Assembly: GCF_001514125.1 (NCBI RefSeq)
Contig: NZ_KQ948550.1
Coordinates: 731,105 to 795,104, forward strand
Source: Streptomyces longwoodensis
GTDB lineage: Bacteria > Actinomycetota > Actinomycetes > Streptomycetales > Streptomycetaceae
Reading direction: 5' to 3'
Length of the DNA stretch: 64,000 nucleotides
Of the stretch, positions 1-64,000 are shown one piece after another. The notes below the pieces were generated by a model. That model searched no databases. It saw nothing but the letters and a program-made list of their open reading frames with translations, and was not told where the DNA came from. The position numbers and the translations under genes were made by a program. How positions within the stretch are numbered: position 1 is the stretch's first letter; each line of letters starts with the position of its first letter.

Positions 1-1
1 C

Positions 2-328
2 GAGGTGCGCGAGGGGGGCGACGGCGAGGGCACCCTGGTGCACTGGAAGCTCCAGGCCACCAGCAAGCGGGTGCGCGACTGCCTCCTGGAGGTCAGCGAG
101 CCGACCGACGGCGAGCTCGTCGAGAAGGACCGCAACTCCTCGATGGTCACCACCTGGCGCGTCACGCCCGCGGGCGAGGGCCGCTCCCGGGTCGTGGTGA
201 CCACCACCTGGCAGGGCGCCGGCGGCATCGGCGGCTTCTTCGAGAGGACCTTCGCGCCCAAGGGGCTCGGCCGGATCTACGACGCGATCCTGGCCCGGCT
301 CGCCACCGAGGTCGAGAAGCCGGCGTAA
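2..328 (+). CDS. SRPBCC-family protein, C-terminal part (5' end outside window)
   Basis: The reading frame is open from the window edge and ends at TAA 326-328, leaving about 108 residues of a longer protein. The visible part has the alternating beta-strand pattern of a START/polyketide-cyclase-like (SRPBCC) fold: VHWKLQATSKRVRDC, then STTW-like strands (TTWRVTP, VVVTTTWQGAGG), and a long C-terminal helix (GLGRIYDAILARLATEV). Such proteins bind small hydrophobic ligands or act as cyclase/dehydratase-like enzymes; nothing here says which. The GTG at position 5 happens to be in frame but is not a convincing start, since strands needed for the fold lie upstream. No neighbour before it is visible; the next gene follows after about 160 bp. 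Confidence 0.6.
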   Translation, partial: EVREGGDGEGTLVHWKLQATSKRVRDCLLEVSEPTDGELVEKDRNSSMVTTWRVTPAGEGRSRVVVTTTWQGAGGIGGFFERTFAPKGLGRIYDAILARLATEVEKPA

Positions 329-486
329 CCGCCGCCCGCTCCTTGGGCGTTGGGATCCGCTGATCCCCGTCACCGGTTCGAGTGGTTCTCCTTTCGGACC
401 GGTTCGACGCCGTAACTCGTCGTGCTTGCTCGGAGTTGGCGCTTCACGCGGCAATTGTGCGGCAGGTGCGACGAGGGGAGCGGCAG

Positions 487-2985
487 GTGCGCGGGAGCAC
501 GCTGGAGCGGGACGCGGGGGCCACCGGGACGGCTGAGCCGGCCCAGCCGGCCGGGGCGGCGGCCGCACCGGTCGGGGTGGCCGCGGTGGACCTCCCGCCC
601 GACACGGCGCCCCCGGCGCCCGAACCCGGGACGCGCCGGGTGCGGTTGGTCTTCTTCGCGCTGATGCTCGCGCTGCTGCTGGCGGCGCTGGAGCAGATGA
701 TCGTCGCGACCGCCCTGCCCAGGATCGTCGGTGAACTCCACGGCCTGGACAAGATGTCCTGGGCGATCACCGCCTACCTGCTCACCGCCACCGTCGGCCT
801 CCCGGTCTACGGCAAGCTCGGTGACCTCCTCGGCCGCAAGGGCGTCTTCCAGTTCGCCATCGTCGTGTTCGTCATCGGCTCCGGGCTCGCCGGCCGGGCG
901 CAGACCATGGACCAGCTCATCGCGTTCCGCGCCGTCCAGGGCGTCGGCGCGGGCGGACTGATGATCGGCGTCCAGGCGATCATCGCGGACATCGTGCCGC
1001 CCCGGCAGCGCGGCCGCTTCATGGGCCTCATCGGGGCCGCGTTCGGCCTGGCCTCGGTGGCCGGCCCGCTGCTCGGCGGCTACTTCACCGACCACCTGTC
1101 CTGGCGCTGGTGCTTCTACGTCAACGTCCCCTTCGGGCTGGTGACGCTCGCCGTCGTCGCCACCGTGCTGAAGCTGCCCAAGCCGCGCACCCGGCCGCGG
1201 TTCGACGTCGTCGGCACCCTGCTGCTCGCCGCGGCCTCCACCTGCCTGGTCCTGCTGACCAGTTGGGGCGGCACCGAATACGCCTGGGACTCGCGGGTCA
1301 TCCTCGGCCTCGGCGCCGGCGCGGTCCTCGCCACCGCGCTGTTCCTCGTCGCCGAGCGCTTCGCCGCCGAACCCCTCATGCCGCTGCGGCTGTTCCGCGA
1401 CTCCGTCTTCACCCTCACCGGCCTGGTGGGCCTCGTCATCGGCGTCGCGCTGTTCGGCGCCGCGAGCTACCTGCCGACCTTCCTGCAGATGGTCGACGGC
1501 GCCACCGCCACCGAGTCCGGGCTGCTGATGCTGCCGATGATGGGCGGCATCGTCGTCGCCTCCATCGTCTCCGGGCAGCTGATCAGCCACACCGGCCGCT
1601 ACCGGCCCTACCCGATCCTCGGCTCGGCGCTCGCCGCGACCGGCATGTGGCTGCTCTCGCGCCTGGAGGTCGACACCCCCCGGCTCCAGTACAGCCTGTC
1701 GATGGCCGTGCTCGGCGCCGGCATCGGCATGGTGATGCCCGTCCTGATCCTCGCCGTGCAGAACTCCGTGGGCCCCACCGACCTCGGCACCGCCACCAGC
1801 GCCAACAACTACTTCCGCCAGATCGGCGGCAGCGTGGGCGCCGCCGTCTTCGGCACCCTCTTCGCCGACCGGCTCGCCGACGCCCTCGCCGACCGGCTGC
1901 CCGCCCGCGCGGGGGCCGCGCTGCCCGACGCCGAGTCGATCACCCCGCAGCTCGTGCACACGCTGCCCCCGGCCCTGCGCGACGCCTACATCCACGCCTA
2001 CGCCGACGCCATGCCGAGGATCTTCCTCTACCTGGTGCCGGTCCTCCTCCTCGGCCTGCTCCTCGCCTTCTTCCTCAAGGAGACCCCCCTGGTGAACACC
2101 GCCGCCGCGACCGCCCACACACCCCCCACCGGGACGGAGACCGAGCCCGTGACCACCCCGTACCCGCAGACCGTCCCCCACCCCGCGGGCGGCGGCAGCC
2201 CCGTCGCGTCCCGTGCGGCGCAGACGCCCGGCGTCGCCGTCTGCGGCACGGTCCAGCACTCCGACGGGACCGTGGTGCCCCGCGCGGCCCTCACCCTCAT
2301 CGACGTCGCCGGACAGCAGGTCGGACGCGGCGCGAGCGGCGAGGACGGACGGTACGCGCTGGCCGCGCCCGGCTCCGGGTCGTACGTCCTGATCGCCGCC
2401 GCCGGCGGGCACCAGCCGCAGGCCGTCTCCGTCACCGTCGGCGAGCGCCCGGTCGAGCTGGACGTCGTCCTCGGCGGCGCCGGACGCCTCGCCGGCAGCG
2501 TGGTCACCGCCGACGGCACCCCGGTGCGCGACGCCACCGTCACCCTCACCAACGTCCACGGTGAGGTCGTCGCGAGCACCCGCAGCGCGCGCGAGGGCGG
2601 CTACGTCATCACCGAGCTGGTCGCCGGTGAGTACACTCTCGCGGCCAGCGCGCCCGCGTTCCGCCCGGCCGCGCTGCCGGTCAGCGTGCAGGCCTCCCGC
2701 GAGACCCGCCAGGACATCGAACTGGCCGGCGGCGCCGTGCTGCGCGGCACCGTCCGCGCGAGCGGCGGCCGGCCGGTCGAGGACGCGCGCGTGACGCTGC
2801 TGGACGCGGCGGGCAACGTGGTCGACACCCTCACCACGGGACCCGACGGCACGTTCCGCTTCGTCGACCTGTCGTCCGGCGAGTACACCGTGATCGCCGC
2901 CGGCTACCCGCCGGTCGCCACCGTGCTCCAGGTCGCCGGCGGCGGCCGCACGGAGCGTGACCTGCAACTGGGCCACGAGGACTGA
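487..2985 (+). CDS. MFS drug exporter (DHA2, 14-TM) with three C-terminal carboxypeptidase-regulatory-like repeats
   Basis: Predicted inner-membrane proton-driven multidrug exporter of the DHA2/EmrB-QacA type. From GTG 487 (GAGGGGAG just upstream) it has 832 residues; the open frame reaches back to 382, but that stretch lacks an RBS and the usual composition. The transporter part spans about residues 53-535, with the motif-A-like segment GKLGDLLGRKG after TM2 and the ALEQMIVATALP segment in TM1 typical of this family. A linker then leads into three tandem beta-sandwich repeats at about 583-663, 668-745 and 749-830, each with a G-x-V core and an ending like SGEYTVIAAGYPP (CarboxypepD_reg/SpaA-like). 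The repeats are probably extracytoplasmic. It stands alone, without an adjacent TetR gene. Substrate unknown. Confidence 0.88.
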   Translation: MRGSTLERDAGATGTAEPAQPAGAAAAPVGVAAVDLPPDTAPPAPEPGTRRVRLVFFALMLALLLAALEQMIVATALPRIVGELHGLDKMSWAITAYLLTATVGLPVYGKLGDLLGRKGVFQFAIVVFVIGSGLAGRAQTMDQLIAFRAVQGVGAGGLMIGVQAIIADIVPPRQRGRFMGLIGAAFGLASVAGPLLGGYFTDHLSWRWCFYVNVPFGLVTLAVVATVLKLPKPRTRPRFDVVGTLLLAAASTCLVLLTSWGGTEYAWDSRVILGLGAGAVLATALFLVAERFAAEPLMPLRLFRDSVFTLTGLVGLVIGVALFGAASYLPTFLQMVDGATATESGLLMLPMMGGIVVASIVSGQLISHTGRYRPYPILGSALAATGMWLLSRLEVDTPRLQYSLSMAVLGAGIGMVMPVLILAVQNSVGPTDLGTATSANNYFRQIGGSVGAAVFGTLFADRLADALADRLPARAGAALPDAESITPQLVHTLPPALRDAYIHAYADAMPRIFLYLVPVLLLGLLLAFFLKETPLVNTAAATAHTPPTGTETEPVTTPYPQTVPHPAGGGSPVASRAAQTPGVAVCGTVQHSDGTVVPRAALTLIDVAGQQVGRGASGEDGRYALAAPGSGSYVLIAAAGGHQPQAVSVTVGERPVELDVVLGGAGRLAGSVVTADGTPVRDATVTLTNVHGEVVASTRSAREGGYVITELVAGEYTLAASAPAFRPAALPVSVQASRETRQDIELAGGAVLRGTVRASGGRPVEDARVTLLDAAGNVVDTLTTGPDGTFRFVDLSSGEYTVIAAGYPPVATVLQVAGGGRTERDLQLGHED

Positions 2986-3167
2986 CGCCGGCGGGCGGCG
3001 GGAGCGCTCCCGCCGCCCGGCCCGGGAGGCGCCCGAACGGCACGGCCTACCCCGCCCGACCGCGGGCGAAACAATTCCGGGATTGACACACGCACGCCAC
3101 ACCCGCGCCGTACGGTGGGCCCAGCGGAACAGATCTTGCACAGCTCTGGGGAGAGAGGGCCTGGGCC

Positions 3168-5702
3168 ATGGACCGTGGCACCGAGAGGGAAACACCTCCC
3201 CGCCGCGGAACGGACCCCGCGGGGCCGCGGGACGCGGGGCGCGTCCCGCTGGCCGTGGTCGTGGTGGACCGCGACGGCCTGGTGTCGCACTGGAGCAGCG
3301 GCGCCCGACGGCTGTTCGGCGTGCCCAAGGAGGAGGCCGTCGGACAGCCCGCGGTCGACCTGCTGCCCGTCTCCGGCGCGCTGCCCGACGTGGACGACGA
3401 CCTGCCGTACGACGACTACGCCGCCCTCGACGGGCTCGGTCCCGGCCTCGGCAGCTCCCTCGACCACGGCCTGTCCTACCCGGCGGCCGGCCGCGCCCGG
3501 CTGAGCGTGCCCGCGCACGCCACCCGGGACCGGCCGGACCCCGGCGCCCGCGTCGACGTGCTGTGGTGGGCCTACCCGCTCGTCGGACCCGGCCGGGAAC
3601 GGCTGCTGGTGCTCGCCGCCGACGCGGCCGGACTGCACGAGCAGGACGGCGGGGGCGGCGCCGACGGCCACGGCGGTCACGGCACGGGCGGCGCGGAAGG
3701 CCCCCGCGACCCCTTCGCGGTGGAGCGCATCGCGCCCGGCTTCGCCCTGCACACCGACTTCCCCGGCGCCGAGGACCTCGCCGGGCGGCTCCCCGAGATC
3801 CTGCCCAGCATGAGCGTGGGGGAGAGCGCCCGCATCGTCTCGCAGGTCCTCGAACTGGGGTACCCGATCCTGGAGTTCAGCCAGAACGCGCGCGTCCCGG
3901 TCACCCCGGACTGGGGCGTCTCGCGCCGGGTGGAGCGCCGGGCCCGCCGCGAGCGGGCGGCCCGGGCCGCCGCCGGGGGGCTGCCGATACCGGACGACCT
4001 CGCGGACGAGGCCGAGGACCTGGAGTACGCCGCCGTCCGCGAGCGCCTGGAGTTCCTCAACGAGGTCAGCGGCCGGATCGGCACCTCGCTCGACCTCGCC
4101 CGCACCATCGTCGAGGTCAGCAAGGCCGTCGTGCCCCGCTTCACCGACGTCGCCGGCACCTACCTGCGCGAACAGGTCGTCGCCGGCGAGGGGTTCGCGG
4201 AGGGCGTGCCCGACACGACCACCCTGTGGCACCGGGTGGCCCTGGAGCACACCGACGAACCCGGCCGCTGGGACGACGTGGTGCCCGTCGGCGAGGCGAT
4301 GCCGTTCCCCGCGCACACCCCGTTCTTCCAGTGCATGACGACCGGCGAGCCCGTCCTGGTGCCGCGGATCAGCGAGCAGCTGGGCCACGCCATCGCCTCG
4401 CAGTTCGAGAAGCGCGACATCCGGCCCCTGATCACGGGCCGCTCGATGCTGGTGGTGCCGCTCAAGGCCCGCAACGTCGTCCTCGGCTTCATGATCCTGC
4501 TGCGCCACCCCGAGCGCGCCGAGTTCAACGACATGGACAAGGTCACCGGCGCCGAACTCGCCGCCCGCGCGGGCCTCGTCCTCGACAACGCGCGCATGTA
4601 CACGTACCAGGAGAGCGTCGCCGAGACCCTCCAGGACAGCATGCTGCCGCACATCCCGCCGCACCGGACGGGCTGCGACATCGCCACCCGCTACCTGCCC
4701 GGCACGCTCCTCGGCCGGGTCGGCGGCGACTGGTTCGACTCGGTGAAGCTCCCCGGGGCGCGCACCGCCCTGGTCGTCGGCGACGTGATGGGCCACGGCC
4801 TCAACTCGGCGGCGATGATGGGCCAGTTGCGTACGGCCGTGCAGACCATGGCCGCCCTCGACCTGCCGCCCGCCCAGCTGCTGCGCAACCTGGACGACCT
4901 CGCCCAGCGCCTCGGCGACGGCTACCTCGCGACCTGCCTGTACGCCGTGTACGACCCGATCGCGAGCGTGCTGCACCTCGCCAACGCCGGACACATCCCG
5001 CCCGTGCTGGTGCGCGCCCGGGACGGCCGCAGCGAGCTGCTGGAGCTGCCCACCGGCGCCCCCGTCGGCGTCGGCGGGGTGCCCTTCGAGGCGGTCCGGG
5101 TGCCCGTCGAGCCCGGCGACCGGCTGGTGATGTGCACCGACGGGCTGGTGGAGATGCGCGGCGAGGACATCGGGGTGGGCCTGGCGACCCTGTGCGCGTC
5201 GGCCGCCCACCCGGCGGCCTCCATGGACGACGCCTGCGACACCATCATTCGCGCCCTCAACACCCGCGGCGGCCGCAAGGACGACGTGGCCCTGCTGATG
5301 GCCCGCCTCAACGGCATCGCCCCGCAGGACGTCGCCGAGTGGCGCTTCCCGCCCCGGCCCGCCGAGGTCGGCCGCGCCCGCGCGGTCGTGCGCGAGCAGC
5401 TGCACGACTGGGGACTGCCCCGGCTCGCGGACCCGGCGGAGCTGATGGTCAGCGAACTGGTCACCAACGCCGTCCGGCACACCCGGGCCCGCCCGGTCGA
5501 GGTCCGGCTGGTGCGCGGCGACACGCTGCTGTGCGAGGTGGACGACGACGACCACGAGCTGCCCACCCTGCGGAACGCCGGGCCCGAGGCGGAGGCCGGA
5601 CGCGGACTGCGCGTGGTCAGCGCCCTGGCCCGCGAATGGGGCACCAGCCGCACCGCGGCCGGCAAGACGGTCTGGTTCGAGCTGACCCTGCCGCGCCGCT
5701 GA
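3168..5702 (+). CDS. PAS-GAF-PP2C (SpoIIE-type) serine/threonine phosphatase with C-terminal HATPase kinase domain
   Basis: 844-residue cytoplasmic multidomain regulator. The order is: N-terminal PAS-like domain (about 23-90, PLAVVVVDRDGLVSHWSSGA), GAF-like sensor (about 290-460), PP2C/SpoIIE phosphatase (about 485-690) and an RsbW-like HATPase domain (about 725-840). PP2C metal-binding acidic motifs are visible: GGDWFD near 519, GDVMGHG near 540 and CTDGL near 656. The HATPase N-box is ELVTNAVRH near 763. In this Streptomyces family such proteins act on anti-sigma antagonists, coupling a sensed signal to partner switching; the partner here is unknown. ATG 3168 follows a GGGGAGAGAGG ribosome site. 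A TTGACA hexamer at 3083-3088 is a possible -35, but a well-spaced -10 is not obvious. Confidence 0.9.
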   Translation: MDRGTERETPPRRGTDPAGPRDAGRVPLAVVVVDRDGLVSHWSSGARRLFGVPKEEAVGQPAVDLLPVSGALPDVDDDLPYDDYAALDGLGPGLGSSLDHGLSYPAAGRARLSVPAHATRDRPDPGARVDVLWWAYPLVGPGRERLLVLAADAAGLHEQDGGGGADGHGGHGTGGAEGPRDPFAVERIAPGFALHTDFPGAEDLAGRLPEILPSMSVGESARIVSQVLELGYPILEFSQNARVPVTPDWGVSRRVERRARRERAARAAAGGLPIPDDLADEAEDLEYAAVRERLEFLNEVSGRIGTSLDLARTIVEVSKAVVPRFTDVAGTYLREQVVAGEGFAEGVPDTTTLWHRVALEHTDEPGRWDDVVPVGEAMPFPAHTPFFQCMTTGEPVLVPRISEQLGHAIASQFEKRDIRPLITGRSMLVVPLKARNVVLGFMILLRHPERAEFNDMDKVTGAELAARAGLVLDNARMYTYQESVAETLQDSMLPHIPPHRTGCDIATRYLPGTLLGRVGGDWFDSVKLPGARTALVVGDVMGHGLNSAAMMGQLRTAVQTMAALDLPPAQLLRNLDDLAQRLGDGYLATCLYAVYDPIASVLHLANAGHIPPVLVRARDGRSELLELPTGAPVGVGGVPFEAVRVPVEPGDRLVMCTDGLVEMRGEDIGVGLATLCASAAHPAASMDDACDTIIRALNTRGGRKDDVALLMARLNGIAPQDVAEWRFPPRPAEVGRARAVVREQLHDWGLPRLADPAELMVSELVTNAVRHTRARPVEVRLVRGDTLLCEVDDDDHELPTLRNAGPEAEAGRGLRVVSALAREWGTSRTAAGKTVWFELTLPRR

Positions 5703-5853
5703 GGCCGCGGGCACTCATGGCGCCCGCCGGTCCGAACGGAGCGTGGAAGACGTGAAGTTGTGCGCCGGGCGCTTGTCCGCGCGCCCCCGGGGCGATAGAC
5801 CGTACGGGGCCGTCAACCGCGACGGATCGGCCGTGCACCCTGGGGAGTCGGGC

Positions 5854-6579
5854 ATGAGCGTGACCAGTCGGTACCGGGAGGCCTGGGAGGGCTTCTGGCG
5901 CGAGGCGCCCGGCGCGCCGGGGGAGGTGTTCTGGGACGCGGACCCGGCGCTCACCGCGGAACTCCACCTGCCCCTGCTGACACCCCATCTGCGTGACGCC
6001 GGGCTGCCGTTGGTCGACCTCGGCTGCGGCAACGGCACCCAGACCCGCTTCCTCGCAGGGCGTTTCCCGCACGTGGTCGGCGTCGACCTGGCCGCCGCCG
6101 CCCTGGACCACGCCCGCCGCGCCGACCCGGCCGGACGGGCGGCGTACCGGCAGCTGAACGCCGCCGACAAGGGCGAGACGGAGGCCCTGCACGCCGAACT
6201 CGGCGACGCCAACGTGTACCTGCGGGGCGTGCTGCACCAGTGCGACCCCGACGACCGGCAGCCCCTGGCCGACGGGATCGCCACGCTGGTGGGACGGCGC
6301 GGGCGCGCGCTCCTCGTCGAACTGTCCGAGGCCGCACGGCCCGTGCTCGGGGGACTGGCCCAGGGCCCGTCGGGCCCCCCGCCGAAACTGGCGCCCGTAT
6401 TCCGCCACGGCATAGCGCCCGGCGAGGTCGCCGACGACGCGGTGCCGCGCCACCTGAGCGACGCGGGCTTGACCGTCCTCGCCTCGGGAAGGGCACCGCT
6501 CACCACGACCGAGACCGGCCCCGACGGCACCCCGGTCCGCCTGCCGTCCCTGTGGCTCGTCGCCGGACGCGAGGACTGA
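5854..6579 (+). CDS. Class I SAM-dependent methyltransferase
   Basis: 241 residues from ATG 5854, which has GGGGAG eight bases upstream; the frame is open further 5' but without an RBS. The SAM-binding glycine loop is VDLGCGNGTQT at about 54-64, followed by an acidic residue at the end of strand 2 (VVGVDLAAAAL). The central strand carries NVYLRGVLHQCDPDDR, as in methyltransferases that report on an altered state such as thiopurine or halide acceptors; the acceptor cannot be told from sequence. It stands alone between the phosphatase gene and the peptidase operon. Confidence 0.8.
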   Translation: MSVTSRYREAWEGFWREAPGAPGEVFWDADPALTAELHLPLLTPHLRDAGLPLVDLGCGNGTQTRFLAGRFPHVVGVDLAAAALDHARRADPAGRAAYRQLNAADKGETEALHAELGDANVYLRGVLHQCDPDDRQPLADGIATLVGRRGRALLVELSEAARPVLGGLAQGPSGPPPKLAPVFRHGIAPGEVADDAVPRHLSDAGLTVLASGRAPLTTTETGPDGTPVRLPSLWLVAGRED

Positions 6580-6679
6580 GCCGGGGGCGGGGCCGCGGGG
6601 CGCGGTCGCCGGCACCCGTCAGGCCCGTCACCTGCCCCCTTCGTGACGTGCCCCCGTCCCCCCGCGTAACGTGCGCAGC

Positions 6680-7513
6680 ATGAAACTCCTCATCAGCGCC
6701 GACATGGAGGGCGCCACCGGCGTGACCTGGCCCGCCGACGTGTTGCCGGGGACACCCCAGTGGGAACGGTGCCGGGCGATGTTCACCTCCGACGTGAACG
6801 CCGCGGTGCTCGGCTTCTACGACGGCGGCGCCGACGAGGTGCTGATCAACGAGGCGCACTGGACGATGCGCAACCTGCTCCTGGAGCGCCTCGACGACCG
6901 GGCGCAGATGCTCACCGGCCGGCACAAGGCGCTGTCCATGGTGGAGGGCGTGCAGCACGGCGACGTGGACGGCATCGCGTTCATCGGCTACCACGCGGGC
7001 GCCGGCATGGAAGGCGTCCTCGCCCACACCTACCTCGCCAACCAGATCACCGGCGTGTGGCTGAACGACGTGCGCGCCAGCGAGGGCCTGCTCAACGCGC
7101 ACGTCGTCGCCGAGTACGGCGTGCCCGTCGTGCTGGTCACCGGTGACGACCTGGCCTGCGAGGACGCCCTCGGCTACGCGCCCGAGGCGCTGAAGGTGGC
7201 CGTGAAGGACCACGTGTCGCGGTACGCGGCCGTGTGCCGGACCCCGGCCCGCACCGCCGCCGACATCCGGGCCGCGGCGAAGCAGGCCGTGGCGCTGGCG
7301 GGCCGCCGGGATCCGGTCCGCGGCGGACCGTATACAGTCGCCGTCGAGTTCGACGCCGAACACCTGGCGACGGCCGTCACGGTCGTCCCCGGCGTCGGCC
7401 GCACCGGCGAGCGCAAGGTCGCCTACACGCACGAAACGATGTACGAGGCGATCCGCACCTTCAAGGCGGTCACCACGATCGCCTCGGCCGCGGTGGAGGA
7501 GCAGTATGGCTGA
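6680..7513 (+). CDS. M55 family D-aminopeptidase (DppA-like)
   Basis: 277-residue zinc peptidase of the M55/DppA family, which hydrolyses D-amino-acid-containing peptides such as D-Ala-D-Ala and forms toroidal decamers in the type enzyme. The N-terminal SADMEGATGV (residues 6-15) supplies the first metal ligands (D8, E10), followed by the NEAHW segment near 58 and GYHAG near 103. The start is nearly leaderless: CGTAACGT lies about nine bases before the ATG and there is no Shine-Dalgarno. It is the first gene of a four-peptidase operon and overlaps the next gene by 8 bp. The DPP transporter seen beside dppA in Bacillus is missing here, so the substrate is probably made or imported elsewhere. 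Confidence 0.88.
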   Translation: MKLLISADMEGATGVTWPADVLPGTPQWERCRAMFTSDVNAAVLGFYDGGADEVLINEAHWTMRNLLLERLDDRAQMLTGRHKALSMVEGVQHGDVDGIAFIGYHAGAGMEGVLAHTYLANQITGVWLNDVRASEGLLNAHVVAEYGVPVVLVTGDDLACEDALGYAPEALKVAVKDHVSRYAAVCRTPARTAADIRAAAKQAVALAGRRDPVRGGPYTVAVEFDAEHLATAVTVVPGVGRTGERKVAYTHETMYEAIRTFKAVTTIASAAVEEQYG

Positions 7514-8810
7514 CGGGCAGGCGCTGGACGAGGTGGTGCGGTTCACCTCGGACCTGATCCGGATCGACACGACCAACCGGGGCGGCGGGGACTGCCGGGA
7601 GCGGCCGGCCGCCGAGTACGCGGCCGAACAGCTGGCGGGCGCCGGTCTCGAACCCGTCCTCCTGGAGAACACCCCGGGCCGCACCAACGTGGTGGCCCGC
7701 CTGGAGGGCAGCGACCCGTCCGCCGACGCGCTGCTGCTCCACGGCCACCTGGACGTGGTGCCCGCCGAGGCCGCCGACTGGCGCGTGCACCCCTTCTCCG
7801 GCGAGGTCCGCGACGGCGTCGTGTGGGGGCGCGGCGCGGTCGACATGAAGAACATGGACGCGATGATCCTGGCGGTCGTGCGCTCCTGGGCCCGGCAGGG
7901 CGTGCGGCCCCGGCGGGACGTCGTCATCGCCTTCACCGCCGACGAGGAGGCCAGCGCCGAGGACGGCTCCGGCTTCCTCGCCGACCGGCACCCCGGCCTG
8001 TTCGAGGGCTGCACCGAGGGCGTCAGCGAGTCCGGCGCGTTCACCTTCCACGACGGGTCCGGCCGGCAGATCTACCCGATCGCGGCGGGGGAGCGCGGCA
8101 CCGGCTGGCTGAAGCTCACCGCGCGCGGCCGCGCCGGACACGGCTCCAAGGTGAACCGGGAGAACGCGGTCACCCGGCTCGCCGCGGCGATCACCCGGAT
8201 CGGCGAGCACGAGTGGCCGCTGCGGCTCACCCCGACCGTGCGGGCCGCGCTCACCGAACTGGCCGCGTTGTACGGCATCGAGACCGACCTGAGCGATGTC
8301 GACGGCCTGCTGGAGAAGCTCGGCCCGGCCGCCGACCTGGTGGCGTCGACCGTGCGCAACAGCGCCAACCCGACGATGCTGTCCGCCGGTTACAAGGTGA
8401 ACGTGGTCCCCGGCCAGGCGGTCGCCCACGTCGACGGACGCCACCTCGCGGGCCACGAGGAGGAGTTCCGCGCCACCCTCGACGAGCTGACCGGCCCGTA
8501 CGTCGACTGGGAGTTCGACCACCGCGAGGTCGCCCTCCAGGCGCCGGTGGACTCGCCGACCTACGCCCGGATGGCCGAGGCGGTACGGGAGTTCGCGCCC
8601 GAGGGGCACGTGGTGCCGTACTGCATGTCCGGCGGCACCGACGCCAAGCAGTTCTCCCGGCTCGGCATCACCGGCTACGGGTTCACCCCGCTGAAGCTGC
8701 CGGAGGGCTACGACTACCAGGCCATGTTCCACGGGGTCGACGAGCGCGTTCCGGTCGACGCGCTGCACTTCGGCGTCCGCGTCCTCGACCGGTTCCTGCG
8801 GACGGCCTAG
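7506..8810 (+). CDS. M20/M25/M40 family metallopeptidase
   Basis: 434-residue dinuclear zinc hydrolase of the M20 family (ArgE/DapE/carboxypeptidase G2 type), releasing amino acids from dipeptides or N-acyl amino acids. Metal and catalytic motifs are in order: HGHLDVVPA near 79-87, the bridging Asp in VDMKNMD near 112, the Glu pair in TADEEAS near 145-148, and a C-terminal His in the MFHGVDERV segment. The lid/dimerisation domain lies at about 190-310. ATG 7506 lies inside the end of the M55 gene, so translation is probably coupled. Function within the operon: a second peptidase acting on dipeptides released by the M55 or S9 enzymes. Exact substrate unknown. Confidence 0.88.
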   Translation: MADGQALDEVVRFTSDLIRIDTTNRGGGDCRERPAAEYAAEQLAGAGLEPVLLENTPGRTNVVARLEGSDPSADALLLHGHLDVVPAEAADWRVHPFSGEVRDGVVWGRGAVDMKNMDAMILAVVRSWARQGVRPRRDVVIAFTADEEASAEDGSGFLADRHPGLFEGCTEGVSESGAFTFHDGSGRQIYPIAAGERGTGWLKLTARGRAGHGSKVNRENAVTRLAAAITRIGEHEWPLRLTPTVRAALTELAALYGIETDLSDVDGLLEKLGPAADLVASTVRNSANPTMLSAGYKVNVVPGQAVAHVDGRHLAGHEEEFRATLDELTGPYVDWEFDHREVALQAPVDSPTYARMAEAVREFAPEGHVVPYCMSGGTDAKQFSRLGITGYGFTPLKLPEGYDYQAMFHGVDERVPVDALHFGVRVLDRFLRTA

Positions 8811-8826
8811 GCGAGTGGGGGAGAAC

Positions 8827-10782
8827 GTGCGCATCCTGCCGTACGGCGCGTGGCCGTCGCCCGTCGACGCCGCGACCGCCGCCGCCCACGACGGGCGGCC
8901 CGAGTACGTGGGCTTCGTCGGCGACGAGGTGTGGTGGACCGCGCCCCGGCCCGCCGAGGGCGGCCGCCGCACCCTGGTGCGACGGCGCGCGGACGGCACC
9001 GAGGAGTCGGTGCTGGCCGCCCCGTGGAACGTGCGCAGCCGGGTCATGGAGTACGGCGGCCGCCCCTGGGACGGCACCGTGCGCGAGGGACGGCCCGTGG
9101 TGGTCTTCGCGCACTTCGCCGACCAGCGGCTGTACCGGTACGAGCCCGGCGGCGGCGAGCCCACGCCGCTCACCCCGCTCTCGCCGGTGGGCGGCGGACT
9201 GCGCTGGGCCGACCTGGTGGTGCGGCCCGAGCGGGACGAAGTGTGGTGCGTGCTGGAGGAGTTCACCGGCGACGGCCCCACCGACGTACGACGCGTCCTG
9301 GCCGCCGTACCGCTGGACGGGTCGGCCGCCGAGGACCGCTCGGCCGTCCGTGAACTGACCGGCGACGCCCACCGGTTCGTGACCGGGGCGCGGCTGTCGC
9401 CGGACGGGCGCCGGGCCGCGTGGCTCGCCTGGGACCACCCGCGGATGCCGTGGGACGGCACCGAGCTGCTGGTCGCCGACGTGCGCCCCGACGGCACCCT
9501 GGGCGCCCCGCGCACGGTGGCCGGCGGGCCCGAGGAGTCGCTGGCGCAGGTCGAGTGGGCGCCGGACGGCGGTCTGCTGTGGACCAGCGACCGCAGCGGC
9601 TGGTGGAACCTGTACCGCGACGGCCGTCCCCTGTGCCGGCGCGAGGAGGAGTTCGGCGGCGCCCTGTGGAAGCTCGGGGAGCGCTGGTTCGCCCCGCTGG
9701 AGAGCGGGCTGATCGCCGTCGTGCACGGCAGCGGCACCACCGCCCTCGGCGTGCTCGACCCCGAGACCGGCGACCTCGTGGACGCGGCCGGCCCGTGGAC
9801 CGAGTTCGCCTCCACCCTCGCGGTGCACGGCGAGCGCATCGCCACCGTCGCGGCCAGCCCGCGCAGCGCCTACGAGGTCGTCGAGCTGGACACCCGCACC
9901 GGCCGGGCCCGGGTGATCGGCTCCGCCCACCGGGACGCGGTGGACCCCGCCCACTACCCCGAGCCGCAGATCCGCACCTTCGCCGGACCCGACGGCCGCG
10001 AGATCCACGCCCACGTCTACCCGCCGCACCACCCCGGCTGCGCCGCCCCCGACGCCGAGCGGCCGCCCTACGTGGTGTGGGCGCACGGCGGACCCACCGG
10101 CCGCTTCCCCCTCGTCCTCGACCTGGAGATCGCCTACTTCACCACCCGGGGCATCGGCGTCGTCGAGGTCGACTACGGCGGCTCCACCGGGTACGGGCGT
10201 GCCTACCGCGACCGGCTGCGCGAGCAGTGGGGCGTCGTCGACGTCGAGGACTGCGCCGCGGTCGCCCTCGCGCTCGCCGAGGAGGGCACCGCCGACCGCG
10301 ACCGGCTCGCGATCCGCGGCGGCAGCGCGGGCGGCTGGACCACGGCCGTCTCCCTCACCACCACCGACGTCTACGCCTGCGGCACGATCATCTACCCCGT
10401 GCTGGACCTGACCGGCTGGGCGACCGGGGAGACCCACGACTTCGAGTCCCGCTACCTGGACAGCCTGGTCGGACCGCTCGACGAGGTGCCCGGACGCTAC
10501 GCCGAGCGCTCGCCCGTCGAGCACGCCGACCGGATCGACGTGCCGTTCCTGCTGCTGCAGGGCCTGGACGACGTGATCTGCCCGCCCGCCCAGTGCGAGC
10601 GGCTGCTGGCCCGGCTGGAGGGCCGGGGCGTCCCGCACGCCTACCTCGCCTTCGAGGGCGAGGGCCACGGCTTCCGCCGGGCGGAGACCGTACGGCGGGC
10701 CCTGGAGGCCGAACTCTCGCTGTACGCGCAGGTGTTCGGCCTGCGGCCGCCCGGCGTGCCGACCCTGGAGCTCGCCCCGTGA
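8827..10782 (+). CDS. S9 family prolyl-oligopeptidase-like serine peptidase
   Basis: About 651 residues from GTG 8827, which has GGGGGAG at 8816-8822 (an in-frame GTG at 8815 lies inside that ribosome site). The N-terminal half is a beta-propeller with WD-like strands (WTSDRSGWWNLYRDG) and the C-terminal third is an alpha/beta hydrolase. The catalytic triad is recognisable: the nucleophile in RGGSAGGW near residue 500, Asp in QGLDDVICP and His in GEGHGFRRAE. The subfamily cleaves short peptides, often as an acylaminoacyl or dipeptidyl peptidase. No signal peptide, so it acts in the cytoplasm. Third gene of the peptidase operon; it overlaps the S66 gene by 4 bp (GTGA). Confidence 0.9.
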   Translation: MRILPYGAWPSPVDAATAAAHDGRPEYVGFVGDEVWWTAPRPAEGGRRTLVRRRADGTEESVLAAPWNVRSRVMEYGGRPWDGTVREGRPVVVFAHFADQRLYRYEPGGGEPTPLTPLSPVGGGLRWADLVVRPERDEVWCVLEEFTGDGPTDVRRVLAAVPLDGSAAEDRSAVRELTGDAHRFVTGARLSPDGRRAAWLAWDHPRMPWDGTELLVADVRPDGTLGAPRTVAGGPEESLAQVEWAPDGGLLWTSDRSGWWNLYRDGRPLCRREEEFGGALWKLGERWFAPLESGLIAVVHGSGTTALGVLDPETGDLVDAAGPWTEFASTLAVHGERIATVAASPRSAYEVVELDTRTGRARVIGSAHRDAVDPAHYPEPQIRTFAGPDGREIHAHVYPPHHPGCAAPDAERPPYVVWAHGGPTGRFPLVLDLEIAYFTTRGIGVVEVDYGGSTGYGRAYRDRLREQWGVVDVEDCAAVALALAEEGTADRDRLAIRGGSAGGWTTAVSLTTTDVYACGTIIYPVLDLTGWATGETHDFESRYLDSLVGPLDEVPGRYAERSPVEHADRIDVPFLLLQGLDDVICPPAQCERLLARLEGRGVPHAYLAFEGEGHGFRRAETVRRALEAELSLYAQVFGLRPPGVPTLELAP

Positions 10783-11732
10783 CGGACCGCGCGCCCCACC
10801 CGCAGGCCCCCCTGCGCCGCCCGCCCCGGCTCGCCCCCGGCGCCCGGGTGGCGGTCGTGGCGCCCAGCGGCCCGGTGCCCGAGGAGCGGCTGGAGGCCGG
10901 CCTCGACGTGCTGCGCGGCTGGGACCTCGACCCGGTGGCCGCGCCCCACGTCCTGGACCGGCACCCGCGCTTCCCGTACCTGGCGGGCACCGACGCCGAC
11001 CGCGCGGCCGACCTCCAGCGCGCGTGGTGCGACCCGTCCGTGGCCGCCGTGATCTGCGCCCGGGGCGGCTACGGCGCCCAGCGCGTCGTCGACCTGCTCG
11101 ACTGGGAGGCGATGCGGGCCGCCGGGCCCAAGGTGCTCGTCGGGTTCAGCGACGTCACCGCGCTGCACGAGGCGTTCGCGGCCCGGCTCGGCCTGGTCAC
11201 CCTGCACGGGCCGATGGCGGCGGGCGTCGACTTCCTGAAGAATGCCCGCGCCCAGGACCACCTGCGGGCCACGCTCTTCGCCCCGGAGACCGCCCGCGTG
11301 ATCGCCGGGACCTCCGGCGGCGGCGCCCTGGTCCCCGGCCGCGCCCGCGGCGTCCTCCTCGGTGGCTGCCTCAGCCTGCTCTCGGCCGACCTGGGCACCC
11401 CGTACGCCCGGCCGTCGGCGCGGGGCGGGCTGCTGTGCCTGGAGGACGTGGGGGAGCAGCCGTACCGGCTGGACCGGAGCCTGACCCAACTCCTGCGCGC
11501 CGGTTGGCTCGACGGGGTGCGCGGGGTGCTGCTCGGCTCCTGGGAGGAGTGCGGGCCCTACGAGCGGGTGCGCGACGTGCTGGCCGACCGGCTCGGCGGG
11601 CTCGGGGTGCCGGTCGCCGAGGAGTTCGGCTTCGGGCACGGGGCGGGCGCACTGACCGTGCCGTTCGGCGTCGGCGCGGAACTCGACGCGGACGCGGGCA
11701 CCTTGACCCTGGACGAGCCGGCCCTGCTCTGA
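10779..11732 (+). CDS. S66 family LD-carboxypeptidase (LdcA-like)
   Basis: 317-residue serine peptidase of the S66 family, which removes the terminal D-Ala from murein tetrapeptides (LD-carboxypeptidase A) or processes microcin-like peptides (MccF). The family core is clear: VAPSGPVPEE at the N-terminus, ICARGGYGAQRVVDLLDW, and the nucleophile-bearing VGFSDVTALH near residue 124, followed by LHGPM and the glutamate region LLCLEDVGEQPYRLDR. GTG 10779 overlaps the S9 stop codon. An LdcA-type enzyme together with a D-aminopeptidase points to recycling of cell-wall peptides rather than general protein turnover. No signal sequence. Confidence 0.9.
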   Translation: MTDRAPHPQAPLRRPPRLAPGARVAVVAPSGPVPEERLEAGLDVLRGWDLDPVAAPHVLDRHPRFPYLAGTDADRAADLQRAWCDPSVAAVICARGGYGAQRVVDLLDWEAMRAAGPKVLVGFSDVTALHEAFAARLGLVTLHGPMAAGVDFLKNARAQDHLRATLFAPETARVIAGTSGGGALVPGRARGVLLGGCLSLLSADLGTPYARPSARGGLLCLEDVGEQPYRLDRSLTQLLRAGWLDGVRGVLLGSWEECGPYERVRDVLADRLGGLGVPVAEEFGFGHGAGALTVPFGVGAELDADAGTLTLDEPALL

Positions 11733-11820
11733 GACGCGGGCCCCTGGTGCGGCCCGTCACCGCCCGGGGGGGGACCCGGCCCGGCGTGCGGGCGGCGCCC
11801 GGCGGGCGCACCCTGGTTGC

Positions 11821-12066
11821 ATGAGCACGAAGACCTCCGAGCGGCGCACCGGGGAGTCACGCACCCGTGCGCTGACCCCTGCCCGGATCGCCGTCCTGGT
11901 CCTCGCCGTCCTCGGCCTCGTCTTCATCTTCGAGAACACGGCCGACACCGAGATCAGGCTGCTGGTGCCCGTGGTGACCATGCCGCTGTGGGTGGCCCTG
12001 CTCGCCACCGGCCTCATCGGCGCGCTCTGCGGGTCCTACCTCACCCTCGCGAGGCGGCGCCGCTGA
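11821..12066 (+). CDS. LapA-domain small membrane protein
   Basis: 81 residues with two hydrophobic segments (about 23-40 and 48-68) separated by FENTADTEIRLLVPVVTMPLW, the LapA/DUF1049 signature of a short hairpin membrane protein, and an arginine-rich end. In Gram-negatives LapA-like proteins support lipopolysaccharide assembly; in actinobacteria the role is unknown. The start seems leaderless: ACCCTGG sits a few bases before the ATG and no purine-rich ribosome site is present. Transcribed alone or with the downstream acetyltransferase, 20 bp away. Confidence 0.8.
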   Translation: MSTKTSERRTGESRTRALTPARIAVLVLAVLGLVFIFENTADTEIRLLVPVVTMPLWVALLATGLIGALCGSYLTLARRRR

Positions 12067-12086
12067 CCGCGCCGTACCCTGGCCCG

Positions 12087-12638
12087 ATGCCGCACACACC
12101 GTCCCGTTTCCTCGCCGAGGGCCCCCGGGTGGGCATACGCCACTTCACCTACCAGGACGCCGCCGAGTTCACCGCGCGGGCCCGGGAGAGCAAGGACCTG
12201 CACCACCCCTGGCTGTTCCCGCCCACCACGCCCCAGGCGTACGCCGCCTATGCCGCGCGGCTGATCGAGGACCCGTCCAAGGCAGGGTTCCTGGTGTGCA
12301 CCCGGGACGACGGGGCCATCGCGGGCTTCGTCAACATCAACAACATCGTCGAGGGCGGCTTCCAGTGCGGCGCGCTCGGCTACGGCGCCTTCGCCCACGC
12401 CGCCGGGCGCGGTCTGATGCGCGAGGGGCTGGACCTGGTCGTCGGGCACGCCTTCGGACCGATGCGGCTGCACCGCCTGGAGATCAACGTGCAGCCGCTG
12501 AACACCGCCTCCGTCGCGCTCGCCCGGGCCGCGGGCTTCCGGCTGGAGGGCTTCTCCCCGAAGATGATCTACATCGACGGGGACTGGCGCGACCACGAAC
12601 GCTGGGCGCTCACCGTCGAGATGCGGACTTCCGGTTGA
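12087..12638 (+). CDS. GNAT family N-acetyltransferase (RimJ/RimL-like)
   Basis: 183 residues, from ATG 12087, which lies only a few bases after a TACCCT-like -10 (probably leaderless; no Shine-Dalgarno). The fold matches RimJ/RimL-type acetyltransferases: a central strand GFVNINNIVEGGFQCGALGYGAF, an acetyl-CoA loop region AHAAGRGLMREGLDLVV and the characteristic C-terminal RLEINVQPLNTASVALARAAGF. It transfers an acetyl group from acetyl-CoA to an amine, often a protein N-terminus or an antibiotic; the target is unknown. Its last 29 bp overlap the convergent DUF6204 gene. Confidence 0.85.
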   Translation: MPHTPSRFLAEGPRVGIRHFTYQDAAEFTARARESKDLHHPWLFPPTTPQAYAAYAARLIEDPSKAGFLVCTRDDGAIAGFVNINNIVEGGFQCGALGYGAFAHAAGRGLMREGLDLVVGHAFGPMRLHRLEINVQPLNTASVALARAAGFRLEGFSPKMIYIDGDWRDHERWALTVEMRTSG

Positions 12639-12957
12639 CCTTCATGGTGTCCAGGTCGGTCACGGTCGAACGCAGCGCCGTCCAGCCGTACCCCAGCGCC
12701 CGCAGCGCCGCCTCGGCGCGCTCCTCGGCGAGCGCGCCCGCCATCTCCTCGCCGTCGGCCGCGTCCGACACCACCACGTAGCGCATCGAGAAGTGCTTCA
12801 GCGGGCGCGGCTCGTAGGTCAGCGTCCCCTCCTCGGTGAACCGCATGCTCGCCAGCCCGTGCCGGTCCGCCTCCGCGAGCAGCCGGGCGCGGGCCTCCTC
12901 GGTCAGGCCGTCCCAGGTGCCCCGGACGATCACCCGGTAGGTGTGCTGCTCGGTCAT
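12610..12957 (-). CDS. DUF6204 family protein
   Basis: 115-residue protein of unknown function conserved in Streptomyces. It starts at ATG 12957 with GAGGAG upstream on the minus strand; the frame is open further but without a ribosome site. Visible features are an N-terminal beta strand (TYRVIVRGTWDGL), a helix EEARARLLAEADRHGL, a central FSMRYVVVSDAADGEEMAGALAEERAEAAL, and a basic tail (VNRKSASRR). The layout resembles a small ferredoxin-like fold, but no active-site pattern is evident. The 3' end overlaps the acetyltransferase gene on the other strand. Confidence 0.72.
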   Translation of the reverse strand: MTEQHTYRVIVRGTWDGLTEEARARLLAEADRHGLASMRFTEEGTLTYEPRPLKHFSMRYVVVSDAADGEEMAGALAEERAEAALRALGYGWTALRSTVTDLDTMKVNRKSASRR

Positions 12958-13126
12958 CGTGTGCGCTCCTCGCTCGTGCCGTGACCGGCCCGACTCTACG
13001 GCGGCGGGGGCGCAGCGCCCACGGGATTTTCCCGCGCGGCCGGCCCTCGCGACGGTGCCCGGATCCGCCCCTTTGCGCAATCCTGACCTGCGGCGGCCCT
13101 GGTCAGCGCCGCCCGCGGAGGTTTCC

Positions 13127-15088
13127 ATGGGGGGCGTGACGAGCATCCGACGTGCCGTAGTGACCCTGCCCGCCGCCGAGTTGGGACCCGACAACCCGCT
13201 GCCCCCGCTGAGCCCGCTCGACGAGGTCCACCACGTCGAGGACCGGGACCTCCACGACCTGCCGCGGGACATGGCCCGGCAGATCAGGTACGAGCCGTTG
13301 CGCAGCCTGCTGCCCGTGCGGGCGCGCGACGGCTACGGCAGACGGCGCGCACCGCGCGACCTGGACGCCCTGGTCCTGGAGAACGACCGCCTGGCCGTGA
13401 CCGTCCTGCCGTCGCTCGGCGGCCGGATCGCGTCGCTGCTGCACAAGCCGACGGGCCGTGAACTCCTTTACCGCAACCCGGTGTTCCAGCCGGCCAACTT
13501 CGCCCTCAACGGCGCCTGGTACTCCGGTGGCGTCGAGTGGAACATCGGCGCCACCGGCCACACCACCCTGTCCTGCTCGCCCCTGCACGCCGCCCGCGTC
13601 CCGGCCCCCGACGGCGGTGAGATGCTGCGCCTGTGGGAGTGGGAGCGGCTGCGCGACCTGCCCTTCCAGGTCGACCTGTGGCTGCCGGACGGCTCCGACT
13701 TCCTGTACGTCGGCGTCCGTGTGCGCAACCCGCACGAGAGGCCCCGCCCGCTGTACTGGTGGTCCAACACCGCGGTGCCCGAGGAGTGCCGCGTCCTCGC
13801 CCCGGCCGACGCGGCGTACCACTTCGGGTACGAGCGCCGGCTGCGCCGGGTCCCCGTCCCCCTGCACGACGGCGCCGACCGCAGCCACCCGCTCGACAGC
13901 CGTCACGCCGCGGACTACTTCTACGACGTCCCGGCCGGCCGGCGCCGCTGGATCGCCGCGCTGGACGCCGACGGGCACGGTCTGGTGCAGACGTCGACCG
14001 ACGCGCTGTGCGGGCGCAAGCTGTTCGTGTGGGGCACCGGACCGGGCGGCCGGCGCTGGCAGGAGTGGCTCACCGAGCCCGGCACCGGCGGCTACTGCGA
14101 GATCCAGGCCGGCCTCGCCCGCACCCAGCTGGAGCACGTCCGGCTGGACGCGGAGGGCGAGGTGTCCTGGCTGGAGGCGTACGGCCCGCTGGACGCCCCG
14201 CGCGACGGCGCCTGGCCCGACGTGGTCCGGGAGGCCGAGGCCCGCCTGGCCGCCGTGCTGCCCCGGGCCTCCGTCGACGCGGCGTACGCCGCCTGGCGGA
14301 CCCGCGCCGACACCGACCCCGGCGAGGTGCTGGCCACCGGGTCCGGCTGGGGAGCCCTCGAAGTGCTGCGCACCGGCTGGAAGCTGCCCGGCACCCCCTT
14401 CCCCGAGGAGACGCTCGGCGAGGAGCAGCAACCGTGGCGGGAACTGCTGCGCACCGGGTCCTACCCCGAGCCCCGCCGGGTACGTCCTCCCGGCCCGAGC
14501 CTGGTCGCCCCGCACTGGCGGGACATGCTGGAGACCGCTCCCGCCACCCCGTCCGCCGAGTACCACCTCGGCGTCGCCCAGTGGCACGCCGGGGACCACG
14601 CCCAGGCCGTCCGCAGCTGGGAGCGGGGGCTCGAACTGGCCCCCTCCCTCTGGCCGTTGCTGCGCTGCCTGGCCGTCGCCGACCGGCTCGACGGGCACCG
14701 GGAGCGGGCCGCCGACCGGTATGCCGAGGCGTTCGACGACCTGTGCCGCGAACGCCGCGACGACGGCGAGGCCTGGACGGCGGCGAGCGCCGCGCTCGGC
14801 CGCGAGGCGATCGAGGCGCTGCTCGCCGCGGGCCGCCCCGCCGCCGCCCGCGCGGTGTGGGAGCGGCTGGGGCCCGACATCCGCGCCCGCGGCCGGTTCC
14901 GGCTGGCCGAGGCCGCGCTGCTGCTTGCCGAGGGGCGGCGGGAGGCGGCGCGGGCCGTGCTCGACGACGACCTGGAGCCCGCCGACCTGCGCGAGGGCGC
15001 CGACGACATCGACCGGCTGTGGGCCCGCGCCGGGGACGGCCCGCTGCCGGCCCGGCTCGACTTCCGGATGCGCCCGGAGGGGACGTGA
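13127..15088 (+). CDS. DUF5107 domain protein with C-terminal TPR-like helices
   Basis: 653 residues, ATG 13127 preceded by GGAGG. The first two thirds (about 75-400) form a galactose-mutarotase-like beta-sandwich of the DUF5107 type: LVLENDRLAVTVLPSLGGRI, GVEWNIGATGH, YWWSNTAVPEECRVLAP. The last third is helical with tetratricopeptide-like pairs (YHLGVAQWHAGDHAQAVRSW). Members are thought to bind or act on carbohydrates, but no reaction is established. No signal peptide. A short inverted repeat (CTGACC at 13083, GGTCAG at 13101) lies just before the ribosome site and could be an operator. It is divergent from the DUF6204 gene. Confidence 0.82.
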   Translation: MGGVTSIRRAVVTLPAAELGPDNPLPPLSPLDEVHHVEDRDLHDLPRDMARQIRYEPLRSLLPVRARDGYGRRRAPRDLDALVLENDRLAVTVLPSLGGRIASLLHKPTGRELLYRNPVFQPANFALNGAWYSGGVEWNIGATGHTTLSCSPLHAARVPAPDGGEMLRLWEWERLRDLPFQVDLWLPDGSDFLYVGVRVRNPHERPRPLYWWSNTAVPEECRVLAPADAAYHFGYERRLRRVPVPLHDGADRSHPLDSRHAADYFYDVPAGRRRWIAALDADGHGLVQTSTDALCGRKLFVWGTGPGGRRWQEWLTEPGTGGYCEIQAGLARTQLEHVRLDAEGEVSWLEAYGPLDAPRDGAWPDVVREAEARLAAVLPRASVDAAYAAWRTRADTDPGEVLATGSGWGALEVLRTGWKLPGTPFPEETLGEEQQPWRELLRTGSYPEPRRVRPPGPSLVAPHWRDMLETAPATPSAEYHLGVAQWHAGDHAQAVRSWERGLELAPSLWPLLRCLAVADRLDGHRERAADRYAEAFDDLCRERRDDGEAWTAASAALGREAIEALLAAGRPAAARAVWERLGPDIRARGRFRLAEAALLLAEGRREAARAVLDDDLEPADLREGADDIDRLWARAGDGPLPARLDFRMRPEGT

Positions 15089-15118
15089 CGGGGTGAGCCG
15101 CCCGCCCGGTCCCCCCGG

Positions 15119-15469
15119 TCAGGCCTGCTTGCGGTCGACGTACTCGTAGACCGCGCCGTCCGGGTGGCGGGCGATGAGGTTGCGGCCCACCGGGGTCGGC
15201 ACCGGACCCGCCACGATGTCCGCGCCGAGCCCGGTGAGGGTCTTGTGCGCCTCGTCGACGTCGGTGACCGCGATGGTCGCCGCGACCTTCCGCAGCACCT
15301 CCAGCTCGGCCTGCGGCCCGCTCATCAGCAGGAAGCAGCCCACCGCCGCCACCTCGACGCCACCGCGCGCGAAGCGCAGCGCCGGAGTGCCGGTGAGGCG
15401 TTCGTAGAAGGAGACCGCGGCCTCCAGGTCGTCGACGCAGACGCGCAGGGTCGCTCCCAGAATCTCCAT
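15119..15469 (-). CDS. VOC family (glyoxalase/bleomycin-resistance-like) protein
   Basis: 116 residues with one vicinal-oxygen-chelate module pair: N-terminal LGATLRVCVDDLEAAVSFYERLTG, then AVTDVDEAHKTLTGLGADIV and the final RHPDGAVYEYVDRKQA. The end strand and acidic residue fit metal-binding VOC proteins, but a short one-domain form acts as a dimer. It could be a ring-cleaving, isomerase or drug-binding protein; no way to tell. It is convergent with the DUF5107 gene. Confidence 0.8.
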   Translation of the reverse strand: MEILGATLRVCVDDLEAAVSFYERLTGTPALRFARGGVEVAAVGCFLLMSGPQAELEVLRKVAATIAVTDVDEAHKTLTGLGADIVAGPVPTPVGRNLIARHPDGAVYEYVDRKQA

Positions 15470-15534
15470 GCGCCCGAGCCTAGTTGGGGCATCGCCCGCG
15501 TGTCCCGGCCCCCGCCCGGCCGGCCCGCCGGGGC

Positions 15535-15559
15535 GTTACGGGCCGGTGACCGCGGGTAC
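15535..15559 (+). promoter_or_regulatory. SigB-like promoter before the holin-like gene
   Basis: GTTACG at 15535-15540 and GGGTAC at 15554-15559 with a 13-bp spacer, ten bases before ATG 15569. This resembles the stress-sigma pattern of Bacillus and Streptomyces (GTTT-like -35, GGGTAC/T -10). If used, the transcript would be almost leaderless. No experimental support. Confidence 0.45.
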
Positions 15560-15568
15560 TCGCTGCGT

Positions 15569-16096
15569 ATGGACCGCATCGATCACCTGGAGCATCTGGA
15601 CAGACACCTGGTCGACGAGCTCGCCCAGGTGGCGCGGGAGACCATCCGCGAGGAGCTGCGCGAGCAGACCCGGCGGCAGCGCCGCACCGCCCTGCTGTAC
15701 GCGGCGTCCGGCGCGGTCGCCCTCTACGCCGGTGCCGCCGTCGCGCTCGCCGTCGGGCTGGCCCTGGACATCGGCCTGCCGGACTGGGCGGCCGCCCTGA
15801 TCACCGCGGTGATCCTCGGTGCCGTCGCCTTCTTCCTGCGCAACGTCGCCCGGCCCGCCGGGTCCCACCCGACCGCCGAGCACGGGCTCGACCCCGCGGG
15901 CCACGGCGGCCCGGTCGCCGGCGGCACTCCCTCGGCCACGCCCCCCGCGGCGCCGCCCATGCCGCCGGTCGCCCCGAGCAACGCGGCCGGCGCGACCGGT
16001 TTCCCCGCGGCCGGCGGACCGGCCGTGCCCGGCACCACGCCCGCCGCACCCGGCCGGGACGACGTCGACCCCGAGGGCCCGCACCACCGGGCCTGA
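15569..16096 (+). CDS. Phage-holin-superfamily III-like membrane protein (actinobacterial)
   Basis: 175 residues. An amphipathic helix with many Arg/Glu (residues 5-38) precedes two transmembrane segments at about 43-65 and 70-93 (LLYAASGAVALYAGAAVALAV, AALITAVILGAVAFFL), followed by a long Pro/Ala/Gly-rich tail that looks disordered. This is the layout of actinobacterial 'phage holin' DUF1469-like proteins, which are ordinary chromosomal membrane proteins rather than lysis proteins. No phage genes are nearby. A SigB-like promoter sits just before the start, so a role in envelope stress is possible but unproven. Confidence 0.72.
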   Translation: MDRIDHLEHLDRHLVDELAQVARETIREELREQTRRQRRTALLYAASGAVALYAGAAVALAVGLALDIGLPDWAAALITAVILGAVAFFLRNVARPAGSHPTAEHGLDPAGHGGPVAGGTPSATPPAAPPMPPVAPSNAAGATGFPAAGGPAVPGTTPAAPGRDDVDPEGPHHRA

Positions 16097-16162
16097 GGCA
16101 CCGTGCAAGGACCCCGAAGGACATCACCGATACTCCTGGCGGACGGCGTGGGCGCCGTGCTG

Positions 16163-16196
16163 ACCGCGGGCCTGCGCCGTGGCGGACGCCCGCGGT
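16163..16196. terminator. Hairpin between convergent holin-like and LLM genes
   Basis: Perfect 9-bp arms ACCGCGGGC (16163-16171) and GCCCGCGGT (16188-16196) with a 16-base loop. The position between two converging genes suits a bidirectional terminator; there is no U-tract, as usual for this GC content. Confidence 0.5.
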
Positions 16197-16220
16197 GACA
16201 CGATTCCCCGCACGCCCGGC

Positions 16221-17174
16221 TCACGGCAGCCGGGGGAGCACCTTCGTGCGGTAGAAGTCGAAGAAGCCCTGCTGGTCGGGGCCGATCTGGTTGACGTAGA
16301 TCCGGTCGAACCCGGCGTCCGCGAACTCGGTCAGCGCCGCCACGTGCTGGTCCACGTCGTCCCCGCAGACGGTGCCGTCGGCTACCATCTGCTCGGTCAC
16401 CAGCGGCTCCAGCTGCTCGAAGTGGCTCGGGGTGGGCAGGATCTGGCCCATCTCGCCGGGCAGGAACTGGTTCGGCCAGAGCTCGTGCACCGTGCGGACC
16501 GCCGCGTCGCGGTCGGTGCCGTAGCAGACCTTCATGCCGCCGCTCACCGGCTTGCTGCCGCCGCCGCCCTTGCGGTACTGCTCCACCATCGACGCGTCGG
16601 GCATCATCGTGATGTAGCCGTCGCCGACGCGCGCCGCGAGGGAGGTGGCCTTCGGGCCGAAGCCGGAGACGTCGATCGGGACCGGCTCGTCCGGCACCGT
16701 GTACAGCCGGGCGTTCTCCACCGTGTAGTGCTTGCCGTAGTGGGTGACCTCCTCGCCGGTGAACAGCCGGCGCATCACCTGGACCGCCTCCTCCAGCATC
16801 TCCAGGCGCACGGTCGCGGGCGGCCAGGCGTCGCCGAGGATGTGTTCGTTGAGCGCCTCGCCGCTGCCGACCCCGAGCCGGAACCGGCCCCGGGTCATCA
16901 CGGCGCTGGTCGCCGCGGCCTGCGCCACCACCGCCGGGTGCATCCGCACCGTCGGACAGGTCACCGCCGTCTCGACCGGCAGCGACACCGCCTGCGACAG
17001 CGCCCCGATCACCGACCACACGAACGGGCTCTGGCCCTGCGCGTCGTTCCACGGGTGGTAGTGGTCGGAGATCCACAGCGCCTGGAACCCGGCCTGCTCG
17101 GCCATCCGCGCCTGCTCCACCAGCTCCGCGGGGCCGAACTCCTCGCAGGACAGGAAGTAGCCGTACTCGGGCAT
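16221..17174 (-). CDS. LLM class F420-dependent oxidoreductase (G6PDH-like subfamily)
   Basis: 317 residues, start ATG 17174 with GGAGG upstream on the minus strand. The sequence has the TIM-barrel landmarks of luciferase-like F420 enzymes: EQARMAEQAGFQALWISDHYHPW at the N-terminus, TCPTVRMHPAVVAQAAATSAVM, the GRFRLGVGSGEALNEHILG cofactor segment, and VNQIGPDQQGFFDFYRTKVLP at the end. The subfamily is usually named after F420-dependent glucose-6-phosphate dehydrogenase, but most members act on other substrates. Cytoplasmic. It converges with the holin-like gene and diverges from the FAD oxidoreductase gene, which has its own stress-type promoter. Confidence 0.88.
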   Translation of the reverse strand: MPEYGYFLSCEEFGPAELVEQARMAEQAGFQALWISDHYHPWNDAQGQSPFVWSVIGALSQAVSLPVETAVTCPTVRMHPAVVAQAAATSAVMTRGRFRLGVGSGEALNEHILGDAWPPATVRLEMLEEAVQVMRRLFTGEEVTHYGKHYTVENARLYTVPDEPVPIDVSGFGPKATSLAARVGDGYITMMPDASMVEQYRKGGGGSKPVSGGMKVCYGTDRDAAVRTVHELWPNQFLPGEMGQILPTPSHFEQLEPLVTEQMVADGTVCGDDVDQHVAALTEFADAGFDRIYVNQIGPDQQGFFDFYRTKVLPRLP

Positions 17175-17278
17175 GGGGGGTACCTCCGCGGGGTGTGGGG
17201 GTGATCGGGCCGGTCGCCGCCCGGGTACCCGGGGCCCGGCGCGGAAACCGGCGTGCCCCGCCGCGCCTCCCGGCCCGG

Positions 17279-17303
17279 GTTTGGCCCCGGCGCCCAGGGG
17301 GAC
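17279..17303 (+). promoter_or_regulatory. GTTTGG-N12-GGGGGAC element before the NDH-2-like gene
   Basis: GTTTGG 17279-17284, twelve-base spacer, GGGGGAC 17297-17303. The same arrangement and spacing recurs at 32545 and 35613. It lies 67 bp before the GTG start of the FAD oxidoreductase. It looks like a variant stress-sigma promoter. Confidence 0.4.
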
Positions 17304-17369
17304 GCGGAACCCCTGGACCGTCGCACGGCCGAGGAGCACCACGACCGCCACACCGCCGGAGGCCCACCC

Positions 17370-18794
17370 GTGAGTCGACCCCGCATCGTGATCGTCGGCG
17401 CCGGCTTCGCCGGTTACCGCGCGGCCCGCACCCTGAGCCGTGCGGCGCGGGGCCGCGCCGACATCACCGTGCTGAACCCGACCGACTACTTCCTCTACCT
17501 GCCCCTCCTGCCCCAGGTGGCCGCCGGCATCCTCGAGCCCCGCCGGGTGACCGTCTCCCTCAGTGGCTCCCTGCGCGACGTCCGCCTCGTCCTCGGCGAG
17601 GCCGACCACGTCGACCTCGCCGCGCGCAGCGTGCACTACACCGATCCCGAGGGCGGGACCGGCACCCTCGCCTACGACCGGCTCGTGCTGGCCGCCGGCA
17701 GCGTCAACAAGCTGCTGCCCATCCCGGGGGTGGCCGAACACGCCCACGGGTTCCGCGGTCTGCCCGAGGCCCTGTACCTGCGCGACCACGTCACCCGCCA
17801 GATCGAGCTCGCGGCCTCCGGCGACGACCCCGCGACCTGCGCCGCCCGCTGCACCTTCGTGGTGGTGGGCGCCGGCTACACCGGTACCGAGGTCGCCGCC
17901 CAGGGGCAGCTGCTGACCGACGCGCTGGTGCGCAAGCACCCCCCGCGCCGGGGTGTCCGCCCCCGCTGGATGCTGCTGGACCTGGCCGGGCGCGTGCTGC
18001 CCGAGCTGGACCGGCGGCTGTCGGACACCGCGGACCGCGTGCTGCGCGGGCGGGGCGTCGAGGTGCGCACGGGGACCTCCGTGAAGGAGGCCACCCGTGA
18101 CGGGGTGCTGCTGACCGACGGGGAGTTCGTCGGCACCCGCACCCTGGTGTGGTGCGTGGGCGTACGGCCCGACCCGCTCGCCGAGTCGCTGGGTCTGCCC
18201 ATGGAGCGCGGCCGGCTGCTCGTCGAGCCCACGCTGCGGGTCCCGGGCCGGCCCGAGGTGTTCGCCTGCGGCGACGCCGCCGCGGTCCCCGACCTCGACG
18301 AGCCCGGCCAGTACACGCCGATGACCGCCCAGCACGCCTGGCGGCAGGGCAGGGTCGCCGGGCAGAACGTGGCCGCCTCGCTGACCGGAGGCGAGCTGCG
18401 GTCCTACCGGCACAGGGACCTGGGGTTCGTGGTGGACCTCGGCGGTGTCCAGGCCGCCGCCAACCCGCTCGGCGTGCCGCTGTCCGGCCCGCTGGCCGGC
18501 GCGGTCACCCGTGGCTACCACCTGGCGGCCATGCCCGGGAACCGGGTCCGCGTCGCCGCCGACTGGCTGCTGGACGCCGTACTGCCGCGCCAGGGCGTGC
18601 AGTTGGGCCTCGTCCGGTCCTGGTCCGTGCCCCTGGACACGGCATCCCCGGAGCAGCTGCGGATGCCGGACGAACCCGTCAGGAACCGGCCGGGTGGCGA
18701 CCCCGCCCACCAGCACCCCGGCACCGCGCCGGGCGCGCACCCCGCCCCCGGCCCGGTCGAACGTCCCGACATCCCCGCCGAAGGAGATCAGTAG
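17370..18794 (+). CDS. NDH-2-like FAD/NAD(P)-dependent oxidoreductase
   Basis: 474 residues; GTG 17370 has GGAGG nine bases upstream. Two Rossmann dinucleotide folds are visible: IVIVGAGFAGYRAARTL (5-21, FAD) and VVVGAGYTGTEVAAQ (about 168-182, NADH), then VFACGDAAAVPD, the FAD-binding GD motif. This is the architecture of single-subunit type II NADH dehydrogenase and related carotenoid-ring or sulfide-quinone enzymes; NDH-2 passes electrons from NADH to membrane quinones without pumping protons. The last 40 residues are a Pro/Gly-rich, His-containing tail not needed for the fold. The transketolase gene follows after 4 bp, so the two are probably co-transcribed. Confidence 0.86.
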   Translation: MSRPRIVIVGAGFAGYRAARTLSRAARGRADITVLNPTDYFLYLPLLPQVAAGILEPRRVTVSLSGSLRDVRLVLGEADHVDLAARSVHYTDPEGGTGTLAYDRLVLAAGSVNKLLPIPGVAEHAHGFRGLPEALYLRDHVTRQIELAASGDDPATCAARCTFVVVGAGYTGTEVAAQGQLLTDALVRKHPPRRGVRPRWMLLDLAGRVLPELDRRLSDTADRVLRGRGVEVRTGTSVKEATRDGVLLTDGEFVGTRTLVWCVGVRPDPLAESLGLPMERGRLLVEPTLRVPGRPEVFACGDAAAVPDLDEPGQYTPMTAQHAWRQGRVAGQNVAASLTGGELRSYRHRDLGFVVDLGGVQAAANPLGVPLSGPLAGAVTRGYHLAAMPGNRVRVAADWLLDAVLPRQGVQLGLVRSWSVPLDTASPEQLRMPDEPVRNRPGGDPAHQHPGTAPGAHPAPGPVERPDIPAEGDQ

Positions 18795-18798
18795 ATCC

Positions 18799-20649
18799 AT
18801 GGACAGCGCCGAACTCGCCGATCTCGGGCAGCAGTTGCGCGTCGACGGCATCCGGGCCTCGGCCGCCGCGGGCTCCGGGCACCCGACCTCCTCGATGTCC
18901 GCCGCCGACCTGATGGCGGTCCTGCTCGCGCACCACCTCCACTACGACTTCGACCGCCCCGCCCACCCCGCCAACGACCGCTTCGTGCTGTCCAAGGGAC
19001 ACGCCTCGCCGCTGCTGTACGCGGCCTACAAGGCGGCCGGCGCCATCGACGACGACGAACTGCTGACCTTCCGCACGCTGGGCAGCCGCCTGGAGGGCCA
19101 CTCCACCCCGCGGCGGCTGCCGTGGGTCGAGACGGCCACCGGCTCCCTCGGCCAGGGCCTTCCCGTCGGGGTCGGCATCGCGCTGTCCGGGAAGCGGCTG
19201 GAGAGCTCCGCCTACCGGGTGTGGGTGCTGTGCGGCGACAGCGAGCTGGCCGAGGGGTCGGTCTGGGAGGCCGCCGAGCACGCGTCGTACGAGAACCTCG
19301 ACAACCTCACCGCGATCGTGGACGTCAATCGGCTCGGGCAGCGCGGTCCGACCCGGCACGGCCACGACCTCGACGCCTACGCCCGGCGCTTCCGGGCCTT
19401 CGGGTGGCACACCATCGAGATCGACGGGCACGACGTCGACGCGATCGACCGCGCCTACGGGGAGGCCCGCTCCACCCTCGGCCAGCCCAGCGTGATCCTC
19501 GCCCGCACCCTCAAGGGCAAGGGCGTCGCCGACGTCGAGGACCGCGAGGGCCTGCACGGCAAGCCGCTGGAGAACGCCGACGACGCGATCGAGGAGCTGG
19601 GCGGCGTGCGCGACCTGCGCGTGCAGGTCCACACCCCGGACGTCGACCGGGTGCTGCACTCCGTCCCGGGCGGCCCGCTCGACCTGCCGCGCTGGGAGCA
19701 GGGCGAGAAGGCCGCCACGCGGGACGCGTTCGGCAAGGCGCTGGCCGCGCTCGGCACCGCCCGCGGCGACGTGGTCGCCCTCGACGGCGAGGTCGGCGAC
19801 TCCACCCGGACCGAGCTCTTCGCCAAGGAGCACCCCGAGCGCTACGTCGAGTGCTACATCGCCGAGCAGCAGCTGGTCGCGGCCGCCGTCGGGCTTGCCG
19901 CGCGGGGCTGGGTGCCGTACGCCGCCACCTTCGCCGCGTTCCTCACCCGCGCCCACGACGTCATCCGCATGGCGGCCGTCAGCGGCTCCGGGATCAACCT
20001 CGTCGGCTCCCACGCGGGCGTGGCGATCGGCCGGGACGGGCCCTCCCAGATGGGCCTGGAGGACCTGGCGATGATGCGGTCCGTGCACGGCTCGACCGTG
20101 CTGTACCCGTGCGACGCCCACCAGACCGCCCGGCTCGTCGCCACCATGGCCGGTCTCGACGGCGTCCGCTACCTGCGCACCTCGCGGGGCGAGGGACCGG
20201 TGATCTACGGCCCGGACGAGGAGTTCCCGGTCGGCGGCAGCAAGGTGCTGCGCTCCAGGGGCCGGGACGACCGGCTGACGATCGTCACGGCCGGCGTGAC
20301 CGTGCCCGAGGCGCTGGCCGCCGCCGACGCCCTGGACGCGCAGGGCATCCCGGTGCGCGTGATCGACCTGTACTCGGTCAAGCCCGTCGACCGCGACACC
20401 CTGCGCCGGGCCGCCGAGGAAACGGGCTGCTTGCTGACGGTGGAGGACCACCGTCCCGAGGGCGGTCTCGGCGACGCCGTGCTCGACGCCTTCGTCGACG
20501 GCCGCCCGGTGCCCCGCCTGGTGCGCCTCGCGGTCACCACCATGCCGGGCTCCGCGTCCCCGCAGGAGCAGCTGCACGTCGCGGGCATCGACGCCGAGTC
20601 GATCGCCGCCGCCGTCCGGCTGCTGGTGGAACAGGCGATCACGCCGTGA
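18799..20649 (+). CDS. tkt: Transketolase (undivided, 616 residues)
   Basis: Thiamine-diphosphate enzyme of the pentose phosphate pathway that moves two-carbon units between sugar phosphates. Landmarks are present: the substrate-phosphate region SGHPTSSMSAADL, SKGHASPLLYA, GSLGQGLPVGVGIALSGK, and the TDP motif GDSELAEGSVWEAA with downstream N (about 146-180). The second (Pyr) domain follows with GEVGDSTRTELFAKEHP and the conserved IAEQQLVAAAVGLAARG. At 616 residues it is shorter than the usual ~680-residue TktA, matching the 'short' transketolase/DXS-like family in actinobacteria. It sits between an NDH-2-like gene and a DNA-repair polymerase gene; the GTGA overlap at its end couples it to the latter. 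Confidence 0.9.
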   Translation: MDSAELADLGQQLRVDGIRASAAAGSGHPTSSMSAADLMAVLLAHHLHYDFDRPAHPANDRFVLSKGHASPLLYAAYKAAGAIDDDELLTFRTLGSRLEGHSTPRRLPWVETATGSLGQGLPVGVGIALSGKRLESSAYRVWVLCGDSELAEGSVWEAAEHASYENLDNLTAIVDVNRLGQRGPTRHGHDLDAYARRFRAFGWHTIEIDGHDVDAIDRAYGEARSTLGQPSVILARTLKGKGVADVEDREGLHGKPLENADDAIEELGGVRDLRVQVHTPDVDRVLHSVPGGPLDLPRWEQGEKAATRDAFGKALAALGTARGDVVALDGEVGDSTRTELFAKEHPERYVECYIAEQQLVAAAVGLAARGWVPYAATFAAFLTRAHDVIRMAAVSGSGINLVGSHAGVAIGRDGPSQMGLEDLAMMRSVHGSTVLYPCDAHQTARLVATMAGLDGVRYLRTSRGEGPVIYGPDEEFPVGGSKVLRSRGRDDRLTIVTAGVTVPEALAAADALDAQGIPVRVIDLYSVKPVDRDTLRRAAEETGCLLTVEDHRPEGGLGDAVLDAFVDGRPVPRLVRLAVTTMPGSASPQEQLHVAGIDAESIAAAVRLLVEQAITP

Positions 20650-21572
20650 GCGGCGATGCCGAGCTGACGGTGCGCGCGGGCCGGCGCAGCGTCCAGGTGC
20701 GGCGGGCGGACAAGGTGCTGTTCCCCGCCGAGGGCTCCGCCCCCGCGTACACCAAGGGCGACCTGGCCGCGTACTACCGCTCCGTCGCCGCGTTCATGGT
20801 GCCGCACCTGCGCGGCCGTCCCCTGATGCTGGAGCGCCACCCGGACGGGGTGGGCGGCCCCCGGTTCATGCAGAAGAACACCCCCGAGCACTATCCCGAC
20901 TGGATCACCCGGGCCGAGGTCGCCAAGGAGGACGGCACCGTCCGCCACACCGTCTGCGACGACGCCGCCACCTTGGTGTACCTCGCCGACCAGGCGTGCC
21001 TCACCGTGCACCGGTGGCTCTCGCGGACCGGTGACCTCGACCGGCCCGACCTGATGGTGTTCGACCTCGACCCAGGCGAGGACGACTTCAGGACGGTGTG
21101 CCGGGCCGCCCGGTGGGTGGGGGAGCTGCTGGACGAGCTGCGGCTGCCCTCCGGGCTGATGACCACCGGCTCGCGCGGGCTGCACGTCGTGGTCCCGCTC
21201 AACGGCCGCCACGACTTCGACGAGGTGCGCTCCTTCGCCCGGGACGCCGCCGAGCTGCTCGCCGCCGAGCACCCGGACGACCTCACCACGGCCGCCCGCA
21301 AGAAGGACCGCGGCACCCGCCTCTACCTGGACGTGCAGCGCAACGGCTACGCCCAGACCGCGGTCGCCCCGTTCACCGTGCGGGCCCTCCCCGGCGCGCC
21401 CGTGGCGGTCCCCGTCGGGTGGGACCAGCTGGACGATCCGGAGCTGGGCCCGCGCCGCTGGACCATCGCGGACGCGGCCGAGCAGGGCCGGAAGAATCCC
21501 TGGTCAGGGCTGCTGGGCCGGGGCCGGGCGCTGGGACCCGCCCGGCGTCGCCTCGATGCACTACGTGGCTGA
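20646..21572 (+). CDS. LigD-type polymerase/primase domain protein (standalone PolDom)
   Basis: 308 residues matching the archaeo-eukaryotic primase-like polymerase domain of bacterial LigD, used in non-homologous end joining to fill gaps with ribonucleotides. The catalytic aspartates lie in VFDLDPGEDDF (about 137-147), followed by TTGSRGLHVVVPL and the conserved TRLYLDVQRNGYAQT. There is no ligase or nuclease domain. GTG 20646 overlaps the transketolase stop by 4 bp, so it is probably translated from the same message. Ku and the ligase are not in this window. Confidence 0.88.
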   Translation: MSGDAELTVRAGRRSVQVRRADKVLFPAEGSAPAYTKGDLAAYYRSVAAFMVPHLRGRPLMLERHPDGVGGPRFMQKNTPEHYPDWITRAEVAKEDGTVRHTVCDDAATLVYLADQACLTVHRWLSRTGDLDRPDLMVFDLDPGEDDFRTVCRAARWVGELLDELRLPSGLMTTGSRGLHVVVPLNGRHDFDEVRSFARDAAELLAAEHPDDLTTAARKKDRGTRLYLDVQRNGYAQTAVAPFTVRALPGAPVAVPVGWDQLDDPELGPRRWTIADAAEQGRKNPWSGLLGRGRALGPARRRLDALRG

Positions 21573-21632
21573 TACATGTTGTTGTGGAGGTTTGGCCAAG
21601 ACATGCGCGGCCACACGGAGTTCGAGGTGGCC

Positions 21633-21980
21633 ATGTCGAACACAAACAACACATCACAGCCGCAGGAAGCACGAGATGAACACCCCGATCACGAGCACAG
21701 TGCGGCGGACAGCCGGATGACCCCGCTGGAGGTCCTGCGCCAGGCGCGCGCCCAGCTGGCGGAGCTCACCGGAATGGTCGCCGAGAACGTGTCGTCCTTC
21801 GAGCAGACGGAGGACGGCTGGCAACTGGAGATCGAGGTCCTCGAGCTGTCGCGCGTGCCCGACACCATGAGCCTGATGGCGAGCTACGAAGTCCAACTCG
21901 ACCCCGAGGGACAGCTCACCGGCTACCGGCGCGTGCGGCGCTACGAGCGGGGGCGCTCCGACGCCCACCGGCGGGGCTGA
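21633..21980 (+). CDS. gvpO: Gas vesicle protein GvpO
   Basis: 115 residues from ATG 21633; an upstream in-frame ATG at 21603 with GGAGG at 21586 is an alternative giving ten more residues. The C-terminal part is the GvpO domain (MTPLEVLRQARAQLAELTG, SSFEQTEDGWQLEIEVLELSRVPDTMSLMASYEVQLD). The N-terminus is a Gln/His/Glu-rich linker. GvpO is required for gas-vesicle formation in haloarchaea, probably as a chaperone-like regulator. First gene of the Streptomyces gvp operon, 60 bp after the polymerase gene. A promoter is not obvious in that gap, so the operon may be read through from upstream or use a weak promoter there. Confidence 0.85.
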   Translation: MSNTNNTSQPQEARDEHPDHEHSAADSRMTPLEVLRQARAQLAELTGMVAENVSSFEQTEDGWQLEIEVLELSRVPDTMSLMASYEVQLDPEGQLTGYRRVRRYERGRSDAHRRG

Positions 21981-22063
21981 CAGCACCGGCGCCCAGCAGG
22001 CGCGCCGGCACACCCCGTGACCAGACGACACGCAACGACACGAGACAAGGAGGCACGGTCGGC

Positions 22064-22501
22064 ATGTCCGTTGTCCCGGCACAGCAGACCGGCGGCGGAG
22101 GCGGCAGCAGCGGCCTCTACGACGTACTGGAACTCGTCCTGGACCGAGGACTCGTCATCGACGCGTTCGTGAGGGTCTCCCTGGTCGGCATCGAGATCCT
22201 GAAGATCGACGTACGCGTCGTCGTCGCCAGCGTCGACACCTACCTGCGCTTCGCCGAGGCGTGCAACCGGCTCGACCTGGAGGCCGGGCCGCGCAAGAGC
22301 CCGGGCCTGCCGGAGATCGTCGGCGAGGTGACCGAATCCGGCGCCCGCGGCAAGTCCAAGGGCGCCCTGTCGGGTGCGGCGCAGACCGTGTCCGACGCCT
22401 TCAAGCAGGCCCGCGACGATGGCTCCGAGGAGGAGCAGCCCGCGCGGCGTCCGCGCAAGACCGCGACCGCGCGGCGCAAGAGGACAGAGGAGCAGGAGTG
22501 A
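22064..22501 (+). CDS. gvpA: Gas vesicle structural protein GvpA
   Basis: 145 residues. The first 70 carry the GvpA core, SGLYDVLELVLDRGLVIDAFVRVSLVGIEILKIDVRVVVASVDTYLRFAEACNRLDL, with the amphipathic helix-strand-strand-helix that builds the gas-permeable ribbed wall. The remaining 75 residues are a hydrophilic tail, ending in a basic segment ARRPRKTATARRKR, absent from cyanobacterial and haloarchaeal GvpA but usual in Streptomyces. AAGGAGG stands at 22048-22054. The structural copy number is one here, with GvpJ and GvpS as related minor proteins. Whether Streptomyces makes true vesicles is unsettled. Confidence 0.88.
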   Translation: MSVVPAQQTGGGGGSSGLYDVLELVLDRGLVIDAFVRVSLVGIEILKIDVRVVVASVDTYLRFAEACNRLDLEAGPRKSPGLPEIVGEVTESGARGKSKGALSGAAQTVSDAFKQARDDGSEEEQPARRPRKTATARRKRTEEQE

Positions 22502-22526
22502 GCCGCAAGGAGGAGCAGGAGTGAGC
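22487..22526 (+). repeat. 17-bp direct repeat across the gvpA stop / gvpF start
   Basis: Identical 17-base copies at 22487-22503 and 22510-22526, offset by 23 bp. The first covers the last gvpA codons and its TGA; the second covers the ribosome site and the GTG start of gvpF. In the first copy the GTGA at 22498-22501 would open a nine-codon frame (VSRKEEQE then stop). It looks like a small tandem duplication that separated two formerly overlapping genes. Confidence 0.8.
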
Positions 22527-23294
22527 ACGTACGTCTACGGGATCACCGCGCGCTCGCACACCGCGGTACCCGACGGCACCACGGGTGTCGGGGAACCGCC
22601 CGAGCCCATCCGGATCCTGACGGAGGGCGAGCTCGCGGCGATCGTCAGCGACTCCCCGGAGGGGCTGCGGCCCAAGCGCAGGGACCTGCTCGCCCACCAG
22701 AACGTCCTCGCCCAGGCGGAGGCGTCCGGGTGCGTGCTGCCGATGCGCTTCGGCAGCGTCGCCCCCGACGACGCGTCCGTGACCGGGGTGCTGGCCGAGC
22801 GGGCCGAGCACTACCTGGAGCGGCTGCGCGCCCTGGACGGCAAGGTCGAGTACAACATTAAGGCGACCCACGTCGAAGAGGCCGTCCTGCACCACGTGAT
22901 GGCCACCAACGCCGAGGTGAGGTCCCTCGCCGAGGCCAACCGCAAGGCCGGTGGCGGCAGCTACGAGCAGAAGATCCAGCTCGGCGAGATGGTCGCCTCC
23001 GCCGTCAAGGCACAGGAGGCCGAGGACGCGGCGGCGGTCCAGCAGGCGCTGGAACCGGTCGCGGCGGCGGTCGCCACGGGCCCCGAGTCCACCGGCTGGC
23101 TGGCCAACGTGTCCTTCCTCGTCGCGCGGGACTCCGCCCAGGAGTTCCTGGCCGCCGTGGAGGCGCTGCGCAGCAGCCACCCCCACCTGGAGGTGCGGGC
23201 CAACGGTCCGCTGCCGCCGTACAGCTTCGTCGAGCCCGGCCCCGCCGAGCCCGCCGAGCAGGCCGGTCAGCCCGAGGCCGCGGCCCAGGAGTGA
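22521..23294 (+). CDS. gvpF: Gas vesicle protein GvpF (GvpF/GvpL family)
   Basis: 257 residues; GTG 22521 has AAGGAGG at 22508. The GvpL/F fold is recognisable: STYVYGITARSHTAVPDG, the LLAHQNVLAQAEASGCVLPMRFGSV segment with its conserved Pro-Met-Arg, and the ending FLAAVEALRSSHPHLEVRANGPLPPYSFV. GvpF is a minor component that interacts with the GvpA protein and with GvpL in nucleating assembly. The C-terminal tail is acidic and Gln-rich. It is separated from gvpA by the small duplication noted above and precedes gvpG by 41 bp. Confidence 0.88.
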   Translation: MSTYVYGITARSHTAVPDGTTGVGEPPEPIRILTEGELAAIVSDSPEGLRPKRRDLLAHQNVLAQAEASGCVLPMRFGSVAPDDASVTGVLAERAEHYLERLRALDGKVEYNIKATHVEEAVLHHVMATNAEVRSLAEANRKAGGGSYEQKIQLGEMVASAVKAQEAEDAAAVQQALEPVAAAVATGPESTGWLANVSFLVARDSAQEFLAAVEALRSSHPHLEVRANGPLPPYSFVEPGPAEPAEQAGQPEAAAQE

Positions 23295-23335
23295 GACACC
23301 GCAATCCGTGACGAGCAGCGAGAGGGGCGAGACAG

Positions 23336-23599
23336 GTGGGACTCATCAGCGAGGTGTTGATGCTGCCGTTCGCCCCGGTGCGCGGCAGCGCATGGGTGAT
23401 GGAACAGGTGCTCCGTGAGGCGGAGCGGATCTACTACGACCCCTCCGCCATCCGGGCCGAGCTGGCCCGTCTGGAGGAGCGACTGGAGGCTGGGGAGATC
23501 ACCGAGGAGGAGTTCGACAGCCAGGAGGACGAACTCCTCGACCGGCTCGAGGCGGCCATGCGCCGGGGCACGCAAACGGACGACGGGACGGCACGATGA
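23336..23599 (+). CDS. gvpG: Gas vesicle protein GvpG
   Basis: 87 residues, mostly helical, with the family core MGLISEVLMLPFAPVRGSAWVMEQVLREAERIYYDPSAIRAELARLEERL, EAGEITEEEFDSQEDELLDRL. GvpG is an assembly factor in haloarchaea and cyanobacteria. GTG 23336 follows GAGAGGGGCGAGACAG. It overlaps gvpY by 4 bp. Confidence 0.85.
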   Translation: MGLISEVLMLPFAPVRGSAWVMEQVLREAERIYYDPSAIRAELARLEERLEAGEITEEEFDSQEDELLDRLEAAMRRGTQTDDGTAR

Positions 23600-24279
23600 A
23601 CCGAACTGGACTGGGCCTCGCAGTAGGGGCCGGCTACATGCTGGGACGGACGAAGAAACTGAAGCTGGCCATCGCGGTGGGCAGCATCGTGGCGGGCAAG
23701 AAGCTCAAGCTCAGCCCGAAGGCCATCGGGGACCTGCTGTCCCAGCAGCTGAAGGACAACCCGCAGTTCAAGGAGCTCGGCGACACGCTGCGCCAGGACC
23801 TGCGCGGAGCCGGCAAGGCGGCTTCCGGCGCGATGCTGGAGCGGCAGCTGTCCGGCCTCGCCGACCGGCTGCACGGCCGTACGGTCCAGATGCGTGAGGA
23901 GATGGCCGGCGGCGGGCGGTCCGACGACGAGGACGAGGCCGAGGACCGGGACGACCGCGAGGACGACGACCTCGAGCCCGAGGACGCCGAGGACGAGGGC
24001 CGCTCCGAGGACGAGGACCACGAGGAGGACGACTCCGAGGACGAGGCGGACGAGGAGGACGAGGAGGACGACGAGGACGGGGACGACCGGGCCGAGGCGT
24101 CGCGCAAGCCGCCGGCGAAGAAGGCCCCCGCCAAGAAGGCGCCCGCGAAGAAGGCCGCCAAGAAGGCTCCGGTGAAGCGGGCCGCCACACAGAAGACGGC
24201 GACCAAGAAGACGCCGGCCCGTAAGACCGCCGCCAAGACGGCGTCCCGCGGCCGGTCGGCTGGAGGTGGCGACCGATGA
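23596..24279 (+). CDS. gvpY: GvpY-like gas vesicle accessory protein with acidic and lysine-rich tails
   Basis: 227 residues. The first 105 (GLAVGAGYMLGRTKKLKLAI through MLERQLSGLADRLHGR) are a helical domain also found in other actinobacterial gvp operons. Then comes an acidic run of Asp/Glu (about 110-170), and a Lys/Ala/Pro tail at 173-215 (KAPAKKAPAKKAAKKAPVKR) that resembles histone-H1-like actinobacterial proteins. Such mixed tails are low complexity and probably disordered. The role is unknown; positions next to gvpG and gvpZ support gas-vesicle involvement. Overlaps gvpG and gvpZ by 4 bp each. Confidence 0.75.
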   Translation: MNRTGLGLAVGAGYMLGRTKKLKLAIAVGSIVAGKKLKLSPKAIGDLLSQQLKDNPQFKELGDTLRQDLRGAGKAASGAMLERQLSGLADRLHGRTVQMREEMAGGGRSDDEDEAEDRDDREDDDLEPEDAEDEGRSEDEDHEEDDSEDEADEEDEEDDEDGDDRAEASRKPPAKKAPAKKAPAKKAAKKAPVKRAATQKTATKKTPARKTAAKTASRGRSAGGGDR

Positions 24280-25556
24280 CCGAGACCCTGGGATCAGCGA
24301 CCGACTCGGCGAAGTCGGCGAGCAAGTCCGCGACGGACTCCGAGCAGTCCGCCAATCCGCTGAGCGCGGTGGCGCACAGCGACGCCGCCGAGCGCCTGAA
24401 GGAAGAGGCGCAGGCGTACCTCACCGCGAAGGCCGAACGCCTGCTGACGGGGGTGGGCCGCAAGCTCGGCGAGACCACGGGCAAGCTGAACGACATCGCC
24501 GAGGGCAACAGCCCGGGCTTCGCCAAGCTGGCCCTCGACGGCGGCCGCAAGATCGCCGAGGGCAAGGGCCCGCTGCGCACCGCCCTGGAACTCGGCGGCT
24601 CCCGCGTCAAGGACAAGGTCACCGGCGCCTTCAAGAGCCTCGGCGGCAAGGGCAAGGGCAAGGGTGGGGCCGGCAACAAGCCCACCGTGATCATGGAGTA
24701 CATCGACGTCGGGGTGCCCCTGCGCACGGCGTACGACCAGTGGACGCGCTACCAGGACTTCGGCACCTTCGCCAAGGGCGTCAAGAGCGCGAACCGCGCC
24801 GACGACACCCACTCCGACTGGCAGGCGAAGATCTGGTGGTCCAGCCGCAGCTGGAAGGCGACCACGACCGAGCAGATCCCCGACCAGAAGATCGCCTGGA
24901 CGTCCGAGGGCGCCAAGGGCTCCACCAAGGGCGTCGTCACCTTCCACTCCCTCGGTGACAACCTGACCCGGGTGCTGCTCGTGATCGAGTACTACCCCTC
25001 GGGCTTCTTCGAGAAGACGGGCAACATCTGGCGCGCCCAGGGCCGCCGCGCCCGTCTCGACCTCAAGCACTTCGCGCGCTTCGTCACCCTCAAGGGCGAG
25101 GCCCAGGAGGGCTGGCGCGGCGAGATCCGCGACGGCGAAGTGGTCCGCAGCCACGACGACGTCGTGGCGGAGGAGGAAGAGGAGAACGAGGAGAACGAGG
25201 AGAACGGGGAGGACGAAGAGGCCGAGGCGAACGGCGAGCAGGACGAGGACGCCGAGTACGCCGAGGACGGCGAGGACGGCGAGGACGAGGACGCCGAGGC
25301 GGAGTACGACGAGGACGCCGAGGGCTCCGAGGAGGGCGCCGAGGACGGCGAGGAGGACGCCGAGGCCGAGTACGACGAGGAGGCCGAGGGCGAGGAGGAG
25401 CCCGAGGACGACGCCGAGTACGCCGAGGACGACACCGCGGCCGAGGACGACGCCGAGTACGACGAGGAACCCGAGGGCGAGGAAGAGGCCGAGGGCGAGT
25501 ACGAGGCCGAGGAGGAGCCGGAGGAGGAGCCCGCCAAGGAGGGGAGTCGGCGATGA
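24276..25556 (+). CDS. gvpZ: GvpZ-like SRPBCC protein with long acidic tail
   Basis: 426 residues. Residues 1-130 are helical and hydrophilic; 135-275 form an SRPBCC/polyketide-cyclase-like domain (VIMEYIDVGVPLRTAYDQWTRYQDFGTFAKGV, ending DLKHFARFV); and residues about 290-420 are almost entirely Glu, Asp, Ala, Gly and Tyr. The tail is so repetitive that it must be disordered and strongly negative. The SRPBCC part could bind a lipid or protein partner during vesicle assembly. The gene is tightly coupled to neighbours (4-bp overlaps). Specific function unknown. Confidence 0.78.
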   Translation: MTETLGSATDSAKSASKSATDSEQSANPLSAVAHSDAAERLKEEAQAYLTAKAERLLTGVGRKLGETTGKLNDIAEGNSPGFAKLALDGGRKIAEGKGPLRTALELGGSRVKDKVTGAFKSLGGKGKGKGGAGNKPTVIMEYIDVGVPLRTAYDQWTRYQDFGTFAKGVKSANRADDTHSDWQAKIWWSSRSWKATTTEQIPDQKIAWTSEGAKGSTKGVVTFHSLGDNLTRVLLVIEYYPSGFFEKTGNIWRAQGRRARLDLKHFARFVTLKGEAQEGWRGEIRDGEVVRSHDDVVAEEEEENEENEENGEDEEAEANGEQDEDAEYAEDGEDGEDEDAEAEYDEDAEGSEEGAEDGEEDAEAEYDEEAEGEEEPEDDAEYAEDDTAAEDDAEYDEEPEGEEEAEGEYEAEEEPEEEPAKEGSRR

Positions 25557-25891
25557 CGACGGCCTCCCGACTGCCCGATCCGTACGGATCGGGCGGCGGC
25601 GCCAACCTCGCGGACATCCTCGAGCGCGTCCTCGACAAGGGGATCGTGATCGCGGGTGACATCCGGATCAACCTGCTCGACATCGAACTGCTCACCATCA
25701 AGCTCCGCCTGATCGTCGCCTCGGTGGACAAGGCCAAGGAGATGGGGATCGACTGGTGGGAGTCCGACCCGTCGTTGTCCTCCGGTGCCCGCCGCGACGA
25801 GCTCGCCCGTGAGAACGCCGAACTGCGGGAGCGGCTGGCCCGGCTCGAACAGCTGGAGCCGGGCCGCGCCCGCGAGGAGGAGGCCCCATGA
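25553..25891 (+). CDS. gvpJ: Gas vesicle protein GvpJ (GvpA-like minor wall protein)
   Basis: 112 residues. The core ANLADILERVLDKGIVIAGDIRINLLDIELLTIKLRLIVASVDKAKEMG is homologous to GvpA, but the residues around the second strand differ and the C-terminus is a short charged helix (RENAELRERLARLEQLEPGR). GvpJ and GvpM are minor conical-tip or nucleation proteins. Overlaps gvpZ and gvpL by 4 bp. Confidence 0.87.
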   Translation: MTTASRLPDPYGSGGGANLADILERVLDKGIVIAGDIRINLLDIELLTIKLRLIVASVDKAKEMGIDWWESDPSLSSGARRDELARENAELRERLARLEQLEPGRAREEEAP

Positions 25892-26700
25892 CCGGACTGC
25901 GTTACGTCTACGCGGTCTGCCGCCCCTTCGACGCGCCGCTCCAGGTCCAGCTCACGGGCGTGGGCGGCGCTCCGGTCAAGATGCTGGCGCACCACGGCCT
26001 GGTCGCCGTGGTCAGCCCGGTGCCGGAGGGCGACTTCGCGGAGGCGCCGCTGCGCGAGCACCTGGAGGACCTGGACTGGCTCGGCGCCACCGCCCGGGCC
26101 CACCAGCAGGTCGTCGACGCGCTCACCGCGGTCACCACTCCGCTGCCGCTGCGGCTCGCCACGGTGTTCCGCGACGACAGCGGGGTGCGCGTCATGATCG
26201 AGTCCGGCGAGGAGGCGTTCCGGCGCACCCTCGACCGGCTCGACGGCCGCGTGGAGTGGGGCGTGAAGGTCTACGTCGAGGGCGGCGAGGAACAGCCCGA
26301 GGCGGCCGCGCTCGCGGCGAAACCGGCCTCCGGCCGGGACTACCTGCGCCAGCGGCGCAACCGGGCCCAGGAGCGCGAGGACAAGTGGCGGGCGGCGGAG
26401 CGGTTCGCCACCCGGCTGCACGGCACGCTGGCCGCGCACGCCGAGGAGTCCCGCCTGCACGCCCCGCAGAACTCCCCGCTCACCCGGGGCAGCGGGCACA
26501 ACGTGCTCAACGCGGCCTACCTCGTGCCGCGCGCCCACTCCGAGGAGTTCGTGGAGCTCGTCGACCACACGAAGGACGAGGAACCGGGGATGCGCGTGGA
26601 ACTCACCGGCCCGTGGGCGGCGTACTCCTTCGTCGACCCGGAGGGAACCGGTGCGGGCGACGCCGGCGGCCGGGAGGACACATCAGGGGAGGTCGTGTGA
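25888..26700 (+). CDS. gvpL: Gas vesicle protein GvpL (GvpF/GvpL family)
   Basis: 270 residues, paralogue of the gvpF product. Features: LRYVYAVCRPFDAPL at the start, the conserved TTPLPLRLATVFRDD segment, a long middle helix EDKWRAAERFATRLHGTLAAH and the ending MRVELTGPWAAYSFVDPEG. In haloarchaea GvpL contacts many accessory Gvps and is essential for gas-vesicle formation. Overlaps gvpS by 4 bp. Confidence 0.87.
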   Translation: MTGLRYVYAVCRPFDAPLQVQLTGVGGAPVKMLAHHGLVAVVSPVPEGDFAEAPLREHLEDLDWLGATARAHQQVVDALTAVTTPLPLRLATVFRDDSGVRVMIESGEEAFRRTLDRLDGRVEWGVKVYVEGGEEQPEAAALAAKPASGRDYLRQRRNRAQEREDKWRAAERFATRLHGTLAAHAEESRLHAPQNSPLTRGSGHNVLNAAYLVPRAHSEEFVELVDHTKDEEPGMRVELTGPWAAYSFVDPEGTGAGDAGGREDTSGEVV

Positions 26701-26885
26701 CCGTCGTCGAACGCCGTGAGATCGCGCTGGTGGACCTGCTGGACCGGCTGCTGGCCGGCGGTGTGGTCATCACGGGTGACATCACCCTGCGCATCGCCGA
26801 CGTGGACCTGGTCCGCATCGACCTCAACGCGCTCATCAGCTCCGTCAACGAGAACGTGCCCTCACCCTGGGGAGACTTGCCGTGA
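26697..26885 (+). CDS. gvpS: GvpS-like small GvpA-fold protein
   Basis: 62 residues starting at GTG 26697, with GGGGAGG six bases upstream, overlapping the gvpL stop. It is essentially one GvpA-like core: ALVDLLDRLLAGGVVITGDITLRIADVDLVRIDLNALISSV. This makes three GvpA-fold proteins in the operon (GvpA, GvpJ, GvpS). Its length suits a small nucleator or wall-cap protein. It is short and lies in a frame that extends back over gvpL, so it is easy to miss. Confidence 0.82.
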   Translation: MTVVERREIALVDLLDRLLAGGVVITGDITLRIADVDLVRIDLNALISSVNENVPSPWGDLP

Positions 26886-27166
26886 CACCGCCGCGCAGGC
26901 GCATGGACCTGGAACCGGACACCGTCGAGCGCGACCTGGTCAAGCTCGTGCTGACCGTGGTCGAGCTGCTCCGCCAGCTCATGGAGCGGCAGGCCGTGCG
27001 CCGCTTCGACCAGGGCGACCTCAGCGAGGAGCAGGAGGAGCGCATCGGGCTGACCCTGATGCTGCTCGACGACCGGATGGCCGAGCTGCGGGACCGGTAC
27101 GGGCTGCGGCCCGAGGACCTGAACCTGGACCTCGGGCCGCTCGGGCCGCTGCTGCCCCGGGAGTGA
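26882..27166 (+). CDS. gvpK: Gas vesicle protein GvpK
   Basis: 94 residues of helical GvpK: RDLVKLVLTVVELLRQLMERQAVRRFDQGDLSEEQEERIGLTLMLLDDRMAELRDRYGL. The conserved pair of helices with the QAVRRFD link is diagnostic. Required for vesicle formation in model systems. Last gene of the operon, overlapping gvpS by 4 bp, followed at once by the hairpin at 27169-27197. Confidence 0.87.
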   Translation: MTPPRRRMDLEPDTVERDLVKLVLTVVELLRQLMERQAVRRFDQGDLSEEQEERIGLTLMLLDDRMAELRDRYGLRPEDLNLDLGPLGPLLPRE

Positions 27167-27168
27167 CC

Positions 27169-27197
27169 CCGCCGGAACCGGCCCCCGGTTCCGGCGG
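27169..27197. terminator. Perfect 13-bp hairpin after gvpK
   Basis: CCGCCGGAACCGG (27169-27181), loop CCC, then CCGGTTCCGGCGG (27185-27197). The stem is perfect and lies 3 bp after the gvpK stop and 28 bp before the end of the convergent small gene, so it can serve both strands. Confidence 0.85.
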
Positions 27198-27224
27198 AAC
27201 GCGTCCCCGGCTCAACGGATCACA

Positions 27225-27395
27225 TCACCACCTGTACCAACGCCCCCTGCCTCCTCCGGCCGCGGACCCGCGGAAGAGGAATCCCAGCAGCCAGACGACC
27301 AGGACCGCCAGCGCGATCCACCAGAGCACCTTCACCGCGAACCCGGCGCCGAAGAGGATCAGCACCAGCAGCAGTACCAGCAGGATGGGAACCAT
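27225..27395 (-). CDS. Small hydrophobic membrane protein (56 residues)
   Basis: Short protein on the minus strand from ATG 27395, with AGGAGG eight bases upstream. Residues 2-40 are nearly all hydrophobic (VPILLVLLLVLILFGAGFAV, then LWWIALAVLVVWLLGFLF), forming two short membrane segments, and the C-terminus is Gly/Arg rich ending in WYRW. Small proteins of this type are common in Streptomyces and often stress-induced. Function unknown. It converges with gvpK. A SigB-like element precedes it. Confidence 0.8.
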   Translation of the reverse strand: MVPILLVLLLVLILFGAGFAVKVLWWIALAVLVVWLLGFLFRGSAAGGGRGRWYRW

Positions 27396-27417
27396 GATGA
27401 ACCTCCTGCTGTCCGTA

Positions 27418-27441
27418 TGACCCGAAACGCGTAAATCATCC
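27418..27441 (-). promoter_or_regulatory. SigB-like promoter before the small hydrophobic protein
   Basis: Read on the minus strand: GGAT, fourteen-base spacer, GGGTCA; the -10-like element is at 27418-27423 on the plus strand. The pattern agrees with the G-N-N-T, N14-16, GGGTAC/T stress-sigma consensus described for S. coelicolor, except for C in place of A. Confidence 0.35.
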
Positions 27442-27446
27442 GACTT

Positions 27447-28268
27447 TCAGGCATCCTTCCTGCACAGGACCTCCCCGTGCAGCACCGCGAACCAGGCGTC
27501 CTCGCGCCGCCCCCACTCACGCCAGGCCTCCGCGATCGCCGCCAGCTCGTCCCGTGTGGCGTGGCCGCCCCCGGTGGCCCGATCGGCGTAGGCCGAGGCC
27601 ACGGTGCGGTCCGCCCACAGGCCGCTCCACCACTGCCGGTCCTCGGGCGTGCTGAAGGTCCAGGTCGCCGACGTGGCGGTGACGTCGGTGAATCCGGCGG
27701 CGAGCGCCCACGACTTCAGCCGGCGCCCGGCGTCGGGCTCGCCGCCGTTGGCCCGGGCCACCCGCCGGTACAGCTCCAGCCAGTCGTCCAGCCCGGCCGA
27801 CTCCGGGTACCAGGTCATCGCCGCGTAGTCGGAGTCCCGTACGGCGACGAGGCCGCCGGGCCTGGTCACCCGGCGCATCTCGCGCAGCGCTTGCACCGGG
27901 TCGCCCACGTGCTGGAGCACCTGGTGGGCGTGCACCACGCAGAAGGTGTCGTCGGGGTAGTCCAGGGCGTGGACGTCCGCGACGGCGAAGTCGACGTTGT
28001 CCAGTCCCCGCTCCGCGGCCGTCGCCCGGGCCCGGTCCAGGACGCCCGCCGCGTGGTCGACGCCGGTGACGTGCCCGTCGGGGACCAGGGCGGCCAGGTC
28101 GGCGGTGATGGTGCCGGGGCCGCAGCCGACGTCCAGGACCTTCATGTGGGGCTTGAGCGAACCGATGAGGTAGGCCGCGGAGTTGGCGGCGGTGCGCCAG
28201 GTGTGCGACCGCAGCACCGACTCGTGGTGGCCGTGCGTGTAGACGGCGGTCTCCTGCGCCTTCGGCAT
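27447..28268 (-). CDS. Class I SAM-dependent methyltransferase (Methyltransf_11/25 type)
   Basis: 273 residues, start ATG 28268 (AAGGGG upstream). The SAM site is VLDVGCGPGTITADLAALVP near 43-62, then GVDHAAGVLDRARA; motif III is TFCVVHAHQVLQHV and the post-motif is VTRPGGLVAVRDSDYAAMTW. The end part has several Trp residues (WTFSTPEDRQWWSGLWADR). These are typical small-molecule methyltransferases. The acceptor is unknown. No operon partner; an inverted repeat with a GTTTCG/GGGTCA pair lies upstream. Confidence 0.82.
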   Translation of the reverse strand: MPKAQETAVYTHGHHESVLRSHTWRTAANSAAYLIGSLKPHMKVLDVGCGPGTITADLAALVPDGHVTGVDHAAGVLDRARATAAERGLDNVDFAVADVHALDYPDDTFCVVHAHQVLQHVGDPVQALREMRRVTRPGGLVAVRDSDYAAMTWYPESAGLDDWLELYRRVARANGGEPDAGRRLKSWALAAGFTDVTATSATWTFSTPEDRQWWSGLWADRTVASAYADRATGGGHATRDELAAIAEAWREWGRREDAWFAVLHGEVLCRKDA

Positions 28269-28365
28269 GACTGAACCCCTTCGCGTCGTACCGGCCCCCG
28301 GACGCCGTGGACGTCCGGGACGATGGCCCTCACGGTACGCCGGTGGCCGCATGGTGAGACCATAT

Positions 28366-28398
28366 GTTTCGCGATACGGACTGACGGGTCATCAGTCC
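28366..28398 (+). promoter_or_regulatory. SigB-like element overlapping an inverted repeat
   Basis: GTTTCG 28366-28371, fourteen-base spacer, GGGTCA 28386-28391 (plus strand). The same place holds a 7-bp inverted repeat, GGACTGA at 28378-28384 and TCAGTCC at 28392-28398, so an activator or repressor could bind here. The histidine-phosphatase gene starts 136 bp further on. Confidence 0.35.
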
Positions 28399-28533
28399 GC
28401 GTCCGTGCGCAGCGGGTAGAGGGTCGGCCACCAGGGGAGCCCGATGCGGATCCGTTCCGATGTCCTCTGGGTACCCTGAGGTAGCCGTTCCCCCGTGCGG
28501 ACGGCATCCGAGCCGACCGGAGGGTCCTCCCGC

Positions 28534-29190
28534 ATGCGCCTGTTGCTCGTCCGCCACGGTCAGACCCCCACCAACGTGGACTACCTGCTGGACACGGGCG
28601 TCCCGGGCCCCGGCCTGACGGACCTGGGCCGGCGGCAGGCGGCCGCGCTGCCCCAGGCCCTGGCCGGCGAGGACATAGCGGCGCTCTACGCCTCCACCCT
28701 CGTCCGCACCCAGCTCACCGCCGCCCCGCTGGCCGCCGCCCGCGGCCTGGAGGTCCTGGTCCGCGACGGCCTGCGCGAGGTGTCCGCGGGCGACATGGAG
28801 ATGCTGCCCGGCCTGAGCGAGGCCGGCGAGCGTTACATGCGCACGGTGTTCGCCTGGGCCGACGGCGACACGGACCTGCGCATGCCCGGCGGCGAGACCG
28901 GTACCGAGTTCCTCGCCCGCTACGACGCCGTGGTGGCCGAGGCCGCCGCGAGCGGGGCCGGGACGGTCGCGATGGTCAGCCACGGCGCCGCCATCCGCGC
29001 CTGGGCCGCCGCCCGCGCCCACAACGTCGACGTGCCCTTCGCCGCCGCCCACCGCCTGGAGAACACCGGCGTCGTCGTCCTGGAGGGCACCCCGGCCGAC
29101 GGCTGGAAGGCCCTGACCTGGGCGGGCGCCACGGTCGTCCCCGCGGGCGAGGGCGGCCCGACGGGACGGGCCCTGGACGGGACGGCCTGA
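28534..29190 (+). CDS. Histidine phosphatase family protein
   Basis: 218 residues with the phosphoglycerate-mutase-like signature LLLVRHGQTPTN (catalytic His near residue 8), the second motif around EVSAGDMEMLPGLSE and the C-terminal MVSHGAAIRAW carrying the second catalytic His. GAGGG stands before ATG 28534. Family members remove phosphate from sugars, nucleotides or cofactors. It stands alone between a methyltransferase and an ABC-F gene. Substrate unknown. Confidence 0.87.
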   Translation: MRLLLVRHGQTPTNVDYLLDTGVPGPGLTDLGRRQAAALPQALAGEDIAALYASTLVRTQLTAAPLAAARGLEVLVRDGLREVSAGDMEMLPGLSEAGERYMRTVFAWADGDTDLRMPGGETGTEFLARYDAVVAEAAASGAGTVAMVSHGAAIRAWAAARAHNVDVPFAAAHRLENTGVVVLEGTPADGWKALTWAGATVVPAGEGGPTGRALDGTA

Positions 29191-29248
29191 GCCGCCGCCC
29201 CGCATAAGGGTTTGCCCGGCCGCCCGCCGCGCCCGCAGAATCCTCCCC

Positions 29249-30868
29249 ATGGGACATCTGGAAGCCGCGCACCTCGAGTACTACCTCCCCGACGGGAGGG
29301 CGTTGCTCGGCGACGTGTCCTTCCGGGTGGGCGAAGGGGCCGTCGTGGCGCTCGTCGGACCCAACGGCGCCGGCAAGACGACGCTGCTGCGGCTGATCTC
29401 CGGCGAGCTCAAGCCGCACGGCGGCACCGTCACCGTCAGCGGCGGCCTCGGCGTGATGCGCCAGTTCGTGGGCTCCGTCCGCGACGAGACCACCGTGCGC
29501 GACCTGCTGGTGTCCGTCGCCCCGCCCCGCGTCCGCGAGGCGGCGAAGGCCGTCGACGAGGCCGAGCACGCCGTGATGACGGTCGACGACGAGGCCGCCC
29601 AGATGCGCTACGCCCAGGCCCTCGCCGACTGGGCGGAGGCCCGCGGCTACGAGGCCGAGACCCTGTGGGACATGTGCACCACGGCCGCCCTGGGCGTCCC
29701 CTACGAGCAGGCCCAGTGGCGGCTGGTGCGCACCCTGTCCGGCGGTGAGCAGAAGCGGCTGGTGCTGGAGGCGCTGCTGCGCGGCACCGACGAGGTCCTG
29801 CTGCTCGACGAGCCCGACAACTACCTCGACGTGCCCGGCAAGCGCTGGCTGGAGGAGCGGCTGAAGGAGACCCGCAAGACGGTCCTGTTCGTCTCCCACG
29901 ACCGCGAACTCCTCGCCCGCGCCGCCGAGAAGATCGTCTCCGTGGAGCCGGGCCCGGCCGGCGCCGACGCCTGGGTGCACGGCGGGGGCTTCGCCACCTA
30001 CCACGAGGCCCGGCGCGAGCGCTTCGCCCGCTTCGAGGAGCTGCGCCGCCGCTGGGACGAGAAGCACGCCCAGCTGAAGAAGCTGGTGCTGAGCCTGCGC
30101 CAGGCCGCGAGCATCAGCCACGAGCTGGCCTCCCGCTACCAGGCCGCCCAGACCCGGCTGCGCAAGTTCGAGGAGGCCGGCCCGCCGCCCGAGCCGCCCC
30201 GCGAGCAGGACATCACCATGCGCCTGAAGGGCGGCCGCACCGGCGTCCGGGCCGTCACCTGCGAGCAGCTCGAGCTCACCGGCCTGATGAAACCCTTCGA
30301 CCTGGAGGTCTTCTACGGCGAGCGGGTCGCCGTGCTGGGCTCCAACGGCTCCGGCAAGTCCCACTTCCTGCGGCTGCTCGCCGGTGAGGACGTGGCCCAC
30401 ACGGGCCGGTGGAAGCTCGGCGCGCGGGTCGTGCCGGGTCACTTCGCGCAGACCCACGCACACCCGGAGCTCAGCGGCCGCAGCCTGCTCGACATCCTGT
30501 GGAAGGACCACTCCCAGGACCGGGGCGCGGCGATGTCCCGGCTGCGCCGCTACGAGCTGACCCAGCAGGCCGAGCAGGGCTTCGACCGCCTCTCCGGCGG
30601 ACAGCAGGCCCGCTTCCAGATCCTGCTGCTGGAGCTCCAGGGCGTCACGGCCCTGCTGCTCGACGAGCCCACCGACAACCTCGACCTGGAGTCGGCCGAG
30701 GCGCTCCAGGAGGGCCTGGAGGCGTTCGAGGGTACGGTCCTCGCGGTCACCCACGACCGCTGGTTCGCCCGCTCCTTCGACCGCTTCCTGGTCTTCGGCA
30801 GCGACGGCCGGGTCCGCGAGACGCCCGAGCCGGTGTGGGACGAGCGGCGGGTGGAGCGGGCGCGGTAG
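29249..30868 (+). CDS. ABC-F family ATPase (translation factor or antibiotic-resistance type)
   Basis: 539 residues with two ATP-binding cassettes in one chain and no membrane segments, the ABC-F hallmark. Cassette 1: Walker A GPNGAGKTT (about 37-45), signature LSGGEQKR, Walker B VLLLDEPDNYLDV, H-loop VSHDR. Cassette 2: GSNGSGKSH, LSGGQQAR and LLLDEPTDNLDL. A linker with a coiled-coil-like helix (ARFEELRRRWDEKHAQLKKL) joins them at about 245-310. ABC-F proteins bind the ribosomal E site and either assist translation or protect the ribosome from antibiotics. The linker length here is closer to housekeeping members; which antibiotic, if any, is unknown. ATG 29249 follows TCCTCCCC only, so the leader is weak. 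Confidence 0.88.
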   Translation: MGHLEAAHLEYYLPDGRALLGDVSFRVGEGAVVALVGPNGAGKTTLLRLISGELKPHGGTVTVSGGLGVMRQFVGSVRDETTVRDLLVSVAPPRVREAAKAVDEAEHAVMTVDDEAAQMRYAQALADWAEARGYEAETLWDMCTTAALGVPYEQAQWRLVRTLSGGEQKRLVLEALLRGTDEVLLLDEPDNYLDVPGKRWLEERLKETRKTVLFVSHDRELLARAAEKIVSVEPGPAGADAWVHGGGFATYHEARRERFARFEELRRRWDEKHAQLKKLVLSLRQAASISHELASRYQAAQTRLRKFEEAGPPPEPPREQDITMRLKGGRTGVRAVTCEQLELTGLMKPFDLEVFYGERVAVLGSNGSGKSHFLRLLAGEDVAHTGRWKLGARVVPGHFAQTHAHPELSGRSLLDILWKDHSQDRGAAMSRLRRYELTQQAEQGFDRLSGGQQARFQILLLELQGVTALLLDEPTDNLDLESAEALQEGLEAFEGTVLAVTHDRWFARSFDRFLVFGSDGRVRETPEPVWDERRVERAR

Positions 30869-30982
30869 GGGAGCGGCGGGCGGGGGTCAGCGGGCCGCGC
30901 GCGGAGGCCCGGGGGCCGGAGTCTTCGTACAGTGGGTGCAGGAAGCCGAGACATCCCACGTCCCCCCGGGGCTTCCGTCCGC

Positions 30983-31007
30983 GGGTGGCAGTGAGCCCGA
31001 CGGGTAC
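30983..31007 (+). promoter_or_regulatory. SigB-like promoter before the DUF6158 gene
   Basis: GGGT (30983-30986), fifteen-base spacer, GGGTAC (31002-31007). It fits the stress-sigma pattern, and its position favours ATG 31047 rather than 31017 as the start of the gene. Confidence 0.45.
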
Positions 31008-31046
31008 CCGGACCGCATGGACGAACACGACGAGCGGGGCACCACG

Positions 31047-31340
31047 ATGACCGGAGTCGACCCGGACCGGCTGGACGACCAGCAGCTCATGAAGGAGCTG
31101 GAGACGATCCACCGCACCCGTCACGACACCCTGCTGTACGGCTCGAACGACGCGCTGCGGGCCCACAACGAGCGCATGGCCGTCCTGGAGGGCGAGTACC
31201 TGCGGCGCAACCCGCGCCGCTCCGTGGCCCCCGGCCGCACCCGCGAGGGCGCCCGCGAGCGCACCGCGGAGGCCGCGTCCGGCACGCCGGTGGGCAAGTG
31301 GGGCCCGGGCGGCGCGGGCGGCGGCACGGGCGGGCGCTGA
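31047..31340 (+). CDS. DUF6158 family protein
   Basis: 97 residues from ATG 31047 (an in-frame ATG at 31017 would add ten). Core: VDPDRLDDQQLMKELETIHRTRHDTLLYGSNDALRAHNERMAVLEGEYLRRNP, a conserved helical segment, then a Gly/Arg-rich tail that ends GPGGAGGGTGGR. Small conserved actinobacterial protein of unknown function. It has a stress-type promoter just upstream and is convergent with the PfpI-like gene. Confidence 0.7.
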   Translation: MTGVDPDRLDDQQLMKELETIHRTRHDTLLYGSNDALRAHNERMAVLEGEYLRRNPRRSVAPGRTREGARERTAEAASGTPVGKWGPGGAGGGTGGR

Positions 31341-31369
31341 GCGCCGCCTCCGCACGAGGCCGCACATCA

Positions 31370-31436
31370 CGCACAACGCAACGCTCACGGCGCACAATGC
31401 AACGCTCACGGCCCCCCGAGCCCCGCGTGGGGGCCG
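31370..31436. repeat. 21-bp tandem repeat (one mismatch) followed by a hairpin
   Basis: Two 21-bp units at 31370-31390 and 31391-31411 differ only at one base. Immediately after, CGGCCCCC (31409-31416) and GGGGGCCG (31429-31436) form an 8-bp stem, a possible terminator between converging genes. The unit is too short to code and is not an insertion-sequence end. Confidence 0.65.
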
Positions 31437-31469
31437 GAGGGCCGTGCGGTGGGTCCGCCTGCCGTCGCC

Positions 31470-32012
31470 TCAGCCGGCCTCGGCCGCGAACACCTCGAGG
31501 TAGGTCTCGCAGAAGGCCTTGAGGTCGTCCGGCTTGCGGCTGGTGACCAGCTTGTTGGTGCCGTGGTCGCAGACCTTCACCTGCTCGTCGACCCAGGTGG
31601 CGCCCGCGTTGCGCAGGTCGGTCTGCAGGCTGGGCCAGGACGTGAGGACCCGGCCGCGCACGACGTCGGCCTCGACGAGCGTCCACGGGGCGTGGCAGAT
31701 CGCGGCGACCGGCCGGCCCGCCTCGAAGAAGCCCCGCACGAACGCCACGGCCTTCTCGTCGGTGCGCAGGAAGTCGGGGTTGGCGACGCCGCCGGGCAGG
31801 ACGAGCCCGTCGAAGGCGTCCACGGCCGCCTCGCCGACCACTTCGTCCACGGGGAAGGTGTCGGCCTTGTCCAGGTGGTTGAACGCCTGGATCTCGCCCG
31901 CCTCGGTCGACACGAGCACGGGCTCGTGGCCGGCGTCCTTCGCGGCCTGCCAGGGCTCGGTCAGCTCGACCTGCTCGACTCCCTCGGGTGCGGTGAGAAA
32001 CGCAATGCGCAT
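31470..32012 (-). CDS. DJ-1/PfpI family protein (type 1 glutamine-amidotransferase-like)
   Basis: 180 residues. The nucleophile elbow is VAAICHAPWTL with Cys106 and His107, and the upstream GLVLPGGVANPDFLR carries the oxyanion region. PfpI/YhbO-type members act as stress-related hydrolases, with glyoxalase or deglycase-like activity reported for some. It starts at ATG 32012 and reads toward the DUF6158 gene. The neighbouring DUF2795-like gene ends only 66 bp upstream and may be co-transcribed. Confidence 0.85.
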   Translation of the reverse strand: MRIAFLTAPEGVEQVELTEPWQAAKDAGHEPVLVSTEAGEIQAFNHLDKADTFPVDEVVGEAAVDAFDGLVLPGGVANPDFLRTDEKAVAFVRGFFEAGRPVAAICHAPWTLVEADVVRGRVLTSWPSLQTDLRNAGATWVDEQVKVCDHGTNKLVTSRKPDDLKAFCETYLEVFAAEAG

Positions 32013-32078
32013 GTTCAGTCCTTTGCACGCTCGGTCGGTTCGTACCTGCGGTGGGTCTCGGGGTTCATTCGGCCCGGT

Positions 32079-32453
32079 TCATCCGCGCTCGCCCACGAGC
32101 GCCTCGGCCAGGTCCTGGGCGCCCTGCCAGGTCTTCTTCGGCGGCAGCTCCGCCACCGCCTCGATCAGGGCGTCGGGAGCGTGGTGCCGGCGCAGGGCGC
32201 TGACCACGCTCTTGGTGGGGGCCGGGAAGTCGCCGCGGTGCAGGGTCCGGGCCAGTTCCAACCGGACCGTCTCGAGCGACGCGGCCTCGGGAGCCAGCCC
32301 GCCGCCCCACACCTGCGGGTCGTCGTCGGCGCCCGGCTCGGGGTCGTGCCACTCCTCGGAACGGGTGGGGTGCCCCGACCGCAGCAGGCCCTGCAGTTCG
32401 TGCTTCATCTCGTCGTCCCGGTGGACGCTCAGCCGGTCACTGCCTCGCTGCAT
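32079..32453 (-). CDS. DUF2795-like protein
   Basis: 124 residues. The C-terminal half (LELARTLHRGDFPAPTKSVVSALRRHHAPDALIEAVAELPPKKTWQGAQDLAEAL) matches the helical DUF2795 pattern, in which two short helices flank a conserved Pro and the end carries a W/F-x-x-A-x-D-L. The N-terminus is charged with a TRSEEWHDPEP segment. These proteins are often near osmotic or oxidative stress genes; function unknown. Confidence 0.55.
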   Translation of the reverse strand: MQRGSDRLSVHRDDEMKHELQGLLRSGHPTRSEEWHDPEPGADDDPQVWGGGLAPEAASLETVRLELARTLHRGDFPAPTKSVVSALRRHHAPDALIEAVAELPPKKTWQGAQDLAEALVGERG

Positions 32454-32544
32454 GTCTCCCTCCAGAGCTTCGGGAATCCCCCGCGTACCCGAGCAGCGGC
32501 GGCCGACACCGGCTCATCCCGAACGAAGCACGCCACGCCCCCGG

Positions 32545-32569
32545 GTTTGCCCGGCGACCGCCCGGGGAC
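32545..32569 (+). promoter_or_regulatory. GTTTGC-N12-CGGGGAC element before the 40-residue membrane protein
   Basis: GTTTGC 32545-32550, twelve-base spacer, CGGGGAC 32563-32569. The same spacing as at 17279 and 35613. It is 47 bp before ATG 32617. Confidence 0.4.
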
Positions 32570-32616
32570 CCGAACCGCACCCCCCACATGGACTGCCCGC
32601 TGGGGAAGGACACGCC

Positions 32617-32739
32617 ATGGCGCTGCTCGCCGCGCTCGTCCCGCTCGTGATGCTCGCCGTCGTACTGGCCCTGAGCCACTACGAGGACGCCCTGCTACCG
32701 ACACCGGACACCGAGGAAGGCCCGAACCAACGGACCTGA
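32617..32739 (+). CDS. Small single-pass membrane protein (40 residues)
   Basis: ATG 32617, with GGGGAAGGA upstream, opens a 40-residue frame. Residues 3-20 (LLAALVPLVMLAVVLALS) form one membrane helix; the tail HYEDALLPTPDTEEGPNQRT is polar. A stress-type promoter element lies upstream, and the gene is followed by an EcsC-like protein. No known family. The coding pattern and ribosome site support translation, but the size leaves some doubt. Confidence 0.6.
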   Translation: MALLAALVPLVMLAVVLALSHYEDALLPTPDTEEGPNQRT

Positions 32740-32782
32740 CGACCGGCGGCCTTTGCGTAGACGGCTGTTGTAAGTTCCTGCC

Positions 32783-33640
32783 ATGAAGCAGGGTAAAGAC
32801 GTCGAGAACCCCGAGTCGCGTTTCTTCACGGTGCTGTTGGCGGCGGCGAAACTGCCGGGGGTGCGGGTCCAGCGGGAGGCGTACCTGCGCAGCGCGCTGG
32901 CCCGCCACTGCTCCGAGGACGAGATCCGGCGAGCGGTGGAGACGACTCCCGCTGCGGCGGGCATCACCGTCGAGGTCCTGGACAAGGTCGCCAACGACTC
33001 CATCCGCTACGAGACCGCCAAGGTCAGCGCCCTCTCCGCCGCCGCCGGCATACCCGGCATCCTCGCCCTCCCGGCCACGGTGCCCGCCGACCTGGCGCAG
33101 TACGTCGGACACATGCTGCGCATCGCGCAGAAGCTGGCCTATCTCTACAGCTGGCCCGAGCTGTTCTCCGGCGAGGGCGAGGACGTGGACGACGCGACCA
33201 AAGGGGTCCTCACGCTGTTCTTCGCCGTGATGTTCGGCGTCCAGTCGGCGAACGCCGCTGTGGGCAAGGTCGCGGGGATGATGGCGGAACAGGTCGCCAA
33301 GAAGCTTCCGCAGAAGGCGCTCACCCACGGGATCGTCTACCCCCTCGTGAAGAAGGTCGCGGGCTACCTCGGGGTCAGGATGACGACGCAGTCCTTCGCG
33401 ACGACCGTCTCGAAGGCCATCCCGCTCCTGGGGGCCGCCGTCTCGGGCGGACTCACCTTCGCGACCTACCTCCCGATGGCCAAGAGGCTCAAGAAGCACC
33501 TCGCCGGCCTGCCCCTGGCCGATCCGTCGAGCCGGGTGGGGGAGGAGGACGTCGTGGACGGTGAGGTCGTGGAGGACCACGAGGTCCTCGTCGCGCCGCA
33601 CGCTGAACCGCTGGGCGTGGATCCGGCGGCCCGGGGATGA
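32783..33640 (+). CDS. EcsC-like membrane-associated protein
   Basis: 285 residues. After a soluble start it has a long amphipathic and hydrophobic stretch (SALSAAAGIPGILALPATVPADLAQYVGHMLRIAQKLAYLYSWPEL), then GVLTLFFAVMFGVQSANAAVGKVAGM, and near the end SKAIPLLGAAVSGGLTFATYLPMA. The pattern of a Gly/Ala-rich helical hairpin with Q-Y-x-x-H is reminiscent of the EcsC family, which links to ABC exporters in Bacillus. C-terminus is acidic and disordered. No other ABC genes are near. Moderate confidence in the family; function unknown. The start codon is ATG 32783. Confidence 0.5.
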   Translation: MKQGKDVENPESRFFTVLLAAAKLPGVRVQREAYLRSALARHCSEDEIRRAVETTPAAAGITVEVLDKVANDSIRYETAKVSALSAAAGIPGILALPATVPADLAQYVGHMLRIAQKLAYLYSWPELFSGEGEDVDDATKGVLTLFFAVMFGVQSANAAVGKVAGMMAEQVAKKLPQKALTHGIVYPLVKKVAGYLGVRMTTQSFATTVSKAIPLLGAAVSGGLTFATYLPMAKRLKKHLAGLPLADPSSRVGEEDVVDGEVVEDHEVLVAPHAEPLGVDPAARG

Positions 33641-33642
33641 CG

Positions 33643-33672
33643 GGAGCCGGGCGCCTGTCGTCGCCCGGCTCC
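33643..33672. terminator. 11-bp hairpin between EcsC-like and TPP-enzyme genes
   Basis: GGAGCCGGGCG (33643-33653), eight-base loop, CGCCCGGCTCC (33662-33672): a perfect stem in the 57-bp gap of two convergent genes. Confidence 0.8.
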
Positions 33673-33697
33673 GCGCTGATCCGCCGTTCCGCTGGGG

Positions 33698-35491
33698 CTA
33701 CTTGTCGTGGCCCGGCAGGAATTCCTGGATCTTCGCCTTGATGCCCTGCTTCACCACGTGGGCGGTTTCCGGGTCGCCCTTGAGGATCGCCTCGGCCGTC
33801 GACTCCATCTGGTCCCAGGACGCGTGCGGGGGGATCGGGGGGACCGACGGGTCGGTGAGGAACTCCAGGACCACCGGGCCGTTCGCCGCCAGGGCCGAGC
33901 GCCAGCCCGCCTCGACGTCCTCCGGCTTCTCGACGCGGATGCCCGTCAGGCCGAGCGTGCGCGCGAACTCGGCGTAGCGCACGTCGGGGAGTTCCTGCGA
34001 GGGCAGGAACGACGGGGCGCCGCCCATCGCGCGCAGTTCCCACGTCACCTGGTTGAGGTCGCGGTTGTTCCAGACGGCCACGACGAGCCGCGGATCCGCC
34101 CAGCGGTCGGCGTACTTCGCCGCCGTGATCATCTCCGCGAGCCCGTTCATCTGCATCGCCCCGTCGCCGACCAACGCGATCACCGGCCGGTCCGGGTGCG
34201 CGAACTTCGCGCCGATCGCGTACGGCACCCCGCAGCCCATCGTCGCCAGCGTCCCGGACAGCGAACCGCGCATCCCGGGCTTGAACGTCAGGTGCCGGGC
34301 GTACCAGTTGGCCACCGAACCCGAGTCCGACGTGACGATCGCGTCCGCCGGCAGCAGCGGGTCCAGGGCCCGGGCCACGTACTCCGGGTTGATCGGGTCG
34401 GCCGACACGTTCGCCCGCCGGTCCATCACGTCGCGCCAGCGGCTGACGTTGTCGCACACCGTCTCGTACCACTCGCGCCCGCGCTCCTCGGCCCGGATCT
34501 TCGGGATCAGCCGGCGCAGCGTCTCCTTGGCGTCGCCGACGAGGTTCACCTCGTACGGGTACCGCATCCCGACCATGTGCGGGTCGATGTCGATCTGCAC
34601 GCCCCGCGCCTTGCCGAACTCCGGCAGGAACTGCGAGTACGGGAACGACGACCCGATCGTCAGCAGGGTGTCGCAGTCGCGCATCAACTCGTACGACGGG
34701 CGCGTGCCCAGCAGCCCGATCGACCCGGTGACGTACGGCAGTTCGTCGCTCAGCACGTCCTTGCCGAGCAGCGCCTTGGCCACCCCCGCGCCCAGCATGC
34801 CGGCGAGCGTCTCGACCTCCTCGCGGGCCCCGGCCGCGCCCTGCCCGACCAGGATCGCCACCTTGTCACCGGAGTTGAGCACCTCCGCCGCCCGCTCCAC
34901 CGACTCCTGCGACGGCACCGCCGTGTACTCCTCGGTGCCCAGGCTGGAGGGCACCATCTTGAACGCGTGCGTGGGCGGCGAGTAGTCCAGCTCCTGCACG
35001 TCGCCCGGGACGATGATCGCCGTCGGGCAACGGCGCGCGTACGCCGTGCGGATCGCCCGGTCCAGCACGTTCGGCAACTGCTCCGGGACGGTCACCGTCT
35101 CCACGAACTCCGAGGCCACGTCCTTGAACAGGCTGTGCAGGTCGACCTCCTGCTGGTACGACCCGCCCATCGCCGTGCGGTGCGTCTGCCCCACGATGGC
35201 CAGCACCGGCACGTGGTCCAGCTTCGCGTCGTACAGGCCGTTCAGGAGGTGGATGGCACCGGGGCCCGAGGTGGCCACGCACACACCGAGCCGGCCGCTG
35301 AACTTCGCGTAGCCGACGGCCTGGAACGCGGCCATCTCCTCGTGCCGGGCCTGCACGAAGCGCGGCTGGTCCTCCGCCCGGCCCCACGCGGCGAGCAGAC
35401 CGTTGATGCCGTCGCCGGGGTAGCCGAAGACCTGGTCCACCCCCCACTCGCGCAGCCGCTGGAGGATGTGGTCGGCGACCTTCGTGCTCAT
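33698..35491 (-). CDS. Thiamine-pyrophosphate-dependent pyruvate oxidase/decarboxylase-like enzyme (PoxB type)
   Basis: 597 residues with the three domains of TPP enzymes: Pyr domain at 1-175 (with the catalytic Glu in QARHEEMAAF), FAD/NAD-like central domain 190-350 (KVAILVGQGAAGAREEVETLAG), and PP domain with VALVGDGAMQMNGLAE and the metal-binding N in AVWNNRDLNQVTWELR. Pyruvate:quinone oxidoreductase (PoxB) decarboxylates pyruvate to acetate and passes electrons to quinone; acetolactate synthase, the other close relative, needs a regulatory subunit, absent here. The central sequence looks closer to PoxB-like pyruvate dehydrogenases, but the exact reaction is inferred. Starts at ATG 35491, where the leader is 307 bp from the next gene. 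Confidence 0.85.
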   Translation of the reverse strand: MSTKVADHILQRLREWGVDQVFGYPGDGINGLLAAWGRAEDQPRFVQARHEEMAAFQAVGYAKFSGRLGVCVATSGPGAIHLLNGLYDAKLDHVPVLAIVGQTHRTAMGGSYQQEVDLHSLFKDVASEFVETVTVPEQLPNVLDRAIRTAYARRCPTAIIVPGDVQELDYSPPTHAFKMVPSSLGTEEYTAVPSQESVERAAEVLNSGDKVAILVGQGAAGAREEVETLAGMLGAGVAKALLGKDVLSDELPYVTGSIGLLGTRPSYELMRDCDTLLTIGSSFPYSQFLPEFGKARGVQIDIDPHMVGMRYPYEVNLVGDAKETLRRLIPKIRAEERGREWYETVCDNVSRWRDVMDRRANVSADPINPEYVARALDPLLPADAIVTSDSGSVANWYARHLTFKPGMRGSLSGTLATMGCGVPYAIGAKFAHPDRPVIALVGDGAMQMNGLAEMITAAKYADRWADPRLVVAVWNNRDLNQVTWELRAMGGAPSFLPSQELPDVRYAEFARTLGLTGIRVEKPEDVEAGWRSALAANGPVVLEFLTDPSVPPIPPHASWDQMESTAEAILKGDPETAHVVKQGIKAKIQEFLPGHDK

Positions 35492-35612
35492 GTGTGGCCT
35501 CCCGGTGGTGGAGAACGTACGTCTGGGGGTACGGCTGCAGGGCGTGGTGGGGCGCGCGACCCGCCCGCCCTTCACGTGTCACCCGCAGCCCCCCGCGAAA
35601 ACCTGCGCCGGC

Positions 35613-35637
35613 GTTTGGGCACCGGCACCAGGGGGAC
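35613..35637 (+). promoter_or_regulatory. GTTTGG-N12-GGGGGAC element before the sigma-factor pseudogene
   Basis: GTTTGG 35613-35618, twelve-base spacer, GGGGGAC 35631-35637, followed by GCGGAA as at 17279. It would read rightward into the degenerate sigma gene. Confidence 0.4.
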
Positions 35638-35648
35638 GCGGAAGTCAG

Positions 35649-35692
35649 TGCTTCGGACCGGAGGCACGTCTGCTTCGGACCGGAGGCACGTC
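35649..35692. repeat. 22-bp perfect tandem duplication
   Basis: Two identical 22-bp units, 35649-35670 and 35671-35692, each containing TTCGGACCGGAGG. It lies 14 bp after the GGGGGAC element and could shift promoter-to-start spacing. Confidence 0.85.
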
Positions 35693-35798
35693 CGTGGAGA
35701 CCGCTCGCGCGGCCCGACGGCCACCTCCGCAGCCGGCCGCTCCCGCTCCCCACGGTGACCGCCGACCCGGAGCACGCTCGAGGGAGGGGCGACGCACC

Positions 35799-36280
35799 AT
35801 GCGCGACCGAACGAGCCCGAGGCACCACCCCCACCACGACGCCTCCGACACGGCGGACCGGTTCCGCAGGCTGGCGGCACTGCCGCCCGGACCCGCACGC
35901 GAAGCCCTGCGCTCCGAACTCGTCGAGGCCTGGCTGCCCATGGCCGACCGGATCGCCGGGTGCTTCCGCGACCGCCGCCCTCGGCCTCGTCAAGGCCGTC
36001 GACCGCTACGACCCCGACCGCGGCCACGCCTTCGAGAGCTGCGCCGTGCCCACCGTGACCGGCGAACCAGAGCCGGATCGCCGAGCAGCTGGGCATCTCG
36101 CAGATGCACGTATCCCGCCTGATCAGCCGCTGCTGCGGCCGCCTGCGCGACGAGATCCTGCGGGACGAGATCTTGGGGGACGACGTACTGCCGGAGGGCG
36201 TGCCCCGGAGCGAGGGTGTGCCGGGAGACGTGCTGCTGGAGAGGGCGGGGCGCGACCGGGCCGTGCGGGGCACCGCTTAG
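35799..36280 (+). pseudogene. Degenerate SigB/SigF-type RNA polymerase sigma factor
   Basis: A good ribosome site (GAGGGAGGGG) precedes ATG 35799, and translation starts as a typical SigB-family N-terminus (EALRSELVEAWLPMADRIAGCFRDR). At about 35976 the frame shifts: the next conserved block ALGLVKAVDRYDPDRGHAFES continues in another frame, with about eleven residues of region 2.2 missing. At about 36065 it shifts again, and NQSRIAEQLGISQMHVSRLI (region 4.2 helix-turn-helix) continues in the third frame to a TAG at 36278, with all of region 3 and much of 4.1 missing. Two out-of-frame deletions have thus destroyed a sigma-factor gene. The product cannot be functional. Confidence 0.85.
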
Positions 36281-36356
36281 CGCCGTACGGCGTACCGGCG
36301 GGCGGCCGGCCGTCACCCGGACGGGCGGCCCGGTGCCGCCAATGGGGGGCCGTCGC

Positions 36357-36374
36357 GCGCGTGGCTCCACGCGC
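36357..36374. terminator. Short hairpin after the sigma pseudogene
   Basis: GCGCGTG (36357-36363), loop GCTC, CACGCGC (36368-36374). Perfect 7-bp stem in the gap before the secreted-protein gene. Confidence 0.4.
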
Positions 36375-36439
36375 CGGGCTGTGATGGGCCCTGGGGCACC
36401 ACTCCCCGTCCCGCAGCCGTCGGCCGAAGGAGCCGTCCC

Positions 36440-37369
36440 ATGGTGCGCACCGCACATGTCCTGTCCGTCGCCGCGCTGACCGGCGCCGTGCTCGTCACCG
36501 GTCCCGCCGCGCGGGCGGATCCGGCGGCGGAGGTCGGCCCGGCGAGCGTCGACCCGGGCGGCACCGTGACCGTCTCCGTCACCTGCGACCCGCTGGGCGC
36601 GCCGGCCCCGGCGACCCTGGACGCCACGTCGGACGCGTTCGCCGACGGCACCGCGCACCTGAGCAAGGTGACCGGGAGCGACGACGAGCTGTCCGGGCCC
36701 GCCTACCGCGGCACCGCGCGCGTCGCGGCCCCGGCGGAGGACCTCGACGACACCGGGGAGACGGACGACGAGAACGACGTGAACGACGTGAGCGACGCGG
36801 ACGATCCGTGGAACACCGGTGCCGGTGGCGCCGCCGACGACCCCGGGGGCACCGACGCGGACGCCGCCTGGACCGTCGACGGCACCTGCCCGGCACCGCC
36901 CGGCGGGCAGCCGAGCCACTGGAGCGCCCCCCTGCACTTCACCGGCTCCGGCACGGGCGCCGCCACCCCGGTCGCTCCGACCGCCCCGCACCCCGTCCCC
37001 ACCCCCTGCGACCGTCCGACCGACCCCCGGAAGCCGGGGACGGGCAAGGAACCAGGAGCGGCGGCCAAGGACCCGGGAGCCGCGGCCAAGGACCCCCGGG
37101 ACACCGCAACGGACCCCACGGACCCCACGGAGCCCCTCGAGCCGGTCACGCCGGTCGCGCCGGTTGTCCCCGACGCCCCCGACGCACCCGCAACCCGCTG
37201 GGACAGCCCCTGCGGCGACGCCCCCGTCCAGCACGGCGTACGCGCCGGACAGGGCGGCACGTTCACCGACTCCGTGCCCGCCCTGGCCGCCGGAGGCCTG
37301 CTGATCGCGGGTGCCGTGGGCGCCGCCGCCCACCGGCTGCGGCGGCGCGGCGGCACCGGCCGGACGTGA
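36440..37369 (+). CDS. Secreted or membrane-anchored protein, low-complexity, unknown function
   Basis: 309 residues. Signal peptide 1-26 (VRTAHVLSVAALTGAVLVTGPAARA). Residues 30-90 look like a small beta domain (GGTVTVSVTCDPLGAPAPATL), followed by acidic and Thr/Asp runs and Pro/Lys repeats with twice-repeated GAAAKDPGAAAKDP. Near the end, LAAGGLLIAGAVGAAAHRLRRR is a transmembrane anchor with a basic stop-transfer signal, so the protein is probably anchored with its body outside. No known family. The start is ATG 36440 with AAGGAG upstream. Confidence 0.7.
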   Translation: MVRTAHVLSVAALTGAVLVTGPAARADPAAEVGPASVDPGGTVTVSVTCDPLGAPAPATLDATSDAFADGTAHLSKVTGSDDELSGPAYRGTARVAAPAEDLDDTGETDDENDVNDVSDADDPWNTGAGGAADDPGGTDADAAWTVDGTCPAPPGGQPSHWSAPLHFTGSGTGAATPVAPTAPHPVPTPCDRPTDPRKPGTGKEPGAAAKDPGAAAKDPRDTATDPTDPTEPLEPVTPVAPVVPDAPDAPATRWDSPCGDAPVQHGVRAGQGGTFTDSVPALAAGGLLIAGAVGAAAHRLRRRGGTGRT

Positions 37370-37522
37370 TCACGTCCGGGGCCATGGACAGCGGCCGTGC
37401 GGGGTACTCACAGTGCGGGGGCACGACGCGCCCCGCAGGAGACACCGGACACCACGGACCCCGTGCGCCACGGTCGGCGGCGGTACACGGGAGCACCACG
37501 GACGGACTGCGCGGAGGACCCG

Positions 37523-38770
37523 ATGCGGCGGACGGAAGCGGAAGGGCACGGCCCCGTCCGCTATGGGCCGCCACTGCCCGCCGACGGTCTCCCGGTGCTC
37601 CCCGAACTCGCCGACGTGCTCGCCCGCGCCGCGCACCGCGCCGACGCGGAGCCGGTCGGCGGGGGACCGGCCCTGCTGGAGGCCGCCCGCGGCTACGGGG
37701 AACGGCGCGGTCTGCCCGCCGGCGCCGACCGGATCGTCGCGGGGCCCGGCGCCCCGGCCCTGCTGCTCGCGCTGACCGCCGTGCTCGGCGGCGACGTGCT
37801 GGTGCCGCGTCCGTGCGCCGCCTGGTGGACGCCGTACGCGCGTGCGCTGGGCCGGCCCGTCTTCCACGTGGCCACGCCCGCCGAGTGCGGCGGCGTGCCC
37901 GACCCGTACGCCCTGCTGGAGACCGTGCGCCGGGTGCGCGACGAGGGCGGCGACCCGCGGCTGCTGGTGCTGTCGGTCGCCGACGACCCCACCGCCACCG
38001 TCGCCCCGCCCGAAGTGCTGCACGAGGCCGTCGAGGCCGCGGCCGGCGCGGGACTGCACCTGGTGAGCGACGAGACCTGGCGCGACACCCTGCACGACGT
38101 CCACGACACCGTGCCGGTCAGCCCCGCCGAGATGCTGCCCGAGCACGTCACCGTGGTCACCGACCTGGCCGGCGCGCTGCTGCCGCCCGGCTGGCCCGCC
38201 GCCGTCGCCCGCTTCCCCGCGGGCCCCGCCGGTGACGGCCTCCACGCGCGCGTGCTGGACGTCCTCACCGCGCTCGGCGCGCGCGTCGCGGCCCCCGTGG
38301 CTGCGGCCGCCGCCTACGCGCTGGGCGAGCCCGAGCCCGTCACCGCGCGCGTGGCCACCGCCGTCCGCCTGCACGCGCGCGTGGCCGAGGCCGTGCACGC
38401 CGCCGTCGTCGGCGCGGGCGCGCTGTCCCTCCCACCGCGGGCCGGCCGCCACCTGTACGTCGACCTCGCGCCGCTGCGTTCCACGCTGTCCGCGCGGGGA
38501 GTCGGCGACGCCCAGGACCTGGAGGACTTCCTCGGCGCCCGGCTCGGCATGCCCGCGCCGGGCGGCCACCGCTTCGGGGACGACCTCGGCGCGCTGCGCG
38601 TACGGCTGTCCACCGGCCCGCTGCTGGGCACCACGGACACCGAGCGCACGGAATGCCTCACGTCCCCAGCACCGTTGGAACTGCCACACGTGCACCGCGC
38701 GTTGATCCACCTGAGGTCGGTCTTCGACGATCTCCGCGACGACGCTCAGCGATGGGAGCCCTCTCGATGA
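37523..38770 (+). CDS. Class I/II aminotransferase-fold protein lacking any lysine
   Basis: 415 residues with fold-type I landmarks: the LDALRG-like beginning is missing, but the middle has AGPGAPALLLALTAVLGGDVLVPRPCAAWW, LLVLSVADDPTATVAPPEVL, LHLVSDETWRDTL (substrate-binding Asp/Glu-Tyr position) and GHRFGDDLGALRVRLSTGPL (C-terminal Arg). The position that should hold the PLP lysine reads VTDLAGALLPPGWPAA, and there is no lysine anywhere in the protein. It therefore cannot form the internal aldimine and is probably not an aminotransferase in the usual sense. The ribosome site is GGAGG. The stop overlaps the MBL-hydrolase start by 4 bp (ATGA), pointing to a functional pair. Confidence 0.8.
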   Translation: MRRTEAEGHGPVRYGPPLPADGLPVLPELADVLARAAHRADAEPVGGGPALLEAARGYGERRGLPAGADRIVAGPGAPALLLALTAVLGGDVLVPRPCAAWWTPYARALGRPVFHVATPAECGGVPDPYALLETVRRVRDEGGDPRLLVLSVADDPTATVAPPEVLHEAVEAAAGAGLHLVSDETWRDTLHDVHDTVPVSPAEMLPEHVTVVTDLAGALLPPGWPAAVARFPAGPAGDGLHARVLDVLTALGARVAAPVAAAAAYALGEPEPVTARVATAVRLHARVAEAVHAAVVGAGALSLPPRAGRHLYVDLAPLRSTLSARGVGDAQDLEDFLGARLGMPAPGGHRFGDDLGALRVRLSTGPLLGTTDTERTECLTSPAPLELPHVHRALIHLRSVFDDLRDDAQRWEPSR

Positions 38771-39993
38771 CGCAGCAGTCCGGGACGACCACCACCCCTT
38801 TGACGGCGGCGACGGTCACCCCCACGCCGGCCACGTCACCATCCGCCCCCGCGCCGACATCCGCCCCCGACACCGAAGTCCCCCCGGACGCCCCTCTGGA
38901 CACCGGCCTCGACCCCCTGGATCCCCTGGACCCCGTCAAAGTCCTGGACACGCCCGGCACCGACGCTCCAGCCCCCACCCCAACCCCAGCTCCCGCCCCC
39001 GCCGAGCCGCTCGCGCAGCCCTTCCCGCCGCTCGCCGAGCCCCGCCCACTGGGCGAGCGACGGGTGTGGCCGCGCACCTTCCACGACCGGCTGACCGCCC
39101 CGCTGCCCGGCCTCAAGGCCATCGCCCGGTTCGCCCGCGAGGGTGCCGTGCGCCCCGGCAAGGACGGCCTGGCCGACATCCCCCGGCTGCCGTACGAGCC
39201 CGCGCCGCTGCCCCGCGTCGACGCCCGCACGGTCGCCGTCACCTGGGCCGGGCACGCCAGTTGGGTGGTGCGCGTCGGCGGCCTGACCGTGCTGACCGAC
39301 CCCGTGTGGTCCCGCCGCATCCTCGGCACGCCCGCGCGCATCACGCCCGTCGGTGTGCCCTGGGAGTCGCTGCCGCCCGTCGACGCGGTCGTCATCAGCC
39401 ACAACCACTACGACCACCTGGACGCCCCCACGCTGCGCCGACTCCCGCGCGACACCCCGGTGTTCGTGCCCGCCGGGCTCGGCGGCTGGTTCCGGCGCCG
39501 CCGGTTCACCCGCGTCACCGAGCTGGACTGGTGGGAGGCGGCCGAACTCTCCGGTGTCCGCTTCGACTTCGTGCCGGCCCACCACTGGTCCAAGCGCAGC
39601 CTCACCGACACCTGCCGCAGCCTGTGGGGCGGCTGGGTGCTCACCGCACCGGAGGGGCAGCGCGTGTACTTCGCGGGCGACACGGGCTACGGCCACTGGT
39701 TCTCCCGCATCGGCCGCCGCTACCCCGGCATCGACCTGGCGCTGCTGCCCATCGGCGCCTACGACCCCCGCTGGTGGCTCAGCGACGTCCACTGCGACCC
39801 CGAGGAGGCGGTCCGCGCGGCCCAGGACCTCGGCGCCCGCCGGATGGCCCCGATGCACTGGGGGACGTTCGTCCTGTCGGCGGAGCCGGTGCTGGAGCCC
39901 CTGACCCGGGTGCGCACGGCCTGGGAGCAGGCGGGCCTGGCCCGCGAGGACCTGTGGGACCTGCCGGTGGGAGGCTCCCGCGTGCTGGAGTGA
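38767..39993 (+). CDS. Metallo-beta-lactamase-fold hydrolase, NAPE-PLD/UlaG-like, with disordered N-terminal extension
   Basis: 408 residues. Residues 1-85 are Pro/Thr/Ala/Asp-rich and disordered. The MBL domain follows: the conserved VTWAGHASWVVRVGG, metal site VISHNHYDHLD (about 211-218), VPAHHWSKRS, the bridging GDTGYGHW and final MHWGTFVLS with a His. It matches the family of NAPE-phospholipase D-like hydrolases. Such enzymes hydrolyse phosphodiesters or lactone-type substrates; the specific one is unknown. Translationally coupled to the aminotransferase-like gene. Confidence 0.85.
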   Translation: MTQQSGTTTTPLTAATVTPTPATSPSAPAPTSAPDTEVPPDAPLDTGLDPLDPLDPVKVLDTPGTDAPAPTPTPAPAPAEPLAQPFPPLAEPRPLGERRVWPRTFHDRLTAPLPGLKAIARFAREGAVRPGKDGLADIPRLPYEPAPLPRVDARTVAVTWAGHASWVVRVGGLTVLTDPVWSRRILGTPARITPVGVPWESLPPVDAVVISHNHYDHLDAPTLRRLPRDTPVFVPAGLGGWFRRRRFTRVTELDWWEAAELSGVRFDFVPAHHWSKRSLTDTCRSLWGGWVLTAPEGQRVYFAGDTGYGHWFSRIGRRYPGIDLALLPIGAYDPRWWLSDVHCDPEEAVRAAQDLGARRMAPMHWGTFVLSAEPVLEPLTRVRTAWEQAGLAREDLWDLPVGGSRVLE

Positions 39994-40086
39994 CCCGCGC
40001 CCGCCCCCGCGCCGGCGCGCATCCGCGCCCCCGCGCCGCACTACCGCGCAGCCCGCCGCCGCACGACCGCGCAGCCCGCCCCTTCG

Positions 40087-40713
40087 CTACCGCGACGCCC
40101 CCCGCATCCGTCGGACGACCCCGGGCACCGCGCTGACCAGCACGGTCAGCGCGATCGCCGCCACCACGCCCTCCCACGGCTCGGGGAACAGCGAACCCCC
40201 CAGGATCCCGATCACCTGGTACGTCACCGCCCACGCCAGGCACGCGGGCAGGTTCCCCCGCGCGAACCGCCGCAGCGGCCACTTCGCCATCAGACAGGCC
40301 AGCATCACGGGTATGCGCCCGGCGGGCACCAGCCGGGACAGCACCAGCACCGCCACCCCGTGCCCGGCCAGCTTCTCCTGCGCCTGTTCCAGCCGGTCCT
40401 CGGGCGCGCGGGAACGTATCGCCTCCAGTCAGCGCGAGCCGTTCTTCGACTTCATCCCGCGCCGCCCCAGCCAGTACAGCGTCGCGTCCCCGAGGAACGC
40501 CGCGAGCGACGCCGTCACGAACACCAGCGCCAGCGAGAACGGCGCCGTCTGGTGGAACGCCACCACCGCCGCGGAACTGACCAGCGCGCCCGTCGGCACG
40601 ATCGGCACCAGCGCCCCGAACAGCACCAGCAGGAACAACGACGGGTAGCCGAGCGCCTGCTGCGTGGACTGGGTCGGCAGGGTCGTCGTGGCGGTGACGG
40701 CCAGCCAGTTCAC
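40087..40713 (-). pseudogene. DedA-family membrane protein interrupted by an in-frame stop
   Basis: The minus-strand frame from ATG 40713 encodes a DedA/SNARE-associated-like protein: PSLFLLVLFGALVPIVPTGALVSSAAVVAFHQ, ATLYWLGRRGMKSKNGSR, then a TGA (plus-strand TCA at 40429-40431) and, in the same frame, LEAIRSRAPEDRLEQAQEKL, VLVLSRLVPAGRIPVMLACL through RRMRGASR at 40087. DedA proteins export or flip lipids. In relatives the residue after KNGSR is a Trp; a single C-to-T change on the plus strand (TGG to TGA) explains the break. It could be a real mutation, a sequencing error, or suppressed. A second start at ATG 40356 would give only the last 89 residues. Coupled to the MBL gene by a 4-bp overlap. 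Confidence 0.85.
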
Positions 40714-41483
40714 CGGGCGACCTCCAGGCGCACGCTCTCCCCGTGGCCGAGCCGGTGCACGTCGACCTGCGGCGCCAGCGCGGCCGCGTGCCGGACGAAG
40801 TCGTCGCCGGGCGCGTGGAACTCGTGGGGGCGCACCCCGTCCATGCCGATCGGCCAGTACGTGCCGTAGTGCACCGGCACGGCGCTGCGCGGCGCCAGCC
40901 CGGCGAGGGCCTGGGCCGCGCGTTCGGCGTCGAGGTGGCCCTCGCCCAGGTGCGGGCCCCAGCCGCCCACCGGCAGCAGCGCCACGTCGACCGGCCCCAC
41001 CTCCTCGGCCATGGTGTCGAACAGGCCGGTGTCCCCGGCGAAGTAGGTGCGGGCCTCGCCCTCCAGGACGTAGCCGAGCGCGGGGGAGCGGTGCGGTCCG
41101 AAGGGCAGCCGGCGCCCGTCGTGCCGGGCGGACACGACGCGGACCCGCAGGTCGCCGACGGACGTCTCGTCACCCGGGACCACTTCGTCCAGGTCGAGGT
41201 GCGTGAGGCGCCGGAGCCCGGGGACGGCGCGCGGCGCGCCCCGGGGCACCAGCACGCGCGTGCCGGGGGCGAGGCGCGCGAGCGAGGGCACGTGGAGGTG
41301 GTCGGCGTGCAGGTGGGAGACGAGCGTCAGGTCCGCCCGCCAGGCGACGGGCGGGGGGAGCGCGCCCCGGCGGCGGCGCAGGTGGGCGAGGCGGCGGGCG
41401 AACAAGGGATCGAAGAGCACACGTATGTTCGAGTCCTCCACCGTGGAGGTGGCGTGCCCCCACCAGGTGATCTCCACCGGCAC
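40710..41483 (-). CDS. Metallo-beta-lactamase-fold hydrolase (UlaG-like)
   Basis: 257 residues with the MBL core: TWWGHATSTVEDSNIRVLFD, the metal motif SHLHADHLHVP with His57, His59, Asp61 and His62, GDETSVGDLRVRVVSARHD, the bridging GDTGLFDTMAEEV, and VPVHYGTYWPIGMD. It is similar to the NAPE-PLD/UlaG branch. Its stop lies within the DedA-like gene's start, and the pair appears to form one transcript, which suggests a lipid-related role. Specific substrate unknown. Confidence 0.84.
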   Translation of the reverse strand: MPVEITWWGHATSTVEDSNIRVLFDPLFARRLAHLRRRRGALPPPVAWRADLTLVSHLHADHLHVPSLARLAPGTRVLVPRGAPRAVPGLRRLTHLDLDEVVPGDETSVGDLRVRVVSARHDGRRLPFGPHRSPALGYVLEGEARTYFAGDTGLFDTMAEEVGPVDVALLPVGGWGPHLGEGHLDAERAAQALAGLAPRSAVPVHYGTYWPIGMDGVRPHEFHAPGDDFVRHAAALAPQVDVHRLGHGESVRLEVAR

Positions 41484-41566
41484 CTCTTTGCCTCCTTCGC
41501 GCGACTCCCCGAAGCCTACGGGCAGGAGTAGGGTCGCTGGCGAAACCCGGAGGTGAGGGGGACGCC

Positions 41567-41968
41567 ATGGGACCGGTCCGCGTCACGGCGATCGCGAGTC
41601 TGACGCCGTTGCAGGAGCTGGACGCCGATCCCTTCCTGGTGGACTCCCGCACCCAGCACGCGATGTGCGCGCGGTGGGCGCAGGAGCGGGGGTACGTCGT
41701 CGCGCGCGAGCTGGTGGTGTGCGCGCTGCGGCCGGACCACTGCGTGCTCTGGGACGGCGTGCGGCCCGGCGTCGACCTGTTCGTCGCGCCCAGCCGACGG
41801 GTGCTGGAGAGCGCGCTGTCGTCGGTGGACGACTTCACGGCCGAGTGCTCCCGGCGGGGCGTGCGGGTGGAGACCGTGGGCGGCGCGGAACCGGCGTACG
41901 ACGCGCAGATGAAGGCCCGCGTGCACCGCAGGCTGTCCATGCCGACGGCCGGCTACGACGGCCGCTGA
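41567..41968 (+). CDS. Conserved Streptomyces protein, resolvase-N-terminal-like fold (tentative)
   Basis: 133 residues, GGAGGTGAGGGGG before ATG 41567. Pattern: SLTPLQELDADPFLVDSRTQHAMCARWAQERGY, then VDLFVAPSRRVLESALSSVDDFTAECSRRGVRVETV. The spacing recalls the serine-resolvase catalytic domain (acidic Q-x-x-x-C-x-x-A, later D and a second helix), but no catalytic serine is in the right place and no DNA-binding helix follows. The family is unnamed here. Stand-alone gene, no operon partner. Confidence 0.5.
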   Translation: MGPVRVTAIASLTPLQELDADPFLVDSRTQHAMCARWAQERGYVVARELVVCALRPDHCVLWDGVRPGVDLFVAPSRRVLESALSSVDDFTAECSRRGVRVETVGGAEPAYDAQMKARVHRRLSMPTAGYDGR

Positions 41969-42185
41969 CGGCGGCCCGGTGTCGTAGCGGCCCCGGCCCC
42001 CCGAGGGCCGCGGTACCCCTCCGCCGGTCAGGACGCCCACCGAGCTCGCCGCGACGCCGTACGACCCCGGCCCCCGTGCGATCCCGGCCGTACGACCCCA
42101 GCCCCCGGAGGGCCCCGGTGCCCGTCGGCCGGTGTGACAGTCTGGGGGATGGTGAACAGGGCCCCTCGACAGGCGGGCCGGGGAC

Positions 42186-44306
42186 GTGCGAGGTGGGCAG
42201 GGCGTGCTTGGAGGGCGGTGGCGGCGGGCCGTGTCCCAGATCGGGCGGAGCGCCGCGGTGTGGGGCGTCTCGACGGTCACGATGCTCGCGCTGGCCGGCA
42301 TCCTGCCGGACTTCCGGCTGCAGTCCCCCGACGGCGACAGCGCCACCACCATAGCCGTGACGGCCGCCGTCGCCGCCGGTGTCTTCGGTGTGCTGTCGGC
42401 GGTCGTCTGGCCGCTGCTCGTCCGGCTCCTGCTGCTGGTCCCGGCCCTCGTGCTGGGCCTGCTGGTGTTCTTCCTCAACGGCTCCCTCCTGCTGGTCGCC
42501 CTGCGCCTGAACCCCTCCGGGCAGAGCGAGGCGGCACCGGAGACCGCCGTGATCGTCGCCGCCGTCATGTCCGCCGTCGCCTCCGCGACCGGCGGTGCGC
42601 TGGTCGTGCGCGACGACGACGCCTACCGGCGCCGGCTGTACCGCCTCGCCGACCGCCGCCGGGGCACCACGCCGGCCTGTCCGCCCACCCACGGCACCCT
42701 GTTCCTCCAGCTCGACGGCGTCGGCCACGACGTGCTGCTCACGGCCGTCGGCAAGGGCCTGATGCCCACGATCGCCCGCTGGCTGGGCCACCCCGACGGG
42801 CCCGTGCGCCGGCAGCCCGCCGCCACGCACCGGCTCACGCCCTGGCGCACCGACTGGTCCAGCCAGACCGGCGCCAGCCAGCTCGGCATCCTGCACGGCT
42901 CCAACCACGACGTCCCCGCCTTCCGCTGGTACGAGAAGGACCGCGGCGAGGTGATGGTCTGCAACCGCCCGACCAGCGCCGCCGAACTCCAGCGCCGCGC
43001 CACGGCGCACACGGGCGACGGCGGACTGCTGACCGCCGACGGCGCCAGCCGCGGCAACCTCTTCGGCGGCGGCGCCGACGAGCAGGCCCTCGTGCTGTCC
43101 ATAGCGATCGGCCGCCGCGGCCGCGACACCCGCTCCCGGGCCGGCTACTTCGCCTACTTCTCCGACCCGGCCAACGCGGTGCGCACCGCGCTGTCCTTCG
43201 TCGCCGAGGTCGGCCGGGAGATCGTCCAGTCCACCCGGGCCCGCCTGGAGAAGCGCCGTCCGCGTGTGTCCCGGGCCGGCCTGTACCCGTTCGTGCGGGC
43301 CTTCGCGACCGTCGTCGAGCGGGACGTCGTGGTGGCCGCCGTCATGGGCGACATGCTGGCCGGCCGCACCGCCGTCTACGCCGACCTGGTCGCCTACGAC
43401 GAGGTCGCCCACCACTCCGGACCGCTCAGCCGGGACGCCGAGAAGGTCCTCGCCCGCCTCGACCGCTCGCTCGCCCTCGTCGAGAAGGTCGCCGAGCACG
43501 CCCCCCGGCCCTACCGCGTCGTCGTCCTGTCCGACCACGGGCAGAGCCCCGGCGAGACCTTCCGCTCCCGCTACGGCCTGACCCTCGCCGACCTGGTGCG
43601 GGCCGGCTGCGGACTGCCCGTGCCGCGCCGGGCCGAGCGCACCCGCAGCGGCACCGAGGCCCGCGCCGCCGTCCGTGCCGCCCTGCGCCGGTGGCCCGTC
43701 AAGGAGCGCGAGGAGCGCCACCGGCCCACCCGCCGCTCCGAGCCCGTCGTCCTGGCCTCCGGCAACCTCGGCCTGGTGTCCTTCCCGGACGTGCCGCACC
43801 GCATGAGCGAGGAGGAGATCGACGCCCGTCACCCCGCCCTGCTCACCACCCTTGCCCACCACCCCGGCATCGGCTTCCTGCTCGTGCGCAGCGAGGAGCA
43901 CGGCGGGCTGGTGCTCGGCGCGCACGGCGCGCGGATCCCGGTGGACGAACTGAAGGACGGACAGGGGCCCCTCGCGTCGTTCGGGGCGGGCGCCGCCGAC
44001 GCGGTGCGCCGCACGCACTCCTTCCCGCACACCGCCGACATCATGATCAACTCCTTCCACGACCCGGCCGACGGCGAGGTCCTGGCGTTCGAGGAGCAGA
44101 TCGGCTCCCACGGCGGCCTCGGCGGCGCCCAGGCCCGCCCCTTCCTGCTCTCCCCGCTGGCCCTGTCCGCGCCGGTGGCCGACGGGGAGGACCTGGCCGG
44201 GGCCGAGCAGGTGCACCACGTGCTGCGCCGCTGGCTGCGCGAGTCGAACGGGCCGGAGGTGCCGGTGGAGGCGGCGGAGACGGAACGGGAGGAACACGCG
44301 GCCTGA
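42186..44306 (+). CDS. Membrane-anchored alkaline-phosphatase-superfamily protein with phage-holin-like N-terminus
   Basis: About 706 residues from GTG 42186; the GTG at 42204, with GAGGTGGG upstream, is the alternative (700 residues). Residues 15-140 contain four hydrophobic segments (VWGVSTVTMLALAGILP; ATTIAVTAAVAAGVFGVLSAV; LLLLVPALVLGLLVFFL; ETAVIVAAVMSAVASATGG) like a mycobacterial 4-TM holin domain. The rest is a phosphatase/phosphodiesterase-like catalytic domain: LQLDGVGHDVLL, TDWSSQTGASQLGILHG, ADLVAYDEVAHHSGPLSR, VVVLSDHGQSPGETF and SHGGLGG, which includes the metal-binding Asp, Thr/Ser, His and Asp residues of the superfamily. Substrate unknown; probably the catalytic part faces outside or the cytosol depending on topology. 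Confidence 0.8.
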   Translation: MRGGQGVLGGRWRRAVSQIGRSAAVWGVSTVTMLALAGILPDFRLQSPDGDSATTIAVTAAVAAGVFGVLSAVVWPLLVRLLLLVPALVLGLLVFFLNGSLLLVALRLNPSGQSEAAPETAVIVAAVMSAVASATGGALVVRDDDAYRRRLYRLADRRRGTTPACPPTHGTLFLQLDGVGHDVLLTAVGKGLMPTIARWLGHPDGPVRRQPAATHRLTPWRTDWSSQTGASQLGILHGSNHDVPAFRWYEKDRGEVMVCNRPTSAAELQRRATAHTGDGGLLTADGASRGNLFGGGADEQALVLSIAIGRRGRDTRSRAGYFAYFSDPANAVRTALSFVAEVGREIVQSTRARLEKRRPRVSRAGLYPFVRAFATVVERDVVVAAVMGDMLAGRTAVYADLVAYDEVAHHSGPLSRDAEKVLARLDRSLALVEKVAEHAPRPYRVVVLSDHGQSPGETFRSRYGLTLADLVRAGCGLPVPRRAERTRSGTEARAAVRAALRRWPVKEREERHRPTRRSEPVVLASGNLGLVSFPDVPHRMSEEEIDARHPALLTTLAHHPGIGFLLVRSEEHGGLVLGAHGARIPVDELKDGQGPLASFGAGAADAVRRTHSFPHTADIMINSFHDPADGEVLAFEEQIGSHGGLGGAQARPFLLSPLALSAPVADGEDLAGAEQVHHVLRRWLRESNGPEVPVEAAETEREEHAA

Positions 44307-44572
44307 CCCGGGCTCCGCCCGCACCCTTCCGCAGGGACACGCTCCGGGTGCGGCGGGAGCACGCCTACCTGGTCCCGCAGGGCCGCCTGTTGCCCTTCAC
44401 CCCGCGGGGGCCGGTGTTCCGGGTCCGGTGAGGCGGACGGCGCGGCCACCGGGCCGTTGGCCCGCTGTTCGCCGTACCGGGGCCCGGATGTGATCGGATG
44501 GGGTACGGGTCCCCGACGACGGGACCCGGAGATCGACCGACGACCGACGATCCAGGGAAAGAAGGAAGAATC

Positions 44573-45001
44573 GTGGCTACCACGCGCTCCGCACACACCG
44601 TCTGGGAAGGCGACCTGCTCGAGGGCAACGGCGTCGTCACCTTCGACTCCTCCGGCGCCATCGGCGAGCAGCCGGTCACCTGGGCCTCCCGCGCCCAGGA
44701 CGCGGACGGGAAGACCAGCCCCGAGGAGCTGATCGCGGCCGCCCACTCCAGCTGCTTCTCCATGGCCTTCTCCAACATGCTCGCCAAGGCCGGCACCCCG
44801 CCCACCCGGCTGGTCACCTCCGCCGACGTGACGTTCCAGCCGGGCGAGGGCATCACCGGCATCCACCTCACCGTCGAGGGCACGGTCCCCGGCATCGACG
44901 GCGACACCTTCGCCTCCGTCGCCGAGGAGGCCAAGACGGGCTGCCCGGTCAGCCAGGCCCTGAAGGCCGTGCCGATCACCCTGTCGGCGAAGCTGGCCTG
45001 A
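44573..45001 (+). CDS. OsmC/Ohr family organic hydroperoxide reductase
   Basis: 142 residues; AAGAAGGAAG precedes GTG 44573. The two catalytic cysteines are present: Cys61 in AAAHSSCFSMAFS and Cys124 in KTGCPVSQAL, which reduce organic hydroperoxides with dithiol help. The rest is a typical OsmC beta-alpha fold (TSPEELIAAAHS). Oxidative or osmotic stress protection. The hairpin 45008-45043 separates it from the convergent hydrolase. Confidence 0.9.
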   Translation: MATTRSAHTVWEGDLLEGNGVVTFDSSGAIGEQPVTWASRAQDADGKTSPEELIAAAHSSCFSMAFSNMLAKAGTPPTRLVTSADVTFQPGEGITGIHLTVEGTVPGIDGDTFASVAEEAKTGCPVSQALKAVPITLSAKLA

Positions 45002-45007
45002 ACCGCG

Positions 45008-45043
45008 CCGCGGCGGGCCGTCCCCCGGGGCGGCCCGCCGCGG
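45008..45043. terminator. Perfect 13-bp hairpin after osmC-like gene
   Basis: CCGCGGCGGGCCG (45008-45020), ten-base loop, CGGCCCGCCGCGG (45031-45043). It lies between convergent genes and suits termination on both strands. Confidence 0.85.
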
Positions 45044-45051
45044 GGGACGGC

Positions 45052-46263
45052 CTAGCGCGGCGTCGCGCTGCCGGACCGATCGGGCCGCGGGGCGTGCTGC
45101 CCGGCGAACGGCCCCTCCGCGAAGACCCGTTCGGCGAAGCGCTCGCCGATGCGGCGGTGGGTCTCGGCGTCCGGGTGCAGGTCGTCCGGCAGCGGCAGCT
45201 CGGCGGCGTCGGCCTCGCCGTACAGCTCGAGCCCGTCGAGGTAGTGCAGGTGCGGGTCCTCGGCCGACCGCTCCGCCACGATCCGGGACAGCTCCTCCCG
45301 TACGACGGTCAGCGTCAGCTTCCCGGCGGCGCGCTCGGCCGGGTCCCCGGTGGCCCGGAACCGCAGGCGCCCCTCGGCCAGCGCGGAGAAGTCGTACGCG
45401 GTGGGGCCCGGGGTGTCCTCGTGGATCGGGCACAGCAACGGCGAGACCACCAGCAGCGGGGTGTCCGGGTGACCGTCGCGCAGGGTGTCGAGGAAGCCGT
45501 GCACGGCGGGGCCGAAGGCGCGCAGCCGCATCAGGTCGGTGTTGACCACGTTGATGCCGAGCTTGACGCTGATCAGGTCGGCCGGGGTGTCGCGCATCGC
45601 CCGTGCGGTGAACGGGTCCAGCAGGGCACTGCCGGCGAGCCCCAGGTTGATCAGCTCCACGCCGCCGAGCCGGGCGGCCAGCGCGGGCCAGGTGGTGCTG
45701 GGGCTCGCCGCGTCGGAGCCGTGGCTGATGGAGCTGCCGTGGTGCAGCCACACCGGGCGCCCGTCGGCGGGCGCGGGCTCGACGGGGGCGTCGGTGCGCA
45801 GCGCGAGCAGCCGGGTCATCTCGTTGTGCGGCAGCCAGAGTTCCACCGTCTTGTCCTCGGCGGGCAGGCCCGTGAAGCGGGCGGTGCCGACGGGGCCGCG
45901 GCGGTACGCGGTGGCGCCGCTGGTCAGGTCCACGGTCAGGGTGTCGCCGCCGGCCACCGTGGCCCGCCCGGCGGGCCGGCCGTCGACCAGCAGGTCGTAG
46001 ACGCCGTCGGGGCGGGCCGGCGCGCCGTCATAGGCGCGCTTGACGGGCAGGGTGTCCAGCTCCACCGCGGTGGCCCGGGTGCGGAACACCAGCCGTACGC
46101 CGGAGGGCTGTTCCTCGGCCAGGCCGAGCTGGGGGTCCGCGGCCTGCGCACGGGCCCGGGCGGGCAGCCGGTGGGGCAGCAGACCGTCCTCGGTGTGCTC
46201 CAGGTCGAGGGCGCCGCGCAGCAGGTCGGCGGTGAGGGGAGTGGTGATCCAGTCGGTGGGCAT
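45052..46263 (-). CDS. SGNH/GDSL-type hydrolase with N-terminal beta domain
   Basis: 403 residues. The first 150 form a beta-sandwich (GVRLVFRTRATAVELDTLPVKR, TGLPAEDKTVELWLPHNEM) like the CE2-type esterases' jelly-roll. The catalytic domain begins at HHGSSISHGSDA (Ser near 177-180), then LINLGLAGSALLDPF, GINVVN and the catalytic Asp-His pair in LPDDLHPDAETHRR. Such enzymes deacylate carbohydrates or lipids. There is no signal peptide, so it is cytoplasmic. It lies 68 bp after a TetR gene on the same strand, implying co-transcription. Confidence 0.85.
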   Translation of the reverse strand: MPTDWITTPLTADLLRGALDLEHTEDGLLPHRLPARARAQAADPQLGLAEEQPSGVRLVFRTRATAVELDTLPVKRAYDGAPARPDGVYDLLVDGRPAGRATVAGGDTLTVDLTSGATAYRRGPVGTARFTGLPAEDKTVELWLPHNEMTRLLALRTDAPVEPAPADGRPVWLHHGSSISHGSDAASPSTTWPALAARLGGVELINLGLAGSALLDPFTARAMRDTPADLISVKLGINVVNTDLMRLRAFGPAVHGFLDTLRDGHPDTPLLVVSPLLCPIHEDTPGPTAYDFSALAEGRLRFRATGDPAERAAGKLTLTVVREELSRIVAERSAEDPHLHYLDGLELYGEADAAELPLPDDLHPDAETHRRIGERFAERVFAEGPFAGQHAPRPDRSGSATPR

Positions 46264-46331
46264 GTCGATTCGATCCGTTGACGAGGGGGCTCACGGGGGA
46301 AGGCCCTCGGGTGAGTGGGGCGTGGGGTGGG

Positions 46332-46910
46332 CTAGGGGGCGGTGGGCGCGGGCCAGTTACGCAGCAGCGCGTCGAGCGCGTCCAGGACGCGGGTCCAGGA
46401 CTGCTGGCTGTCGGGTGCGCTGTGGCTGAAGCCGCCGGCCAGTTCCAGGCTGACGTAGCCGTGGAAGACGCTGCCCAGCAGCCGGACCGCGTGGGTCTGG
46501 TCCGGCTCGGTCAGGGCGTAGCCGCGCAGCAGCGCGCGGGTCATCTGGGCGTGCCGCACGCCCGCGCTCGCGGCGGCGGTCTCCGGGTCGAGCCGCAGCT
46601 GGGCCGCCGCGTACCGGCCGGGGTGCTCCCGGGCGTAGTCCCGGTAGACGTTGGCCAGCGCGGTCAGGGCGTCCTTGCCGGCCCGCCCGGCGAGCGCGTC
46701 GGCGGCGCGGTCGGCGAGTTCCTCCAGGGCGAGCAGGGCGATCCGGGTGCGCAGGTCCTGGGAGCTGCGCACGTGCGCGTACAGGCTCGCCGCCTTGACG
46801 TCGAACCGCCGCGCGAGCGCGGACACGGTGACCTGGTCGAAGCCGACCTCGTCCGCGAGCTCCGCGCCCGCCCGGGCGAGCCGCTCCGGGGTGAGTCCGA
46901 CGCGCGCCAT
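46332..46910 (-). CDS. TetR/AcrR family transcriptional regulator (WHG-type C-terminus)
   Basis: 192 residues. Helix-turn-helix at about 29-48 (VSALARRFDVKAASLYAHV), then a helical ligand-binding domain like TetR_C_33 (YRDYAREHPGRYAAAQLRL, VRLLGSVFHGYVSLELAGGF). It probably represses its own operon, which also contains the SGNH esterase, through the palindromes at 46938-46979. The ligand could be an ester or the hydrolysis product. ATG 46910 follows GGGAGAGGAACCCC. Confidence 0.86.
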   Translation of the reverse strand: MARVGLTPERLARAGAELADEVGFDQVTVSALARRFDVKAASLYAHVRSSQDLRTRIALLALEELADRAADALAGRAGKDALTALANVYRDYAREHPGRYAAAQLRLDPETAAASAGVRHAQMTRALLRGYALTEPDQTHAVRLLGSVFHGYVSLELAGGFSHSAPDSQQSWTRVLDALDALLRNWPAPTAP

Positions 46911-46937
46911 GGGGTTCCTCTCCCGCTACCTGCCTGC

Positions 46938-46979
46938 TTGCCTATAGGTAGTGTGCATCTTCCTACAGGCTATAGGCAA
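46938..46979. promoter_or_regulatory. Probable TetR operator: two CTATAG palindromes as a larger inverted repeat
   Basis: TTGCCTATAG (46938-46947) and CTATAGGCAA (46970-46979) are perfect 10-bp inverted arms, 22 bp apart. CCTATAGG at 46941-46948 is itself an 8-bp palindrome. The site lies 28 bp before the TetR start and overlaps likely -35/-10 elements on the minus strand. Confidence 0.8.
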
Positions 46980-47011
46980 ATATTTGAGAGGCGTAGGCCA
47001 CGGGGATGCTG

Positions 47012-47506
47012 TCAGTGTGGTCCCTCGGTGCATGCGGTCGGCAGGGTGGCGCACACCGCGGCCAGGACGGACGCGTACGGTGTGCCGGCCTCGGTCAGCC
47101 GGGTGCGGAGCCGGTGCACCCCGTCGCGGTACTCGGTCAGCAGGCCCGTGTCGCCGGTGCGGGCGGTGAACTCCAGCACCGCGGGCAGGTAGTCCGGCAC
47201 TTCCCCGCCGCTGCACTCCAAGCCGTACGCCCGGTAGGCCTCCGCGCAGCGCACCCGCGACGTCCCGCGCCGCTGGGTGTCGCCGTCCTGCCACCGGCTC
47301 AGGTACAGGCCGTACCGGTTCCCGGCGTCGAAGACCTCCGTGTAGTGCGCAGCCAGCTCCCGCAGCGGGGTCACGGCCGCGTGGTCGGTGAACTGGCGCA
47401 GCTGGGGCGCCGCTTCGCGCACCAGGGGGAGCCGTGCGTGCAGGTCGTCGTCCGGGTAGGTCAGACACAGCGCGGCGGCCTGGTACAGCACCTGGTCCGA
47501 GGGCAT
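47012..47506 (-). CDS. narJ: NarJ-like nitrate reductase molybdenum-cofactor assembly chaperone (orphan)
   Basis: 164 residues from ATG 47506 (GTG 47509 is the next codon upstream); AAGGAG precedes. Matches NarJ: YQAAALCLTYPDDDLHARLPLVREAA, ELAAHYTEVFDAGNRYGLYLSRW, and DYLPAVLEFTA. NarJ binds apo-NarG and is normally encoded in narGHJI. Here no narG, narH or narI is adjacent: the flanks are a TetR operator and a methyltransferase. It may serve a nitrate reductase elsewhere or be a remnant. Confidence 0.8.
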   Translation of the reverse strand: MPSDQVLYQAAALCLTYPDDDLHARLPLVREAAPQLRQFTDHAAVTPLRELAAHYTEVFDAGNRYGLYLSRWQDGDTQRRGTSRVRCAEAYRAYGLECSGGEVPDYLPAVLEFTARTGDTGLLTEYRDGVHRLRTRLTEAGTPYASVLAAVCATLPTACTEGPH

Positions 47507-47630
47507 CACGGCTCCTTGCTGTCGGCGGGCACCCGCGCCCCCTCACTCACCCCCCTGCCCAGCCAACCTAGGGGCGGGCGCGGGAGCACACCCGTTCACA
47601 GCACCCGTACGGGTACCCGGCAGGGACGCG

Positions 47631-48446
47631 TCAGGGCTTGCGCGCCACGCCCGCGTACACGGGCACGATGCCCTCCGCCTGGATCGCGACGTCCACCGGC
47701 TCCGGGCGCCAGCCCGACACCGGGATCACCCCCGGGCCGAGCAGTTCCAGACCCGCGAAGAACCGGGAGAACTCGCTCAGGGAGCGCGGGTGGAACGGGG
47801 TCCCGGACCGGCGGAAGCTGTCCGCGGCCTTCTCGATGGCCTCCGGGCTCAGATCGGGGGTGACCTGGGAAAGGATCAGGTAGCTGCCGGGGGCGAGCGC
47901 GTCCACGTAGCGGGCGAGCAGCCCGTACACGTCGTCCCCCTCCGGGTCGTCCCCCAGGTAGTGGGTCAGGGCCACCAGGGACAGCGCGACCGGACGGTCC
48001 AGGTCCAGCGCGTCGGCGGCCCGCGACAGCAGCGTGTCGACGTCCCGGACGTCGGCGTGCACGTACTGGGTGGACCCCTCCGGGGTGCCCCGCAGCAGGG
48101 CCTCGGCGTGGCGCAGCACGATCGGGTCGTTGTCCGCGTACACGACCGTCGCCTCGGGCGTCACGGACTGGGCCACCTGGTGCAGGTTCGGCTCGGTGGG
48201 GATGCCCGTGCCGATGTCGAGGAACTGGCGGATCCCGGCCTCAGCGACGGTGCGCACCGCGCGCTGCATGAAGCGCCGGTTGGCGCGCGCCCCGCGCAGC
48301 ACCGTGCCGTCGACGGCGAGGATGCGGCGGGCCAGCTCCTCGTCCACGGGGTAGTTGTCCTTGCCGCCGAGCCACCAGTCGTACACCCGGGCCGGGTGCG
48401 GTCGGCTGGTGTCGACGGCCGGCTGCGCGGCGTCGGTTCCGGACAT
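47631..48446 (-). CDS. DUF574/SAM-dependent methyltransferase
   Basis: 271 residues. The family starts with HPARVYDWWLGGKDNYPVD, then FLDIGTGIPTEPNLHQVAQ (SAM loop), VVYADNDPIVLRHAEALL and VALTHYLGDDP. This actinobacterial 'S-adenosyl methyltransferase' family is very common next to DUF5753 HTH regulators, with unclear targets. Its start lies 88 bp from the end of the HTH gene on the same strand, supporting an operon. Confidence 0.87.
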   Translation of the reverse strand: MSGTDAAQPAVDTSRPHPARVYDWWLGGKDNYPVDEELARRILAVDGTVLRGARANRRFMQRAVRTVAEAGIRQFLDIGTGIPTEPNLHQVAQSVTPEATVVYADNDPIVLRHAEALLRGTPEGSTQYVHADVRDVDTLLSRAADALDLDRPVALSLVALTHYLGDDPEGDDVYGLLARYVDALAPGSYLILSQVTPDLSPEAIEKAADSFRRSGTPFHPRSLSEFSRFFAGLELLGPGVIPVSGWRPEPVDVAIQAEGIVPVYAGVARKP

Positions 48447-48534
48447 GTGCGGTTCACTCCCTGGGGTCGGCCGGACCGGCCCGGTCGGCTGGTCCGGCGG
48501 GGTCGGCCGGCGTCGGGTGGTTGCCGGGGCGGTG

Positions 48535-49398
48535 TCAGAAGTTCGCGCGGACCTTGCGCAGCACGTCCTTGGTGCGCTGCGCCGACGCGGCGTGGGTGGT
48601 CATGTGGTCGAGGACCTCCAGGTGCGCGGAGACCTCCTTGCGCGAGTCCAGGTACAGCGCGCCCGTCAGGTACTCGGTCACCACCATGTCGGGCAGTTCG
48701 GGCTCGGCGAAGCGGAACAGGGAGAACGGCGCGGACGTCCCCGGATGCGGTCCGTCGTCGAACTCGGCGATCTGCAGCGTGATCCGGTCCCGCTCGGTGA
48801 ACTCCAGCAGCCGGTCCAGCTGGTCGCGCATCACCGTGGGGTCGATGCTCACCGGGCGGCGCAGCACCGTCTCGTCCATCACCACCCACAGGTGCGGCGG
48901 GGAGGGCCCGTCCAGCAGCCGCTGGCGCTCCATGCGCAGCGTCACGTGCCGTTCGATGGCCTCGGGGGAGGTCTGCCCGATCGTCCCCGCCTCCAGGACG
49001 GCCCGCGCGTACGCCGGGGTCTGCAGCAGCCCGGGCACGAAGTGCGGCTCGTAGGAGCGGATCAGCCGGGCCGCGCCCTCCAGGCTCACGTACAGGCTGA
49101 ACCAGTCCGGCAGCACGTCGTGGAAGCGCTGCCACCAGCCCGGCCGGTTGGCCTCCTCGACGAGCTCCACGAAGGTGGCGACCTCGTCCTCGGACACGCC
49201 GTACGTCTCCAGCAGCACCTGCACGTACGGGACCTTCAGCGCGACGTCGGCCGTCTCCATGCGGCGCACCGTCGCGGGCGCCACGCGCAGCGCCGCCGCC
49301 GCTTCCTCGCGGCCCAGGCCGGCCGCCTCGCGCAACTCCTGGAGTCGCCTGCCCAGGACCACCTGACCCACGGTGGGTGCGGGCCGCCGTTCACTCAC
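48535..49398 (-). CDS. XRE-type HTH regulator with DUF5753 ligand domain
   Basis: 287 residues. N-terminal helix-turn-helix at about 14-60 (LGRRLQELREAAGLGREEAAAALRVAPATVRRMET), followed by DUF5753 (YEPHFVPGLLQTPAYARAVLEAG, LWVVMDETVLRR, FTERDRITLQIAEFDD). Typical of Streptomyces developmental or metabolic regulators related to WhiJ-type systems. The start ATG 49398 leaves only 110 bp before the next gene, which ends in that gap. Confidence 0.87.
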   Translation of the reverse strand: MSERRPAPTVGQVVLGRRLQELREAAGLGREEAAAALRVAPATVRRMETADVALKVPYVQVLLETYGVSEDEVATFVELVEEANRPGWWQRFHDVLPDWFSLYVSLEGAARLIRSYEPHFVPGLLQTPAYARAVLEAGTIGQTSPEAIERHVTLRMERQRLLDGPSPPHLWVVMDETVLRRPVSIDPTVMRDQLDRLLEFTERDRITLQIAEFDDGPHPGTSAPFSLFRFAEPELPDMVVTEYLTGALYLDSRKEVSAHLEVLDHMTTHAASAQRTKDVLRKVRANF

Positions 49399-49507
49399 GC
49401 CACGTCTCCCCTACGTGTCGAGACACGCGAGCAGTGTGTCATGTTCCCCTGGCAGTCTCACAGGGCCGCAGGACGGCCGCCGGAACGCGTCGTTCTCTGA
49501 CATGACG

Positions 49508-50401
49508 TCAGATCCCGAGCGAGTGCAGGTACTTCACCGTGGCCGGGTCGGCCGGCAGGAACGTCTCGATGGCCAGCTCGGCGACGGTGACGTCCATGGG
49601 TGTGTTGAACGTGGAGATCGACGACACGAACGACAGCGTCCGGCCGCCGTGCTCGATCACCATCGGCAGCGCGAAGTACGCGACCGGCTCGTCCGGTTCC
49701 TCGCCCGGCCGGGGCTCCGGCACCGGGTAGGCCGCCACCTCCTCGTACAGCGCCCGCAGTTCGGGGGAGCGGTGCAGCGCGATCTGCCGCTCCATCTGGT
49801 GCAGCAGGTGCCCGCGCCAGGCCCGCAGGTTGCGGATGCGCGGCGCGAGGCCCTCGGGGTGCAGCGTCAGGCGCATCGCGTTGAGCGGGGGCCGCAGCAG
49901 GGACTCGGGCACGCCCTCCAGCAGCAGGGTGATGCCCCGGTTGGCGGCCTGCACGTCGTACAGCCGGTCGACGACCAGCGCCGGGTACGGCTCGTAGCCC
50001 CGGATCAGCCGCTCCATGCCCTCGCGCAGCGCGTCCAGCGCCGGGTCGTCCAGGGGGGTCTGCGGGTAGTGCGGGGCGTAACCCGCCGCCAGCAGCAGGG
50101 CGTTGCGCTCGCGGACCGGCACGTCCAGGTGCTCGGCCAGCCGCAGCACCATCTCCTCGCTGGGCCGGGAGCGGCCGGTCTCCACGAAGCTGATGTGCCG
50201 GGCCGACGAGTCCGCCCGCAGCGCCAACTCCAGCTGGCTGAGCCGCCGCCGCTCCCGCCAGGCCCGCAGCAGCGGGCCCACGCCCTGCTCGGCCGGGGCC
50301 GGCCCGGGCGGGGCGGCGAGCGCGGGGACACGGGCGGCGGAGCGGGCGGAGCCGGGGGCCGGGGTGCCGGGGGCGGTCGAGCCGGTCGCGACGGTGGTCA
50401 T
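49508..50401 (-). CDS. XRE-family HTH regulator with MmyB-like ligand-binding domain
   Basis: 297 residues. Helix-turn-helix at about 45-95 (WRERRRLSQLELALRADSSARHISFVETGRSRPSEEMVLRLA), then the MmyB-like domain (YEPYPALVVDRLYDVQAANRGITLLLEG, LNAMRLTLHPEGLAPRIRN). These bind small molecules, perhaps fatty-acid derivatives. The N-terminal 25 residues are Ala/Pro rich. It is divergent from the pterin-carbinolamine-dehydratase gene, so one may regulate the other. Confidence 0.87.
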   Translation of the reverse strand: MTTVATGSTAPGTPAPGSARSAARVPALAAPPGPAPAEQGVGPLLRAWRERRRLSQLELALRADSSARHISFVETGRSRPSEEMVLRLAEHLDVPVRERNALLLAAGYAPHYPQTPLDDPALDALREGMERLIRGYEPYPALVVDRLYDVQAANRGITLLLEGVPESLLRPPLNAMRLTLHPEGLAPRIRNLRAWRGHLLHQMERQIALHRSPELRALYEEVAAYPVPEPRPGEEPDEPVAYFALPMVIEHGGRTLSFVSSISTFNTPMDVTVAELAIETFLPADPATVKYLHSLGI

Positions 50402-50560
50402 GGGGACGACGGTAGTCCGTGGCCCGCGCCGGTGCGGCCCGCCGCACCTGCGCAGCTCCCCTCGACTCCGCCCGACTGGGCTCCCGGAACGACCAGGTCC
50501 GTGGCGTCCCGCCTGTGGCACGCTGGGACGGTACGCGACACCCGGGAAGGGAGCCTGTCC

Positions 50561-50866
50561 ATGGCCGTCGAACCGCTGTCCGAGAAGGAGACCGAGGACC
50601 GGCTCGCCGAGCTGCCCGGCTGGTCCGTCGACGGCGGCCGGCTCACCCGCACGTACCGCCTCGGCTCCCACTTCGCCGCCACGGCCCTGGTCGTCCACGT
50701 CGCGCAGGTGCAGGACGCACTCGACCACCACTCCGACCTGACCCTCGGCTACGACACCGTGACCCTCGCCGTGCACACCCACAGCGCCGGGGGCGCCCTG
50801 ACGGAACGGGACTTCGAGCTGGCCCGCCGGGTCGCCGCCCTGGCCCCCGGCCACGGCGCGGAGTGA
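50561..50866 (+). CDS. Pterin-4-alpha-carbinolamine dehydratase
   Basis: 101 residues. The PCD signature is present: LTRTYRLGSHFAATALVVHV with DHHSDLTLGYDTVTLAVHTH, and ERDFELARRV. The enzyme dehydrates 4a-hydroxytetrahydrobiopterin after aromatic hydroxylation and can act as a small dimerisation cofactor. ATG 50561 follows GGGAAGGGAG. Confidence 0.88.
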   Translation: MAVEPLSEKETEDRLAELPGWSVDGGRLTRTYRLGSHFAATALVVHVAQVQDALDHHSDLTLGYDTVTLAVHTHSAGGALTERDFELARRVAALAPGHGAE

Positions 50867-50902
50867 CCCGGCGGACCGGCGCCGGACGGGGGGAGAGCCA
50901 GA

Positions 50903-51709
50903 GTGCTCGACTACGACGAGGAGGCCGCGGCCTACGACGGCCTGCGCGGCGGTGAGCCCCGGGCCGAGGCGGCCGCCGCGGCGGTATTGGACCTGGTGCC
51001 GCACGACGCGCGCCGCCTGCTGGACCTCGCCTGCGGCACCGGCATCGTCACCCGCAGGCTCGCGGCCGCCCGGCCCGGCACCCGGGTCACCGGCGTCGAC
51101 CTCTCGCCCGCGATGGCGCGCAGGGCCGCCGCCCGGCTGCCGGACGCGGTCGTGGTCGCCGACAGCCGCCGGCTGCCCTTCCCGGACGGCACGTTCGACG
51201 CGGTCAGCAGCGTCTGGCTGCTGCACCTGTTCGACGACGGCCACGACGTGCGGCGCGTGGTCGCCGAGTGCGCCCGCGTGCTGCGCCCCGGCGGCGTCTG
51301 GGTCACCACCGTCGACAAGGGCGCCGCGCACAACGTGGGGAGCGACATCGATGTCGTCCTGGCCGACCGGCCGGCCCGGGAGGCGACCGACGCGGCCGCG
51401 CTCGTCGAGGCGTACGGCGCGGAGAGCGGCCTGCGCCCGGCGGGGCGGGCCCGATTCACCGGCCGGGGCCAGGGCCGCAGCCCCCGGCGGGCCCTCGCCG
51501 ACCTGCGGCGCGGCTGGTTCGTGACGCTGCCGCCCGGCCACCCCCTGGCCGACGGCTTCGCCGCGCGCCTCGCGGCCCTGCCCGACCAGGACCGGCCCCG
51601 GCCGGACCCGGTTTTCACGGTCCGGGCGTTCCGGAAGCCGGCCGCGGGGTCCGCCGGGGTCGTGGGGTCCGAGGAGCCCGCGGGCCCGACCGGGCCGGCT
51701 ACCGGGTGA
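50903..51709 (+). CDS. Class I SAM-dependent methyltransferase (Methyltransf_11)
   Basis: 268 residues from GTG 50903 (GGGGGGAG upstream). Motifs: LLDLACGTGIVTRRLAAARPG (SAM), VTGVDLSPAMARRA, RRLPFPDGTFDAVSSVWLLH and ARVLRPGGVWVTTVD. The last 60 residues are disordered and rich in Gly/Ala. Probably acts on a small molecule. Its end overlaps the convergent gene by 11 bp. Confidence 0.82.
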   Translation: MLDYDEEAAAYDGLRGGEPRAEAAAAAVLDLVPHDARRLLDLACGTGIVTRRLAAARPGTRVTGVDLSPAMARRAAARLPDAVVVADSRRLPFPDGTFDAVSSVWLLHLFDDGHDVRRVVAECARVLRPGGVWVTTVDKGAAHNVGSDIDVVLADRPAREATDAAALVEAYGAESGLRPAGRARFTGRGQGRSPRRALADLRRGWFVTLPPGHPLADGFAARLAALPDQDRPRPDPVFTVRAFRKPAAGSAGVVGSEEPAGPTGPATG

Positions 51710-52154
51710 ACTCCATGATCCAGTTGGTCACCCAGGTCGTGCCCCCGTCCAGCGAGAACGCCTGCTCCCAGCGGGCCGTGGTGGGGGAGGTGCCCGACCA
51801 CACGTACCGGACGCGCACGTCCTCGCCGTCGTGGACGTCCGCGCCGTGGAACTCGCCTCGTCCGTCCTCGAACCGTCCCGTGACGGGCGGGTAGAGCAGG
51901 CCGGTGCCGCTGGACGCCCAGTACAGCGACCACTGCCGGGCCGCCGGGTCGAACAGCCGCAGGGTCGCGCCCCGCCGGCCGAGGTGCGGCATGTCGATCT
52001 CGTCGATGTTCGCCGCCCCGTCGAACAGCGGCCGGCACCGGGTCGTGCCCTGGAACTCCTCCCAGGCGCTGTCCGGGTCGAGGAAGTCGGTGCGGCGGCG
52101 GTTGCGGACCCGCCAGTCGCCGTGGAGGAAGTCGAAGTCGTGCGGGCCGCTCAC
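51699..52154 (-). CDS. DUF1579-like beta-barrel protein
   Basis: 151 residues from GTG 52154 (GGGAGA upstream; overlaps the previous stop). DFDFLHGDWRVRNRRRTDF and GQATLRLFDPAARQW-like strands, with YWASSGTGLLYPPVTGRFEDGRGEF and WEQAFSLDGGTTWVTNWIMEFT, form an eight-stranded barrel resembling DUF1579 or lipocalin-like proteins. Role unknown. Coupled to the upstream gene by a 4-bp overlap (GTGA), so they are likely functionally linked. Confidence 0.7.
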   Translation of the reverse strand: MSGPHDFDFLHGDWRVRNRRRTDFLDPDSAWEEFQGTTRCRPLFDGAANIDEIDMPHLGRRGATLRLFDPAARQWSLYWASSGTGLLYPPVTGRFEDGRGEFHGADVHDGEDVRVRYVWSGTSPTTARWEQAFSLDGGTTWVTNWIMEFTR

Positions 52155-52630
52155 GCGCGGTCTCCCGTCGTGCCCTCGGGCAGGCTGTCGACGAGGTAGG
52201 CGTCCAGGTCGGGGGTGTCGGGGGCGAGCAGATGACGCACCCAGGCGTCGCGCTCGTGCTGGATCGGCGGCAGCTCCCACACGCAGCCGATCCAGGGGCG
52301 CTCCACGGGAACGAAGTGGGTGGGGTCGCGGTCGGGGCAGCCGAGCACCGGCTGGCCGGCCGCCGCACCCCGGAAGTGCAGGACGTTGTCCCAGACCCAG
52401 CTGTAGACGTTCAGGTAGGCGCCGTCGTCGCCCCCGCGGTGCAGCACGACGAACGTCGCCGGCGGGGTGCCGTCCGGCTCCGGGAGGAGGGTCGGCAGGA
52501 CGGCGTGGGCGGCGTCCTGCACCTCGGGTGCGATCCCCGACGGATCGGCGGTGACGTGGTAGCGCTTGATGTGCCGCCCGGCCACCTCGATCGGCGGTGG
52601 CACGGTCAGCAGTTTCTCCGTGAAGGCCAT
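52151..52630 (-). CDS. Conserved actinobacterial protein, unknown function
   Basis: 159 residues, ATG 52630. Contains ATFVVLHRGGDDGAYLNVYSWVWDNVLHFRGAAAG and WIGCVWELPPIQHERDAWVRHLL, a pattern recurring in Streptomyces proteins beside WYL regulators. Many Trp and conserved His suggest a small-molecule binding pocket; no catalytic motif was recognised. Divergent from the WYL gene; the operator at 52655 lies between the two starts. Confidence 0.65.
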   Translation of the reverse strand: MAFTEKLLTVPPPIEVAGRHIKRYHVTADPSGIAPEVQDAAHAVLPTLLPEPDGTPPATFVVLHRGGDDGAYLNVYSWVWDNVLHFRGAAAGQPVLGCPDRDPTHFVPVERPWIGCVWELPPIQHERDAWVRHLLAPDTPDLDAYLVDSLPEGTTGDRA

Positions 52631-52654
52631 GACCGCGACGCTAGGGCGCCTTCC

Positions 52655-52671
52655 CTGACATCCTGTGTCAG
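52655..52671. promoter_or_regulatory. Operator-like inverted repeat between the divergent WYL and hypothetical genes
   Basis: CTGACA (52655-52660), five-base spacer, TGTCAG (52666-52671). Sits 25 bp before the hypothetical gene start and overlaps the start of the WYL gene, a likely autoregulatory site for the WYL protein. Confidence 0.6.
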
Positions 52672-53621
52672 TGAAGTCCAGTCGGCTCGTCTCGATCCTC
52701 CTGCTGCTCCAGACCCGGGGCCGAATGACCGCCGCCCAGCTCGCCGAGGAGCTGGAGGTCTCGGTGCGCACCGTGTACCGGGACGTCGAGGCGCTGGGCG
52801 CCGCCGGGGTCCCGCTGTACGGCGACGCGGGCCACGCCGGCGGCTACCGGCTGCTCGACGGCTACCGCACCCGGCTGACCGGACTGACCGCCGACGAGGC
52901 CGAGGCGCTGTTCCTGTCCGGCGCGCCCGGCCCCGCCGCCCAGCTGGGCCTCGGCCCGGTCCTGGCCGCGGCGCAGCTCAAGGTGCGCGCCGCGCTGCCG
53001 TCCGCGCTGCGCGTCCACGCCGACCGGATCAGCGGCCGCTTCCACCTGGACGCGCCCGGCTGGTACACCGACGCCGACCCGATCCCCCACCTGCCCGCCG
53101 TCGCCGACGCCGTCTGGAACGGCCGCGTCCTGCACGTCACCTACCGGCGCTGGCGCGAGCCCACTGACGTGCGGCGGCGGTGGGAGCCGTACGGGCTGGT
53201 GCTCAAGGCGGGCCGCTGGTACGTCGTGGCCGGACCGGGACCGCGCACCTACCGCGTCGACCAGATCCTCGAACTCGCCGTCGGCGACGAGGAGTTCGCC
53301 CGGCCCGAGGCCTTCGACCTGGCCGCCTGGTGGGCGGGGTACCAACGGGACTTCCACGACCGGCTGTACCGGTCCCGCGCCCGGGTCAGGATCGCCCCCG
53401 GGGTCCGGCTGACCGGCCCCGCGGACGCCGCGGTCCGCGCCCACGGGCGGACGGACGCCGACGGCTGGACCGTCGCCGAGGTGCCCGTCGAGTCGCTGGA
53501 CCACGCCCACGGCGAGTTCCTGCGCCTGGGCGCGGACGTCGAGGTCCTCGACCCGCCGGAACTGCGCGAGCGGATCGCCCGCACGGCGACGGAACTGGCC
53601 CGCCGCTACGGCGAGCCGTAG
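52671..53621 (+). CDS. YafY-type HTH regulator with WYL domain
   Basis: 316 residues from GTG 52671 (GTG 52665 possible). HTH at the N-terminus (LVSILLLLQTRGRMTAAQLAEELEVSVRTVYRDVEAL), then the WYL domain (VLHVTYRRWREPTDVRRRWEPYGLVLKAGRWYVVAGPG), and a WCX-like C-terminal part (RVRIAPGVRLTGPADAAVRAH). Such regulators sense small molecules or nucleic acids and control divergent genes. The gene is convergent with the GH74 gene; a hairpin separates them. Confidence 0.87.
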   Translation: MKSSRLVSILLLLQTRGRMTAAQLAEELEVSVRTVYRDVEALGAAGVPLYGDAGHAGGYRLLDGYRTRLTGLTADEAEALFLSGAPGPAAQLGLGPVLAAAQLKVRAALPSALRVHADRISGRFHLDAPGWYTDADPIPHLPAVADAVWNGRVLHVTYRRWREPTDVRRRWEPYGLVLKAGRWYVVAGPGPRTYRVDQILELAVGDEEFARPEAFDLAAWWAGYQRDFHDRLYRSRARVRIAPGVRLTGPADAAVRAHGRTDADGWTVAEVPVESLDHAHGEFLRLGADVEVLDPPELRERIARTATELARRYGEP

Positions 53622-53630
53622 GAGCGCCGA

Positions 53631-53659
53631 AGGGCGCGGGCCACAGTGGCACGCGCCCT
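53631..53659. terminator. Hairpin between WYL and GH74 genes
   Basis: AGGGCGCG (53631-53638) and CGCGCCCT (53652-53659) pair, with an inner GCCA/TGGC stem. It is followed by a C-run on the plus strand. Between convergent genes. Confidence 0.7.
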
Positions 53660-53683
53660 CCCCCCGTCGGGGCGTCCCGGTGG

Positions 53684-56356
53684 TCAGCCGGTCGTGCAGG
53701 TGCGGCCGCCCAGCGTGAACGCCGTCGGTCTCGTGTTGGTCCCCGACCAGCTGCCCGTGAAGCCGAAGCCGACCGACGCGCCGGCCGCCACGTCGGCGTT
53801 CCAGCCGACGTTCTTCACGGTCACCGCCGCACCCGTCTGGGTGTGCTCGGCGTTCCACGCCTGGGAGACCTTCTGGCCGTCCGCGAAGGTCCAGCCCAGC
53901 GACCAGCCGGACCAGGCACCCGTCCCGGAGTTGGTCAGCTGCACGTCGGCCTGGAAGCCGCCCGACCACTGGTTGGTGACCTTGTACGTCACCGTGCAGG
54001 CACCCGTCGGGGTGGGCGTCGGGTCCGTGCCGCCGCCCCCGTCGGAGCCGCCCCCGGTGTCGGAGGTGTCGCCGTAGACGATGCCGCGGCCGTTGGTCGC
54101 GACGTACACCCGGCCGTAGACCCGCGGGTCGCCGGTGATGGCCCCGCCGGTCCAGCCCCACTGGTGGGCGTCGTCGTTGACGCGGGTCCAGCTCGCGCCC
54201 TTGTCGGTCGAGCGGAAGATGCCCCGCACCCCGCCGATCTTCGCGCTGGTGAACAGGGTCTGGTACGAGGCGCCCGGTGCCGCCTTGCCGAAGCCGATCG
54301 TGTCGGCCTGCTCGACCCCGGACTGCCGGGTGAAGGTGGCGCCGGAGTCCGTGGAGTGCCACAGCCCGTACGCCCCGTCGCTCGCGCCGCCCGCCAGCCA
54401 GACGTCGCCCTTGATGCCGGGCAGCGCCTTGAAGCGGACGCTGTCACCGCTCGGCAGCCCGGTCGCCGCGGACGCGGTGAACGTCGCGCCGCCGTCGGAA
54501 CTGACATAGAACTTGCCGGACTTGAAGCCGTAGAAGGTCTTCGGGTCGGCGCGGTCCGACTCCACTACCGCGCCCGCCGGGATGCCGCTCGACGCCGACC
54601 AGGACGAGCCGAAGCCCGTCGTGTACTGCACGCCGGTGCCCTGCGGGCTCCACACGAACCGGCTCCCGTCGGCCGCCGCGGCCACCGTGCCGCCGCCGCT
54701 CACGCCCGACGGGTCGGTGCCGGCGAACCAGTGGGCGCCGTTGTCCGAGGAGAACGCCACGTGCGGGCCCGCGTCCTGGTCGCCGACCCGGACCACCGTG
54801 TTCGGGTCCTTCTCGGCGTAGTCCAGGCTGGTGGTCGTGGTGAAGTTCGGCGAGGTGTACATCATCGCGGGGACCTTGGCCAGGTCCGTGTGCCGGAACC
54901 CGCCGACGTCACCGAGCGCGCTGAGCAGCGGGGCGCCCGACGGGGGCGAGGCGAGGTCGTTGACCGCGGTCTCCTCCAGGCCCTGCACCATGGGCCGGAC
55001 GGTGAACTTGGCCCCGCTGTCCCACTTCGTGAGGTCCTCGGTGCCGTAGATCGTCGCGCCCGTGCCGTACATCATGCGGTCGGAGTTGAACGGGTCGATC
55101 TCCAACGACTCGGTCATCCAGCCGAGTTTGGGTGTCTGCTCGGGCGGGGACGGGTTGGCACCCCAGGTGAGCCAGGGCACCGAGGAGACGTCCATGGTGT
55201 AGCGGTTGTCGCGGGCGGGGTAGGAGGAGTAGTCCCACGCCTTCGTCCAGGTGCCGCCGCTGTTCGTCGAGCGGAAGATCTGGGTGTCCGGCCACCAGGA
55301 GCTGTACGCGGTCGCCATCACCGTGCCCGGGTGCTGCCGGTCCACCGTCAGCCCGCTGAAGCCGTAGGAGGTGTCGGCCTCGGCCACCGGGCTGATGTCG
55401 GTCCAGGTGCCGGTCGCCGTCGCGTACCGGTACAGCCGGCCCTTGCCGCCGTCGTAGGGGCCGCCCTTGTCGCTGTAGGCGACGTACAGGTAGCCGTTGA
55501 CGGCGTCCAGCACGCCCTTGTGCGCCAGGTGTCCCGTCGGCTGCCCGGCAAGGCGCTGCCAGGTGGCGCCCGCGTCCGTCGAGCGGTAGACCGCGTTGCC
55601 CTGGTCGGCGACCCCGACGTAGATCGTCTTCGTGGCGGTGCCGGCGGTGCCGGTCGACTCGTCGAAGGTGACCCAGACGATGCCCTGGTTGTCCGAGGCG
55701 TAGCCGCTGGTGTCGCTCGGATCCTGCACGTACGTACCGACGTTGGGGAAGTTCGTCACCTGCGACCAGGTGACGCCCGCGTCCGTCGACCGCCACAGGC
55801 CCTTGCCGCTCGGCGCGCCCAGGTACAGCACGCTGTCCTTGTGCGGGTCGACGGCGAGGCGCTCGCCCATGCCCCGGCCCGGCATGTTGCCGCCCAGCTT
55901 GAACGGCAGGTCGGTCTTCCGCCAGCTCGCGCCCCGGTCGGCGGAGCGCAGTACCGCCCCGTTGGTGGGGTCCCAGCCGTTGGTGTACGTGCCGACCGCC
56001 GCGAACACCTTGTCGGGGTCGACGGGGTCCGAGGCGAGGCTCACCACGCCCGTGTGGCCCCACTCGGTCCAGCCGACCGAGTCCAGCAGCGGGGTCCAGG
56101 TCCTGCTCGACTCCTGCCACCGGTAGGCGCCGCCGATGTCGGTGCGGGCGTAGGCGAGGTTCTTCTCCTTGCGGTTGAACACGATGCCGGGGACGAAACC
56201 GCCGCCGTCGATACGGGCGTTGCGCCAGGTGTACGACTCGGCGGCGAGCGGCGCCGGCGCCGCGGGGGCGTCGGCGGTGGCGAGTGCGGGCGGGGTGCCC
56301 GCGAGCAGGCCGGCGGCGAGCGCCAGCACGGCCGTGAGGATGCGGGTTCTTCGCAC
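53684..56356 (-). CDS. GH74 xyloglucanase with CBM2
   Basis: 890 residues from GTG 56356 (AAGAAGGA upstream; the frame extends 16 codons further without a ribosome site). Signal peptide 1-28 (LTAVLALAAGLLAGTPPALA). The catalytic part (about 40-740) is a two-propeller fold with many BNR/Asp-box motifs (RSTDAGATWQRL, RSTNSGGTWTKA, SSDGGATFTA). The first catalytic Asp is near 73 in YARTDIGGAYRW; the second probably lies in GDVGGFRHTD. A Gly/Asp/Thr-rich linker leads to CBM2 at about 790-890 (TVTYKVTNQWSGGFQADVQL). GH74 enzymes cut the xyloglucan backbone. It is 162 bp downstream of GH48 on the same strand, with a hairpin between. Confidence 0.9.
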   Translation of the reverse strand: MRRTRILTAVLALAAGLLAGTPPALATADAPAAPAPLAAESYTWRNARIDGGGFVPGIVFNRKEKNLAYARTDIGGAYRWQESSRTWTPLLDSVGWTEWGHTGVVSLASDPVDPDKVFAAVGTYTNGWDPTNGAVLRSADRGASWRKTDLPFKLGGNMPGRGMGERLAVDPHKDSVLYLGAPSGKGLWRSTDAGVTWSQVTNFPNVGTYVQDPSDTSGYASDNQGIVWVTFDESTGTAGTATKTIYVGVADQGNAVYRSTDAGATWQRLAGQPTGHLAHKGVLDAVNGYLYVAYSDKGGPYDGGKGRLYRYATATGTWTDISPVAEADTSYGFSGLTVDRQHPGTVMATAYSSWWPDTQIFRSTNSGGTWTKAWDYSSYPARDNRYTMDVSSVPWLTWGANPSPPEQTPKLGWMTESLEIDPFNSDRMMYGTGATIYGTEDLTKWDSGAKFTVRPMVQGLEETAVNDLASPPSGAPLLSALGDVGGFRHTDLAKVPAMMYTSPNFTTTTSLDYAEKDPNTVVRVGDQDAGPHVAFSSDNGAHWFAGTDPSGVSGGGTVAAAADGSRFVWSPQGTGVQYTTGFGSSWSASSGIPAGAVVESDRADPKTFYGFKSGKFYVSSDGGATFTASAATGLPSGDSVRFKALPGIKGDVWLAGGASDGAYGLWHSTDSGATFTRQSGVEQADTIGFGKAAPGASYQTLFTSAKIGGVRGIFRSTDKGASWTRVNDDAHQWGWTGGAITGDPRVYGRVYVATNGRGIVYGDTSDTGGGSDGGGGTDPTPTPTGACTVTYKVTNQWSGGFQADVQLTNSGTGAWSGWSLGWTFADGQKVSQAWNAEHTQTGAAVTVKNVGWNADVAAGASVGFGFTGSWSGTNTRPTAFTLGGRTCTTG

Positions 56357-56460
56357 GGTGGGGTCCTTCTTCGTGAACCGGGGGGGAGGGAAGGGTGCGC
56401 GCATGCGGAAGAGGGAGGAACTGGGGGAGAGGGGGTCGGCCCGGGGCCGGGCGTGACGAC

Positions 56461-56493
56461 CGGGCGGTCCCCACAGCGGGAGGGGACCGCCCG
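56461..56493. terminator. Perfect 12-bp hairpin between GH48 and GH74
   Basis: CGGGCGGTCCCC (56461-56472), nine-base loop, GGGGACCGCCCG (56482-56493). Lies between the GH48 stop and the GH74 start on the same strand, so it can attenuate read-through. Confidence 0.8.
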
Positions 56494-56520
56494 GCGCCCC
56501 ACGCGGAGCGGGAGCGGGGC

Positions 56521-59436
56521 CTACTCGAGGAGCTCCGCGTACGAGCCCATGGCGAGGGCGATGTCCGCCTGGGCCCAGAACCGGTGGTACGTGAACACGG
56601 GCGCGGCACCGCCCGCGAGGTAACTCTCGATCTTCGACCAGGCCGGGTCGTTCTTGTAGAAGGACCGCAGCGAGGCGAAGGTCGAGGAGGAGCTGATCGC
56701 GTCACCGTTGGGCATGGTGCCCGTCCAGCCGCTCGGGACGTACACGGCGTCGTCGAAGCGGTTGTAGTCGGTGCGCGTCTCCGGGACCGCGATGCCGAGG
56801 GCGTCCTGGTTGTTCTTCCACATGCCGTCCAGGAGCGCCTTCGCCGTGGTCTTCGCCTCCGTGTCACCGGACTTGGCGGCGTAGTACGTCAGCGTCTTGG
56901 CGTACGCGGCGGCCACGCCGACGTCGTTGGTGTAGTCCGCGACGGTGACGTGCAGCGAGCTGTTGGCACCGGGGGTGGTGGCGTTCCAGGTGTCGGGCTG
57001 GCCCGACCACTCGAGCGTGGAGGGGATCAGGAAGCTGCCGTCCGGGTTGACCGTGGTCTTGGACAGCGCCCAGTCGACCCACTTGTCGAGGACCGACTTC
57101 GCCAGGGCGTTCCCGGTCTGCTGGTAGTACTCGGCCACCCGCTCCATCGACCACGCCTGGAAGCCGAACCACTGGTTGGACGGCGGGTCGTGGTAGACGG
57201 GCGCCGGGTCGTAGTACATGCCGTAGAAGGTCGACGTGCCCGCCGGAGGCGTGGCGTACCGGCCCGCCCAGCTGTTGGTGGCGCCGCCCGCGATGCCGCC
57301 CTCGTTGGACTGCAGCCAGCGGTAGAACTCCAGCTGGCGCTGGAGCGACTTGGCCCAGTCCGCCTGGCCCGTCGACGACTTGGGCTTGAGATCGGCGTTG
57401 TTGCTGAGGGCGTAGGCGGCCAGCGGGTTCTGGTAGCCGCCGTGGGTGTGGCTGGAGCCGATGCGCCAGGCCCAGCCGGCGCTGGTGTCGGTGGCACCGC
57501 CCCAGGCGTAGTACCAGGAGAGCAGGTAGTGCGAGGCGTCCTTGCCGGTGCCGGCCGGGCAGGCGGTCGGACCGACGCAGTTGCCGATCTTCTTGAAGTA
57601 CTTGTCGTACATCGCGTACCGCAGGTAGTCGCCCATCTTCGCGGCCTTGGCGACCGTCGCGGAGACGTCGGACCCCTTGCCCTGCTGCTTGGCCCACAGG
57701 TCGGCCCAGTACGCGGCCTGCACCGCCCGCGCGTCGGCGTCCGGCGCGTTGGTGAACTTCCACTGCTTGGCGTAGGAGGAGTCACCGGTGAACAGGTCCA
57801 GGTAGCCGTTCTTGCCGCCGTACTTGAAGGCGTCACAGGTCGGCTGCGGCACCGTCTCCCACACCGACTCCTGCACGCCGCGCTGGAAGGTGTTGATGTA
57901 CGACGGACCGGTGGCAGTCGGACCGGCCTCGCACTTGCCCGGCTCGTTGCCGTAGCCGTAGACGTTGTCGACGTCCTGCAGCCAGTGCATGCCGTAGACG
58001 TCGTCCGTGCCGTAGGCGCTCTTCAGCTCGGCGGCGATCGGGTCGGGACCCACCGACACCCCGCTGTCCAGCTTGGCCGGGTACTCGTTCGGCGTGTCCA
58101 GCTCCGGCGCGTAGGTGGCCGGCTTGGACGCGTTGTAGAAGGAGTTGGTCGGCTGGTCGGCGTGCGTCGGGATCATGTACTTCTCCATGATCCCCCAGGC
58201 GCCGTTGAACTTGGACCAGTCGCCCGTGACCTTGCCGTACATGGCCTGCAGCCACAGCAGGTAGCTGTACGCCTCCGACGTGGTCTCGTGGCCCTGGTCC
58301 GGCGCCTCGACGATCAGCGTCTCCACCGAGTGGTACGGGATGCCCTCGGGGGAGAAGTAGCCGTTCGCCGGGTTGGTGATCTTGCCGTAGAGGTCCAGGA
58401 AGCGGGCGTCGTAGGTCTTGGTCGCCGCGATCTGGGTGACCGTGACCGTCGCCTTCGCCAGGCCCGGGGCCGTCGACTCGAAGGTGGCCGCGCCGGTGCC
58501 GGAGGCGTCGGCGGCGATGGTCACCTTCTGGGCGGTGTTCCAGTTCGACGGGGTGAAGGTCAGGCTCGCCCCGCCGCTCACCGACAGGCCGGTGTTGCCG
58601 CCGGTGCGCGCCGTGGTGACCGTCACGTTCGCCGACGGCTGCGTGGAGAGCTTCACGTCATAGGTCGCCGACTTGTCCTGCTGGACAGCGAGTTGGTTGG
58701 TCGACGCCACCACGGAGGGGCCCGCGGCGACCGTGACGCCGACCGGTGTGGACTCCGCCGACGCGCCCAGGCTGTCGTACGCCTTCGCCAGCAGCGAATG
58801 ACTGCCCACGGTCAACCCAGAGGCCGACAGGGTGTACGGCGCGCTGGTGTCGGTGCCCAGCAGCGTGGTGTTGTCGTAGAACTCCACCTTGCTGACGGTC
58901 GCGTTGTCCGCGGCCGCGGCGGTCGCCGCGAGCGGCACCGCGTCGCCCTGCGTGTAGACCGCGCCCGCGGTGGGGCTGGTCAGCACGGTGACCGGCGGCT
59001 GGTGCGCGCCGTTGCAGGGGGTGCCGTTGACCGAGAACGAGGCCGGGGCCGTGTTGGTGCCGCTGTAGGTGAACTGCGCACCGGTGCTGACCGCCGCGCC
59101 GGCGGCGATCGTGCCGTTGTACGAGGCGTTCTTCACCGTGATGCCGGTGCCGGACTGCGACCAGCTGCCGTTCCAGCCGTTGGAGAGCTTCTGGTTGCCG
59201 GTGTACGCGTAGGTCAGGGTCCAGCCGTTGATGGCGTCGGTGCCCCGGTTGGTGAGGGTGAGGTCCGCGGTGAAGCCGGACCCCCAGTCGTTGGTCTTGT
59301 AGTCCACGCTGCACTGGAGTGCCGCCGCCGAAGCGGGCGTGGACGCGGTGCTGAGCATGGCCAGGGGGAGCGCGAGGGCCGCCACTGCGGCGGTCCACAG
59401 GCGCCGCGTCCCGCGGCGTCTGCGTGGGGGATGCAT
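56521..59436 (-). CDS. GH48 reducing-end cellobiohydrolase with CBM2 and two extra beta domains
   Basis: 971 residues. Tat/Sec-type signal 1-38 ([10 protein letters not shown], then a hydrophobic stretch). CBM2 at about 40-142 ([20 protein letters not shown]); an Ig-like domain at 147-240 ([20 protein letters not shown]); a second beta domain at about 241-330 with [20 protein letters not shown]; and the GH48 domain from about 335 to the end ([21 protein letters not shown]). The catalytic Glu lies in [12 protein letters not shown]. Sequence after GH48's end is complete. GH48 is the main processive exocellulase in many cellulolytic bacteria. It starts 59 bp from a CebR box. Confidence 0.93.
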
Positions 59437-59495
59437 GTGCTGGTTCCTCCTTGCGGCTCGGGAGAAGGGGGGAGGAGCGACAAGCCTTGAACCAG

Positions 59496-59509
59496 TGGGA
59501 GCGCTCCCA
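59496..59509. promoter_or_regulatory. CebR operator (perfect)
   Basis: TGGGAGCGCTCCCA, the palindrome bound by the LacI-type cellobiose repressor CebR in Streptomyces. Nearest gene is GH48 on the minus strand. Confidence 0.9.
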
Positions 59510-59638
59510 TAGTGGGGATGGGGGTACGAGCGGTCAAGGTGTGCGAAGGATCGAAATGATTCGACGCCGGAAGTCGAAGCAATGTCAGTTGCTCTCTTGT
59601 TCTTTGCCGAGGCTTGCCGCTAGCTTCATGGACACCAG

Positions 59639-59652
59639 TGGGAGCGGTTCCA
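59639..59652. promoter_or_regulatory. CebR operator (two mismatches)
   Basis: TGGGAGCGGTTCCA, 48 bp before the GH5 start. Two mismatches to the perfect box suggest weaker binding. Confidence 0.8.
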
Positions 59653-59699
59653 TCAGTCGACGCGTCCGTCACGGCGCGCTGATCTGCAAGGAGTCGCTC

Positions 59700-61202
59700 A
59701 TGCGACACCCCCCGCGTTCAGTACTTTTAGCCGTGGCCGGCTCGGTCGCCCTCATCGCGGGCGCCACCTGGCCGGTCGTCACGGCCCAGGGAGCAGCACC
59801 CCTCTGCACGGTGGAGTACTCCGTCACCGGACAGTGGGACGCCGGCTTCCAGGGCGCCGTACGGATCACCAACAACTCCACTGCGCTGAGCAGTTGGACA
59901 CTGACCTTCGACTTCGCGAGCGGACAGAAGGTCACCCAGGGCTGGAACGCCACGTGGTCCCAGTCCGGGACGACCGTCACCGCGGTCAACGAGAGCTACA
60001 ACGGCGCGCTCGGCACCGGTGCGAGCGTCAGCGCCGGGTTCCTGGCGTCGAGGTCCGGCACCAACGCCGTACCGACGGCGTTCAAGCTCAACGGCACCAC
60101 CTGCAACGTGGACAGCGGCAGCACGCCCACCCCGACGGCCACCGCCACGCCCACCCCCACCCCGACCGGTCCGCCGGACGGCGGGGGCGCACCGCCCGCG
60201 CTGCACGTCGCGGGCAACCGGCTGGTGGACGCCGGCGGCACCGCACACCGGCTGCTCGGCGTGAACCGCTCCGGCGGCGAGTTCATGTGCGTGCAGGGCC
60301 GCGGCATCTGGGACGGACCCGTCGACGACGCCGCGATCGGGGCGATCGCCGGCTGGAAGGCCGACACGGTCCGCATCCCGCTGAACGAGGAGTGCTGGCT
60401 CGGCCTGTCCAATATCAAGCCCGAGTACGGCGGCGCGCACTACGTGGACGCCGTCAAGGACCTGGTGGCGCGCGTCGAGGCGCACGGCATGACGCCGGTC
60501 CTCGAACTGCACTGGACCCAGGGCCAGTACACGGGCAACTCGGCCGGCTGCACCGACGTGCACGCCACCTGCCAGAAGCCCATGCCCGACCAGCAGTACG
60601 CACCGGCCTTCTGGTCGTCGGTGGCCGGCACCTTCAAGAACGACCCGGCCGTCGTGTTCGACCTGTTCAACGAGCCCTACCCGGACCGGGCGACCGCCAC
60701 GACCACCCAGGCGTGGCAGTGCTGGCGCGACGGCGGCACCTGCCCCGGCATCGGCTACGAGGTCGCCGGCATGCAGGACCTCGTCGACGCCGTACGGGCG
60801 GCCGGCGCGCGCAACGTGATCCTGGCCGGCGGGCTCGCGTACTCCAACGACCTGAGCCAGTGGCTGACCCACCGCCCCACCGACCCCACCGGCAATCTGG
60901 CCGCCGCCTACCACGTCTACAACTTCAACTCCTGTGCGAGCGAGAGCTGCTGGAACTCCACCCTCGCCCCGGTCGCGGCCCAGGTGCCGCTGGTCGCCGG
61001 GGAGATCGGGGAGAACACCTGCTCGCACGGATTCGTCGACCAGGTCATGAAGTGGTTCGACGACCACGGACTGTCGTACCTGGGCTGGACCTGGAACACC
61101 TGGGACTGCTCCTCGGGCCCGTCCCTGATCAGCGGTTACGACGGGACACCCACCGCGTACGGCACCGGGCTGCGCGATCACCTGCGCGCCCTGAACGGAT
61201 GA
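59700..61202 (+). CDS. GH5 endoglucanase with N-terminal CBM2
   Basis: 500 residues from ATG 59700 (AAGGAG). Signal peptide 1-32; CBM2 at about 34-138 (CTVEYSVTGQWDAGFQGAVR); a Thr/Pro linker at about 142-162; GH5 at 165-500. The acid/base Glu325 is in VFDLFNEPYPD and the nucleophile Glu435 in VAGEIGENTCSHGF. Endo-beta-1,4-glucanase of the GH5 family; subfamily not determined. Secreted. It is followed by the GH6 gene after 37 bp. Confidence 0.92.
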   Translation: MRHPPRSVLLAVAGSVALIAGATWPVVTAQGAAPLCTVEYSVTGQWDAGFQGAVRITNNSTALSSWTLTFDFASGQKVTQGWNATWSQSGTTVTAVNESYNGALGTGASVSAGFLASRSGTNAVPTAFKLNGTTCNVDSGSTPTPTATATPTPTPTGPPDGGGAPPALHVAGNRLVDAGGTAHRLLGVNRSGGEFMCVQGRGIWDGPVDDAAIGAIAGWKADTVRIPLNEECWLGLSNIKPEYGGAHYVDAVKDLVARVEAHGMTPVLELHWTQGQYTGNSAGCTDVHATCQKPMPDQQYAPAFWSSVAGTFKNDPAVVFDLFNEPYPDRATATTTQAWQCWRDGGTCPGIGYEVAGMQDLVDAVRAAGARNVILAGGLAYSNDLSQWLTHRPTDPTGNLAAAYHVYNFNSCASESCWNSTLAPVAAQVPLVAGEIGENTCSHGFVDQVMKWFDDHGLSYLGWTWNTWDCSSGPSLISGYDGTPTAYGTGLRDHLRALNG

Positions 61203-61239
61203 CCCCACCACCCGCACCGGAAGAAGGAAACCCGCACTC

Positions 61240-63003
61240 ATGAGCCGTAGCAGAACAGCGATTCTCGCTGCCCTGGCGCTGGTCGCCGGGGCCTCGGGGA
61301 CGGCGCTCGCCGTCGTCCCCGGAAGCTCGGGCATCGCCGCGATCCCCTGCACCGTGGACTACAAGGTGCAGAACCAGTGGGACTCCGGTTTCACGACCAA
61401 TGTGACCATCACCAACAACTCGGCCGCCAAGACGAGCTGGTCGCTGAAGTGGTCGTACGCCGGGAACCAGCGAGTCACCAACGGCTGGAACGCGAAGGTC
61501 ACCCAGTCCGGCACGGCCGTCACCGCCGCCAACGAGAGCTACAACGGCGCGCTGGCGACGGGCGGTTCGGTCAGCTTCGGGTTCCAGGGCTCCTACAGCG
61601 GCAGCAACGCGCTGCCCACGGCGTTCACCCTGGACGGGGTCGCCTGCAACGTCGACAACGGCTCCGGCACCCCGACCGACCCGGGCACGCCCACCGACCC
61701 CGGCACCCCCACCGACCCGGGCACCCCGACCGACCCCGGCACCCCGTCCGGCAAGGTCGACAACCCCTTCGTGGGCGCCAAGGGCTACGTGAACCCCGAG
61801 TGGTCGGCCCACGCCGCCGCCGAGCCGGGCGGCAGCAAGGTCGCCAACCAGTCCACCGCGGTCTGGCTGGACCGGATCGCCGCCATCAACGGCGTCAACG
61901 GTGGCATGGGCCTGCGCGCCCACCTCGACGAGGCCGTGAAGCAGAAGGGCTCCGGCCAGCTCGTCATCCAGCTGGTCATCTACGACCTGCCCGGACGTGA
62001 CTGCGCGGCCCTCGCCTCCAACGGCGAGCTCGGCCCGACCGAGATCGACAAGTACAAGTCGCAGTACATCGACCCGATCGCGTCGATCCTGTCCGACTCC
62101 AAGTACGCGGGCCTGCGCATCGCCACCGTCATCGAGCCGGACTCCCTGCCCAACCTGGTCACCAACGCCGGCGGCACCGCGGGCAGCACCGACGCCTGCG
62201 CCACCATGAAGGCCAACGGCAACTACGAGAAGGGCGTGAGCTACGCCCTCGACAAGCTGGGCGCCATCTCCAACGTCTACAACTACATCGACGCCGGCCA
62301 CCACGCCTGGCTGGGCTGGGACAGCAACTTCGACCCGACCGTCCAGGAGTTCTACAAGGTCGCGACCACCAACGGCGCGAGCGTGAACGACGTCACCGGC
62401 TTCATCGTCAACACGGCCAACTACGGTGCCACCACGGAGCCGTACGTCAAGATCACCGACTCGGTGAACGGGCAGACCGTGCGCCAGTCCAAGTGGATCG
62501 ACTGGAACTGGTACGTGGACGAGCAGTCCTTCGCGCAGGCGCTGCGCACCAAGCTCGTCTCGGTCGGCTTCAACTCCGGCCTGGGCATGCTGGTCGACAC
62601 CTCCCGCAACGGCTGGGGCGGCTCGGCGCGGCCCACCGCCGCCGGTCCGACGACCTCGGTCGACGCCTACGTCGACGGCGGCCGCATCGACCGGCGCATC
62701 CACGCCGGCAACTGGTGCAACCAGAGCGGCGCGGGTCTCGGTGAGCGGCCGAGGTCGGCTCCGGCCACCGGCATCGACGCCTACGTCTGGGTGAAGCCCC
62801 CGGGGGAGTCGGACGGTGCCAGCTCGGCCATCGCGAACGACGAGGGCAAGGGCTTCGACCGGATGTGCGACCCGACGTACGGCGGCAACGCCCGCAACGG
62901 CAACAACCCCAGCGGGGCGCTGCCGAACTCGCCGCTGGCCGGCAAGTGGTTCTCCGCCCAGTTCCAGCAGCTGCTGCAGAACGCCTACCCGGCCGTGTCC
63001 TGA
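61240..63003 (+). CDS. GH6 cellobiohydrolase/endoglucanase with N-terminal CBM2
   Basis: 587 residues. Signal 1-33; CBM2 at about 35-137; linker of PTDPGT repeats (141-168); GH6 from about 175. The GH6 landmarks are VIYDLPGRDCAALASNGE (acid Asp region), RIATVIEPDSLPNLVTN, and DTSRNGWGGSARP near the end. GH6 inverts from non-reducing ends and, with GH48 from reducing ends, gives synergy. Loops decide exo or endo activity; a long catalytic domain favours exo. Same operon as GH5. Confidence 0.93.
   Translation: MSRSRTAILAALALVAGASGTALAVVPGSSGIAAIPCTVDYKVQNQWDSGFTTNVTITNNSAAKTSWSLKWSYAGNQRVTNGWNAKVTQSGTAVTAANESYNGALATGGSVSFGFQGSYSGSNALPTAFTLDGVACNVDNGSGTPTDPGTPTDPGTPTDPGTPTDPGTPSGKVDNPFVGAKGYVNPEWSAHAAAEPGGSKVANQSTAVWLDRIAAINGVNGGMGLRAHLDEAVKQKGSGQLVIQLVIYDLPGRDCAALASNGELGPTEIDKYKSQYIDPIASILSDSKYAGLRIATVIEPDSLPNLVTNAGGTAGSTDACATMKANGNYEKGVSYALDKLGAISNVYNYIDAGHHAWLGWDSNFDPTVQEFYKVATTNGASVNDVTGFIVNTANYGATTEPYVKITDSVNGQTVRQSKWIDWNWYVDEQSFAQALRTKLVSVGFNSGLGMLVDTSRNGWGGSARPTAAGPTTSVDAYVDGGRIDRRIHAGNWCNQSGAGLGERPRSAPATGIDAYVWVKPPGESDGASSAIANDEGKGFDRMCDPTYGGNARNGNNPSGALPNSPLAGKWFSAQFQQLLQNAYPAVS
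61672..61743 (+). repeat. Four 18-bp linker repeats in GH6
   Basis: Four in-frame units encoding PTDPGT at 61672-61743, differing at silent third positions. Likely to expand or contract by slippage; alters linker length only. Confidence 0.85.
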
Positions 63004-63010
63004 CCCGGGG

Positions 63011-63045
63011 GACCGGCCGGCCCGCCGTGCGCGGTCCGGCCGGTC
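63011..63045. terminator. 10-bp hairpin after GH6
   Basis: GACCGGCCGG (63011-63020) and CCGGCCGGTC (63036-63045), fifteen-base loop, 8 bp after the GH6 stop. Confidence 0.7.
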
Positions 63046-63098
63046 CGCCGGACGCGCCGGTCCGGACCACCGGGCCGGCGCGCCCGGCGCACTGAACC

Positions 63099-63152
63099 CG
63101 CGATCCGCCGGGGTGTCACCCGACGCCCCGCCACGAGCCCCGGCGGATCGCG
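63099..63152. terminator. Large inverted repeat (15-bp perfect arms)
   Basis: CGCGATCCGCCGGGG (63099-63113) and CCCCGGCGGATCGCG (63138-63152), 24-base loop. A second, stronger terminator after the cellulase operon, or a binding site. Three copies of CGTGTTCC follow at 63158, 63166 and 63173. Confidence 0.65.
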
Positions 63153-63276
63153 CCTTCCGTGTTCCCGTGTTCCGTGTTCCTCCGCAGTCCCGTTTTTGCC
63201 GTCGCGGCAACAGCGGTGGCCCCCGCCCGGTGCGTCGGCGCACTCTGTCGGCACACCGGAGGAGAGGCTGACCACC

Positions 63277-64000
63277 ATGGCGCAGGAACACAACGATCAG
63301 CAGGCAGGGCACCACGGCCACGGCCACGGCCACGCGCACGGCCACGGTCATGGCCACGGCACGGACATCGACTGGGCCGAGATGGCGCACCACCTGGAGT
63401 CCCAGGCCGAGCTCTTCACCCCCCTGTACGAGCGGGCGCTGGCCTGGCTGGGCAAGGAGGTGACCGAGCCGGGGCTGATCGTGGACGTGGGCAGCGGTCC
63501 CGGTGTGGTGTCGTGCCTGTTCGCCGAGATGTTCCCCGGCGCCCGGGTGGTCGCGGCCGACGGCTCCGAGCCCCTGCTCCAGCGGGCCCGCGAGCGGGCC
63601 GAGCGGCTGGGGTACGGCGACCGCTTCGGCACCCTGCCCGGAGAACTCCCCGAAGCCCTGAAGGAGCTGGACTACCCCGCCGACCTGATGTGGGCCGGCC
63701 GCAGCCTGCACCACCTGGGCGACCAGCGGGCCGCCCTCGCCGCCTTCGCCGAACGCCTCGCGCCCGGCGGCACCCTGGCGATCATGGAGGGCGGTCTGCC
63801 GCCCCGCTTCCTGCCCCGTGACCTCGGCTTCGGCCGCCCCGGCATCGAGGCGCGCCTGGACGCACTGGAGACCGAGTGGTTCGCGCGGATGCGGGCCGAA
63901 CTGCCGGACACCGTCGCCGAGACCGAGGACTGGGCCGCGCTGCTCACCTCCGCCGGACTGAGGCACCCCCGCAGCCGCAGCTTCCTCCTCGACCTGCCGG
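63277..64000 (+). CDS. Class I SAM-dependent methyltransferase with His-rich N-terminus (3' end outside window)
   Basis: At least 241 residues; ATG 63277 with GGAGGAGAGG upstream. The N-terminus holds ten His in the first 27 residues (alternating His-Gly, HHGHGHGHAHGHGHGHG), a metal-binding tract. The SAM site is VDVGSGPGVVSCLFAEMFPG, then VAADGSEPLLQRARERAE, ADLMWAGRSLHHLGD and LAPGGTLAIMEGG. Methyltransferases with such tails are rare; it could be a metal-dependent enzyme or use His for storage. The end is cut by the window. No ribosomal or other partner is visible. Confidence 0.85.
   Translation, partial: MAQEHNDQQAGHHGHGHGHAHGHGHGHGTDIDWAEMAHHLESQAELFTPLYERALAWLGKEVTEPGLIVDVGSGPGVVSCLFAEMFPGARVVAADGSEPLLQRARERAERLGYGDRFGTLPGELPEALKELDYPADLMWAGRSLHHLGDQRAALAAFAERLAPGGTLAIMEGGLPPRFLPRDLGFGRPGIEARLDALETEWFARMRAELPDTVAETEDWAALLTSAGLRHPRSRSFLLDLP

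Follow-up and report, generated by a model that had tools for sequence, protein, structure and literature searches.

A lineage-conserved aminotransferase-fold protein without the Schiff-base lysine, encoded beside a NAPE-PLD-like MBL-fold protein in Streptomyces

Background

The window analysed here, the whole of a 64,000-nucleotide stretch of Streptomyces longwoodensis DNA, raises the question of what an aminotransferase-fold protein is kept for when the lysine that would hold PLP is missing. The first-pass annotation described the protein in question (P0001) as a relative of the class I/II aminotransferases, unable to form an internal aldimine and perhaps a PLP-independent or scaffold descendant that works with the MBL-fold hydrolase (P0002) encoded by the overlapping downstream gene. 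PLP-enzyme relatives that lack the lysine are already known, ColD being one precedent. A literature search, mostly among papers open without subscription, found no account of the Streptomyces family described here.

Methods

Homologues came from 80 named contigs and from three genome samples that overlap, one each for the genus (295 genomes), the family (150) and the class (296). The alignment comprises 222 loci with a query span of at least 300, or 206 rows after removal of identical rows, 154 without and 52 with the lysine; the lysine-less and lysine-bearing sets are defined by the residue at the lysine position itself. Re-fetches of one gene were left among the rows (for example L169/L180 and L170/L208), a named and an unnamed locus may be the same strain, and close relatives of the window are over-represented among the 154 clade rows. 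Rows therefore do not stand for independent genomes, and the genome counts and the diverse sets of 28 clade and 27 lysine-bearing rows are safer than the counts of 154 and 52 rows.

For the genome counts, the lysine-less class was set at an identity of at least 46%, and the residue itself was read in the fetched loci; 19 of the 31 lysine-bearing relatives in these counts were read at residue level, and all 19 have lysine. Genomes with split matches were counted once, via the first fragment, and the second fragments (G364, G391, G403, G414, G424) were left out. Genomes coded f1 are taken as Streptomycetaceae on the strength of their named relatives. 'Stops inside' flags were read as the search overrunning a probably shorter C-terminus and not as broken genes, because in the rows of this group that were translated, such as L157 and L159-L165, the open-frame match stops near query residue 404-406.

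Results and discussion

The gene and its fold

The gene of the lysine-less protein (37523..38770, forward strand) begins at an ATG just downstream of a GGAGG (37513-37517), and its open reading frame translates to 415 residues with zero lysines, as the first-pass annotation had stated. Fold and profile searches confirm the class I/II aminotransferase fold and uphold the landmarks read from the sequence earlier: PF00155, the sole Pfam match of the protein, is matched at E 9e-9 with 35.4 bits (cut-off 19.7); Thermus AspAT matches at E 3e-11; and an AlphaFold2 model built from 59 sequences (mean pLDDT 81.7) matches solved aminotransferase-fold PLP enzymes over 334-365 residues, the 50 entries listed having Z 32.5-36.9, with 36.9 the best. 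With NCBIfam, the GntC model gives the top score for 6 of 7 relatives scanned, and all matches, including those of lysine-bearing relatives, lie far below cut-off.

The absence of lysine as such is only moderately unusual in the window. At the lysine content of 1.9% that a crude prediction of the window's genes gives, zero lysines in 415 residues has a Poisson probability of 4e-4, and 2 of the 25 called window genes of at least 300 aa, the present gene included, have none. Within the clade, 82 of 154 rows contain no lysine at all, and the 52 lysine-bearing relatives contain 2-11. Because lysine-poor proteins are common here, the zero count, on which the first-pass annotation had built, is demoted as the key fact. 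The telling fact is the absence of lysine at one position, which separates 154 rows without it from 52 with it. A second, smaller MBL-fold protein of the window (257 aa, PF12706; 40710-41483, reverse strand) is likewise devoid of lysine.

Loss of the Schiff-base lysine and fate of the other cofactor residues

Alignment to Thermus AspAT places the PLP Schiff-base lysine at G217 of VTDLAGALLPPGWPAA (38171..38173, forward strand), a position occupied by lysine in 52 of 52 relatives, and the PLP-phosphate arginine of the GWR motif at P225 (38195..38197, forward strand), which is arginine in 52 of 52 relatives. The residue roles rest on AspAT residues that we take to be Lys258, Arg266, Asn194, Asp222, Tyr225, Trp140, Tyr70 and Arg386. 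In the lysine-less clade, the lysine is absent from 154 of 154 rows, glycine (135) or alanine (13) taking its place in all but six rows with other residues or gaps; a normal internal aldimine is ruled out, as had been proposed. Glycine is less dominant in the 28 diverse rows (G 12, A 10) than in all 154. Position 225 is proline in 145 of 154 rows and has kept its arginine in 2.

Other PLP-contact positions have also changed. D155 (37985..37987, forward strand) stands where the asparagine in contact with the PLP ring is expected, with asparagine in 52 of 52 relatives against aspartate in 154 of 154 clade rows, and is the only site found conserved in different states in the two diverse sets. Further replacements among the 154 rows are Y186 to W (134), W99 to A (126), K78 to P (124) and S216 to A (118), and the tyrosine at site 42, conserved in the relatives, is mostly replaced. 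The 28 diverse rows show the same kind of pattern more loosely; position 186, for example, is tryptophan in 12 and still tyrosine in 7. Two counterparts of catalytic residues are retained: D183 (38069..38071, forward strand), corresponding to the aspartate that contacts the pyridine nitrogen, in 154 of 154 rows, and R359 (38597..38599, forward strand), corresponding to the substrate-carboxylate arginine, in 148 of 154.

The old pocket sites have a mean entropy percentile of 0.36 in the 28 diverse clade rows against 0.04 in the 27 lysine-bearing rows; D154, D155, D183 and E184 are nonetheless invariant in 28 of 28 diverse rows (and, with E133 and R137, in 154 of 154 clade rows), and P75, G76, T157, L215 and R359 are nearly so. 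Most cofactor sites were thus released, part of the pocket was retained, and site 155 settled on a different residue. A further 11 sites vary among the relatives and are conserved within the clade, and 23 are invariant in the relatives and variable in the clade; four of the 11 (E133, R137, E164 and E171) lie on two predicted helices. All 11, together with D155, are identical in eight members without the MBL gene and in two basal members. One sub-branch (L124, L127, L128, L129 and L138) has indels in the loop that once held the lysine and intact DD and SDE motifs.

Compared with class I/II aminotransferases (PF00155; Thermus AspAT, 1bjw; plant prephenate aminotransferase, 5wmh), the protein thus has in common the fold along most of its length, sequence homology, the pyridine-nitrogen aspartate and the carboxylate arginine; it differs in lacking the Schiff-base lysine and in the replacement of the phosphate arginine, the ring asparagine and the stacking tryptophan, among other residues.

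A single, old loss

In a 69-row tree the lysine-less rows form one clade with support of 100/100, and the lysine-bearing relatives (52 rows, about 36-44% identical) fall outside it. The first-branching pair, L185 and L187, has lost the lysine and kept GWR. PF00155 scores run from 174, 175 and 144 bits in lysine-bearing proteins through 73 and 90 in the basal pair to 56 in L183, 37.5 in L165 and 35 in the window. The lysine was lost once, long ago, in the family to which the window belongs. A local mutation or a sequencing error is ruled out by the 154 of 154 clade rows without lysine: no orthologue with a normal active-site lysine was found in the clade, and the loss is both clade-wide and old. 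Lysine-less rows carry the family code of the window (f1) or come from named Streptomyces contigs, the one exception in naming being L038, labelled just Actinobacteria bacterium. Outside the family, the residue was read in 27 of the 38 matching genomes and is lysine in all 27.

The MBL-fold neighbour

The downstream gene (38767..39993, forward strand) encodes a 408-residue MBL-fold protein (PF12706, E 2e-48) with a Pro-rich N-terminus, and its ATG overlaps the TGA stop of the lysine-less gene (38768-38770) in an ATGA at 38767..38770, confirming the overlap reported earlier. Its closest solved structure is human NAPE-PLD (4qn9), matched at E 3e-62 over the catalytic domain, residues 155-407. 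Its HNHYDH metal-binding motif is at 39400..39417 (forward strand). Each of seven putative metal ligands is shared by 154-159 of the 159 relatives, the shortfall consisting of two substitutions and otherwise of unaligned positions. The sequence match and the seven ligands together make it a NAPE-PLD-like protein, probably a lipid-cutting enzyme; it differs from NAPE-PLD in being bacterial and in its long Pro-rich N-terminus.

Pairing of the two genes is real, as the first-pass annotation supposed. The lysine-less gene occurs in 83 of the 150 family genomes, the MBL gene in 71 and both in 69; in 67 of these 69 the MBL gene follows immediately downstream in the same orientation, and in the remaining 2 it is at or near a contig end. 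Of 141 loci that carry the two genes on one strand, 108 offer a start codon at the ATGA offset, and most of the other 33 have a short gap. No such MBL gene was found within 10 kb of any of the 31 lysine-bearing relatives in the family genomes, and the basal pair L185/L187 is already flanked by one.

The pairing is favoured and not obligate, since either gene occurs alone. No MBL of the NAPE-PLD type was found at E <= 1e-60 in 14 of the 83 genomes with the lysine-less gene, three or so of which are fragmentary there; of nine such loci inspected, eight lack any MBL match and one has a partial match. In the latter (L284, genome G410), a partial NAPE-PLD-type match of 70% identity adjoins the lysine-less gene, perhaps caught during loss. 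Conversely, genus genomes G156, G288 and G121 contain the MBL gene and no relative of the lysine-less protein above 38 bits, and G037, G271 and G376 contain it with only the lysine-bearing type and more distant paralogues. Outside the family, too, there are MBL orthologues that have no lysine-less gene beside them. The tree subset requires at least five changes of MBL presence. An obligate pair is therefore rejected. At some loci outside the family (L272-L275), short open reading frames, one a DUF6113 match, and no aminotransferase-like gene lie beside the MBL gene; L272 has an RraA-like gene near it, where the aminotransferase-like gene would be.

Selection and retention

Purifying selection maintains the lysine-less gene in close orthologues: median dN/dS is 0.28 over 990 pairs from 45 sampled close rows (about 0.26-0.28 in close pairs), dN/dS between the window and S. 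galbus is 0.025/0.100, and identity is 76-87% in 57 aligned named-locus rows besides S. galbus (95%). Distant pairs give 0.55 against 0.54 in the lysine-bearing set, a comparison made uninformative by saturation. The gene evolves faster than its MBL neighbour, as seen from a median dN of 0.114 against 0.069 (780 pairs, 40 loci; median dS 0.423 and 0.403, respectively), and it is missing from some genomes of the genus.

Genomic neighbourhood

Of 22 divergent loci with sufficient flanking sequence, 12 have PAP2/diacylglycerol kinase genes nearby, and 13 have VTT/DedA and second small MBL genes near the lysine-less gene; L177/L285 and L178/L280 each represent a single place, and the flanks of some loci are short. 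Neighbours in the window include the second MBL gene and a type I phosphodiesterase gene; PAP2/diacylglycerol kinase was not recognised beside the gene there, nor in 10 of the 22 divergent loci, some with short flanks. Phospholipids or lipid phosphates are in general the substrates of most of these families, from which we infer a link of the lysine-less protein to phospholipid turnover. In close relatives much of the region is syntenic, and linkage alone is weak evidence there for that reason. Beside the second MBL gene of the window lies a VTT/DedA-like frame (about 40085-40713, reverse strand) with an in-frame stop, of which relatives hold intact copies. Upstream of the lysine-less gene, 36440-37369 (forward strand) encodes an Asp/Pro/Thr-rich, probably secreted and membrane-anchored protein with a GVDTG sorting-domain match below cut-off and a homologue in 66 of the 80 named loci.

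Interpretation

The comparisons show that one ancestral change deprived a class I/II aminotransferase of its Schiff-base lysine, that the resulting protein has been conserved in the lineage, and that its remaining PLP-contact residues later drifted or gave way to others on a retained fold. The reading that we favour, at a probability of roughly one half for the whole of it, is that the old fold would now bind a small ligand, a partner protein or both, and act in phospholipid turnover as an accessory or regulatory subunit. The protein would have its own role where the MBL gene has been lost, and would serve, or be co-produced with, the NAPE-PLD-type enzyme where that enzyme is present. We are highly confident that the protein is no transaminase and holds no PLP covalently. 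That it is a neofunctionalised, PLP-free aminotransferase-fold protein, binding a ligand or partner as an accessory in phospholipid turnover, we propose with moderate confidence: the protein is kept across Streptomyces and relatives despite the loss of its PLP residues and has therefore probably taken on a new job, and the twin facts that the signature residues are identical in MBL-less and in basal members are counted in favour of neofunctionalisation. Counted against the whole are the larger number of sites relaxed (23) than gained (11); a synteny that may reflect shared ancestry rather than shared function; the loop indels of L124/L127/L128/L129/L138, which could be decay there; a distant-pair dN/dS (0.55) no lower than that of the lysine-bearing set (0.54); and the absence of the gene from some genus genomes and of a recognised PAP2/diacylglycerol kinase at the window.

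How closely the protein is tied to its neighbour bears on a doubtful alternative, in which the dead aminotransferase would be a dedicated scaffold or regulatory subunit that positions or gates the adjacent hydrolase in a stoichiometric complex. The adjacency in 67 of 69 genomes with both genes, its absence from all 31 lysine-bearing relatives, the ATGA start available in 108 of 141 loci and the MBL gene already beside the basal pair are as this alternative expects; the 14 of 83 genomes without such an MBL, the signature residues kept in MBL-less members, the five or more changes of MBL presence on the tree subset and the MBL genes without a lysine-less neighbour in several genus genomes and outside the family are not. 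Of the first-pass reading, the impossible normal aldimine and the real pairing thus stand, and a scaffold working only with the hydrolase is not supported. Slow decay of a gene with no current function would explain the relaxed catalytic pocket, the indels of one sub-branch and the absences within the genus; it is made very improbable by the 76-87% identity among named loci, the low dN/dS of close pairs, the six acidic and basic residues (D154, D155, D183, E184, E133 and R137) invariant in 154 of 154 rows and the retention of the gene after MBL loss.

Whether some catalysis survives turns on the residues of the old pocket. An enzyme using PMP or PLP non-covalently, another cofactor or none, in the manner of ColD, would account for the retained pyridine-nitrogen aspartate (154 of 154) and substrate-carboxylate arginine (148 of 154), and yet the arginine and serine that bound the phosphate and the asparagine and tryptophan that contacted the ring are replaced, the lysine position is glycine or alanine in 148 of 154 rows and histidine in none, and the conserved tyrosine of the relatives at site 42 is mostly gone; we consider it unlikely. 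hLCB1 belongs to a different PLP subfamily. hLCB1 (SPTLC1) is the subunit of serine palmitoyltransferase without the PLP lysine and works with hLCB2a (PMC3794620), a printed precedent, likewise in lipid metabolism, for keeping a lysine-less PLP-enzyme relative as a subunit. Partly kept substrate-type residues would suit a similar heterodimer; hLCB1, however, pairs with a catalytic homologue and the lysine-less protein has no such known partner, its nearest lysine-bearing relative (E <= 1e-15) occurring in only 8 of the 83 genomes with the lysine-less gene, while distant paralogues, present in the genome of the window, are other possible partners. A heterodimer of this kind has the least to recommend it of the explanations weighed here.

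A speculative extension of the favoured neofunctionalised accessory protein, which we hold to be rather unlikely, is a cofactor-free sensor in which an acid-lined pocket beside the kept arginine would bind a cationic or zwitterionic ligand and tune phospholipid headgroup turnover. Judged from sequence, pocket charge would be inverted from about +3 (K78, K217, R225, R359 and D183 in relatives) to -1 (R359, D155 and D183 in the window) by the loss of two lysines and one arginine and the fixation of aspartate for Asn155, K78 being assumed to face the pocket; candidate ligands would be ethanolamine, an amino acid, a polyamine or a metal, and the NAPE-PLD-type enzyme would be one output. In MocR/GabR regulators the aminotransferase fold serves ligand sensing (PMC6522883); GabR differs in forming a PLP-GABA external aldimine and in having a DNA-binding domain, whereas the lysine-less protein has no lysine and PF00155 as its sole Pfam match.

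Conclusions

General profiles still call the lysine-less proteins aminotransferases, with PF00155 scores above cut-off, and in building its families the B6 database discarded sequences without the lysine, rare exceptions aside (PMC2748086); a family of this kind can therefore go unrecognised. The loss is a single event on the tree, and both intermediates and lysine-bearing relatives survive for comparison, so that the step from enzyme to non-enzyme can be tested directly. The lysine-less family points to a phospholipid-related function in Streptomyces.
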